A DNA stretch of 43,680 nucleotides from Myxococcales bacterium (GTDB taxonomy: Bacteria; Myxococcota_A; Polyangia; Haliangiales; Haliangiaceae). This document shows positions 1-43,680 of the stretch, piece after piece (position 1 is the stretch's first letter; each line of letters opens with the position of its first letter). The stretch spans positions 1 through 43,680 of the forward strand of contig SXJR01000164.1 of the NCBI GenBank assembly GCA_005779305.1, given 5' to 3'. The notes under the pieces were generated by a model that was not told the DNA's origin, searched no databases, and saw only the letters and a list, made by a program, of their open reading frames with translations. The translations under genes were made by a program, and so were the position numbers.

Positions 1-2948
1 ACGACGCCGAGACCGACGCCAACGCCACGCCGGTGGTGAAGCCGCGCCTGCTCCTGCTCTTCGACAGCTCGGGCTCGATGAACTGGAACACCTGCAACGA
101 CACCTTCACCGGCGGCGACGGCTCCTCGGAGTGCCCGGGCGCCAACGTCTCGTGCGCGACCTGCAGCAGCGGCACCTGCGGCAACGCCTTCGCCGACGAC
201 TCGCGCCTGTTCAAGGTCAAGGCTGGCATCACCGACGCGGTGTCGGCGTTCGGTGAGGTCGAGTACGGCCTGATGCGCTTCCACCAGCGTGCGACCGACT
301 TCGCGTGCCCCGGCCTGGCCGCCGGCCTGCGCTCGGGTGCGTGGCAAGGCGGCGGCGCGGCGCCCTGCGGCTATGTCAACCCGGCCAACCCGGGCTTCAA
401 CGCCGGTGACCTGGTGGTCTCGTTCGCGCGCGACAACGAGCAGACCCTGCTGGGCTGGATCGACGGCGACTCCAACTACCCGGGCACACCGCAGGCGCTC
501 ACCGACCAGGAGATCCGTGGCAGCGGCACGACCCCGCTGGGCGGCGCCCTGAGCAGCGCCAACACCTACCTCGATCAGGTGCGCGCCGCCGACACCCAGA
601 TCACGTGCCGGCCCTACCGCGTCATCCTCATCACCGACGGCGCCGAGACCTGCGGCGGCAACCCGGTGCAGGCCGCGACTGACCTGCGCAACGACGGCGC
701 CCTGGTCTACGTGGTCGGCTTCGCCACCCCCGACGCGGCGGTGATCGCCAACCTCAACGCCATCGCCGCCGCCGGCGGCGGCCAGCCCACCGCCATCTTC
801 GTCGACGACGAGGCCGAGCTGTCGGCCGCGATCGCCCAGATCATCTCGGCCTCGATCATCGGCGAGCGCTGCAACGGCGTCGACGACGACTGCGACCTGT
901 TCGTCGACGAGGACTTCCCCGAGCTCGGCCTGCCGCCGCATTCACCGCCGCCCCAGACCTGCACCAACGGCCAGTTCGGCGAGTGCGCGCGCACCGGCGT
1001 GCGGGTCTGCGCCGCCGATCAGCTCGGTACCACCTGCAGCGCGCCCACGATCACGCCCGGCACCGAGACCTGCAACGGCCTCGACGACGACTGTGATCGT
1101 TCGATCGACGAGAACCTGGGCGGCTGCCAGACCTGCACGCCCGAACAACGGGCCCAGCCCGAGGTCTGCAACGGCCTCGACGACAACTGCAACGGCATGA
1201 TCGACGAGGCCCCCATCCCCGGCGTCGGCAACACCTGCGGCCTCGACATCGGCGAGTGCAACCCCGGCACGCTGGCCTGCACCGGCGGCCAGCTGGTGTG
1301 CAGCGGCGGCGTCGGACCGGTGGCCGAGTCGTGCAACTTGCTCGACGACGACTGCGACACGCTCACCGACGAGATCGCGATCGAGTGCTACACGTTCCCC
1401 ACCGGCTGCGTGGCCGACGGCGCCGGCGGCTTCACCTGCACCGGCACCTGCCGCAGCGGCGTGCAGACCTGCAGCGGCACCATGCTGGGCGCCTGCGCCG
1501 GCCAGGTCGGGCCCATCTCCGAGCTCTGCAACGGGCTCGACGACGATTGTGACGCACTCACCGACGAGCTGTTCCCGGGCCTGGGCGGCGCCTGCACCAA
1601 CGGCCAGCAGGGCGTGTGTCTGCAGAGCGGTACGCTGGTGTGCAACGGCACCGGCACCGGCACGGCCTGCACCGCGCCCACCGTTCAGCCCGGCATCGAG
1701 GTCTGCAACGGGCTCGACGACGACTGCGACGGCCGCACCGACGAGAGCCTGGGGCCGCCTATCGGCACCACCTGCGGCGGCGGCGGCTCGTGTTCGGGCG
1801 GCACTTTCCAGTGCGTCGCCGGCCAGGTCGAGTGCGTGGGCAACATGGGCGGCATGCCCGAGACCTGCAACGGGCTCGACGACGATTGCGACTCCTTCGT
1901 CGACGAGCTGCCGCTGCCCGGCGTGGGCGGCAACTGCGTCGACGCCGGCTTCGGGACCGTCGACCAGAACGGCGTCTGCACCAACGGCGCCTGTGACGTC
2001 GGCGAGTGCGACTTCGGCTCGCTGATCTGCGCCGGCGGCTCCATCGTGTGCGACGGCTACGTCGGCCCGCGCCCCGAGATCTGCAACGGGCTCGATGACG
2101 ACTGCGACGGCACCGGCGACGACACCCCGACTTGTCCGGTGGCCGGACAGATGTGCCTCGGCGGCGAGTGCGCTAACCCGTGCGCGGCCGGCGAGTTCCC
2201 GTGCCCGTTCGGCTTCTTCTGCCAGATGAACTTCTGCGTGCGCGATCCATGCGCCACCGTCACCTGCGACCCCGGCGAGCTGTGCAACCAGACCACTGGC
2301 GTCTGCGAGGACCTGTGCGACGACATCACCTGTCCGGCCGGCCTGACCTGCTTCGGCGGCATCTGCCAGGATTGCTTCGCGCTGGGCTGCGATCCCGGCG
2401 AGGTCTGCATCCGCGTCGGTACCACCGGCGAGTGTCAGGCCGATCCGTGCTTCAACGTGATCTGCGAGACCACCGAGGCCTGCGTGAACGGCACCTGCGA
2501 GGCGGTGACCTGCGATCCGGCGTGCCCGGCCGACGAGCACTGCGTCGATGGCGCCTGCGTCGACGACCCCTGCGACGGCGTGAACTGCGGCGCCGAGATG
2601 CTGTGCGATCCGCGCAACGGCGACTGCGTGCCCGACCGCTGCGCCGACGCCGTCTGCGCCGCCGGCCAGGCCTGCAACCCGGCCGACGGCACGTGTATCG
2701 GCGATCCGTGCGCGACGGTCGTGTGCCCGGCCGGCCTGGTGTGCACCGTCGACTTCGACGGCGAGGGTCAGTGCACGCCGCCGCCCGCGCCCGATCGGGA
2801 GACCATCACCGTCGGCGGTGGCGGCGGCTGCGACGCCGGCGGCGGCGCCGGATCCGGCCCGGCCGCGCTCGCCGGTCTGGCTCTCGCGATGCTCAGCTTG
2901 ATGGGGCGGCGAAGGAGAAGCTCGCCTTCGCGGTCTTGCCCTTCTTGA
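1..2948 (+). CDS. VWA-domain, MopE-motif Cys-rich surface protein with MYXO-CTERM-like tail (5' partial)
   Basis: The frame is open to the left edge (first whole codon at 3), so the N-terminus and signal peptide are missing. About residues 15-270 form a von Willebrand A domain with the MIDAS motif DSSGSM (about residue 21) and a later ITDGAE. Residues about 290-703 carry eight copies of a CNGxDDDCDxxxDE motif, the putative metal-binding repeat of MopE-like proteins, interleaved with Cys-rich spacers. About 720-925 are EGF-like Cys-rich repeats of the CxPGxxC type. The C-terminus has a Gly run with one Cys, a hydrophobic helix and RRRR, the MYXO-CTERM arrangement that in this phylum directs processing and surface anchoring. 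A 13-residue tail follows the arginines, longer than usual. Likely a calcium or other metal-binding surface adhesin; the ligand is unknown. Its last 56 bp overlap the convergent gene. Confidence 0.9.
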   Translation, partial: DAETDANATPVVKPRLLLLFDSSGSMNWNTCNDTFTGGDGSSECPGANVSCATCSSGTCGNAFADDSRLFKVKAGITDAVSAFGEVEYGLMRFHQRATDFACPGLAAGLRSGAWQGGGAAPCGYVNPANPGFNAGDLVVSFARDNEQTLLGWIDGDSNYPGTPQALTDQEIRGSGTTPLGGALSSANTYLDQVRAADTQITCRPYRVILITDGAETCGGNPVQAATDLRNDGALVYVVGFATPDAAVIANLNAIAAAGGGQPTAIFVDDEAELSAAIAQIISASIIGERCNGVDDDCDLFVDEDFPELGLPPHSPPPQTCTNGQFGECARTGVRVCAADQLGTTCSAPTITPGTETCNGLDDDCDRSIDENLGGCQTCTPEQRAQPEVCNGLDDNCNGMIDEAPIPGVGNTCGLDIGECNPGTLACTGGQLVCSGGVGPVAESCNLLDDDCDTLTDEIAIECYTFPTGCVADGAGGFTCTGTCRSGVQTCSGTMLGACAGQVGPISELCNGLDDDCDALTDELFPGLGGACTNGQQGVCLQSGTLVCNGTGTGTACTAPTVQPGIEVCNGLDDDCDGRTDESLGPPIGTTCGGGGSCSGGTFQCVAGQVECVGNMGGMPETCNGLDDDCDSFVDELPLPGVGGNCVDAGFGTVDQNGVCTNGACDVGECDFGSLICAGGSIVCDGYVGPRPEICNGLDDDCDGTGDDTPTCPVAGQMCLGGECANPCAAGEFPCPFGFFCQMNFCVRDPCATVTCDPGELCNQTTGVCEDLCDDITCPAGLTCFGGICQDCFALGCDPGEVCIRVGTTGECQADPCFNVICETTEACVNGTCEAVTCDPACPADEHCVDGACVDDPCDGVNCGAEMLCDPRNGDCVPDRCADAVCAAGQACNPADGTCIGDPCATVVCPAGLVCTVDFDGEGQCTPPPAPDRETITVGGGGGCDAGGGAGSGPAALAGLALAMLSLMGRRRRSSPSRSCPS

Positions 2949-3612
2949 CCTTCACCTTGGCGGTCTTCAGGCCCAGGGTCGGGTGCCACGCCTCGAGCGT
3001 GTAGCTGCCGGGCGGGACGTTCGGGAGGGTGAAGGCGCCGTCGTCGCCGGTGACGGCGAAGTAGGAGTGGTCGCTGATCACGATCCACGCCGCCATCCAC
3101 GGGTGGACGTCGCAGCGCATGGCGACGACGTCGCCGGCCTTGCCCAGGTCGCCGCGACTGAGCGGCGCGCCGCCGGCCATGTGGGGCAGGTTGAAGAGGA
3201 TCTTGGTGCCCAGGTTGCCGCGCACGTTGTGGAACGTGGGATCGCCGTTGAGGATCTCGACCTTCTGGCCGGCCACCACGCCGAGCACGCGCGGCGAGTA
3301 CATGCACTCGGTCTGCGCCATCACCGCCGCGGTCCCGGGTGCGGCGTGGGTGCCGGCGCTGCCGAGCTTGAGGCGGACGTGGACGTCGCGCAGCTTGCCG
3401 TCGGTAACGACGATGTCCTCGTTCAGGCGGGCGGTCTTCGCGCACACCGGATCGGTCTTTCGATCGAGCGGGGCGCGCGCCGGGGCCGCGCCCTTCCAGC
3501 TCACCGTGCCGGCGATGGTGCCGGCGGCCTTGGGCTGGGCGGCGCCGGTGGAGGTCAGAACCAGGAGCGCGAAGATGACCGGAAGGGGCCGCACGTCACC
3601 TCGTCCTACCAT
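2893..3612 (-). CDS. Secreted cupredoxin-like / carboxypeptidase-regulatory-like domain protein
   Basis: A 239-aa exported protein with a hydrophobic signal segment (PVIFALLVLTSTGAA). A cupredoxin-like middle follows, with the candidate copper ligands His in TFHNV and Cys, His and Met in CDVHPWM. The C-terminus reads GDDGAFTLPNVPPGSYTLE, typical of a carboxypeptidase regulatory-like beta-sandwich. Together these resemble plastocyanin/methylamine-utilisation-like periplasmic proteins. The ATG at 3612 overlaps the upstream SDR stop (TGATG), suggesting translational coupling. A GTG at 3594 has a better ribosome-binding site (AGGACGAGG) and still leaves a complete signal peptide, so it is a serious alternative start. 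The 3' end overlaps the convergent MYXO-CTERM gene by 56 bp. Copper binding is inferred from residue pattern only. Confidence 0.8.
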   Translation of the reverse strand: MVGRGDVRPLPVIFALLVLTSTGAAQPKAAGTIAGTVSWKGAAPARAPLDRKTDPVCAKTARLNEDIVVTDGKLRDVHVRLKLGSAGTHAAPGTAAVMAQTECMYSPRVLGVVAGQKVEILNGDPTFHNVRGNLGTKILFNLPHMAGGAPLSRGDLGKAGDVVAMRCDVHPWMAAWIVISDHSYFAVTGDDGAFTLPNVPPGSYTLEAWHPTLGLKTAKVKVKKGKTAKASFSFAAPSS

Positions 3613-4376
3613 CAAACCGAGGTCAGGCCACCGTCGACGACCAGGACGGTGCCGGTGGTGAACGAGGCCGCGTCCGACAGCAGATAGACCGCGGCGCCGG
3701 CGATCTCGACCGGCTGGGCGTGGCGCGCCAGCGGCGTGCGCTTGACCACGTGCTCGCGCAGCATGGGGTTCTGGACGATGGCCGACGCGAATTTGGTTTC
3801 GACGAGGCCGGGGGCGATCGCATTCACCCGGATGGCGGCGCCGCCCAGCTCGAAGGCCAGGGTCTGGGTCATGCTGATGACCGCGGCCTTGGTCATGCCG
3901 TAGATGCCCTGCATGGGCGCGGCGCGGGTGCCGGCCACGCTGGCGATGTTGACGATGGCGGCGCCGCCGTCGCGGGTGCGGGCGTGGCGGACCATGGCCC
4001 GCGCGCAGTAGAAGTAGCCCTTCACGTTGACCTCGACGGTCTTGTCGATGGCCAGGTCGGGGGTGTCGACCAGCGGGCCGAAGTGCGGGTTGGTCGCGGC
4101 GTTGTTGACCAGGCCGTCGACGCGTCCGAATCTCTCGACCGCCCTGGCGAACAAGCTGTCGACGTCCTCGGCCTTGCCGGTGTGACAGGCGAAGGCCGCG
4201 ACCTCGCCCTTGCCGGCGAGCTGGGCGGCGGCGCTGTCGAGGTCGGCCTGCTTGCGCGACGCCAGGACCACCTTGGCGCCGGCGTCGACACAGGCTCCGG
4301 CGATAGCCAGGCCGATGCCGCGACTGGCGCCGGTGACGACGATGACCTTGCCGGAGAGGGAGATCGTGCTGAGCAT
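3612..4376 (-). CDS. SDR-family NAD(P)-dependent oxidoreductase
   Basis: A 254-aa classical short-chain dehydrogenase/reductase. Visible signatures are the cofactor glycine motif TGASRGIG near residue 15, NNAAT in the central strand, the catalytic Ser in NIASVAG, YGMTK (catalytic Tyr and Lys), and the C-terminal TGTVLVVDGG. Size and motif order match the FabG/DHRS4-like branch, which reduces ketones or oxidises secondary alcohols; the substrate cannot be told from sequence. The start MLSTISLSGK is chosen because the SDR fold begins immediately after it; the frame stays open far upstream, but that region belongs to the next gene in another frame. It is followed without a gap by the cupredoxin-like gene. 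Confidence 0.92.
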   Translation of the reverse strand: MLSTISLSGKVIVVTGASRGIGLAIAGACVDAGAKVVLASRKQADLDSAAAQLAGKGEVAAFACHTGKAEDVDSLFARAVERFGRVDGLVNNAATNPHFGPLVDTPDLAIDKTVEVNVKGYFYCARAMVRHARTRDGGAAIVNIASVAGTRAAPMQGIYGMTKAAVISMTQTLAFELGGAAIRVNAIAPGLVETKFASAIVQNPMLREHVVKRTPLARHAQPVEIAGAAVYLLSDAASFTTGTVLVVDGGLTSV

Positions 4377-4395
4377 GGGCCGCGACGTTACGCCG

Positions 4396-5634
4396 TTACG
4401 ACGCGGCGAGCCAGGCCGCCAGCGCGTCGCGCGCGCTCGGCAGGCCGCGGTCGCGCAGCTCGTTACCGAGGTCGGTGAAGTGCCAGGCGGCGGGCGAAGC
4501 GACCAGGCCAGTGAGCACGGCGTGGAGCTCGGCGCCGACGTCGGCGCGCGACCATTGCACGACGAGGTCGTCGGAGCCGTCCACGGTGGCATCCGCGACG
4601 CCCGGCGCCGGTACCCACAGCTTGGCGATCCACACCGCCAGATCGGCCGCGTCGTGCCGATCCTCGACGGTCGCCAGCGCGGCCAGGCCGGGCGCGAGCA
4701 ACTCGTCGCGCTCGTCGGCGGCGGTGCCGATCCAGGTGGTGCAGAACAGGAACGGCGGGGAGTCGATCCGGAACCACGGGAAGGTCGGCCCCGGGATGAC
4801 CTTGCTGACGCCGGCGCGGAGCTCGGCGTGTACGTAGGCGCGCATCGGCGCGGTGCGCGCGGGTTGCTCGAACCGCACCAGCGCCAGGGCCAGGGTCCGT
4901 CGCTCGAGCGGCCCGAGGTCGCGCGCCCAGCGCGACGCCAGCACGGTGAAGGTGTGCGCCCATCGCTCGGGCACGAACTTGGTCGCGTGCGAGAGGCCGA
5001 GCGCGGCGCTGGCCCGCACCCGCTCCGACGGATCGTCGAGCAGGCGCTCGAGCGCCGGCGCGGTGAGCGCGACCGCCTCGTCGTTGGTGAGGAACGCGCA
5101 CAGGAACGGGATGGCGACGCGCAGGTCTTCATCCGCGCCGTCGAGCGCCGCGACGTACGCGGGCGCGCCAGCGGCGACCGCGTCGTAGATCCAGCGCAGG
5201 CCCGACCCCTCGGCGAGATCGAGCCGGTTGTCGGGCAGGCGCGGGAAGCCGCGGCTGGCGAAGTCCTTGGCCGTGATCTGGCTGCAATGCTGGGCGCGCG
5301 CCGCGTCGTCGACGTTCATCTGCAGGTCGCGGTGAACGCCGTCGTGCAGGAACCAGCACGTGTCACCCACGGCGAGCTCGGCGAGCAGTCGCGCGATCTC
5401 GCCGCGCTCGGGCGTGCTCGGGTCGGAGAGCGCCTCGATCAGGAACGGGATGGCGCGGAAGGTCGACTCGAAGCGCTGCACGCCCTGGTGATCGAGCGCG
5501 GCGTGGATGCCGTCGCGGGCGTTGAAGCGGACCTTCGGATCGTCGGCCCGCAGGCCGCGCAGCATGTCGGGCACGTCGGCGGCGCTGCCGTACGCATGCT
5601 CAAGTGAACCCCAGTCGATGTCCTCGATCTTCAT
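4396..5634 (-). CDS. Helical-repeat (HEAT-like) protein, function unknown
   Basis: A 412-aa soluble protein with no signal peptide, beginning MKIEDIDWGSLEHAYG. It is built of Leu/Ala-rich helical pairs such as ERVRASAALGLSHAT, AIPFLIEALSD and RVAIPFLCAFL, which resemble HEAT/armadillo-type repeats used as protein-binding scaffolds. No catalytic motif was recognised. The start is placed at the ATG after a TACAAT box (minus strand, 5640-5645) with 5 nt between box and ATG, consistent with a leaderless transcript. It lies upstream of the SDR gene on the same strand with a 19-bp gap, so co-transcription is likely. Confidence 0.75.
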   Translation of the reverse strand: MKIEDIDWGSLEHAYGSAADVPDMLRGLRADDPKVRFNARDGIHAALDHQGVQRFESTFRAIPFLIEALSDPSTPERGEIARLLAELAVGDTCWFLHDGVHRDLQMNVDDAARAQHCSQITAKDFASRGFPRLPDNRLDLAEGSGLRWIYDAVAAGAPAYVAALDGADEDLRVAIPFLCAFLTNDEAVALTAPALERLLDDPSERVRASAALGLSHATKFVPERWAHTFTVLASRWARDLGPLERRTLALALVRFEQPARTAPMRAYVHAELRAGVSKVIPGPTFPWFRIDSPPFLFCTTWIGTAADERDELLAPGLAALATVEDRHDAADLAVWIAKLWVPAPGVADATVDGSDDLVVQWSRADVGAELHAVLTGLVASPAAWHFTDLGNELRDRGLPSARDALAAWLAAS

Positions 5635-5674
5635 GGTCAATTGTAGAGTCGGTTGCACCGGATCGTGACAGCCC

Positions 5675-5703
5675 TTGACGTGCCGCGCTGCGTCAGTCAG
5701 AAT
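5675..5703 (+). promoter_or_regulatory. Predicted sigma70-type promoter of the acyl-CoA dehydrogenase gene
   Basis: TTGACG (5675-5680), a 17-bp spacer, then CAGAAT (5698-5703). Both hexamers are close to the housekeeping consensus and the spacing is ideal. The -10 abuts the palindrome at 5703-5720. Predicted by eye. Confidence 0.6.
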
Positions 5704-5720
5704 GAATGACGGTTCATTCA
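5703..5720. promoter_or_regulatory. FadR (TetR-family) type operator palindrome
   Basis: TGAATGA-CGGT-TCATTCA is a perfect 7-bp inverted repeat with a 4-bp spacer, 18 bp in all. It has the same half-sites and spacing as the Bacillus FadR (YsiA) operator consensus TGAATGAMTANTCATTCA. A second inverted repeat, TGCGTCAGT (5689-5697) and ACTGACGCA (5720-5728), flanks it. It sits directly downstream of the predicted -10, 32 bp before the start codon of an acyl-CoA dehydrogenase. This is the expected place for a repressor relieved by long-chain acyl-CoA. The regulator gene is not in the window. Confidence 0.65.
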
Positions 5721-5752
5721 CTGACGCACCGACGCTCCGGAGGCACCGCCCG

Positions 5753-7576
<1,824 letters not shown>

Positions 7577-7612
7577 TCGCCGCTTGCCCTTGCCCTTGCT
7601 CCGCTCGGGGGC

Positions 7613-8134
7613 TCAGTTCGTCTTGACCTCGCCGCGCCGGTTGGCGGCGTAGTCGTCCTCGCCGTTGCCGTCGGCCGCGGGCCGGGTCTCGCCGTAGGTG
7701 ATCGTATCGATCTTCGTCGCATCGACGCCGAGGTCGATCAAGTAGTCGGCGACCGCGCGCGCGCGGCGATCGCCCAGCGCGAGGTTGTACTCGTCGGTGC
7801 CCTGCTCGTCGGTGTGGCCCTCGATCTTGATCGCGGGCTTCTTGCTCACGGCCCACGCCGCGAACGTCGCCAGCACGTCGCGCGAGTCAGCGGTGAGCGT
7901 GGACGAGTCGAGCTCGAAGTAGATCGGGCCGGCCGGAGGCGCCGACGGGTCGTCGACGGTGACGGCGGCCTCGCCCGTCGTGGCCGCCGTGGTCTTGGTG
8001 CTCGACGCCGCCGGCTTCTCGGCGACGGGCGCGGCGACCGTGGTCGCCTTGGCGGTCTTCTTCGAACAGCCGGCGCCAGCGATCAGCGACACGGTGGCAG
8101 CGAGCGACAGAATGACATTCGAGAATCGGATCAT
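7613..8134 (-). CDS. pal: Peptidoglycan-associated lipoprotein Pal (OmpA domain)
   Basis: A 173-aa outer-membrane lipoprotein that would tether the outer membrane to peptidoglycan. MIRFSNVILSLAATVSLIAGAGC gives a signal with a lipidation Cys, though the -3 residue is not the usual Leu. An Ala/Thr/Pro-rich linker of about 50 residues leads to an OmpA-like domain with IYFELDSSTL, the peptidoglycan-binding stretch IKIEGHTDEQGTDEYN, LGDRRARAVADYL and YGETRP, which are Pal-type rather than generic OmpA. No tol genes adjoin it, so it may be one of several Pal paralogues. Upstream Met codons (e.g. MRAAAPG) are possible but would push the signal peptide inward. Confidence 0.9.
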   Translation of the reverse strand: MIRFSNVILSLAATVSLIAGAGCSKKTAKATTVAAPVAEKPAASSTKTTAATTGEAAVTVDDPSAPPAGPIYFELDSSTLTADSRDVLATFAAWAVSKKPAIKIEGHTDEQGTDEYNLALGDRRARAVADYLIDLGVDATKIDTITYGETRPAADGNGEDDYAANRRGEVKTN

Positions 8135-8266
8135 GCCCGGCGCAGCTGCACGCATCGTGCCCGCGCAACTCACCAGACTCGCGTGCCCGGAGGTGTCCTC
8201 ATCGAGGACCGAAGGCCCCGCGTGTGCCCGCGTGTCACGGCAACTCGAGTGGCCGTGGCGCGATGG

Positions 8267-8854
8267 TTACTTCGGTAACATCGCGACGACAGCATCGACG
8301 CGTGGCTCGACCGTATCGAGCCGTACGGCGATGACGACCCTGATCAAGCCGCGTCGGGTGCGGGCCTGCACGTGCACGAGCCGGTGATTCACGAGCGGCT
8401 CGAGACGTGCGCGCTCGGGCGCGGCGACCGCGCCGCGCTTCTTCTCGAGCGCAGCCAGGGTCGCGAACACCGACTTCTTCGACAGCGAGCGCTCGAGCGC
8501 GGTCGCATGCGCGGCGAGCCCGGTGGCGATGCACGACGGCGCGCCGGGCAGGCCCTCGGCCTCGTCGACCAGCCGGGCCGAATCGAAGCAATACGCGGTC
8601 TCCTCCGGGTGTGGCTCGCCGCCGGCCAGCTCCATCAAGAACGGGATGGCGACCGTGGCCGAGATCACCTCGGGCCGCTTGCCCTTCACCGCCCGCAGGA
8701 ACGCGCGGGTCGCGGTCACTGCCTGCGCGGGTGTGACCTGCTGCTCGGCCTCGTCGGAGAGTTTCGGCGGCGGGCAGTCGGGGCAGTCCCCGGCGAAGGC
8801 GGGCGTCGTCGCCACCAGCGTAGCGATCAGCGCAATGGCGAGGGCGCGCCCCAT
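8267..8854 (-). CDS. Small secreted protein of unknown function
   Basis: A 195-aa protein with a clear Sec signal peptide (MGRALAIALIATLVATTPAFA, cleavage expected after AFA). The mature protein begins GDCPDCPPPKL and contains a later YCFDS and SCIATG, so disulfides are possible. It is Ala/Glu/Arg-rich in the second half. I do not recognise a family. The start at 8854 follows a TAGCCT box (minus strand, 8862-8867) by 7 nt. That box overlaps the TAGGCT of the divergent gene, so the two genes probably share one bidirectional initiation site. Confidence 0.7.
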   Translation of the reverse strand: MGRALAIALIATLVATTPAFAGDCPDCPPPKLSDEAEQQVTPAQAVTATRAFLRAVKGKRPEVISATVAIPFLMELAGGEPHPEETAYCFDSARLVDEAEGLPGAPSCIATGLAAHATALERSLSKKSVFATLAALEKKRGAVAAPERARLEPLVNHRLVHVQARTRRGLIRVVIAVRLDTVEPRVDAVVAMLPK

Positions 8855-8860
8855 GGCCCA

Positions 8861-8867
8861 TAGGCTA
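8861..8867. promoter_or_regulatory. Symmetric -10 box TAGGCTA shared by divergent genes
   Basis: In the 24-bp gap between divergent starts, TAGGCT (plus, 8861-8866) and its overlap TAGCCT (minus, 8867-8862) both fit a TANNNT -10. The minus box is 7 nt from its ATG and the plus box 12 nt from its GTG. Inference from sequence only. Confidence 0.45.
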
Positions 8868-8878
8868 CCATCGAGGCA

Positions 8879-9700
8879 GTGCTCCCGCGCTCGTACGTGC
8901 TCCTGCTCGTCGTCGTGGCCACCCTTGGCGGCACAGCGGCCTGTGCTCGCGAGCGAGCTGCACCGCCGAGCGATGCGGCTCAGGCCTGCCGCGCGGCGAT
9001 GGAGGCGGTCGGGCACTCGGGGCGCGTGTCGCTGGCGCTGCGCGAGGCGCTGTCGTGCGAGCGGATGTACCGCGATCGGGCCTGCGCGGCGTCCTGGAGC
9101 AAGCTGGGCAAGGACGACTACGGCATCGATCCGGCGCTGCGTGACATCGAGCAGACCTGCCGCCGCGCATGCATCCGCGACAGCGGCGGCTCGCCGCTGC
9201 GGGGTTGCATCGACCCCGGCGAGCAGGTCGGCGACGATGCGATCCTCGGACGCGTGGTCACGCTCGATCGCGCCCTCTTGCAGCAGGCCGGTCTCGCGCC
9301 AGCCGAGGCCGAGGCGCTGTCGTTGCGCGCGCTGATGCTCGGCTCGACCGGGAAGCGCCGCGGGACACTCGGCGGCACCGCGAGCGTCGATCCCGACGAC
9401 GACGACGACGACATCGACGTCGATGTGTTCGACGATCCGCCGCCGCCGCCGCCGACGCCACCGCCACCGCCGCCCTCCGGCACGCTGGTCGTCGAGGTCG
9501 GCGTCGCCGACATCCGCATCCGCGGCGACATCGTCCCACTCGACCAGCTCCAGAGCACGATCTCGGGGCTGCGCGATCGGCTGGGTATCACCCGGGTCGA
9601 GGTCCAGGGCGACTCCGACGCACCCTACGCCCGCCTGGTCGAGGTCCTCGACGCGGTCCGGGCCAGCGGCGTCGACGACGTCTCCCTGTCGCAGCCATGA
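8879..9700 (+). CDS. Putative lipoprotein with C-terminal ExbD/TolR-like domain
   Basis: A 273-aa envelope protein. The GTG start has GAGG just upstream; the N-terminus is a hydrophobic signal ending LGGTAAC, a plausible though not perfect lipobox. Residues about 25-155 are a Cys-containing helical region of unknown type. Then come an Asp-rich run encoded by repeated GAC codons (near residue 165) and a proline-rich linker (about 181-197). The last 73 residues, from GTLVVEVGVADIRIRGD to DDVSLSQP, match the pattern of the ExbD/TolR periplasmic domain (short strand, GD, PLDQL, VEVQGDSDAPYARLVEVLDAV). Unlike real ExbD/TolR, there is no transmembrane anchor with the proton-channel Asp. It may present a TolR-like module from a lipid anchor. 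YaeQ follows after 7 nt. Confidence 0.7.
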   Translation: MLPRSYVLLLVVVATLGGTAACARERAAPPSDAAQACRAAMEAVGHSGRVSLALREALSCERMYRDRACAASWSKLGKDDYGIDPALRDIEQTCRRACIRDSGGSPLRGCIDPGEQVGDDAILGRVVTLDRALLQQAGLAPAEAEALSLRALMLGSTGKRRGTLGGTASVDPDDDDDDIDVDVFDDPPPPPPTPPPPPPSGTLVVEVGVADIRIRGDIVPLDQLQSTISGLRDRLGITRVEVQGDSDAPYARLVEVLDAVRASGVDDVSLSQP

Positions 9701-9707
9701 GCCGATC

Positions 9708-10253
9708 GTGGCCCTGACCGCAACCATGCGCCGCTTCGAGGTCGCGCTCGCCGACAGCGATCGCGGTCTTTACGACAACCTCGACCTGCGCGTGGCCCAG
9801 CACCCGTCGGAGAGCGATCGCTATCTGGTGGCGCGGATGGTGGCCCGTACCCTCGAGCACGGCGAGGGCGTCGACTGGAGCAAGGGCCTCGCTGCCGACG
9901 ACGAACCGGCGCTGTGGCAGCGCGATCTGCGTGGCGATCTACAGGCCTGGATCGAGGTCGGATCGCCGGCGCCGGCGCGGCTGCACAAGGCCAAGAAGGC
10001 GGTGAAGCGGGTCGTGATCTACGCCTGGAACCGCGTCGACGCCCTGGCCGCGTCGCTGGTCGAGGAGCGGGTCTACAAGGCCGAGGAGATCGAGCTGTTC
10101 GAGCTGGACGCCGCAGTGCTCGATGCGGTGGCGGCGACGCTGGCGCGGACCAACGCGTGGGACGTCGCCATCACCGGCGGCACGATCTACCTGTCGATCG
10201 GCGGCGCCAGCTTCGAGCTCTCGCCGCGGCGTGTGCGCGTGGGCGACGCGTAG
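9708..10253 (+). CDS. yaeQ: YaeQ family protein
   Basis: A 181-aa cytoplasmic protein of normal YaeQ length. Conserved stretches include the N-terminal MALTATMRRFEVALADSDRG, the RVAQHPSES block, KGLAADDEPALWQRDL, and WIEVGSPAPARLHKA. YaeQ has a PD-(D/E)XK nuclease-like fold, but its biochemical role is not settled; older links to transcription antitermination are uncertain. The GTG at 9708 gives the canonical N-terminus and lies 7 nt after the stop of the ExbD-like lipoprotein gene, so the pair is probably one transcript. The stop is followed at once by a G-tract shared with the convergent miaE. Confidence 0.88.
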   Translation: MALTATMRRFEVALADSDRGLYDNLDLRVAQHPSESDRYLVARMVARTLEHGEGVDWSKGLAADDEPALWQRDLRGDLQAWIEVGSPAPARLHKAKKAVKRVVIYAWNRVDALAASLVEERVYKAEEIELFELDAAVLDAVAATLARTNAWDVAITGGTIYLSIGGASFELSPRRVRVGDA

Positions 10254-10255
10254 CA

Positions 10256-10282
10256 GGGTAAGGGGAAGGGGAAGGGTAAGGG
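10256..10282 (+). repeat. G-tract array between convergent genes (potential G-quadruplex)
   Basis: Five G-runs of 3-4 bases separated by TAA/TAAA or AA fill nearly the whole 29-bp gap between the yaeQ and miaE stop codons. This fits the G3+N1-7 quadruplex pattern on the plus strand. It might act as a transcription block between the convergent genes, or be a simple repeat. Confidence 0.55.
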
Positions 10283-10867
10283 TCAGTGGATGCGGGCGCG
10301 GACCGGCAGCTTGGCGACGATCTCGGACTCGGCGCGGGCGAGCACGCTCAGGCGATCGCGCCAGGTCGACGGCGCCACCTGCTCGGCCAGCTCGAGGAAC
10401 ACGTCGCGGTGCCGGACCTCGGCCGCGGCCAGCGAGCCGTAGAGGTGCGCGGTCGCGGCGTCAGGGATGGCGGCGGCGAGCAGCGCCAAGCGTTCGGCCG
10501 AGCGGGCCTCGATCAACGCGAAGATCAGCAGACGATCGAGCAGGCGATCGGGCTCGCTGCGGCGGCAGTGATCGCGCAGCGCCGCGGCGTATTCGTCGCC
10601 GTGATCGAGCGTGGCGTCGACGCCGCGGCGGCCGAGGAGCTGCGAGACCTGGACCACGTGCGCGGTCTCCTCGTGGGCGAGCCGCGCCACCGCCAGCACC
10701 AGCTCGGCGCGATCGGGGTAGCTGCGCACCAGCGACAGCGCCGACTGCGCCGCCTTGCGCTCGCAGTGCAGATGATCCTGGTGAACCGCGTCGAGATCGG
10801 CGAGCGCGACCGAGAGCCATGCCGCGGGTGTCGCGGTCAGGGGCAGGGGAAGCTCAGCGGTCGACAC
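10283..10867 (-). CDS. miaE: tRNA-(ms2io6A)-hydroxylase MiaE
   Basis: A 194-aa ferritin-like di-iron enzyme that hydroxylates the isopentenyl group of ms2i6A37 in tRNA. Carboxylate/His ligands are visible as DHLHCERKAA, the first ExxH in HEETAHVVQV, IEARSAERL and the second ExxH in EVRHRDVFLELAE. Spacing is that of the family. The start is uncertain: GTG at 10867 gives MSTAELPLPL and a normal length; it has CAGGAT 6 nt upstream. The frame stays open further upstream without similarity to the family. The product needs MiaA/MiaB-modified tRNA, whose genes are not in the window. Divergent from the M3 peptidase gene. Confidence 0.88.
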   Translation of the reverse strand: MSTAELPLPLTATPAAWLSVALADLDAVHQDHLHCERKAAQSALSLVRSYPDRAELVLAVARLAHEETAHVVQVSQLLGRRGVDATLDHGDEYAAALRDHCRRSEPDRLLDRLLIFALIEARSAERLALLAAAIPDAATAHLYGSLAAAEVRHRDVFLELAEQVAPSTWRDRLSVLARAESEIVAKLPVRARIH

Positions 10868-10967
10868 GAGCGCATCCTGGGACGTCGCACCGTCGCGGTC
10901 AAGCGCCGAGTCGTTGGTGAGCCAACCGACGATGATCGAGCGGTTCGACCGTGGTAAAGAGCACCGG

Positions 10968-12992
<2,025 letters not shown>

Positions 12993-13003
12993 TTGCCGCC
13001 GGC

Positions 13004-14152
<1,149 letters not shown>

Positions 14153-14221
14153 GAACCGGGTTCTAGCAGGAATCGTCGAGGGTGGCCGCGACGCCGGGCG
14201 CCGGCAAGTACCACGATTCCG

Positions 14222-17200
14222 TCATGAACCCTTCGGACCCGGGCACCAGACCCGGGCCATGCGCTCGGGGTTGCGGATGCCCTGCTTGGTCATCCAGCTC
14301 GTGGCGGCGACCACCAGGGCGTCACCCTCGTCGCCGAGGAGCTGACCGCGGCGGAGCTGGATCGAGGCGGCGATGAGCCCGCAATGAGCGGCGCGGGCGA
14401 GCTGCTCGGCCTCGGCGAAGGCCGCGATCCCGGCCTCGCGCTGGCCCAGCACCAGCGCTCGCCCGCCGCGCAGGATCTGGGCCCAGATCCTCGCATACGA
14501 CTCCTGGCGACGATCGAGCGCGACGATGGCGCGGTCGGTCATGGCCAGGGCGCTACGGTCGCCAACGGTGGCGCGGAGGAGGCCGATGCGGCCGCGGATC
14601 CAGTGGTTCTCGTTGCCGATCGAAACGATCCTTCCCAGCAGCGCCTTCTCCGAGCGAGCGAGGTGGTCGAGGATCGTGTCGGCGTGGCCAGCGAGCTCGC
14701 CAGCGTAGAGGCAGGTCTCGGCGTCGGCGCGGACCTCGTACCAGTGCTGGAGGTGGAAGCTGCCCTTGGGCGGTGACCACGAGCGGCGCTCGACGGCGCG
14801 CCGAGCCCCGGCGACATCGTCGCGCACCAGCCACACGATGTTGAGGCCGCGGGTGAGCGTCGTTTCGACGTAGCGATCACCGCGGCGCTCGGCATCGCGG
14901 AGGAGCTCGTGGACGCGCTCGTTGAGCTCCTTGCACTCGCCGAGCAGGCGAAGCGTGAGCAGGAGGAACACGCGCACGTTGGCCAGCTCCCAGCCCTTGC
15001 CGGCGGGCTGGACGCGCATGATGGCCTCGCCCTTGCGAAGCCACTCGGCGGCGGCCGTGAACTCGCCGCTGAAGTAGCTGGTCAGGCCGCGGGCACCGGC
15101 GTCGAGCCCAGCCGTGTAGGTGTCGTCGTCAGTACCCTCGCCGATCTCCCGACACATGTCGGCGATCGCCAGGGCGCGGGCCTTGCCGGGCACGCCCTGC
15201 AGGCTGTTGAACATGGCCTCGAACACGAGCAGCCCGGCGATACGCTCGGGGATGCCCAGCCGTAGCGCCAGGCGCACGCCGGCGGACGTGAAGTAGTTGG
15301 CCGTCACCGGGTGCACCATCGACAGGCTGATGCCCACGGTGCGAAAGGTATCGACGCGCAACAGGTCGCGCGCCGACGCGCGCATCTCGTCGTTGGCCCG
15401 GTAGCGAAGGCCGCCGAGGCGAAGCAGGATGCGGTTCCATACCAGCTTGGTCAGCGCCCGCTGCGGCGACGACGGCAGGCTGAGCCCGACGTCGGCGAGC
15501 ACCGCCTCGAGCGTGGCCAGCCCCTCGTCGAGGTGGCCGTGGCGCAGGAACAGCTCGGCGGCGCGGCGCCGGCGCTCGAGGCGGGTGGCGGCGCCGGCGC
15601 GTTCGGCGATCGAGAGGTAGGCGCGGGCGGCGTCGAGCACCTGGCCGGCGTCGCCCAGCGCTTCGGCGCGGCGGACCTCGAGGCTCTCGCGCTCGGCGGC
15701 GGACAGGTTGGCGCGGCGCAGGGCCAGCTCGTAGAGCCGGGCGGCCTGATCGAAGGCCAGCCCGCGTTCGGCGCGCTCGGCGGCCGCGACGGCGAGCTCG
15801 GCGGCGCGCTCGGTCTCACCGGCGGCCTCCCAGTGGCGCACCAGCACGACCGGATCGGCGCCGCCCGAACGCTCGAGCGTGGTGGCCAGCGCGCGATAGG
15901 TCGCGGCGGTGCGCTCGCCCAGGCTGGCCACCACGGCCTCGCGCACGCGATCGTGATAACACTCGAGCGCGTCGCCGCGCGACGCCACCAGGCGCGCGGT
16001 CGCCAGCGTATCGATGCGCGCGGCCACCGCGGTGCGATCGATGGCCGCGGCCTCGGCGGCGAGCCGGCGATCGAGCGGCGCGCCGGCGGCGGCGATGATC
16101 TCGAGCAGCCGGCGATCGTCGGCGCCCAGGGCCGCGGTTCGCGCGCTGAGCGCGGCGTCCAGATCGATGGGCGCGGCGCCGCCGCCGGCGGCCAGGTGGC
16201 GCAGCATCACGTCGAGGAACAGGGGATGGCCTCCGGTCTCGCGGACGACCTCGTCGAGATCGATGGGGCGCGCGCCTCCGACCTCTTCCCAGAGCTGCAC
16301 GGCGAGCGCGCGGGCCTCGGAGGTGGGCAGGGCGGCGAGGCGGATGATCTGCAGGCCGGGCAGGCGCTCGACCGCCGCGGCCAGCCGCGGCGGAAGCTCG
16401 TCGCCGGCGGCCCGCACCGTCGCCACCAGCGCCACCGCCGGCCCGTCGTCGCGCAGCAGCTCGCCGAGCAGGCCGAGGCTGTCGGCGTCGGCCCACTGCA
16501 GATCGTCGATCACGATCAGGACGCGGCCGCGATCGGCGAGGCGATCGAGCAGCTTGCGCAGGGCGCCGACCGCGCGCAGGCGCTGGTCCTGCTGGTGGCC
16601 GGCCTCGTGGTGGGCGACCTTGGCCACCGCCGGGGCGCGCCACAGGACCGGGAAGATGCGGGCCAGCGCGCCCACGTCGCGGGGCAGCGGCACGTCGGGC
16701 GCGTCGGCGTCCATGCGGGCCAGCACGCCCGACAGGTCGTCGATCACGCCATCGAAGGCGCGGTAGGGCACCGACTCGCGCTCGTAGCAGCGGCCGGTCA
16801 GCACCACCGCACGGGGATCGGCGTCGAACGCTCGCGCCAGCTCGCGGGCCAGCACCGACTTGCCGACGCCGGATTCGCCGACCAGCAGGGCGGCCGCGCC
16901 CTGGCCGTGCCGGGTGGCGTCGACGATCGCCCGCAGCGCCGCCAGCTCGGCGACGCGGCCGACCAGCGGTCCCGATGGGACCGGGGTGGTCAGGCGCGCG
17001 GTGAGGGCCCGCCGTGGCTTGCCGCCGCCGACCCGTTCGAGGGCGCGGCCATCGGCGCGGGTGGCGGGATCGCGACTGAGCAGCTGCGCCACCAGCTCGT
17101 CGAGGTCGGCGGCGACCGTCGGCGACAGCGTGGAGGCACGCGGCGCGTCGCGCTGCGCCTTCTGCAGGAGCTGATCGATGGGGCCACCCTCGAACGGCAG

Positions 17201-17857
17201 CGTGCCGGTGATGATCTCGAACAGCACGGTCCCGATCGCGTACCAGTCGACCGACGGCGTCGCCGGGATCAGCTCGGCCTGCTCGGGCGCCATGTAGGCC
17301 GCGGTGCCGACCACGTCTGAGCCGCTGGCCGAGCTGCGCGACTCCGAGGTCGCGACCAGGCCGAAGTCGAGGATGACCACGCGGCCGTTGCGATCGACCA
17401 TCACGTTCGACGGCTTGAGATCGCGATGGATGCGCCCGGCGGTGTGCAGGTAGTCGATGCCGGCGGCGAGCTGAGGCAGGCACGCGCGCAGGCGGTCCTC
17501 GTCGTAGCGGTGCTGGCCGGGGAGCACGGCGCCGGGGCTGGTATCGTCATCGTCGCGGCGGGTGATGTAGCTGAAGAGATCGTGACCTTCGATCAGCTCC
17601 ATGGCGATGAGCCAGCGATCGTCGTCGGCGATGAGCTCGTTCAGCCGCGCCAGGTTCTTGTGCTGTAGATCGGCCAGGGCGCGGAACTCGCGCTTGAAGC
17701 GGAGCAGGCGGTGGGCGTCGAGGTCGCCGAGCAGCTTCACGGCCACGTTGGTGCCGGTCCGGCGATCGACCGCCTCGTACACCGTCCCCATGCCGCCTCG
17801 CCCCAGACATCGGCGTACCTCGAACCGTCCCGCACCCAGCTGTGCCGGTAGCCCCAT
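14222..17857 (-). CDS. Ser/Thr protein kinase fused to AAA ATPase and helical-repeat region (PknK-like)
   Basis: A 1211-aa cytoplasmic signalling protein. Residues about 12-270 are a complete Hanks-type kinase: [17 protein letters not shown] lysine, [16 protein letters not shown] and the activation segment [11 protein letters not shown]. An AAA_16/STAND-type ATPase follows, with Walker A GESGVGKS near residue 326 and Walker [15 protein letters not shown] near 449. The C-terminal 650 residues are Ala/Leu/Arg-rich helices typical of TPR-like sensors. PknK-type proteins couple ligand or partner sensing to kinase output. The ATG at 17857 starts just before the kinase fold; a TATCCT box 8 nt upstream suggests a leaderless mRNA. 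It is divergent from the lipid kinase gene across only 33 bp. Confidence 0.93.
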
Positions 17858-17865
17858 CGCTCGCG

Positions 17866-17884
17866 AGGATACCGGCTCTATACT
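17866..17884. promoter_or_regulatory. Back-to-back -10 boxes of a 33-bp divergent promoter
   Basis: TATCCT on the minus strand (17871-17866) lies 8 nt from the kinase ATG. TATACT on the plus strand (17879-17884) lies 6 nt from the lipid kinase GTG. Neither start has a Shine-Dalgarno sequence. Each -35 region must overlap the neighbour's transcript start. Confidence 0.5.
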
Positions 17885-17890
17885 CGGACC

Positions 17891-18946
17891 GTGGCAGGAA
17901 TCGACGCGTGGCGCTGCGATCAACCGGTCGTCCTGTTCGCCAACCCGACCGCGCAGAGCGGGCGCGCGCGCGAGCACATCGACCGCGCCGAGGCCTTGCT
18001 CGCCGCCGCGGGAGTGCCCCATCGCTTCGTCGCCACCGAGCCCGCCGGGGGGACCGTCGCGCTGGTTGCGCGGGCGATCGACGAGGACGGGGCGCGGGTG
18101 GTGGTGGCGATGGGCGGCGACGGTACCTTCGCCGAGGTCGCCAAGGGTGTGCTCGGATCTGCGAGGTCGTCGGAGGTCGCGATGGGCATCTTGCCCACGG
18201 GTACCGCCAACGATCAGGGCAAGTCGTTCGGCATGGACGCAGGCCCCGACGCGCTCCCGGCCAACGTCGCCATCATCGCGGCCGGGCGGGTCGCGGCCAT
18301 CGACGCCGGCCGCATCGAGTCGTTGACCCGCGACGAACACCTGCTGCAGCGCGATCTGTTCTTCGACTCGGCGTCGATCGGCTTCGGCGCGTCGGCGCTG
18401 GCCACCCGCAACCGCGATCGCGAGCTGGTCGGCAAGATCCCGCTGGTCGGCCTGGTCTATCGCGACATGCTGGTCTACGCCGGCGCGGTGGCGCGCAAGT
18501 TCGCCGAGAGCTACGTCAGCGACGTCAAGTTCGACCTGGAGGCCGACATCGACGGTCGGCCCTACACGTTTCCGTCGCTGTTCGACGTGGTGATCAAGAA
18601 CACCCGCGTGTTCGGCGGCGAGTGGGTGCTCGATCCCACCGCCCGCGCCGACGACGGCCTGTTCGAGCTGGTGCCGATCACCGGCCGCATCGACCTCACC
18701 TCGAAGCTGGTGGCGTCGTTGCGCCACTTGCCGGTCGACGGCGATCTCCTCCGCGATCTCGGCCTCGAGCACAGCGAACCCATCCGCGGCCGCCGCTTCG
18801 TGCTCACCGTCAGTGCCCCCGGCAGCGCCGGCCGTCCTCACGCCCAGCTCGACGGCGAAGAGATGGAGGCGGGCGAGCGTTATCGCATCGAGGTGCTCCC
18901 CCGTTGCCTCAACGTCATCGTCCCGGAACCCAGCCCCCATGCGTGA
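17891..18946 (+). CDS. Diacylglycerol/lipid kinase family protein (YegS/DgkB-like)
   Basis: A 351-aa soluble lipid kinase. The N-terminal nucleotide-binding domain has FANPTAQSGRA, the signature VVAMGGDGTFAEV near residue 75, and GILPTGTANDQGKS. The C-terminal beta-rich domain ends with GEEMEAGERYRIEVLPRCLNVIV, as in YegS and bacterial DgkB. It would phosphorylate diacylglycerol or a related lipid at the inner membrane face using ATP. The GTG start is supported by the TATACT box 6 nt upstream. The C-terminal codons are followed by a strong hairpin at 18984-19004. Confidence 0.9.
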   Translation: MAGIDAWRCDQPVVLFANPTAQSGRAREHIDRAEALLAAAGVPHRFVATEPAGGTVALVARAIDEDGARVVVAMGGDGTFAEVAKGVLGSARSSEVAMGILPTGTANDQGKSFGMDAGPDALPANVAIIAAGRVAAIDAGRIESLTRDEHLLQRDLFFDSASIGFGASALATRNRDRELVGKIPLVGLVYRDMLVYAGAVARKFAESYVSDVKFDLEADIDGRPYTFPSLFDVVIKNTRVFGGEWVLDPTARADDGLFELVPITGRIDLTSKLVASLRHLPVDGDLLRDLGLEHSEPIRGRRFVLTVSAPGSAGRPHAQLDGEEMEAGERYRIEVLPRCLNVIVPEPSPHA

Positions 18947-18983
18947 GCCGAGCGTGTTCGTCGCGTCGTTCCTGATCCCCGGT

Positions 18984-19004
18984 GCCGGTGGCCGGGCCAC
19001 CGGC
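18984..19004. terminator. Hairpin between convergent genes
   Basis: GCCGGTGGC-CGG-GCCACCGGC is a perfect 9-bp stem with a 3-nt loop in the 119-bp gap between the lipid kinase and GHL10 genes. There is no T-tract, so it is a possible but not classic bidirectional terminator. Confidence 0.4.
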
Positions 19005-19065
19005 TCGCCCCCGTGCGACGAGTGTCTCGTCTGGTTCGATCAGCTCGTCGGGGCCCCGCTGCCGG

Positions 19066-20301
19066 TCACTGCTTCCAGGCCATGACCGGGACTGGCTCGG
19101 GCTCGGCGAAGGGGCCGGGCGCCTCGCTGGTACCGACGTAGGCGTCCCAGCGGGTGACGTCGGCGTCGAGGTACGACGAGGCGAAGACGACGGTGCCCTC
19201 GGCGCCGATGGTGCGGGCGTACTCGATGCGGCCCTTCACCTGATCGAAGTCCCAGGCGTTGTCGTCGAGGGCGTGCATGCCGGCCCACACGTGGCGGCCG
19301 CTGCGCGCGGCGAGGAAGCCGTCGACCAGGGTCGCCCAGTCGGTGCACGCGCCGGCCTCGATCGGCCAGTAGACCATCGGCACCAGCGCGTCCATGGTGC
19401 CGGCGGCCAGCCAGCCCAGCGAGTCCTGGTGGTAGTTGCCGTAGCCCTGGCTGGTGTTGCAGCCGGGCAAGGGGCGATAGATGCCCCACACCGCCGCCGA
19501 CACGCGGGCGCTCGGGCGCACCTCGTGGGCCGCGGCGTAGATGTCGGCGACGGTCGCGCTGACCTGGGCGCGCATGAAGTCGGCCCACGTGAGCTGCGGG
19601 TCGGCGACGCGCGCGGCGTCGTACGCGGCCTGGGTCACGGCGTCGTGGGAGTAGTCGCTGCCGGCGGTGCGGATGCGATCGAGGTGCAGTCCATCGACGT
19701 CGTAGTTGCGCAGGAGCTCGCGCGCGGTGGCGGCGATGTGAGCGCGCACGGCCGGGTTGCCGGGCGTGAACCAGCGGTACTCGCTGTCGGCGTTCTGGCC
19801 CGAGGACGTCACCGCGAGCCACTCGGGATGAGCGTAGAGCGCGTGTTGTACGCTGCCCTCGGCGGCAGGCACCGCCGAGCTGGTCGGCCAGGCCGACAGC
19901 ACGTTGAAGTAGGCGTGAACCTCCAGGCCATGCAGGTGACCGCGATCGATCGCGACCTGCAGCGGGTCCCAGCCCGGATCGCGGCCGAGCACGCCGCTGA
20001 GGCGGCGGGCCCACGGCTCGTGGGTTGACCGGTAGTAGGCGTCGCCCTCGCCGCGGATCTGCACGAACACCGTGTTCATGTTGGCGGCGGCGGCGCGATC
20101 GATGATCGCCTCGAGGCCGGCGCGCGACGAGTAGGCGAAGCGCGTGATCCACACGCCGCGCATCTCGCCGCGGGCCTCGGCCGCGTCGGTCGCGATCACC
20201 GCGGCGTCGACGTCGCCGCTGGCATCGACGCCCGGATCGTCCGCCGGCGGCGAGCTGCACGCCGTGAGCAGGGCGATGGTGAGCGCGATCCGGAGCCTCA
20301 T
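19066..20301 (-). CDS. GHL10-type (DUF187) glycoside-hydrolase-like lipoprotein
   Basis: A 411-aa envelope lipoprotein. The signal MRLRIALTIALLTAC ends at a good lipobox Cys, followed by an Asp/Ala-rich linker. From about residue 45 it matches glycosyl-hydrolase-like 10 proteins: MRGVWITRFAYSS, then NMNTVFVQIRGEGDAYY, LEVHAYFNVL, and GLHLDRIRTAG with a conserved acidic/Arg pair. Later WGIYRPLPGC and MVYWPIEAGAC follow. The family is a TIM-barrel group that includes peptidoglycan- or polysaccharide-acting members such as DigH-like enzymes; the substrate here is unknown. It is convergent with the lipid kinase gene. Confidence 0.87.
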   Translation of the reverse strand: MRLRIALTIALLTACSSPPADDPGVDASGDVDAAVIATDAAEARGEMRGVWITRFAYSSRAGLEAIIDRAAAANMNTVFVQIRGEGDAYYRSTHEPWARRLSGVLGRDPGWDPLQVAIDRGHLHGLEVHAYFNVLSAWPTSSAVPAAEGSVQHALYAHPEWLAVTSSGQNADSEYRWFTPGNPAVRAHIAATARELLRNYDVDGLHLDRIRTAGSDYSHDAVTQAAYDAARVADPQLTWADFMRAQVSATVADIYAAAHEVRPSARVSAAVWGIYRPLPGCNTSQGYGNYHQDSLGWLAAGTMDALVPMVYWPIEAGACTDWATLVDGFLAARSGRHVWAGMHALDDNAWDFDQVKGRIEYARTIGAEGTVVFASSYLDADVTRWDAYVGTSEAPGPFAEPEPVPVMAWKQ

Positions 20302-20374
20302 ACCCGCATGAGTTGCACGCGGTTGGCCATTCGATCAAGTGGCCTAACCCCGCGGACTCGCGCGCCCTTCCCCG

Positions 20375-20948
20375 GCCATCGCCGCCCTCAGGCTGCAACC
20401 GTTCGTGGGCAGCGCGGCCCGGCGCGTGCTCGACATCGGCTGCGGCTGCGGCGACACCACCCAGGAGCTCGCCAGCCCGGTGATGGCGATGCGCAACGTG
20501 CGCAAGGCGATGCGTCCGGGCGGGCTGCTCACCATGGTGGTGTGGCGGGCCAAGTCCGAGAACCCGTTCCTCGACGACGTCGAGCAGCGGGTGGCTCGAG
20601 ATCATCCCCAAGGGCGACAAGGGCGATCAGGTCACCTGCGGCTCGGGCCCGTTCTCGATGGCCAGCCCCGACCTGGTCAGCACTCAGCTCCAGGCCGCGG
20701 GTTGGACCCGCGTGACCTTCGAGCGCTTCGACGCCGAGATGCGGGTTGCGGCCAACCTGGACGAGGCCATCGAGTTCTCGATGGCGCTCGGTCCCGCCGG
20801 CGAGATCATCCGCCTCGCCGGGGATGAGGGCCTGCGCAAGATGGACCAGGTCGTGGCGGCCCTGCGCGAGCTGCTCACCCCGGCCATCCGCCCCGACGGC
20901 CTCTACGCCGGCTCGAGCACGTGGATCGTCACCGCCCGCGCGCCGTGA
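20375..20948 (+). pseudogene. Degraded class I SAM-dependent methyltransferase
   Basis: Pieces of one methyltransferase lie in order but in two frames. The first frame (to about 20600) reads AARRVLDIGCGCGDTTQELA and then jumps to SPVMAMRNVRKAMRPGG and MVVWRAKSENPFLDDVEQRV. Motif I is therefore joined directly to the post-motif region, with roughly 80 residues of the Rossmann core missing. Near 20590 the frame shifts to WLEIIPKGDKGDQVTCG and runs to TWIVTARAP and a stop at 20946-20948. No good start codon precedes the remnant. Internal deletion plus frameshift make it non-functional. The homologous full-length family is the Methyltransf_11/25-type group common in GC-rich bacteria. Confidence 0.8.
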
Positions 20949-20975
20949 GGCCGCACAAGACGGAGAGCTCTGGCG

Positions 20976-22160
20976 CTACGCGCCGAACCACTGCCAGCCG
21001 TAGAGGTCGCGCTCGTGAGCCCAGACGAGGTCGGCCATCACATCGGCGAAGAAGTCAGCGAAGCTCGGATAGTGGAGGTTCCGCTCGCCGTTGGCCTCGC
21101 AGCGATGCACCTCTGCGCTCGGCGTCACGGCGATGAGGCTAGGCATCTCCCCGGCGAACCACCCGATCGGGATCCAGTCGGGCTCGAGCGGATAGCCGAT
21201 CTCGACGGAGGACGAGTGGGTGAGGGGGTCCGCGAGGACGGAGTACTCGGGGACGTTCCGCGCCGCGATGCGAGCCGGATCCATCGCCGCTCGCTCCTTC
21301 TCGCTCGCAGGGAACAGGCCGAACGCGCCGCGAAAGAACACGGAGCCGGCGACCTGCCCGAGCTCGCTCCAGACCGCGGGCGGCACGAGCTTCGGCCTCG
21401 AACGCCCCTTCACGAGCACGTGGCTCCTGGTCGACGCCTCTCGACGTGCAGCGTCGAGCGCCTGCCGAAAGGTTGCATACCCTGGCACGGGAGGCCCGAT
21501 GGTGGCGCCGAACCGCTCCGTCCGCGGCAGCAGAGCATGACGAGGATCCTCGACGATACGTACGTCCGCCCAGCCGATCGCGGGCTCGCGGCCGACGGTC
21601 TCGAGGAAGCTCGCAAGGAACGTGGACGGAACGACGAGCGGCTGGAACGGCAAGGAAGCGGTCGCGAACCAGGGAGCACCGAACGCCGCACGCGCGTCGA
21701 TCCGTGGAGCGAGGATCTCGAGGGGCTCGGTGGGCCGCCCGTGGTAGCCGTAAGGGAGGCCCTTCGGGTGCACGGGCGGCACGAGGGTCACGCGGTCGGA
21801 GACGGCGGTAGCGTGGTGGGTGGGCCGGCACGACCACACCGGCCGCACCCGGAGGGCGCACGGCGTGGCATGCGAAACCTGCACGAGCTCGAGGCCGGTG
21901 AAGCCCCCCGCTCGGTACGCGCGGGCGAAGTCGTCGGAGACGAGCAGGTTCGGACCCGATCCGAGGAGATCGGCGTCTCCGATCAGCTTCAGGTCATACA
22001 CCTGATCCAGGAAGACGAACCCGTCCCGCTCCCCGCGAACGGACTCGACGTCTCGCGGGAACCCGAGCGCGAACGGAATGAGGCGGATCCAGTCGCCCTG
22101 AGGCGCACGACCCTCGCCGGGCACCCGGCCCGGGCCGTACATGTAACGAATCACGCCCAT
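20976..22160 (-). CDS. Uncharacterised protein, possibly Imm11/SUKH-like immunity protein
   Basis: A 394-aa soluble protein with no signal peptide and no recognised catalytic motif. The N-terminal third contains PNLLVSDDFARAYRAGGFTGLELVQV, reminiscent of the DUF1629/Imm11 pattern. The C-terminal part, EPDWIPIGWFAGEMPSLIAV then SFADFFADVMADL, resembles the end of SMI1/KNR4 (SUKH) domains. Both families contain toxin-immunity proteins, but these are weak resemblances by eye. No toxin gene is adjacent. Its neighbours are a methyltransferase pseudogene and ino1, so it looks like an isolated accessory gene. The ATG at 22160 begins MGVIRYMYGPG. Confidence 0.55.
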   Translation of the reverse strand: MGVIRYMYGPGRVPGEGRAPQGDWIRLIPFALGFPRDVESVRGERDGFVFLDQVYDLKLIGDADLLGSGPNLLVSDDFARAYRAGGFTGLELVQVSHATPCALRVRPVWSCRPTHHATAVSDRVTLVPPVHPKGLPYGYHGRPTEPLEILAPRIDARAAFGAPWFATASLPFQPLVVPSTFLASFLETVGREPAIGWADVRIVEDPRHALLPRTERFGATIGPPVPGYATFRQALDAARREASTRSHVLVKGRSRPKLVPPAVWSELGQVAGSVFFRGAFGLFPASEKERAAMDPARIAARNVPEYSVLADPLTHSSSVEIGYPLEPDWIPIGWFAGEMPSLIAVTPSAEVHRCEANGERNLHYPSFADFFADVMADLVWAHERDLYGWQWFGA

Positions 22161-22200
22161 GGTCGATCGTGGTGCGCGACCCCCGACGCTGCTGTCTCGA

Positions 22201-23523
22201 TCAGTCGTAGTACTCGGCGCCCAGGTGGGTGATCAGTTCATCGCCCTTGGTGTAGCGCAGCGTGTTCTTCAGCTTCATGAGCTGGATGAACAGGTCGTGC
22301 TCCGGGTACAGCTCCGGCGACGGCGTCATCGGCATCTTCCAGTAGAACGACAGCCACTCCTGGACGCCGTGCATACCGGCGCGCTGCGCGAAGTCGGTGA
22401 ACAGCGCCAGGTCGAGGACGATCGGGGCCGCCAGGATCGAGTCGCGGCAGAGGAAGTTGACCTTGATCTGCATCGGGTAGCCGAGCCAACCGACGATGTC
22501 GATGTTGTCCCAGCCTTCCTTGTTGTCCCCGCGGGGCGGGTAGTAGTTGATGCGGACCACGTGGTCGAAGTGGCCGTAGAGGTCGGGGTAGAGCTCGGGC
22601 TGGAGGATGTGATCCAGCACGCCCAGCTTGGTCACCTCCTTGCTCTTGAACGAGTCGGGATCGTCGAGGACCTCGCCGTCGCGGTTGCCCAGGATGTTGG
22701 TCGAGTACCAGCCCTGGAGACCCAGGAGGCGGGCCTTGAAGCCCGGCGCCAGGATGGTCTTCATCAGGGTCTGGCCGGTCTTGAAGTCCTTGCCGCAGAT
22801 CGGCACCGAGTTCTTGCGGGCCAGCTCCACCATCGCGGGCGGATCGAGCGCCATGTTGGGGGCGCCGTTCGAGTACGGGATGCCCAGCTTGAGGCAGGCG
22901 TAGGCGTAGATCTGCGACGGGGCGATGTCGTCCGACGACGCCCGCAGGCCGGCCTCGAAGCTGGCCAGCGTGGCGTGGGTCTCGGTCGGCTTGCGGTAGA
23001 CCTCGGTCGAGCCGCACCAGACGGCGACCACGCGATCGCAGCCCTTCTCGGCCTTGAAGCGCTTGATGTCGTCCATGACCTGCTCGGCCAGGTCCATCTT
23101 GGTGGCGCCCTTCTTCACGTTGGGGCCGTTGAGCTTCTTCACCCACGCCTGCTCGAACACGGCGGGCATCGGCTTGACCTGCTCGAGCTCGTCCTTGAGC
23201 TGATCGAGCAGGCGCTGGTCGAGCACGCCGGCGCGGGTGGCCGCCTCGTAGGCGTTGTCGAGGAAGATGTCCCAGCCGCCGAACTCGATGTCGTCGAGCT
23301 GCGCCAGCGAGATGTAGTCGTTGATCTTCGGCGTCTTGCCGTCGGTGCGCTTGCCGAGGCGGATCGTGCCCATCTGGGTCAACGAGCCGATCGGCTTGGA
23401 GATCCCACGCCGCACCGCCATGACGCCGGCGATGAAGGTGGTTGCGACCGCGCCCATACCCGGCAAGAGGATGCCGAGCTTGCCGGTGGCGGGTTTGACG
23501 TCGACGCCTTTCTTGAGTGCCAT
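22201..23523 (-). CDS. ino1: Inositol-3-phosphate synthase
   Basis: A 440-aa NAD-dependent enzyme converting glucose-6-phosphate to 1L-myo-inositol-1-phosphate, the first step to inositol lipids and osmolytes. The N-terminal nucleotide-binding region is GILLPGMGAVATTFIAGV. Family blocks follow: TQMGTIRLGKR, FGGWDIFLDNAYEAA, VVAVWCGSTEV, PYSNGAPNMALDPPAM, GKDFKTGQTLMKTILAP and GWYSTNILGNRDGEVLDDP. The ATG at 23523 has GGAG 6-9 nt upstream. The long 5' region (23524-23726) holds several inverted repeats and may be regulatory. It appears to be a single-gene unit. Confidence 0.93.
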   Translation of the reverse strand: MALKKGVDVKPATGKLGILLPGMGAVATTFIAGVMAVRRGISKPIGSLTQMGTIRLGKRTDGKTPKINDYISLAQLDDIEFGGWDIFLDNAYEAATRAGVLDQRLLDQLKDELEQVKPMPAVFEQAWVKKLNGPNVKKGATKMDLAEQVMDDIKRFKAEKGCDRVVAVWCGSTEVYRKPTETHATLASFEAGLRASSDDIAPSQIYAYACLKLGIPYSNGAPNMALDPPAMVELARKNSVPICGKDFKTGQTLMKTILAPGFKARLLGLQGWYSTNILGNRDGEVLDDPDSFKSKEVTKLGVLDHILQPELYPDLYGHFDHVVRINYYPPRGDNKEGWDNIDIVGWLGYPMQIKVNFLCRDSILAAPIVLDLALFTDFAQRAGMHGVQEWLSFYWKMPMTPSPELYPEHDLFIQLMKLKNTLRYTKGDELITHLGAEYYD

Positions 23524-23726
23524 TGCTGCTCCGCAGTGCAAGAACCGGGCGCCGGTCGGACCTGCCAGGAAGGCAGGGGCGGGCGCCGAAAAGACGCCCC
23601 GAGTTACTCCAAGATCTGACGGAGATGCAAGCGCGGACGGTGGCTCCCTCGGCGCCTTCGGGTGCCGAAAAACCACCAGATCGGCCGATCACTGACGCTC
23701 GCTCGCCCGCGTGCGTGAACCCGGCG
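23524..23726 (-). other. 203-bp region upstream of ino1 with several stem-loops
   Basis: No gene seen. It contains CCTGCC-AGGAA-GGCAGG (23561-23577), GGGGCG with CGCCCC flanking an A-rich loop (about 23576-23600), and TCGGCGCC-TTCG-GGTGCCGA (23649-23668), a UUCG-capped hairpin with one wobble on the plus strand. These could be 5'-UTR structure of ino1 or read-through control after the upstream lipoprotein gene. Confidence 0.4.
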
Positions 23727-24353
23727 TTAGCGAGACCAGTTGATGGACGTCGGCAACTCCAGCCGGAACGCGCCCATGAACTCGAAGCCGCCGTCGGCGA
23801 GGTAGCGCATGCGGAACCCGTATGGCATCGCGGTCAGGGTTAGCTGCACGCCTCCGTCCCACTCGTCGACGTAGGTGACCGCGCCCAGGCCAGCCGAGAA
23901 CACCATCCAGTAGCGCTCGACCTCGACGTAGAGCGGACCGGTGTTCACCTCGATGGTGTCGTCGGGCCGGTGGTCGGTCTGGATCGGCGACCACCCCAGC
24001 GTCATGGCCCAGCCGGCCTGCTTCGGGAACGGGATGTCCTTCGAGCGATGGCTGGTCTCGAGAGTCTGGTAGGCGACGCGGACCTGGAGGTCGGCCTCGA
24101 ACTCGGCGTGCTGGGAGTCGCTGGTGCGGCCCGAGCCCGGACCGAGCACGACGGCGGGGCCGATGTAGAGCTCGTGCTCGCCGGGGTCTTCGGGCTCGAC
24201 GTACACGGCCGGGTCGCCGTTCTCGCGCGGCGGCGGCGCCTCGAGGTGCACGATGCCGGGCGCGTTGACGTCGGACCGGTAGCGCGTCTTCGGGCAGCCG
24301 CCGAGGACGACGAGCGCGGCCGCGACCAGGACGAGGCGCGTCAACGTCGCCAT
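23727..24353 (-). CDS. Lipoprotein of unknown function
   Basis: A 208-aa lipoprotein. The signal MATLTRLVLVAAALVVLGGC ends at a canonical lipobox. The first 50 mature residues are Pro/Glu-rich; the remainder alternates hydrophobic and polar residues, for example FEADLQVRVAYQTLE and GGFEFMGAFRLELP. This suggests a beta-rich domain. I do not recognise the family. The start overlaps the end of the upstream lipoprotein gene by 13 bp, so the two are translationally coupled and probably act together in the envelope. Confidence 0.78.
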   Translation of the reverse strand: MATLTRLVLVAAALVVLGGCPKTRYRSDVNAPGIVHLEAPPPRENGDPAVYVEPEDPGEHELYIGPAVVLGPGSGRTSDSQHAEFEADLQVRVAYQTLETSHRSKDIPFPKQAGWAMTLGWSPIQTDHRPDDTIEVNTGPLYVEVERYWMVFSAGLGAVTYVDEWDGGVQLTLTAMPYGFRMRYLADGGFEFMGAFRLELPTSINWSR

Positions 24354-24820
24354 GGGTCACTTCCAGGCCTGAAGCGGTGCTCGCGGCGGTGATCGGCGGC
24401 GATGCGCCAGGTCGGCGCGACGACCCCGGCGACCTCGAGATCGATCTCGAACGCGCCGTCGCGCCGGCCGGCGTTCCACGCCGCCTGGTTGTCGAACTCG
24501 AAGGGCAGCCACACGTAGACCAGCGAGCGGCCGCGCAGCTCGAGCGGCGCGGGCAGGGTGGCCGGCGCGCGCTGGCCGTCGAGCACCAGCTCGGCGCGCA
24601 CGAAGCGCACGTTGCAGTCGCCACGCGAGCGCAGCTCGACGGTGATGCCCACCCCGGTCTTGCCCGACATGCGGATGAAGCTCTTGCCGAGCATGCAGCC
24701 GCGGTCGACCTCGGCCGGCGCGATGAAGCGCCAGCGCGGATAGTCGCGGTAGGCGCCGCCGCACGCCACCAGCGCCACCAGGGCGGCGGCAGCGACGGTG
24801 ATGGCGTGGTTCGTGCGCAC
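24341..24820 (-). CDS. Lipoprotein of unknown function
   Basis: A 159-aa predicted lipoprotein if translation begins at GTG 24820 (MRTNHAITVAAAALVALVAC, lipobox ending in Cys). A TTG at 24847 would add nine charged residues before the signal. Mature features are a second Cys pair (RGCMLGKS and GDCNVRF), RAELVLDGQRAPATLP and a beta-rich pattern ending LEVAGVVAPTWRIAADH. No family was recognised. It overlaps the next lipoprotein gene by 13 bp and is divergent from the kinase-WD40 gene. Confidence 0.72.
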   Translation of the reverse strand: MRTNHAITVAAAALVALVACGGAYRDYPRWRFIAPAEVDRGCMLGKSFIRMSGKTGVGITVELRSRGDCNVRFVRAELVLDGQRAPATLPAPLELRGRSLVYVWLPFEFDNQAAWNAGRRDGAFEIDLEVAGVVAPTWRIAADHRREHRFRPGSDPWRR

Positions 24821-24882
24821 CGGTCTAGAACGGCTCCCCTCGTTCAAGCTTACAGCGGGCTCCGGAGCGAAGATCGCCGGCG

Positions 24883-27800
24883 ATGGCCGACCCGCCCGAT
24901 CCCACCGTCAAGGCGGTCGGCCGGCTCGACGCCGACGCGCCGACGATGATGGCGGCCGAGGGCAGCGAGCCGACGGCGGCGGCGACCACCACCGCGCTCA
25001 TCCGCAAGCCCCGCGCGCGCCTCGTCATCCCCGGCTTCCGCCTGCTCGACGTCCTGGGCGAGGGCGGCATGGGTACCGTCTATGCCGGTGAGCAAGACGC
25101 ACCGCGCCGGCCGGTGGCCATCAAGGTGCTGCACGCCTCGTCGCCAGCGGCGATGGTCCGGTTCTTCGCCGAGGCCGAGATCATGGCGCGGCTCGATCAC
25201 CCGGGCATCGCTCGCGTGCTCGAGGCCGGCGAGGCCGACGGTCACCCATACTTCGTGATGGAGCGGGTCGAGGGCGTGACCCTCGACGCCCACGTGCGAG
25301 CCGAGCAGCCGTCCCTCGCAACGCGGCTCGGGCTGTTCGTCGCGGTCTGCGACGCCATCCACCACGCCCACGTGAAGAGCGTCATCCACCGCGACCTCAA
25401 GCCCTCGAACGTGATGGTGCGCAGCGACGGCCGCGTCGCCGTGCTCGACTTCGGCATCGCCCGCGTGGCCGCGGTCGACGGCTCGAGCAGCGGCGAGACC
25501 CGCGCTGGCGAGCTGATCGGCACGCCGGTGTACATGAGCCCGGAGCAGGCCCGGCTCCGGCCCGACGAGGTCGACGCGCGCAGCGACGTCTACACCCTCG
25601 GCGTGCTCCTCTACGAGCTGGCCTCAGGCGAGCTGCCGTACGACGCACGCGGCAAGGCCCTGCCCGACCTGGCGCGCGCCATCTGCGACGAGCCGCCGCG
25701 GCCGCTCGGCAAGCATGGGCCGGCGCTGCGCGGCGATCTGGACGCGATCTGCGACAAGGCGCTGGCCAAGGAGCCTGAGCGCCGCTATCAGTCGGCGGCG
25801 GCGCTGGCCGACGACGTGCGCAAGCACCTCGCCGGCGGCACGATCTCGGCGCGCGTGCCGGGCGCCTTCGAGCAGGTGCGGCGCTTCGCGCGACGGCGAC
25901 CGGGGGTGGCGGCGGCGGTGCTGGCGGCGGTGCTGGGCGGCGCCCTGTTCGCGGCCGTGGTGACCATGCTGTGGCTCGACGCGCGGGCCGCTCACCGCGC
26001 CGCCGATCGCGAACGTGCGCAGGTCGCCGCCGCCCGCGATCTGCTCGAGGAGCGCAACAACCTGCTCGTGCTCGATCAGGCCCGGTCGGCGCTCGCGCGC
26101 GATCCGTCGGCGGCGCTGGCGGCGCTGTCCACCCTCACCGAGCGCGGCGTCGATCCCGACGCGGCGTGGGCCATCGCCGACGAGGCCATCGGCCGCGGCG
26201 CGGCCACGGCGGTGCTGCGCGGCCACGACGACGAAGCCCGCTGGGTCGAGGGTGTGCCCGGCCCCACCGGCGCGGTGGTCACCGCCGGCTACGATGGGCG
26301 CGTGTCGTGGTGGGATCGCGACGCCTCCGCGCCGCGCGTGCTGTGGCAGGCGACGCGGCGCGTGCACGTCGTGCGCCCGTCGTCCGACGGCGGCTTGCTC
26401 GCGATCGGCGGCGACGCCGGCGTGTTGCGCATCGTCGATCAGCGCGGCGTCGTGGCCGCCGAGCCGGCCGGCCTGGGCGGCGACGTCGAGGTGGTGGTGT
26501 GGTCGCCCGATGGCAAGCGGGTCGCCGCCGGCGACGATCGCGGCGGTGTGTGGCTGTGGTCGCGCGACGGCGGCGACGGCGAGCGCCTCGACGGCCCCCG
26601 GGCCGAGATCGAGTCGCTGGTCTTCGCGCTCGATGGCGCGCTGGTCGCCGGCGACGACGACGGCGTGGTCTGGCGCTGGGCGGCTGGCACCACCACCGGC
26701 GCGGAGGTGGCGCGAACCGGCGGCGAGGTGGTGGCGATCTGGGGCGGCGCGGCCCGGGTGAAGGCGCTCGACGCCGCCGGCACGGTGCACGACTGGCGGC
26801 TCGACGGCAGCGGCGTGCGCACCGAGCCGGGGGTCGCGACCGGCGTCGCCGCCAAGACCGGCGCCTTCTCCGCCGACGGCGAGACGGTGGTGGTGGCCGC
26901 CGTCGATGGCCGCGTCGTGCACCTGAGCTCGGATGGCGCACGCACCATCGGCCGACACCCGGCGCAGGTTCGCGCGGTCGCTATCGCCGGCAACGGCGCG
27001 CAGGTCGCCAGCGGCGCCGATGACGGCAGCCTCCAGCTGTGGAGTCGCGACGATGGCCGACGGGTCGAGCTACGCGGTCACCGCCAGCGGGTGCGCCACA
27101 TCGCTTTCGACGGCGCCGAGTTGCTCACCTCCGACAGCGCGGGCGAGGTGCGGCGCTGGGATGTCGCCCATGCCCGAGCACCGGCGGTGCTGGTGGGCCA
27201 CGGCGCCGCGGTCGAGCATCTGGTGGTCACCGGAGGCGGCACCGTCGCCGCCTCCGCCGACACCGATGGCGAGCTCTGGCTGTGGTCCATCGACACCGGT
27301 GGTGGCGTTCACGTCGGTGCCCACGGCGGACGGGTGACCGGGCTCGGATTCTCGCGCGACGTGGCGACGGGGACGATCTGGTTGGTCTCGGCGGGGGCCG
27401 ACGGTCAGCTCCTGTGGTGGGACGTGCACGGCGCCGGCATCGCGCCGCGGCGAACCGTCGATGGCGGGGTGCGCACGCTGGTCCGCGGCGAGGACGGCGC
27501 CACGATCGCGGCGGCTACCGAGCAGGGTCCGATCGCGCTCTTCACCGGCGACGGGACGCCGCTCCGCGTCCTGCCCGGTCACGGTGGCGGCACCAACGCC
27601 ATCGCCTTCTCCGTCGACGGGACCCTGCTCGCGTCGGGCGGCGAGGATCGGGTGGTGCGGGTGTGGTCGATCGGTGCGCCCGAACGTCCGCCGCTGGAGC
27701 TCGGGCCGATCGGCGACGACGTCCGCCACGTGATGTTCACGCCCGACGGGGCGCTGATGATCGCCGCCGGTGACGACGGCAAGGTCCGGGCCTGGAGCGT

Positions 27801-28128
27801 GCGCGGCGGCGCGGTCGAGCCATCGACCGAGCGCGTCCTCGCCGACCACGGCGTCGCGGTGCTGTCAGCGCGCTTCGATGCCAGCGGCCGTTGGTTGATC
27901 TCGATCGGTCGCGATCACCGCCGCATCGCGACCGCGCTCGGCGCCGCGCCAGCGCCGGGCCCGCCACCCGCGCTGCCCGAAGGCGCAACCTGGGCGGTGA
28001 TCCCTGGCGAGGAACCCGCTGGTCCCAGCTACGCGATCGGACGAGCCGACGGCACGATCCTCGTCCGCCCCGCCGCGAGCCGCACCCTGGGCCAGCTGCA
28101 CGCACGGCTCGCCGGGCTGGTTCGCTGA
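24883..28128 (+). CDS. Membrane Ser/Thr protein kinase with C-terminal WD40 propeller
   Basis: A 1081-aa Hanks-type kinase. After a low-complexity N-terminus, the kinase domain (about 50-320) shows [31 protein letters not shown] near residue 168, DFGIARV near 188, and GTPVYMSPEQA. A transmembrane helix, GVAAAVLAAVLGGALFAAVV, spans about 341-362. A short coiled segment precedes roughly 620 residues of WD40-like repeats, with units such as GSLQLWSRDDGRRVELRGH and DRVVRVWSIG. The propeller should lie outside the cytoplasm or serve as a docking platform. The gene's last 67 coding bases and flanking 16 bp are duplicated 275 bp downstream. Start at ATG 24883. Confidence 0.93.
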   Translation: MADPPDPTVKAVGRLDADAPTMMAAEGSEPTAAATTTALIRKPRARLVIPGFRLLDVLGEGGMGTVYAGEQDAPRRPVAIKVLHASSPAAMVRFFAEAEIMARLDHPGIARVLEAGEADGHPYFVMERVEGVTLDAHVRAEQPSLATRLGLFVAVCDAIHHAHVKSVIHRDLKPSNVMVRSDGRVAVLDFGIARVAAVDGSSSGETRAGELIGTPVYMSPEQARLRPDEVDARSDVYTLGVLLYELASGELPYDARGKALPDLARAICDEPPRPLGKHGPALRGDLDAICDKALAKEPERRYQSAAALADDVRKHLAGGTISARVPGAFEQVRRFARRRPGVAAAVLAAVLGGALFAAVVTMLWLDARAAHRAADRERAQVAAARDLLEERNNLLVLDQARSALARDPSAALAALSTLTERGVDPDAAWAIADEAIGRGAATAVLRGHDDEARWVEGVPGPTGAVVTAGYDGRVSWWDRDASAPRVLWQATRRVHVVRPSSDGGLLAIGGDAGVLRIVDQRGVVAAEPAGLGGDVEVVVWSPDGKRVAAGDDRGGVWLWSRDGGDGERLDGPRAEIESLVFALDGALVAGDDDGVVWRWAAGTTTGAEVARTGGEVVAIWGGAARVKALDAAGTVHDWRLDGSGVRTEPGVATGVAAKTGAFSADGETVVVAAVDGRVVHLSSDGARTIGRHPAQVRAVAIAGNGAQVASGADDGSLQLWSRDDGRRVELRGHRQRVRHIAFDGAELLTSDSAGEVRRWDVAHARAPAVLVGHGAAVEHLVVTGGGTVAASADTDGELWLWSIDTGGGVHVGAHGGRVTGLGFSRDVATGTIWLVSAGADGQLLWWDVHGAGIAPRRTVDGGVRTLVRGEDGATIAAATEQGPIALFTGDGTPLRVLPGHGGGTNAIAFSVDGTLLASGGEDRVVRVWSIGAPERPPLELGPIGDDVRHVMFTPDGALMIAAGDDGKVRAWSVRGGAVEPSTERVLADHGVAVLSARFDASGRWLISIGRDHRRIATALGAAPAPGPPPALPEGATWAVIPGEEPAGPSYAIGRADGTILVRPAASRTLGQLHARLAGLVR

Positions 28129-28144
28129 AGCTCGACTAACGGGG
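28062..28144. repeat. 83-bp direct repeat, upstream copy (kinase 3' end)
   Basis: It covers the last 22 codons and stop of the kinase plus 16 bp downstream. It matches 28337-28419 at 80 of 83 positions. Confidence 0.9.
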
Positions 28145-28320
28145 TGGGGACGGTGTCAACTTTGTCAACTTTGGCGGCCGTCACTCACCGCTCGCGCCGT
28201 GCTTGCGTCAAGTCGGCGAGGAGCGGGCACCGTCGACGACGGCGAAACGAACCGTCGGCGCGCGTTGTGGCGCGGTCAGGCGATCCGCCTGAAAAGTTGA
28301 CAAAGTTGACACCGTCCCCA
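28145..28320. mobile_element. 176-bp MITE-like element with 28-bp perfect terminal inverted repeats
   Basis: The left terminus (28145-28172) and right terminus (28293-28320) are exact reverse complements over 28 bp. They begin TGGGGACGGTGTC and contain a tandem GTCAACTTT. The 120-bp core has a small palindrome CCGTCG-A-CGACGG (28230-28242) and no convincing gene. The element sits between the two copies of the 83-bp repeat. It is probably a non-autonomous mobile or REP-type element moved by a transposase elsewhere; that is inference. Confidence 0.75.
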
Positions 28321-28403
28321 TGTCGCAGGTCGCACCCGTCCGTCCCGCCGCGAGCCGCACCCTGGGCCAGCTGCACGCGCGGCTCGCCGAGCTGGTTCGC
28401 TGA
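28320..28403 (+). pseudogene. 27-codon fragment of a kinase C-terminus
   Basis: ATG at the last base of the element, then a frame ending PVRPAASRTLGQLHARLAELVR, nearly identical to the end of the kinase-WD40 protein. Of three differences in the duplicated segment, two are silent and one changes Gly to Glu. It is a gene fragment; whether it is translated is unknown. Confidence 0.6.
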
Positions 28404-28419
28404 AGCTCGACTAACGGGG
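28337..28419. repeat. 83-bp direct repeat, downstream copy
   Basis: Second copy of 28062-28144, with three substitutions. Its last 9 bp form the stop and final codons of the GDPD gene on the minus strand, so the original kinase/GDPD junction lies within the duplicated unit. Confidence 0.9.
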
Positions 28420-29187
28420 CACGGCGCGCAGGGCCGGCGCCAGGCGGGCCGGATCATCGGTCATGATTCCGTCGGCGCCGAGCGCGATCAGCCGCTTGGC
28501 CTCGTCGGGATCGTTGATGGTCCAGAAGTCGACGCGCATGCCGAGGGCGTGACACTTGTCGATGAACCAGCGGCTGCCCATCACGATGGGCCCGACCTTG
28601 ACCGGGACCTGGGCGGCGTCGCCGACGAAGGGCAGGGCTTCGATCACCCGGCGTGGCAGCGCGCACAGCGCCGCCACCTCGCCCTGGGCCAGCGCGGTCT
28701 CGCCGCCGTAGCCGCGCTGGCGCACCGCGATGAGCGTGCGGGTCTGGAAGCTGGCCAGGGTCACCCGGTCCTCGGCCTTGAGCTTGCGGATGAGGCGCAG
28801 GAGCGGCGAGACCATCGGCGGTCGCGCCTGCTTGATGTCGACGTTGACGCGCACGCCAGGCAGCTCGACCAGGACCTCCTCGAACGTGGGCGCGCGAAAG
28901 CCCTTGCCGACGTGGGGGCGGCCGCCGTCGGGCGCGACGAAGCCCTGGCCCAGATCCACGCGCTGGGCCTCGGCCAGATCGAGCTCGCTCCACCGCGCCT
29001 TGACGCCGCCCATACGCCCGGCGTGCTCGTCGTGTGAGACCAGCGGGTGCCCGTCGCGGGTGAGGTGCACGTCCATCTCGAGCGCGTCGACGCCGATCTC
29101 GAGCGCACGGCGGAACGCGGGCAGCGTGTTCTCGGGCAGCTCGGCGGAGGCGCCGCGGTGGGCGTAGAGACGGAAGTCGTGGCTCAC
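28411..29187 (-). CDS. ugpQ: Glycerophosphodiester phosphodiesterase
   Basis: A 258-aa GDPD-family TIM barrel hydrolysing glycerophosphodiesters to glycerol-3-phosphate and an alcohol. The catalytic HRGA..PENT block is at the N-terminus (YAHRGASAELPENT), followed by ALEMDVHLTRDGHPLVSHDE with the metal-binding acids and second catalytic His. Later motifs are VNVDIKQ, LASFQ and the C-terminal FWTINDPDEA and GADGIMTDDP. No signal peptide, so it is UgpQ-like and cytoplasmic. The GTG start has a TAGAGT box 8 nt upstream. The stop codon lies within the 83-bp repeat. Confidence 0.93.
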   Translation of the reverse strand: MSHDFRLYAHRGASAELPENTLPAFRRALEIGVDALEMDVHLTRDGHPLVSHDEHAGRMGGVKARWSELDLAEAQRVDLGQGFVAPDGGRPHVGKGFRAPTFEEVLVELPGVRVNVDIKQARPPMVSPLLRLIRKLKAEDRVTLASFQTRTLIAVRQRGYGGETALAQGEVAALCALPRRVIEALPFVGDAAQVPVKVGPIVMGSRWFIDKCHALGMRVDFWTINDPDEAKRLIALGADGIMTDDPARLAPALRAVPR

Positions 29188-29194
29188 GCGGTGC

Positions 29195-29201
29195 TACTCT
29201 A
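29195..29201. promoter_or_regulatory. Symmetric -10 box TACTCTA shared by divergent genes
   Basis: Within the 20-bp gap between divergent starts, TACTCT (plus, 29195-29200) lies 7 nt before the AgmX-like ATG. TAGAGT (minus, 29201-29196) lies 8 nt before the GDPD GTG. The two hexamers overlap by 5 bp, suggesting one bidirectional start site with two leaderless mRNAs. Confidence 0.5.
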
Positions 29202-29207
29202 CTCGTG

Positions 29208-30164
29208 ATGCGTGGCGCCGTCGCAACCCGGCTCGTGTTCGTGTTCGCCGCCGCGGCGGCGATCTTGGTCCCCGCCGGCGCCGCGGCCGCGCCGGCGATC
29301 GTCAAGGGCGGACCCAAGGCCGATCGCCCACGCGTCGACGCCGCGCTCACCGCCGCCCAGATGGCGATGGGCGTGTGCTGGCGCGGCTCGCCGCCGGCCA
29401 AGGTCAACGTCAAGATCACGGTCGCCGCCGGCGGCGCCGTCACCGCGACCGCGGTCACCAAGGGCGGCGCCGCGCAGTGTGCGGCCGGCGTGCTGGCGGT
29501 GTGGACCCTGCCCGGCGGCGCCTGGAGCGGTGAGCTCGAGATCACCGCCGGCTCGTCGCCGGCGGATCTGGCCGCGACCATCCAGACCCAGCTCCTGGCC
29601 CAGAGCGGGCCCATCAAGGCCTGTCAGTCGCAGGCGCCGACCGCCTCCGGCCCGGTGGCGATCAAGATGAAGATCCAGCCCGACGGGGCCATCACCGACG
29701 TCGTGGTCAGCTCGTCGCTGGGCGCCAAGATCGACGGCTGCGTGCAGAAGGCGGTCGGCGCCATCCGCATCGAGCCCACCGGCAGCACCGCCGGGATCAC
29801 GTATCAGCTCGCGGTCGCGTTCACCGGCAAGGCCGCCGAGGGTGACGGCGGCCCGGTCGGCCCCAGCGGTGGCGGCGATCCTGACGGCGGCACCATCGCC
29901 GGCGGCCTTCCCGTCGACGACGTGCGGCCGGTGCTCACCGGCGCCCGGCCCAAGCTCATCGCCTGCGGCCGCAAGGGCAGCAAGAAGGGCAAGGTGGTGA
30001 CTCGTTTCACCATCCGGCCCGACGGCACCACCAAGAACGTCGTGATCAAGGAGTCGATCGGCGACAAGGGCATCGAGGACTGCCTGATCGGCGTCTTCAA
30101 GGCCCTCACCTTTCCGACCGGTACGGGCGAGACCAAGGTCTCGTACCCCACGGAATACAACTGA
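29208..30164 (+). CDS. Secreted AgmX/TonB-C-like three-repeat protein
   Basis: A 318-aa exported protein with a long hydrophobic signal (LVFVFAAAAAILVPAGAAAA). The mature part contains three related domains of about 70-80 residues. Each has a Cys near its start, a strand pattern of the form KMKIQPDGAITDVVV, and a second Cys before a final strand. First-Cys contexts are MGVCWRG, IKACQSQ and LIACGRKG; second-Cys contexts are AAQCAAG, IDGCVQK and IEDCLIG. This is the AgmX/PglI and TonB C-terminal-like pattern frequent in myxobacteria, where it is linked to gliding and envelope complexes. A Gly/Asp-rich linker separates repeats two and three. The ATG at 29208 is preferred over the adjacent GTG at 29205. 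Confidence 0.78.
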   Translation: MRGAVATRLVFVFAAAAAILVPAGAAAAPAIVKGGPKADRPRVDAALTAAQMAMGVCWRGSPPAKVNVKITVAAGGAVTATAVTKGGAAQCAAGVLAVWTLPGGAWSGELEITAGSSPADLAATIQTQLLAQSGPIKACQSQAPTASGPVAIKMKIQPDGAITDVVVSSSLGAKIDGCVQKAVGAIRIEPTGSTAGITYQLAVAFTGKAAEGDGGPVGPSGGGDPDGGTIAGGLPVDDVRPVLTGARPKLIACGRKGSKKGKVVTRFTIRPDGTTKNVVIKESIGDKGIEDCLIGVFKALTFPTGTGETKVSYPTEYN

Positions 30165-30413
30165 ATCCGATGCCGCTCAGCTAGCGCCGAAGAGAACAGG
30201 CAACCTGCAACCGGCCACCGGCCACCGGCAATCATCAAGACGGCCCGGGTAGGAGTGGGGGTATGGGGGACGCGATCGTCCCCCATCCAAGGACGCGAAG
30301 CGTCCGGAAGAAGACAGCTGATGAGCGGCGTCGCCGACCTTCGATACGCTCCGCATGCGCCGCGCGCTCGCGGCGCACGACGTTCGACACACCCCTTCCG
30401 TACGCGCCGCGAA
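30165..30413. other. 249-bp convergent intergenic region with three strong hairpins
   Basis: No gene seen. Perfect stems: TGGGGGACG-CGAT-CGTCCCCCA (30264-30285), GGACGC-GAA-GCGTCC (30291-30305) and TGCGCCGCG-CGCT-CGCGGCGCA (30356-30377). A short CCGGCCA tandem lies near 30210-30230. They separate the AgmX-like and slyD genes. No T-tracts follow, so factor-independent termination is not certain; a small RNA is possible. Confidence 0.5.
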
Positions 30414-30884
30414 TCAGTTGTCGGCGTCCTCGAGCTTCATCGCCTTCGCCGGCAGCGGCGGCGGCTTGGGATCGGTGACCGAGAGGATCTCGATCTCGTA
30501 GCGGATGTCCTTCTCGGCGAGCGGGTGGACCAGGCGGGTCTCGACCTCGTCGGCGCTGACCTTCACGACGTGCATCACGACGTTCATGCCGTCGGCGCCC
30601 TTGGCGACGAGCTTCTCGCCGACGTCGAGCTTGGCGTCCTTGGGGAACTCGCTGCGCTTGATCTTCTTGATCGGGTGCATCGCCGGGTTGCCGAAGGCCT
30701 CCTTGGCCTTGAGCGTGCCCTCGCGCTTGGCGCCCTTCTCGAGACCGTCGAGCACCTTCTCCAGGCCGGCCAGCATCGAGCCACCCCCGTGGATGTACTC
30801 GACGACGTTCTTCTCCAGGGTGTCGCCGCCGGCCACCGCGAGGTGAACCTTCATGCGGACCCGGACTCCTTTGGTGATCTTCAC
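30414..30884 (-). CDS. slyD: SlyD-like FKBP-type peptidyl-prolyl isomerase
   Basis: A 156-aa cytoplasmic PPIase/chaperone. It opens with MKITKGVRVRMKVHLAV and has the FKBP segment GGGSMLAGLEKVLDGLEKG. The insert-in-flap (IF) chaperone domain follows the AFGNPAMHPIKKIKRSEF segment and ends near VVKVSADEVETRLVHPLAEKDI, matching the SlyD NHPLAG block in modified form. The His/Cys-rich metal-binding tail of E. coli SlyD is absent; the C-terminus is PKPPPLPAKAMKLEDADN. The GTG start has a strong TAGGAG ribosome-binding site, unlike most starts in the window. Confidence 0.85.
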   Translation of the reverse strand: MKITKGVRVRMKVHLAVAGGDTLEKNVVEYIHGGGSMLAGLEKVLDGLEKGAKREGTLKAKEAFGNPAMHPIKKIKRSEFPKDAKLDVGEKLVAKGADGMNVVMHVVKVSADEVETRLVHPLAEKDIRYEIEILSVTDPKPPPLPAKAMKLEDADN

Positions 30885-31062
30885 AGTGGCTCCTACGGTA
30901 ACGCGATGGGCGAAAAGCGGCGTCCGGAGCGGTGCCGGATCCTACGCGGCGTGAAGAGGGGTTCACGCAAGGTGTGGACGAACGGGTCCAAATCGGCGTG
31001 TCGATTAGCAGTTCCGATTTCTTGCGGGTCGGCACGGGATCCGCAATAGATGGGGTTGTTCG
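30885..31062. other. 178-bp divergent intergenic region
   Basis: No gene seen. It contains a perfect inverted repeat AAATCGG (30990-30996) and CCGATTT (31014-31020) spaced by 17 bp, which could be an operator or weak hairpin upstream of the LEA14-like gene. Confidence 0.35.
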
Positions 31063-31485
31063 ATGTCGCTTATTCGCCTACATGTCGTAACGGTTCTGAT
31101 CGCAGCCACCGCCTTGCTCACCGGTTGCCCGGCCTCTCGCCAGGCCCAGCTCAACGTCCTCTCGGTGGAACAGGCCTCCACGCCCGACCGAGACATGGTC
31201 GTCTACGTCGAGGTGGTGAACAACGCCAAGCGGCCGATGCGGCTGCAGCGACTTCAGTACACGTTCGCCGCCTCGGGGCAGGAGACCACCCAGCTCGAGC
31301 TCGAGCTCGGGCGCCGGCTGGTCGACGCCGGATCGGCGGTCGTGGTCGAGGTGCCGCTGCCGCTGGCCGACGCCGCGCTCGGAAGCACGCTCATGCTCGC
31401 CGGCAAGCTGTGGGCCGAGCAGGACCAGATCGTGCGCAGCTTCACCGTCGCCGCCGAAGTCGCGACACCCGTCGAGCGCCAGTAG
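31063..31485 (+). CDS. LEA14/WHy-domain-like lipoprotein
   Basis: A 140-aa lipoprotein. The signal [22 protein letters not shown] ends at a canonical lipobox. The mature domain reads [33 protein letters not shown] and ends with [14 protein letters not shown]. This fits the immunoglobulin-like LEA-2/WHy fold: a strand, an Asn in VNN, then paired hydrophobic strands. Such proteins occur in myxobacterial envelopes with no settled function. bioB starts 32 bp after its stop but appears to have its own TAGGCT box. Confidence 0.78.
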
Positions 31486-31517
31486 AGCTCCAGTCGTTTT
31501 CGTGTAGGCTGCGCGCG

Positions 31518-32588
<1,071 letters not shown>

Positions 32589-32597
32589 CTCCGTTCG

Positions 32598-33317
32598 CTA
32601 CCCGAACAGCGCTGGCACCAGCTCCTCGGCCTTGCCGAGGAACGACTCGCGGAAGTCGGTCGCGTCGTCGAGAGGATCGAGGTTGACGTAGACGCAGCGG
32701 GCGCCGGCGTAGGCCGCGCCGCGGACGAAGCCGGCTGCCGGCCACACCAGCCCCGAGGTGCCGATGGCGACGAAGAGATCGCACGTGCGCAGCGCGCGCT
32801 TGGCGTCGTGATCGGCGCGCGCCGGCGGCATCTCGCCGAACAGCGTGACGTCGGGTCGGAGCAGCGCCTGGCAGCGTTCGCAGCGGGGCAGCAGCTCGAC
32901 GTCGGCGCGGTCGTCGTCGAAGGCAGGCAGGTCGCAGGCGGTGCAGCGCGAGCGGAACAGCGAGCCGTGGATCTCGATCACGTCCTGGTTTCCGGCGCGC
33001 TGGTGGAGGCGGTCGATGTTCTGGGTGATCACCGTGAACGAGGTTCCCGGGCCGCGGCGGGCCTCGGCCGCCGCCAGTGCGGTGTGGGCCGGGTTGGGCG
33101 CGACGGCCTGGATCTGCCGGCGCCAGGGCAGGAAGAAGCGCAGCACCGCCTCGGGATCCGCGGCCATGGTGGCGCCGTCCGAGTTGCGGACCGTGTCGCC
33201 CTGGGTCCACAGCCCGCCTTCGCCGCGGTAGGTGGGCAGCCCCGAGGCCCTGGAGACGCCGGCGCCAGTGAGGACGACGACATGGCGATAGCGATCGACT
33301 CCCAGAGGCGTGGTCAC
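32598..33317 (-). CDS. cobB: Sirtuin NAD-dependent protein deacylase
   Basis: A 239-aa Sir2-family enzyme removing acyl groups from lysines with NAD. It shows [32 protein letters not shown], the catalytic His in EIHGSLF, a zinc-binding CTAC..CERC pair, VTLFGEMPP, and the NAD-binding [13 protein letters not shown]. The GTG at 33317 ([13 protein letters not shown]) is chosen because a TACGAT box lies 6 nt upstream; GTG at 33332 would add five residues. It is convergent with bioB (9-bp gap) and divergent from the adenosyltransferase gene. Confidence 0.92.
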
Positions 33318-33356
33318 GCTGCGATCGTACACCGCCGCCTGCTAAGGTCCACGGCG

Positions 33357-33929
<573 letters not shown>

Positions 33930-34034
33930 TCCGATCACCGTCGAGGTCCGCGCGTCGGTCGTCTGGCGTGCCAGGCCGAGATTGCCGCGCCGGCCGGTTG
34001 TGCGTCGGCGGCGCTCGTATACTCTCGCCGGGTC

Positions 34035-35438
34035 GTGTCGGATACGCCCGAACCTGAGAAGCACGAGCCGCGGAAGTCGAAGTCCGAGGGCGCGCGTCAG
34101 CTCGCCGCCGCCGAGGAGGCGGCCAAGGTTCGCTTCGAGAAGGCGATGAACGAGCTGCGCGAGGGCGCGTACCGGTTCTCGTCCAAGGTGCGCGGCCAGA
34201 CCGAGATCGTGCTCGACGAGCTGATCGATCCCGAGGGCGACGTGGTCGACGCCATCGCCGACGTCGAGGGCGACGCCGGCGCGATCGCGCTGGGCGTGCC
34301 GATCGAGCTGATCACCTTCGACACCTGGCTGTTCGGTCAGATCGGCGACAAGGACGAGCTCGATCTCAAGGACGAGGGTCACTGGGAGATCTGGTTCAAC
34401 TTCGGCTCGTGGATCGGCGAGACCCTGCGCCGTCGCCACGGCGGCCACTGGATCCTGTTCGGCGACGACCCCCACACCTGGCGCATCGGGTTCTCCAAGG
34501 TCTTCCTCGAGGTGGCGCCGTTCCAGTTCGCCGAGCAGCTCCTGCGCATGGGCTCGGGCGCGATCAAGCGCATGGTCACCGAGGTCGAGAAGATCCGCGA
34601 GAACCACGCCGAGCAGCAGGAGCGCGACAAGGGCCAGTCGCTCGATCGTTTCCTGGCCCAGCACTACCTGCGCCTGCACACCGTGCCGCTCGGGCAGTGG
34701 CTGTCGATGGACTTCGCCAACCTCGGCCGGCTGTGGACCAAGGAGCCGACCAAGGCGCTGATCGCCGCGATCAAGGAATCCGGATCGCGGCTCGGTCCGC
34801 AGAACCAGCAGATCGTCGAGCGCGTGACCGAGGCGCTGTCGCGGGCCAACCAGGACAAGCCGGTGGCCGAGCAGACCACCGACCGCGGCCTGTTCGAGGC
34901 GGTGGCGCAGATCGTCGCCCTGCGCCGCGCCACCGCGCCGCTTGCCATCGACATCCTCGAGCGGGTGGTCGTGCCGGCCATGCACGTCGGCGTGCCCGAG
35001 GGTTTCCCGCCTCTCGACGAGGACGACCTGTCGAGCCTGCGCAAGGGCATCGAGCTGTTCGTGTTCTTCGTCGAGGTGATCCCGCACCAGCACCAGGCCG
35101 ATGACGAGGGTTTCCTCGGCTCGATCCCGCACGATCAGCTGTCGACGCCGTACGCCGATCGCAACGCGCTCGAGGTCGGCAAGGGCGACTGGGTCGTGGT
35201 CAACCCGGGCTACTTCGTGCCGATGTTGAAGGACCTCGATCCGCAGAAGCTGATCGACAAGTACGACGACTTCGTGAAGTACATCGGGGCCCAGCCCGAC
35301 GCGCCGCGCCGCCGCGATGACGGCCGCATGCTGGCCGAGACCGCGGTGCGCGCGCTCGCCGATCTCAAGGCCTGCGTCGGCACCGCGCTGACCAACAAGG
35401 ACGCGCTGATCTTCAGGATCCTGCCGCCCCCGGGCTGA
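34035..35438 (+). CDS. Conserved-looking cytoplasmic protein of unknown function
   Basis: A 467-aa protein with no signal peptide or membrane helix. The first 40 residues are charged and Lys/Glu-rich, then come mixed alpha/beta segments such as [44 protein letters not shown], and [28 protein letters not shown] late segment reads [16 protein letters not shown] do not recognise the family. Coding is supported by strong GC3 bias and a clean single frame. The GTG start lies 11 nt after TATACT (34018-34023). Confidence 0.8.
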
Positions 35439-35505
35439 CCGGAGGCGGCGCCCCCGGGTACAGGACCAGGCGAGGCGGGTCGACACAGGTGAACCCTGGG
35501 TCTAG

Positions 35506-37401
35506 TCACGGATCGAGATGGAGCGAGACCTGCGTGCCGGTTGTTGCCGCGCGGTCCCGCGGTTGGTGGCGCTGTACCAGGGCCACCAGGTCGTCGCCGA
35601 AGCGCGCGATCTTGGCCGGACCCAGGCCGGGGATGCGGGCCAGCGCGTCCTTGGTGAGTGGGCGCATCGCGTCGATCGCGCTGATCACGCGCTGCTGGAA
35701 CACCATGTACGCCTTCCACTTCAGCGCGCGCGCCATCTTCTTGCGGTAGCGATCGAGCTCACGCGCGACCTCGCTGCCGCCGCCGCCCACACGCTGCCGG
35801 CGCGGCCGCCCGGTCGTCACCGCCGTCGCGTCGGAGCCGGCGCTGGCCTGGGGCTCGCGCAGTGGCCGGCCGGCCAGCCACACCGTCGGATACTTCTGGC
35901 CGCGCCGCACCAGGCGCCGCTCGCGGATGAGGGCGTCGATGGTGGCGATCACCGTCGCCTCGCTGGCGTGCTGGAGCAGGCCGTACTCGGGGAGTTGCAT
36001 GAGCTCGCCCTCGGCGACCGCCTTGGCCCGGCTGCCGCGCAGCGCCAGCGCCAGGTTGCCGCGCCCCACCGGCCGGCGCAGGCGCGCGACCGCGTCGAGG
36101 ATGAGCTGTCGACCGTCGAGACCGAGCGGCTCGACCGCGGGTCGAGCCCGCACGTCCTCGACGCCATCGAGGGCAGCCGTCGCGCCCGTACACGCGTCGC
36201 AGCGCTCGCACGCCGCGTGCTCGCTCGAGCCGGTGAAGTGCTCGCACAGCATCACCTGCCGGCAGCGCGACGACGCCCTCGCGTACTTCTCGATCGCGGC
36301 CAGCGCCTGCTCGGTGCGGCCGCTCGCGTTGCCCGAGCCCTGCTGCAGCTTGCGCTGGGTCATCAGATCGCCGGCGCCGAACAGCATCAGGCACGTGGCC
36401 GGCTCGCCGTCGCGGCCGGCGCGCCCGGCCTCCTGGTAGTAGGCCTCGAGGCTGCCGGGGGTCTGGAAGTGGACGATGACGCGGACGTCGCCCTGATCGA
36501 TGCCCATGCCGAAGGCGTTGGTCGCGACCAGCACGCGGGCGCGGCCGGCCGCGAAGGCGTCGTGCGCGCGCTCGCGGGCCAGGGCGGTGCGGCCGGCGTG
36601 GTAGTGCTGGGCCGGGAAGCCGGCTGACTTGAGCGCGTCGGCCACCCGCTCGGTCTTCTTGCGGGTGCTGCAGTAGATGATGGCGCGGCCGGCGCCGGCG
36701 CGCGATCGCAGGCCGGCGGCCTCGCAGGCGGCGAGCACCGCGTCGATGCGCGCGCCGTCGCTTCCGAGGTGACGGACCTCGAAGCGCAGGTTGGGGCGCT
36801 TGAAGTCGCCGCGCACGATGACCGGCGTCCGCAGCCGCAACGACGCCACGATCTCGTCCATCACCCGCGGCGTCGCGGTCGCGGTCAGCGCGATCACCGG
36901 CGCGTCGACCACCCCGCGCAGCTCGTGCAGGCGCAGGTACTCGGGGCGGAAGTCGTGACCCCACTGGCTCAGGCAGTGAGCCTCGTCGATCGCCAGGAGG
37001 GCGATCGGCACGCGGGCGAGCATGCGGTGGAAGCTGGCCATCGCCGCCCGCTCGGGCGACACGTAGAGCAGCGCCAGTTCACCGGCCAAGAACTGCGCGA
37101 CCACCTGGCGTTGATCGTCCTCGTCCTGGTGGCTGTGGATCGCCGCGGCTGCCACGCCGCGCCCGGTCAGGGCGTCGACCTGATCGTTCATGAGCGCGAT
37201 CAGCGGCGACACCACGATGGTGGTGCCGCGCCCGGCCTGGAACGCGGCGACCGCCGGCACCTGGTAGCACAGCGACTTGCCGGCGCCGGTGGGCAGGAGC
37301 ACTGCCGCATCGCGACCCGCCATCACCGCCGCGACCGCGTCGCCCTGGCCAGGCCGGAAGCCGTCATGCCCGAACACCGTGCGCAGGACACCCTCGATCA
37401 C
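35506..37401 (-). CDS. recQ: ATP-dependent DNA helicase RecQ
   Basis: A 631-aa RecQ helicase acting in recombination and fork repair. The helicase core has FRPGQGDAVAAVMAGRD, Walker A PTGAGKS, VVSPLIALMNDQV, DEAHCLSQWGHDFRPEY, ALTATATP, IIYCSTRKKTE and the QEAGRAGRDG motif VI. The RecQ-C-terminal zinc site has Cys in SRCRQVMLCEHF and CERCDAC. A C-terminal HRDC domain is present (WKAYMVFQQRVISAIDAMRPLTKDAL..IPGLGPAKIARFG, in pieces). The GTG at 37401 begins MIEGVLRTVFG, the canonical start. A short charged tail follows the HRDC domain. Confidence 0.94.
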   Translation of the reverse strand: MIEGVLRTVFGHDGFRPGQGDAVAAVMAGRDAAVLLPTGAGKSLCYQVPAVAAFQAGRGTTIVVSPLIALMNDQVDALTGRGVAAAAIHSHQDEDDQRQVVAQFLAGELALLYVSPERAAMASFHRMLARVPIALLAIDEAHCLSQWGHDFRPEYLRLHELRGVVDAPVIALTATATPRVMDEIVASLRLRTPVIVRGDFKRPNLRFEVRHLGSDGARIDAVLAACEAAGLRSRAGAGRAIIYCSTRKKTERVADALKSAGFPAQHYHAGRTALARERAHDAFAAGRARVLVATNAFGMGIDQGDVRVIVHFQTPGSLEAYYQEAGRAGRDGEPATCLMLFGAGDLMTQRKLQQGSGNASGRTEQALAAIEKYARASSRCRQVMLCEHFTGSSEHAACERCDACTGATAALDGVEDVRARPAVEPLGLDGRQLILDAVARLRRPVGRGNLALALRGSRAKAVAEGELMQLPEYGLLQHASEATVIATIDALIRERRLVRRGQKYPTVWLAGRPLREPQASAGSDATAVTTGRPRRQRVGGGGSEVARELDRYRKKMARALKWKAYMVFQQRVISAIDAMRPLTKDALARIPGLGPAKIARFGDDLVALVQRHQPRDRAATTGTQVSLHLDP

Positions 37402-37430
37402 ACAGCCTCGCTACCACGTCACCCCGACAG

Positions 37431-37625
37431 TCAGGACCGGCCGCGGATCGCCAGGGCCACGCCGCCGGTGATGGCGGCAGCGGCGACGAGCAGGCGCACC
37501 GAGGCCGGCTCGTCGAGGAGGAGCAGCCCGGCAGCGGCGGCGAGCAGTGGCACCAGGGCGCGCAGCGCCAGTCGGCGCAGGACACTGTTGGCCGCGAATC
37601 CCAGGAGCGCCGCGCCCGTCAGCAT
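37431..37625 (-). pseudogene. EamA/DMT transporter remnant with internal deletion
   Basis: A 64-codon frame joins the typical start of an EamA transporter (MLTGAALLGFAANSVLRRLAL) directly to its final helices (RALVPLLAAAAGLLLLD, EPASVRLLVAAAAITGGVALAI). About 200 or more residues of the ten-helix family protein are missing between LAL and RAL with the frame preserved. With only about two or three helices it is unlikely to transport. It lies between recQ and the coiled-coil gene. Confidence 0.7.
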
Positions 37626-37659
37626 GACCACCCGCGTGGACCTGGACGTGCGCTCGCCC

Positions 37660-38502
37660 TCAGCCGCCTTCGCCGTCGTGCTCGCCCAGCGCCGCCACCG
37701 CATTCGCGACCCGGTGCTCGGCGTCGGCCAGTGCGCGCGACGCCTCGCCGACCCGCGCGCGGGCGCGCTCGAGCGCGGTCTCGGCGACCTGCACCTCGGC
37801 CACGGCGTTGGCGAGCTCGGCGGTGCGTTGCACCACCGCGCGGCGCATGCCATCGACGGCGCGCTCGAGCAGCGCGCGCTCGGCGGCGCGGACCCGCGCT
37901 CGCGTCGCCCGCTCTCGCTCCTCCTTCTCGCGCTCGGCCTTCTCGGCCTGCTCGAGGGCGGAGCGATCGGTCCTGGGTCGGCGCGCCGCGAGCTCGTCGA
38001 CCGGCGGCGGGCTCTTCGGCGTCGCCGGCGCCGGCTCGAGCGGCACGCCCAGCATCACCTCGAAGCCGGGCGGATCGCGATCCTCGACCAGGCGTCCGGG
38101 CGGGTCCGGATCCCAACCCAGCGCCGACAGTGCGTGGAGCGTGGTGGCGACCCGCTGGATCGTGCCGGGGCTGGCCGCGTGATCGTCGCTGGCCAGCACC
38201 GCCGCCGCCCGGGTCCGGAGTTGGGCCAGCACCGCCCGCTGCTCGGCCAGGCCGTCGCGGTCACCGTCGCGGACCCGGGCCCCGGCCGCGAGCAGGGCGT
38301 CCATCTCGCCGCGGGCGACGCGCCAGAGCTGGTTGACCACCCAGGCGCTCATGCTCGGCCGCGGCAGCTTGGCGAATCCGGTCGCAGATGCCTTGGATCC
38401 CGCGGCTTTGAGCGCGTCGGCCAGGCGCTTGCGCTCGGCCGTGAACGCCGACAGCGGCGCCCCGTAGAGCGCCTCGGCGGCCTCGTCGACTGGATCGCTC
38501 AC
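37660..38502 (-). CDS. Coiled-coil protein of unknown function
   Basis: A 280-aa cytoplasmic protein. Residues 1-90 are a compact helical region (DEAAEALYGAPLSAFTAERK, RPSMSAWVVNQLWRVARGEM) of a type seen in actinobacterial and other conserved hypothetical proteins. The central part is Pro-rich. About 180-275 is a long Arg/Glu/Ala-rich heptad region, likely coiled coil (EQAEKAEREKEERERATRAR). Function unknown. The GTG at 38502 is favoured: a GACAAT box lies 8 nt upstream. Confidence 0.72.
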   Translation of the reverse strand: MSDPVDEAAEALYGAPLSAFTAERKRLADALKAAGSKASATGFAKLPRPSMSAWVVNQLWRVARGEMDALLAAGARVRDGDRDGLAEQRAVLAQLRTRAAAVLASDDHAASPGTIQRVATTLHALSALGWDPDPPGRLVEDRDPPGFEVMLGVPLEPAPATPKSPPPVDELAARRPRTDRSALEQAEKAEREKEERERATRARVRAAERALLERAVDGMRRAVVQRTAELANAVAEVQVAETALERARARVGEASRALADAEHRVANAVAALGEHDGEGG

Positions 38503-38519
38503 GCCCGTGTATTGTCCGC

Positions 38520-38565
38520 GTTCCGGACATGTTCGGGGAGGCCTTGAGTACGCCTCAACCGGAAC
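38520..38565. repeat. Nested inverted repeats in the divergent region upstream of the ilv leader
   Basis: GTTCCGG (38520-38526) pairs with CCGGAAC (38559-38565). Inside, GAGGC (38538-38542) pairs with GCCTC (38552-38556) and TTGAG with CTCAA. It may be a regulator-binding site for the divergent promoters or a hairpin; no T-tract. Confidence 0.45.
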
Positions 38566-38613
38566 GGTCAATGACTTCACTGCGTGTTGAACGCTGGTGA
38601 CGTGTATTTTTGA

Positions 38614-38643
38614 TTGACACAGTGCGTCTCGACTCCGTACGCT
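38614..38643 (+). promoter_or_regulatory. Predicted promoter of the ilv operon
   Basis: TTGACA (38614-38619) is a perfect -35; TACGCT (38638-38643) at 18 bp is a plausible -10. Initiation would fall close to the GTG/ATG (38651/38654) of the leader, making it leaderless or nearly so. An alternative is TTGAAC (38587-38592) with TTTGAT (38609-38614), which would leave a 5' UTR of about 30 nt. Confidence 0.5.
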
Positions 38644-38653
38644 TCAGGTCGTG

Positions 38654-38794
38654 ATGGTGGACTCCTCCTTCAACGCCCTCGTCGAGGTCCTTGATGGAGA
38701 GGTTCGCCCCGTCGTCGGCATCGCTGGCGTCGTCGGCATCGACCTGATCATTGAGGTCCTGCTGATTGCGACCCGGTGCGGGCCGCCGACCTGA
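38654..38794 (+). CDS. ilvL: ilv operon leader peptide (attenuator-controlling)
   Basis: A 46-codon frame between the predicted promoter and the attenuator terminator. It has 9 Val, 5 Leu and 5 Ile (19 of 46); 14 of the 22 residues from 17 to 38 are branched-chain, in runs such as [13 protein letters not shown] and [10 protein letters not shown]. In this GC-rich DNA it uses otherwise uncommon codons ATT (twice), CTT and GTT. The ATG at 38654 has AGG 7-9 nt upstream; GTG at 38651 is an in-frame alternative. Ribosome stalling when charged Val/Ile/Leu tRNA is scarce would free the antiterminator. The stop (38792-38794) lies just after antiterminator strand 2. Its own product is probably not functional. 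Confidence 0.85.
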
Positions 38795-38832
38795 TTCGGA
38801 ACTGACCGAAACAGAGATTGGCCCCCGCACCG
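38774..38832 (+). promoter_or_regulatory. ilv antiterminator pairing (strands 2 and 3)
   Basis: CGGTGCGGG (38774-38782, inside the leader-peptide frame) is exactly complementary to CCCGCACCG (38824-38832). The latter includes part of the terminator's 5' arm, so the two structures are mutually exclusive. Confidence 0.75.
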
Positions 38833-38858
38833 AACCGGTCGCGGGGGCTTCTTCGTTT
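38821..38858 (+). terminator. ilv attenuator terminator
   Basis: The stem GCCCCCGC-ACCG (38821-38832), loop AAC, then CGGT, one unpaired C and GCGGGGGC (38841-38848): 12 base pairs with one bulge. It is followed by TTCTTCGTTT. It lies 28 bp upstream of the ilvD ATG and would stop transcription when the leader is translated without stalling. Confidence 0.85.
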
Positions 38859-38885
38859 CAGCCCCACGAAAGTCCACCACCACTC

Positions 38886-40568
38886 ATGCCCGACCCGACT
38901 CGACGCCCTCGCCGTTCCGATGCCCTGGTGCGCGACGCCTCGCGCGCACCGGCCCGCGCGATGTTGAAGGCGACGGGCCTCGACGATGCCGCGCTCGAGC
39001 GGCCGCTGGTCGCGGTGGTCAACACCTGGACCGAGGTCATGCCGTGCAACCTGCACCTGCGCGCGCTGGCCGATGACGTGAAGCGCGGCGTGCGCGCCGC
39101 CGGCGGTACGCCGATCGAGTGGAACACGATCTCGGTCTCCGACGGCGTCACCATGGGCACCGAGGGCATGCGCGCGAGCCTCATCTCGCGCGAGCTCATC
39201 TGCGACTCGATCGAGCTGGTCTGTCTCGGCCACCTCGTCGACGCGGTGGTGTGTCTGGTCGGCTGCGACAAGACCTTGCCGGCGGCGGCGATGGCGCTGG
39301 CCCGCCTCGACATCCCCGGGCTCGTGCTCTACGGCGGACCGATCGCGCCCGGCCGCTTCCAGGGTCGCGACGTGACCATCCAGGACGTGTTCGAGGGCGT
39401 CGGCGCCCACGCCGCCGGCAAGATGACGCTGGCCGACCTGCGCACGCTCGAGGACCAGGCCTGTCCCGGGGCCGGCGCCTGCGGCGGTCAGTTCACCGCC
39501 ACCACCATGGCGACCGCGCTCACCGTGATGGGGCTCGGGCCGATGGGCATGGGCGAGATCCCCGCGCTCGCGCCCGAGCGCAAGGAGGCCGCGGCCACGG
39601 CCGGCAAGCTGGTGATGCAGCTCCTCGCCACCGGCACCAGCGCGCGGGCGTTCATCACCCGCGCATCGATCGAGAACGCGATCACGGCGGTGGCCGCCAC
39701 CGGCGGCTCCACCCCCGCGGTGCTGCACTTGCTCGCCATCGCGCGCGAGGCTGGCGTGCCGCTCGACATCGACGACTTCGATCGCCTGGCCGCGCGCACA
39801 CCGACCATCGCCGACCTCAAGCCGGGCGGCCGCTTCACCGCCGTCGACCTGCATCACGCCGGTGGGCTCGCCGTCCTGTGTCAGCGCCTGTTCACGGCCG
39901 GCCTGCTCGTCGACACGCCCACGGTGAGCGGGCTCAGCCTGCGCGCCGAGGCCGACGCCGCGCGCGAGACGCCGGGCCAGGAAGTCATCACCTCGCTCGA
40001 GAAGCCCAAGGCGGCGACCGGCGGGCTCGCCATCCTGCGCGGCAACCTCGCGCCCGAGGGCTGCGTGATCAAGCTCTCGGGGCACAGCCGCACCCGCCAC
40101 GAAGGCCCGGCCCGGGTCTTCGACAGCGAGGAGCAGGCGTTCGCGGCCGTGCAGGCCGGCGACATCAAGGCCGGCGACGTCGTGGTCATCCGCTTCGAGG
40201 GACCCGCGGGTGGGCCGGGGATGCGCGAGATGCTGGCGGTGACCGCGGCGCTGGTCGGGCAGGGCCTGGCCAGCGAGGTGGCGCTGTTGACCGATGGGCG
40301 GTTCTCGGGCGCCACGGTCGGCTTCATGATCGGCCACGTCGCACCGGAGGCGGCGCTGGGTGGACCCATCGCGCGCGTGCGCGAGGGCGACCGTGTCGTC
40401 ATCGACGTGGCGACGCGACGGCTCGATGTCGAGGGTGGGCTCGACGGGCGAGCGGATGCGCCGTCGCCGCGACCGCGGCCGCGGGGAGTGCTCGGCAAGT
40501 ACGCCGCCACGGTGGCTTCGGCCGCCGAGGGCGCGATCACCAATCGTGCAGATGGGGGTGAAGCGTGA
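38886..40568 (+). CDS. ilvD: Dihydroxy-acid dehydratase
   Basis: A 560-aa Fe-S dehydratase, converting 2,3-dihydroxy-isovalerate or -methylvalerate to the 2-keto acids, third common step of Val/Ile synthesis. Conserved blocks are [54 protein letters not shown] and the Fe-S Cys in [17 protein letters not shown]. The C-terminal half has [17 protein letters not shown] and [19 protein letters not shown]. The ATG at 38886 ([14 protein letters not shown]) is the natural start, downstream of the attenuator; an in-frame ATG at 38766 would lie inside the leader. The stop overlaps the ilvB GTG (GTGA). Confidence 0.95.
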
Positions 40569-42433
40569 GCGTCATGGCAGAGGCAGAGGCAGAAGGGACG
40601 TCCACGTCCACGTCCACGTCCACGTCGCCGTCAACGACCACGACCACGACCACGACCACGAGTCCGGAGAGGGTGGCGGGGAAGCGGACGGGGGCGGAGA
40701 TCATGTGGGAGGTGCTCGAGCAGATGGGCGTCGAGGTGGTGTTCGGTTATCCCGGCGGCGCGATCATGCCGGCCTACGACGCGTTGCCGAAGTACCGCGT
40801 GAAGCACGTGCTGGTGCGGCACGAGCAGGGCGCGGCCCACATGGCCGATGGATACGCGCGGGCGTCGGGTCGGGTCGGGGTCGCGGTCGCGACCAGCGGC
40901 CCGGGCGCGACCAACCTGGTCACGGGCATCGCCACCGCGATGCTCGACAGCGTGCCGTGCGTGTTCATCACCGGCCAGGTGTCGTCGCACCTCATCGGCA
41001 GTGACGCGTTCCAGGAGACCGACGTCACCGGCGTGACCTTGCCCATCACCAAGCACAACTGGCTGGTCACGCGCGCCCAGGACATCGGTCCCGTGCTGCG
41101 CGAGGCCTTCCACGTCGCCCTGAGTGGCCGGCCCGGGCCGGTGCTGGTCGACATCACCAAGGATGCGCAGCAGGGCTCGTGCGACTTCGATCCCGCCGAT
41201 CGCCGGCTGGCTCGGCCGGCTCGCCAGCGTCCGGTCCGCGCCACGGCCCAGGATCGCGAGGACGCGTTCGAACGCGCCGCGCGGCTCATCGATCACGCCG
41301 AGCGTCCGTTGATCCTGGCCGGCCACGGCATCGTCCAGGCCGGCGCCGCCGCCGAGCTCCTCGCCTTCGTCGAGCGCACCGGTGCCCCGGTGGCGTCGAC
41401 GCTGCTCGGGCTCGGCGGGTTCCCAGCCACCCACCCGCGCGCCCTCGGCATGATGGGCATGCACGGCGAGGCCTGGGTCAACCGCGCGGTGCAGGAGGCC
41501 GACCTGCTGATCGCGCTGGGCATGCGCTTCGACGATCGCGTCACCGGCAACCTCAAGACCTACGCGCCGCGTGCGCGCAAGATCCACGTGGACCTCGACT
41601 CGTCCGAGATCGGCAAGAACGTCGCGGTCGACGTCGCCATCGTCGACGACGTCAAGCGCGTGCTGGGCGAGCTCACGCCGCGCTGCAAGCGCCTCGACCG
41701 CACGGCGTGGATCGCCCGCATCGAGGCCGAGAAGGGCGACGCCGCGGTGCGCGACATCCAGGCCTTGCCCGACACCGGCAAGCTCCACGCCGCGCACGTC
41801 ATTCACGATCTGTGGCGGCTCACCGAGGGCAAGGCGGTGGTCGTCACCGACGTCGGCCAGCACCAGAGGTGGGTGGCGCAGTACTACACGCACGACCACG
41901 CCCGGGGCCTGGTGACCCGCGGGGGCCTCGGCACCATGGGCTTCGCGCTGCCGGCGGCGATCGGCGCTCGCTTCGCGCGGCCCGGCGACGAGGTCTGGGT
42001 GGTCGCCGGCGACGGTGGTTTCCAGATGACGGCCTGCGAGCTGTCCACCTGCGCCCAGGAGGGCATCAAGGTGAACGTCGCCATCATCAACAACGGCTAC
42101 CTCGGCATGGTCCGTCAGTGGCAGGAGATGTTCTACGGCGGTCGCTACGTGGCGACGCCGATGCGCTCGCCCGACTTCGTCAAGCTGGCCGAGGCCCACG
42201 GACTCACCGGTATGCGGGTCACGAAGCGAGCCGAGCTCGCCGCCGTGGTCGAGGCCGCGCGCCGCGAGCCCGGCACCGTGGTGATCGACTTCCGCGTCGA
42301 GCAGGAGGACTCGGTCTATCCGATGGTGCCGTCGGGCGCCGACCTCGGCGACATGATCCGCCGCCCCCACGCGCCACCCTCAGCGCTGGTCGAGACCGCC
42401 GCTGACACCGAGGAAGACGAGGTGCCCCGATGA
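40565..42433 (+). CDS. ilvB: Acetolactate synthase, large (catalytic) subunit
   Basis: A 622-aa ThDP enzyme making acetolactate or acetohydroxybutyrate. The catalytic Glu is in [16 protein letters not shown]. Other signatures are [33 protein letters not shown], the FAD-region [12 protein letters not shown], and the ThDP site [27 protein letters not shown]. The first 35 residues precede the family domain (which begins near [12 protein letters not shown]) and are low-complexity: AEAEAE, a TS repeat and a T run, encoded by hexanucleotide repeats. The GTG at 40565 overlaps ilvD by 4 nt; ATG at 40574 is an alternative. The stop overlaps the ATG of a small frame (ATGA). Confidence 0.95.
40576..40657 (+). 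repeat. Three consecutive hexanucleotide repeat tracts in the ilvB 5' end
   Basis: GGCAGA x3 (40576-40593), ACGTCC x4 plus a degenerate unit (40598-40627), and ACGACC x4 plus a partial unit (40634-40663). Each unit is two codons, so copy-number change keeps the frame and alters only the length of the N-terminal extension. Confidence 0.85.
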
Positions 42434-42540
42434 GCGAGCGAGTCTGCGAGCGAGCGACCTCCGTACCGGCCGAGACGGCGTTCCTCGCCGAACGAGGCCG
42501 ATCGACACGGCCCGTCCGGCGTCAGACGGAGGGGCCATGA
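42430..42540 (+). CDS. 36-codon frame bridging ilvB and ilvN with ATGA overlaps at both ends
   Basis: The ATG (42430-42432) overlaps the ilvB stop and the TGA (42538-42540) overlaps the ilvN ATG. The product would be Arg/Glu-rich ([20 protein letters not shown], then charged) with no recognised domain. It may exist to keep ribosomes coupled across the 103-bp gap. Chance is possible, since GC-rich DNA often lacks stops. Confidence 0.4.
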   Translation: MSERVCERATSVPAETAFLAERGRSTRPVRRQTEGP

Positions 42541-43085
42541 GCCCGCCCGCTGCTGCTCCGCCCCGTCCGCGCCTGCGCACGTTCGTCGCCACCGTCGAGG
42601 ACGTGCCCGGCGTGCTCAACCGGGTCGCGTCGCTGTTCCGGCGCCGCGGCTACAACATCGCGTCGCTGACGGTCGGTCAGTCCGAGCTGCCCGGCTTGTC
42701 GCGGCTGACCATCGTGGTCGCCTGCGACGACGCCACCGCGCTTCGCCTCGAGGCCAACCTGTGGAAGCTGGTCGATCTGGTCGAGGTCCACGAGCTCGAC
42801 GCCCACCAGGCCATCGAGCGCGACCTCGCCCTCATCAAGGTGCGTGCCGATCTCGGGTCGCGCGCCCAGGTCGTGCAGGCCGCCGAGCTGTTCAACGCCC
42901 GCGTCATCGACGTGGCTCCCGACGAGCTGGTGCTCGAGATCACCGCGACCCGCGACCGCGTCGACGATCTGCGTCGCGTGCTCGAACCGTTCGGCGTGAT
43001 CTCGCTGGTGCGCACCGGCGCCGTCGCCATGCCGCGCGCCGGCGTCGCCGACCCCACCCTTTCTGCCAAACCCGCTGCGAGCTGA
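42537..43085 (+). CDS. ilvN: Acetolactate synthase, small (regulatory) subunit
   Basis: A 182-aa regulatory partner of IlvB that confers valine feedback inhibition. The N-terminal ACT domain reads FVATVEDVPGVLNRVASLFRRRGYNIASLTVG, followed by LSRLTIVVACDD and the link KLVDLVEVHELDA. The C-terminal ALS_ss domain has LALIKVRADLGSRAQVVQAAELFNARVIDVAPDELVLEITATRD. Length is typical. The ATG at 42537 has a strong GGAGGGG site. The last 20 residues (AGVADPTLSAKPAAS region) are a variable tail. ilvC follows after 13 bp. Confidence 0.95.
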   Translation: MSPPAAAPPRPRLRTFVATVEDVPGVLNRVASLFRRRGYNIASLTVGQSELPGLSRLTIVVACDDATALRLEANLWKLVDLVEVHELDAHQAIERDLALIKVRADLGSRAQVVQAAELFNARVIDVAPDELVLEITATRDRVDDLRRVLEPFGVISLVRTGAVAMPRAGVADPTLSAKPAAS

Positions 43086-43098
43086 TCAGGAGATATCA

Positions 43099-43680
43099 AT
43101 GGCCACGCTCTACTACGACCAGGACGCGAACCCCGCTCTCATCAAGGCCCGCAAGGTGGGCATCATCGGCTATGGCTCGCAGGGCCACGCCCACGCCGGC
43201 AACCTCGCCGACTCGGGGGTGACCGTGAAGGTCGGCCTGCCCCCGAGCTCGAAGAGCATCGCCGTCGCCAAGGCTGCCGGCCACGAGGTGGCCGCGCCTT
43301 CCGAGGTCGCGGCCTGGGCCGACGTGGTCATGGTGCTGGTGCCCGACACCCGGCAGCCGAAGCTGTGGAAGGAAGACCTCGCGCCGCACTTCGACGGACG
43401 CAGCGACAAGATGCTGATGTTCGCCCACGGCTTCAACATCCACTACGGCACGATCGCGCCGTCGGCCGGCCTCGACGTCGCGCTGATCGCGCCCAAGGCG
43501 CCTGGTCACCGCGTGCGCGAGACCTACAAGGACGGCGGCGGGGTACCGGCGCTGCTCGCGGTCCACGCGTCGTCGTCGCCCGCGGCCAAGCCGCTGGCCA
43601 TGAGCTATGCCCACGCGCTCGGCTCGACCCGCGCCGGCCTGATCGAGACCACGTTTGGCGAGGAGACCGAGACCGATCTG
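43099..43680 (+). CDS. ilvC: Ketol-acid reductoisomerase (3' partial)
   Basis: The first 194 codons; the gene runs off the right edge. It catalyses the isomeroreduction of acetolactate with NADPH and Mg. The nucleotide-binding motif is KVGIIGYGSQGHAHAGNL, with VGLPPSSKSIAVAKA after the second strand (Ser residues typical of NADPH preference). Family blocks are MVLVPDTRQ, FAHGFNIHYGTI, APKAPGHRVRETYKDGGGVPALLAV and GLIETTFGEETETDL. The ATG at 43099 has AGGAG 7 nt upstream. It is the last visible gene of the ilvD-B-N-C operon. Confidence 0.95.
   Translation, partial: MATLYYDQDANPALIKARKVGIIGYGSQGHAHAGNLADSGVTVKVGLPPSSKSIAVAKAAGHEVAAPSEVAAWADVVMVLVPDTRQPKLWKEDLAPHFDGRSDKMLMFAHGFNIHYGTIAPSAGLDVALIAPKAPGHRVRETYKDGGGVPALLAVHASSSPAAKPLAMSYAHALGSTRAGLIETTFGEETETDL

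Follow-up and report, generated by a model that had tools for sequence, protein, structure and literature searches.

A highly probable ribosome-mediated attenuator ahead of the ilvDBNC operon of a Myxococcales bacterium

What controls the ilvDBNC operon that closes this stretch of DNA from an uncultured Myxococcales bacterium (43,680 nucleotides, the whole of which is called the window here)? We think that the answer is very probably a ribosome-mediated transcription attenuator, and what is established here comprises its parts, their conservation, the covariation of both of its helices, a codon bias, the position of a promoter and the gene context. An earlier note, made from the letters of this DNA, had described a promoter, a 46-codon frame with 19 valine, isoleucine and leucine codons, a 9-bp antiterminator and a 12-bp terminator in this place, and its account of them is correct to the base (Table 1).

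Table 1. The ilv leader and its operon, feature by feature, in window coordinates
Feature	Position	Strand	Basis and remarks
Promoter-like site	38614..38643	+	Sequence: -35 TTGACA 38614-38619, 18-nt spacer, TACGCT 38638-38643
Leader peptide frame, 46 codons	38654..38794	+	ATG 38654, TGA 38792-38794; conserved in relatives by composition more than letters
Likely control codons ATC GAC CTG ATC ATT GAG GTC CTG CTG ATT	38738..38767	+	Sequence
Segment 2, antiterminator 5' arm CGGTGCGGG	38774..38782	+	Inside leader codons 41-43
Small hairpin TTCGG-AACTGA-CCGAA in antiterminator loop	38795..38810	+	Fold; comparison by eye
Segment 3, shared arm	38821..38832	+	Antiterminator 3' arm 38824-38832, terminator 5' arm 38821-38832
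Segment 4, terminator 3' arm CGGT-C-GCGGGGGC	38836..38848	+	One bulged C
T-rich tail TTCTTCGTTT	38849..38858	+	Sequence
ilvD, dihydroxy-acid dehydratase	38886..40568	+	NCBIfam NF002068 725 bits (cut-off 644); Pfam PF00920, PF24877
ilvB, acetolactate synthase large subunit	40565..42433	+	TIGR00118 706 bits (cut-off 538)
ilvN, acetolactate synthase small subunit	42537..43085	+	NF008864 and TIGR00119 above cut-off
ilvC, ketol-acid reductoisomerase, cut at contig end	43099..43680	+	PF07991 209.6 bits

Parts of the leader and how they might act together

The branched-chain codons of the leader lie most densely just 5' of the antiterminator arm, and from their sequence and placement the codons at 38738-38767 are likely to be those that exert control. 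An alternative in-frame GTG start lies at 38651, and the 3' edge of the promoter-like site is 7 nt from this GTG and 10 nt from the ATG. Its -10 element agrees with the consensus at just 3 of 6 positions, and a simple consensus scan for promoters and terminators listed neither the promoter nor the terminator of the ilv leader. Downstream, CGGTGCGGG (38774-38782) is perfectly complementary to CCCGCACCG (38824-38832), while the terminator is built from an outer stem that pairs GCCCCCGC (38821-38828) with GCGGGGGC (38841-38848) and an inner stem that pairs ACCG (38829-38832) with CGGT (38836-38839), giving 12 pairs in total, with C 38840 bulged out and a loop of 3 nt. Since bases 38824-38832 take part in both structures, the antiterminator and the terminator are mutually exclusive, just as had been proposed. 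The T tract of TTCTTCGTTT is interrupted by C and G and is imperfect in this genus, many other loci have longer T runs after the terminator, and 27 bases intervene between the tail and the ATG of ilvD (38886). The small hairpin within the antiterminator loop is seen in the genus only, and in one relative (L007) both of its sides are altered (TCCGG/CCGGA).

Is the RNA as structured as this drawing implies? When folded locally, the antiterminator region reaches -36.0 kcal/mol and the terminator -25.3, and the fold of 38640-38870, which the earlier note had suggested examining, has a z of -4.84 against 200 shuffles. So strong a fold would also suit another kind of RNA sensor, be it a riboswitch, a T-box or the target of an RNA-binding protein, with the frame merely incidental, and T-boxes or other RNA sensors do control such genes in other bacteria. 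We nevertheless regard this as very unlikely, given that the 4227 models of Rfam release 15 returned 0 matches over cut-off in the whole window (the best sub-threshold match near the leader is CrfA, 23.7 bits against a cut-off of 38, E = 0.023) and that conservation sits in the codon content of the frame, the frame end and the terminator. In addition, isoleucine is mostly written ATT rather than ATC, and the strongest synonymous bias falls on the valine, isoleucine and leucine codons, which is hard to explain without translation.

The mechanism of ribosome-mediated attenuation is a textbook one. For this leader we infer that it is translated, that ribosomes stall on it, that the terminator works in the cell and which amino acids are sensed. 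RNA polymerase would start within a few bases of the leader's first codon, giving an almost leaderless mRNA onto which a ribosome would load. With valyl-, isoleucyl- and leucyl-tRNAs abundant, this ribosome would reach the stop codon at 38792 and cover segment 2, so that segments 3 and 4 would pair and transcription would stop near 38855. With one of these tRNAs scarce, it would stall in the Val/Ile/Leu run, leaving segment 2 free to pair with segment 3 before segment 4 exists; no terminator would then form, and ilvD, ilvB, ilvN and ilvC would be transcribed. Rare U-ending codons at the control positions, ATT foremost, would probably raise the sensitivity to stalling. From the start of segment 2 it is 18 nt to the stop codon, and the last control codon, an ATT, starts 9 nt 5' of segment 2. 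A ribosome at the end of the leader frame should cover segment 2, and these spacings would match a normal ribosome footprint, except that a stall at the last ATT would mask part of segment 2 as well. A segment 1 further upstream may protect segment 2 when the leader is not translated: the predicted mean pairing of segment 2 with bases 5' of it is 0.70 here and ranges from 0.00 to 0.99 across loci, these being values taken without a shuffle control.

As for the genes that would be controlled, ilvB starts within the end of ilvD (a 4-base overlap), ilvD scores 612.1 bits against TIGR00110, just under the cut-off of 618.15, and ilvC stays below the cut-off of NF004017 (262.5 bits against 336) because its frame is cut. 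The nearest real-looking frame upstream (37660-38580) lies on the minus strand and is 63-73% identical in four genomes of the genus, compared with only 43-49% for the long plus-strand frame that covers this interval, and neither upstream frame has a Pfam family match. Since the conserved upstream frame is divergent, the ilv operon is the only likely client of the terminator, and most likely there is no other.

Conservation, covariation and codon choice

Do related genomes keep this arrangement? The earlier note had pointed to relatives as the place to look and had said that its reading would fall if neither frame nor stems were conserved there. The opposite was widely seen: the leader frame and stems recur in all six same-genus genomes that have an ilvD match (a seventh, G006, has none) and the leader in 14 of 16 genomes, our own included, whose ilvD is at least 63% identical, presence being called by a scan for Val/Ile/Leu-rich frames or, within the genus, by eye. 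The two exceptions among the 16 are L014 and L016, and the leader is missing in all eight genomes judged with a more distant ilvD. We then worked with a curated set of 34 loci, selected for having a leader, whose records are named for several phyla and in which the leader stands ahead of ilvD, ilvB, leuA or ilvC-ilvB. What is kept across these loci is a Val/Ile/Leu run ahead of the antiterminator arm, the arm itself at the end of the frame, and a terminator; all 34 have a GC-rich terminator-like hairpin downstream of the leader. The segment 2:3 duplex is equalled by at most 10 of 200 shuffles in 29 loci and is not clearly above shuffles in the other five; in L015 a good segment 2 is missing from its usual position.

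Covarying stems, which had likewise been proposed as something to look for, gave little signal in RNAalifold on a MAFFT alignment (covariation term -0.35), and in many loci a helix is longer or shorter by one pair in both arms simultaneously, and for these reasons we used tests of cognate against non-cognate duplexes (the terminator arms of L122 being set by hand). When partners were permuted among 33 loci, 0 of 20,000 permutations reached the observed mean pairing energy for segments 2:3 and for segments 3:4 alike, in statistics that ignore shared ancestry. On average, a foreign segment 2 pairs better than its cognate counterpart in 31% of cases in the 2:3 test, the corresponding figure for 3:4 being 10%, and in L123 both helices are altered together.

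The codons are biased too. The isoleucine codon ATT accounts for 81 of 128 isoleucine codons in leaders (13.3 expected) against 83 of 813 in the downstream genes, and codons ending in A or T make up 33% against 9% for valine, isoleucine and leucine and 24% against 16% for other residues. Indeed, the suggestion that rare ATT, CTT and GTT codons tune this leader holds beyond the one locus, as all three and GTA are overrepresented in the leaders of the 34-locus set.

The peptides themselves diverge between distant loci, and outside an end motif they share, as judged by eye, composition and not sequence. This end motif, GPP, falls within the last six residues of 19 of the 34 leaders; it uses all four proline codons, with variable third positions, and is absent from both leuA-type leaders, four of the five ilvB-type leaders and some ilvD-type leaders. 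It may be a pause signal at the level of the peptide, but RNA pairing explains it equally well, since in many loci in the phylum of L046 the GPP-like bases are read in a different frame. Might the terminator, then, simply set a constant basal level while the peptide or a short RNA acts mainly elsewhere in the cell? Leader peptides that act in trans are known (PMC7298713), peTrpL of Sinorhizobium meliloti being a described case, and the recurrence of GPP with every proline codon would fit such a role. We think it improbable, however: distant peptides are alike in composition only, as a codon counter predicts, and GPP is absent from many leaders and, where present, lies inside the RNA arm that is needed for pairing.

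Returning to attenuation, 22 of 34 loci have a promoter-like site 6-13 nt 5' of an in-frame start, where resampled sequence would give 0.42, for a range that was fixed after a first look at the distances. This placement means that the leader mRNA is probably almost leaderless, and the 5' end of the transcript should lie a few nucleotides at most from the leader start codon. A TTGACRCNNNGCG box that recurs at the -35 position was considered as an operator and rejected, with 35 copies in the genome against 40 of the reversed control.

Further sites and what they may mean

How far does the design extend? An RNA model was run against 377 genomes with no use made of the downstream gene, and it found new sites ahead of ilvB, leuA, ilvC-ilvB and ilvD, to which the phylum of L046 adds sites ahead of ilvA. 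It is noisy at weak scores, where 14 of the 30 loci of the phylum search lack a leader, and matches without a leader reach 41.5 bits (L119); in one set of 14 matches, inspected except for L186, L183 and L187 have none. One leader of that set, L185, ends in GRCGPP with hits to ilvD, ilvB, ilvN, ilvC, leuA and ilvA all absent alongside it. A Tyr/Phe leader stands before one DAHP synthase (L193), and nothing like it was found upstream of the seven loci scanned among the 14 other loci returned. In the bacterium's own genome, which is 75% complete, the search for a second such attenuator gave just a second match at E = 3.07. Separately, a candidate asparagine attenuator was seen ahead of asnB.

Those leaderless matches, together with the abundance of spurious frames in GC-rich genomes (66 frames of at least 40 amino acids overlap the last 9.7 kb here), are what one would cite in favour of a chance pairing of a valine-rich frame with an ordinary terminator in GC-rich DNA. 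We give this next to no credence. Conservation of the combination in 34 loci largely refutes it, and the covarying helices, the codon bias, the promoter position and a divergent upstream frame that leaves the terminator no other likely client all speak against it.

Attenuation of the classical design in Myxococcota (myxobacteria were formerly counted as Proteobacteria) and in genomes whose titles name Acidobacteria, Planctomycetota and Obscuribacterales would widen its known range, furnish dozens of natural variants with which to study the evolution of sensor codons, of a nearly leaderless translation start and of the antiterminator letters, and yield a prediction of the control of branched-chain amino acid synthesis in bacteria that are difficult to culture. 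It is tempting to go further and suppose that Myxococcota, Acidobacteriota, Planctomycetota, Obscuribacterales and enterobacteria share one old cassette, so that attenuation would be an ancient or mobile module and not one that was repeatedly invented, but we raise this tentatively and would sooner bet against it. Such a cassette would consist of an antiterminator arm at the frame end, a stop codon, a shared arm and a terminator, with letters near GGTGCGGG / CCCGCACC / GGTGCGGG, and the operons would differ while only the sensor codons were swapped: codons for Val/Ile/Leu ahead of ilvD, ilvB and leuA, chiefly for Ile ahead of ilvA, for Tyr/Phe at a single DAHP synthase and for Thr/Ile in thrL. 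These sensors would favour slow U-ending codons on nearly leaderless mRNA.

Comparison with known systems

Has any of this been seen before? The earlier note had thought that such an attenuator looked undescribed in a Myxococcota-like genome and ahead of an operon that starts with ilvD. The mechanism itself is well known; what looks new, as far as the open-access full texts that were searched go, is where it occurs and its near-leaderless form. The Veillonella ilvD motif (WRC-18-2) likewise places a structured RNA in front of ilvD, in some cases with a terminator, but it belongs to Firmicutes and is presented as a riboswitch candidate, a weak one that shows little covariation (PMC8632094). Seliverstov et al. 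(2005, PMC1262725) report candidate ilvB leader peptides in Actinobacteria, where short frames that carry runs of Ile/Val/Leu, along with terminators, precede ilv genes; the opening part of that paper describes no antiterminator for ilvB, and it calls the mode of regulation unclear, since codon changes in Streptomyces coelicolor were without effect. Closer is ilvL of Corynebacterium glutamicum ilvBNC, with the peptide MTIIRLVVVTARRLP, a transcription start one base from the start codon, and both a terminator and an antiterminator (PMC11857589). Compared by its description in that source, it differs in being actinobacterial, in its 15-residue peptide, in a three-hairpin model with an anti-antiterminator and in having ilvB first (PMC11857589).

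The nearest likeness is in Escherichia coli, in keeping with the logic of enterobacterial ilv attenuation that had been proposed. An RNA model built without E. coli and run over 89 kb of its DNA puts ilvL at the top with 33.9 bits, then thrL with 28.3 and ivbL with 15.0, while the best hit away from any annotated attenuator has 13.4, with E-values that are rough; leuL and trpL gave no hit at E <= 10 in those 89 kb. By these scores, the antiterminator/terminator core resembles the enterobacterial ilv attenuator beyond chance. Indeed, E. coli ilvGMEDA also has a Val/Ile/Leu leader (ilvL), an antiterminator arm within the frame and a terminator ahead of the operon, and its letters CCGTGCGGGG / ACCCCCGCACCGAAAGGTCCGGGGGT are nearly identical to CGGTGCGGG / GCCCCCGCACCGAACCGGTCGCGGGGGC here. 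The differences are that the E. coli frame runs about a dozen codons past the Val/Ile run whereas ours ends on the antiterminator arm, that the operon order is another one (ours has ilvD first), that the phyla differ, and that our promoter abuts the leader start codon, whereas the E. coli ilv leader has an untranslated 5' stretch before its frame. E. coli thrL, which senses threonine and isoleucine, serves the threonine operon and has a shorter terminator stem, but its frame, like ours, ends at the antiterminator arm.

The leader ahead of ilvDBNC

An earlier note placed a promoter, a leader frame rich in Val, Ile and Leu, an antiterminator and a terminator before ilvDBNC, and reading of the sequence found each of these elements at the bases claimed, together with the proposed overlap of the two RNA structures, which use nine bases in common. 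Of the 46 leader residues, 19 are V, I or L. The -10 element (TACGCT) and the T tail (TTCTTCGTTT) are both weak matches to consensus, a simple promoter and terminator scan of the window reported neither the leader promoter nor the leader terminator, and the leader region has no match in Rfam. The operon itself comprises ilvD, ilvB, ilvN and the 5' portion of ilvC, which is truncated by the contig end.

Coordinates of the leader elements and of the frames upstream
Feature	Positions	Strand
Leader frame	38654-38794	+
Segment 2, antiterminator 5' arm	38774-38782	
Segment 3, shared arm	38821-38832	
Bases used in both structures	38824-38832	
Segment 4, terminator 3' arm	38836-38848	
Pattern around -35	38614-38634	
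Divergent upstream frame	37660-38580	-
Long upstream frame	36769-38547	+

Segment 2 begins 18 nt ahead of the leader stop codon, so that a ribosome on the stop codon would mask it. With a footprint of normal size, one that has got no further than CTG CTG would leave segment 2 free or almost free, and one at the last ATT would hide its first bases. With no ribosome, segment 2 is predicted to pair upstream (mean probability 0.70, for the native sequence only), and this would make termination more likely.

Which genes does the terminator serve? The best conserved upstream frame in the genus (63-73% identity in four genomes) is read from the minus strand, whereas the long plus-strand frame over it, which also overlaps recQ of the opposite strand, reaches 43-49% identity only and found no match in family searches; the ilv operon is therefore most likely the sole client of the leader terminator. 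The divergent gene, conserved in four genomes of the same genus, gave no match in a Pfam search.

Conservation, pairing and codon use among relatives

The earlier note had looked to relatives for conservation of the frame and stems, and this is borne out. Among seven genomes of the genus (two loci being read via their named copies, L032 and L033), an IlvD search found ilvD in six, and all six carry frame, antiterminator and terminator. IlvD was matched in 26 of the 56 genomes searched, and the leader is present in 14 of the 16 genomes whose IlvD is at least 63% identical, our own genome counted; L014 and L016 have no leader despite such an IlvD. L016 does hold a Val/Leu-rich frame, which on inspection by eye was not accepted as a leader. 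Ten genomes have a more distant IlvD; nine of their loci were examined, with no leader in the eight that could be judged and the ninth ending at a contig edge. Within the overall count, 16 of 34 high-quality genomes have an ilvD match, and scattered losses of branched-chain amino acid synthesis would suit myxobacteria that live by predation.

In named public genomes, a scan for Val/Ile/Leu-rich frames, sequence reading and the genus loci together gave a leader in 16 of 80 loci, in records titled Myxococcales, Kofleriaceae, delta proteobacterium, Deltaproteobacteria, Polyangiaceae, Holophagae, Acidobacteria, Planctomycetota, Candidatus Obscuribacterales and Candidatus Melainabacteria. The frame scan showed no leader in the other loci, but one of these, L039, has a weak leader (L181) by RNA model.

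A terminator-like hairpin folds 3' of the leader in all 34 curated loci, which were chosen for having a leader. Pairing of the last 42 leader bases with the first terminator arm is matched by at most 10 of 200 shuffles in 29 of them, a level not reached in L009, L010, L015, L096 and L124. When arms were exchanged among 33 loci (the near-duplicate L033 left out, and kinship ignored), segment 2:3 pairing averaged -21.65 for cognate and -19.30 for non-cognate arms, and segment 3:4 pairing -24.38 and -20.24, with 0 of 20,000 permutations reaching the observed value in either case. On average, a foreign segment 2 outpairs the cognate one in 31% of cases in the 2:3 test, and a foreign segment 3 in 10% in the 3:4 test. 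The clearest covariation is in L123, where segments 2 (TTCGCGGGG), 3 (CCCCGCGAA) and 4 (GGTTCCGGGG) are altered jointly. In many loci the helix is longer or shorter by one pair, with both arms changed together, a change that counting column by column overlooks.

In 22 of 34 loci, a promoter-like site, defined by five or six bases of TTGACA and by a -10 carrying A and T in the key positions, has its end 6-13 nt ahead of an in-frame start, against 0.42 in resampled upstream sequence, the range having been fixed after preliminary inspection and any in-frame start accepted; in L037 such a site lies 37 nt upstream. Since the usual step from the -10 to the transcription start is 7 nt, these leaders would have nearly no 5' untranslated region. 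There is a precedent for such a layout in the C. glutamicum ilvBNC leader, where transcription starts one base from the start codon (PMC11857589). By eye, many leaders, in the window and its relatives, carry TTGAC-R-C-N3-GCG around -35, in part an inverted repeat (GACGC-N3-GCGTC); the genome shows no excess of it, with 35 matches where a reversed control gave 40.

Codon choice in the leaders is skewed. ATT makes up 81 of 128 Ile codons there, against 83 of 813 in downstream genes of the same loci and a locus-weighted expectation of 13.3 (sd 3.1); CTT accounts for 21% of Leu codons against 6% downstream, and among Val codons the share of GTT plus GTA is 28%, downstream 9%. If the final eight leader codons are set aside, A/T-ending codons number 175 of 524 for V/I/L (339 of 3901 downstream) and 188 of 800 for all other residues (2025 of 12858 downstream). 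The odds ratios are highest for Ile (11.9), Val (4.2) and Leu (4.0), ahead of Phe (2.9, few codons), Ala (2.6) and the rest (at most 2.4), so the bias is strongest on the amino acids presumably sensed. It might reflect a separate tRNA pool or slow decoding and, because ATC and ATT are usually read by one tRNA, slow decoding is the more likely reason for the ATT preference. Separately, GPP occurs within the last six residues of 19 of 34 leaders, with all four Pro codons in use; its cause may lie at the peptide or at the RNA level.

RNA-model searches and possibly exchanged sensors

A first RNA model, R1, made from 23 loci, has a match at E <= 0.01 in 53 of 377 genomes of our own phylum. Among 30 R1 loci listed, 16 either were known or show a Val/Ile/Leu-rich frame whose end is properly placed; for the other 14 neither holds. 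New sites lie before ilvD (L121, L123, L135), ilvB (L115, L124, L126, L127, L128), leuA (L122, L131) and an ilvC-ilvB pair (L118); our own genome, 75% complete, showed no second credible site by RNA model. A second model, R2, from all 34 curated loci, matches 13 of 48 genomes of the named loci and 22 of 297 in the phylum of L046, an Acidobacteria-titled locus. Among 30 loci listed from that phylum, 20 lie ahead of ilvD, ilvB or ilvA, the others being one orphan ahead of a transposase-like frame, one site before a DAHP synthase, three before proC, one before asnB and four without support (genes of L188, L193, L195, L209, L214 and L215 were named by family or similarity searches, the rest by likeness over their 70 N-terminal residues). 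Where ilvA leaders were read, they proved short and chiefly Ile, as in MSHAGFALIPAAIAIIRSREGA. In L190, an attenuator-like leader is followed by a transposase-like frame in place of an ilv gene, and six ilv/leu proteins used as tblastn queries had no match there.

In L193, DAHP synthase follows a Tyr-Tyr...Phe leader (MGSASATASYYDCFSPSIRGCGPPA) ending RGCGPPA on the same antiterminator/terminator core as the Val/Ile/Leu leaders, as if the sensor codons alone had been exchanged; no such leader showed up in the seven scanned of 14 other DAHP loci. A terminator of the same type lies upstream of proC in L209 (named by NCBIfam), L213 and L216 (by likeness), and the L209 frame carries three Pro (MIRIPAIHPRPSTLRAGGSRTTG); this may be a proline attenuator.

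In one family of L046's phylum, that of genome G611, a frame rich in Asn codons and a hairpin resembling a terminator often lie upstream of asnB, as judged by eye. Of 13 upstream regions read, from 20 loci listed, eight (L224, L225, L227, L228, L233-L236) have at least three Asn in a properly placed frame (L227: MTFLLSNANNNRPPRVNRAWDGEILA), L226, L230 and L237 have two Asn in a comparable frame, read by eye, and neither L231 nor L232 has one. This looks like a candidate asparagine attenuator; none of the titles listed by an open-access literature search concerns such an element.

Relation to known attenuators

We found no report of an attenuator of this kind in Myxococcota, Acidobacteriota or Planctomycetota in the openly accessible portions of the literature; Lopatovskaya et al. 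2010 and Vitreschak et al. 2004 may predict some in deltaproteobacteria. A 2010 survey states that nearly all attenuators predicted in Acidobacteria lack an associated function (PMC2965389), and a 2016 paper described short leader frames near genes in Acidobacteria and Planctomycetes, with reinitiation as the explanation (PMC4833913).

On 89 kb of E. coli that include leuL, trpL, hisL, ivbL and pheL, R2 left leuL and trpL unmatched at E <= 10 and gave ivbL 15.0, hisL 13.0 and pheL 11.3 bits, the best match off annotated attenuators scoring 13.4 and model E-values being only rough. The top score of R2, a model built without E. coli, went to ilvL (33.9 bits), and thrL came next (28.3); in the K-12 record the letters of the ilvL core are close to those of the attenuator core here.
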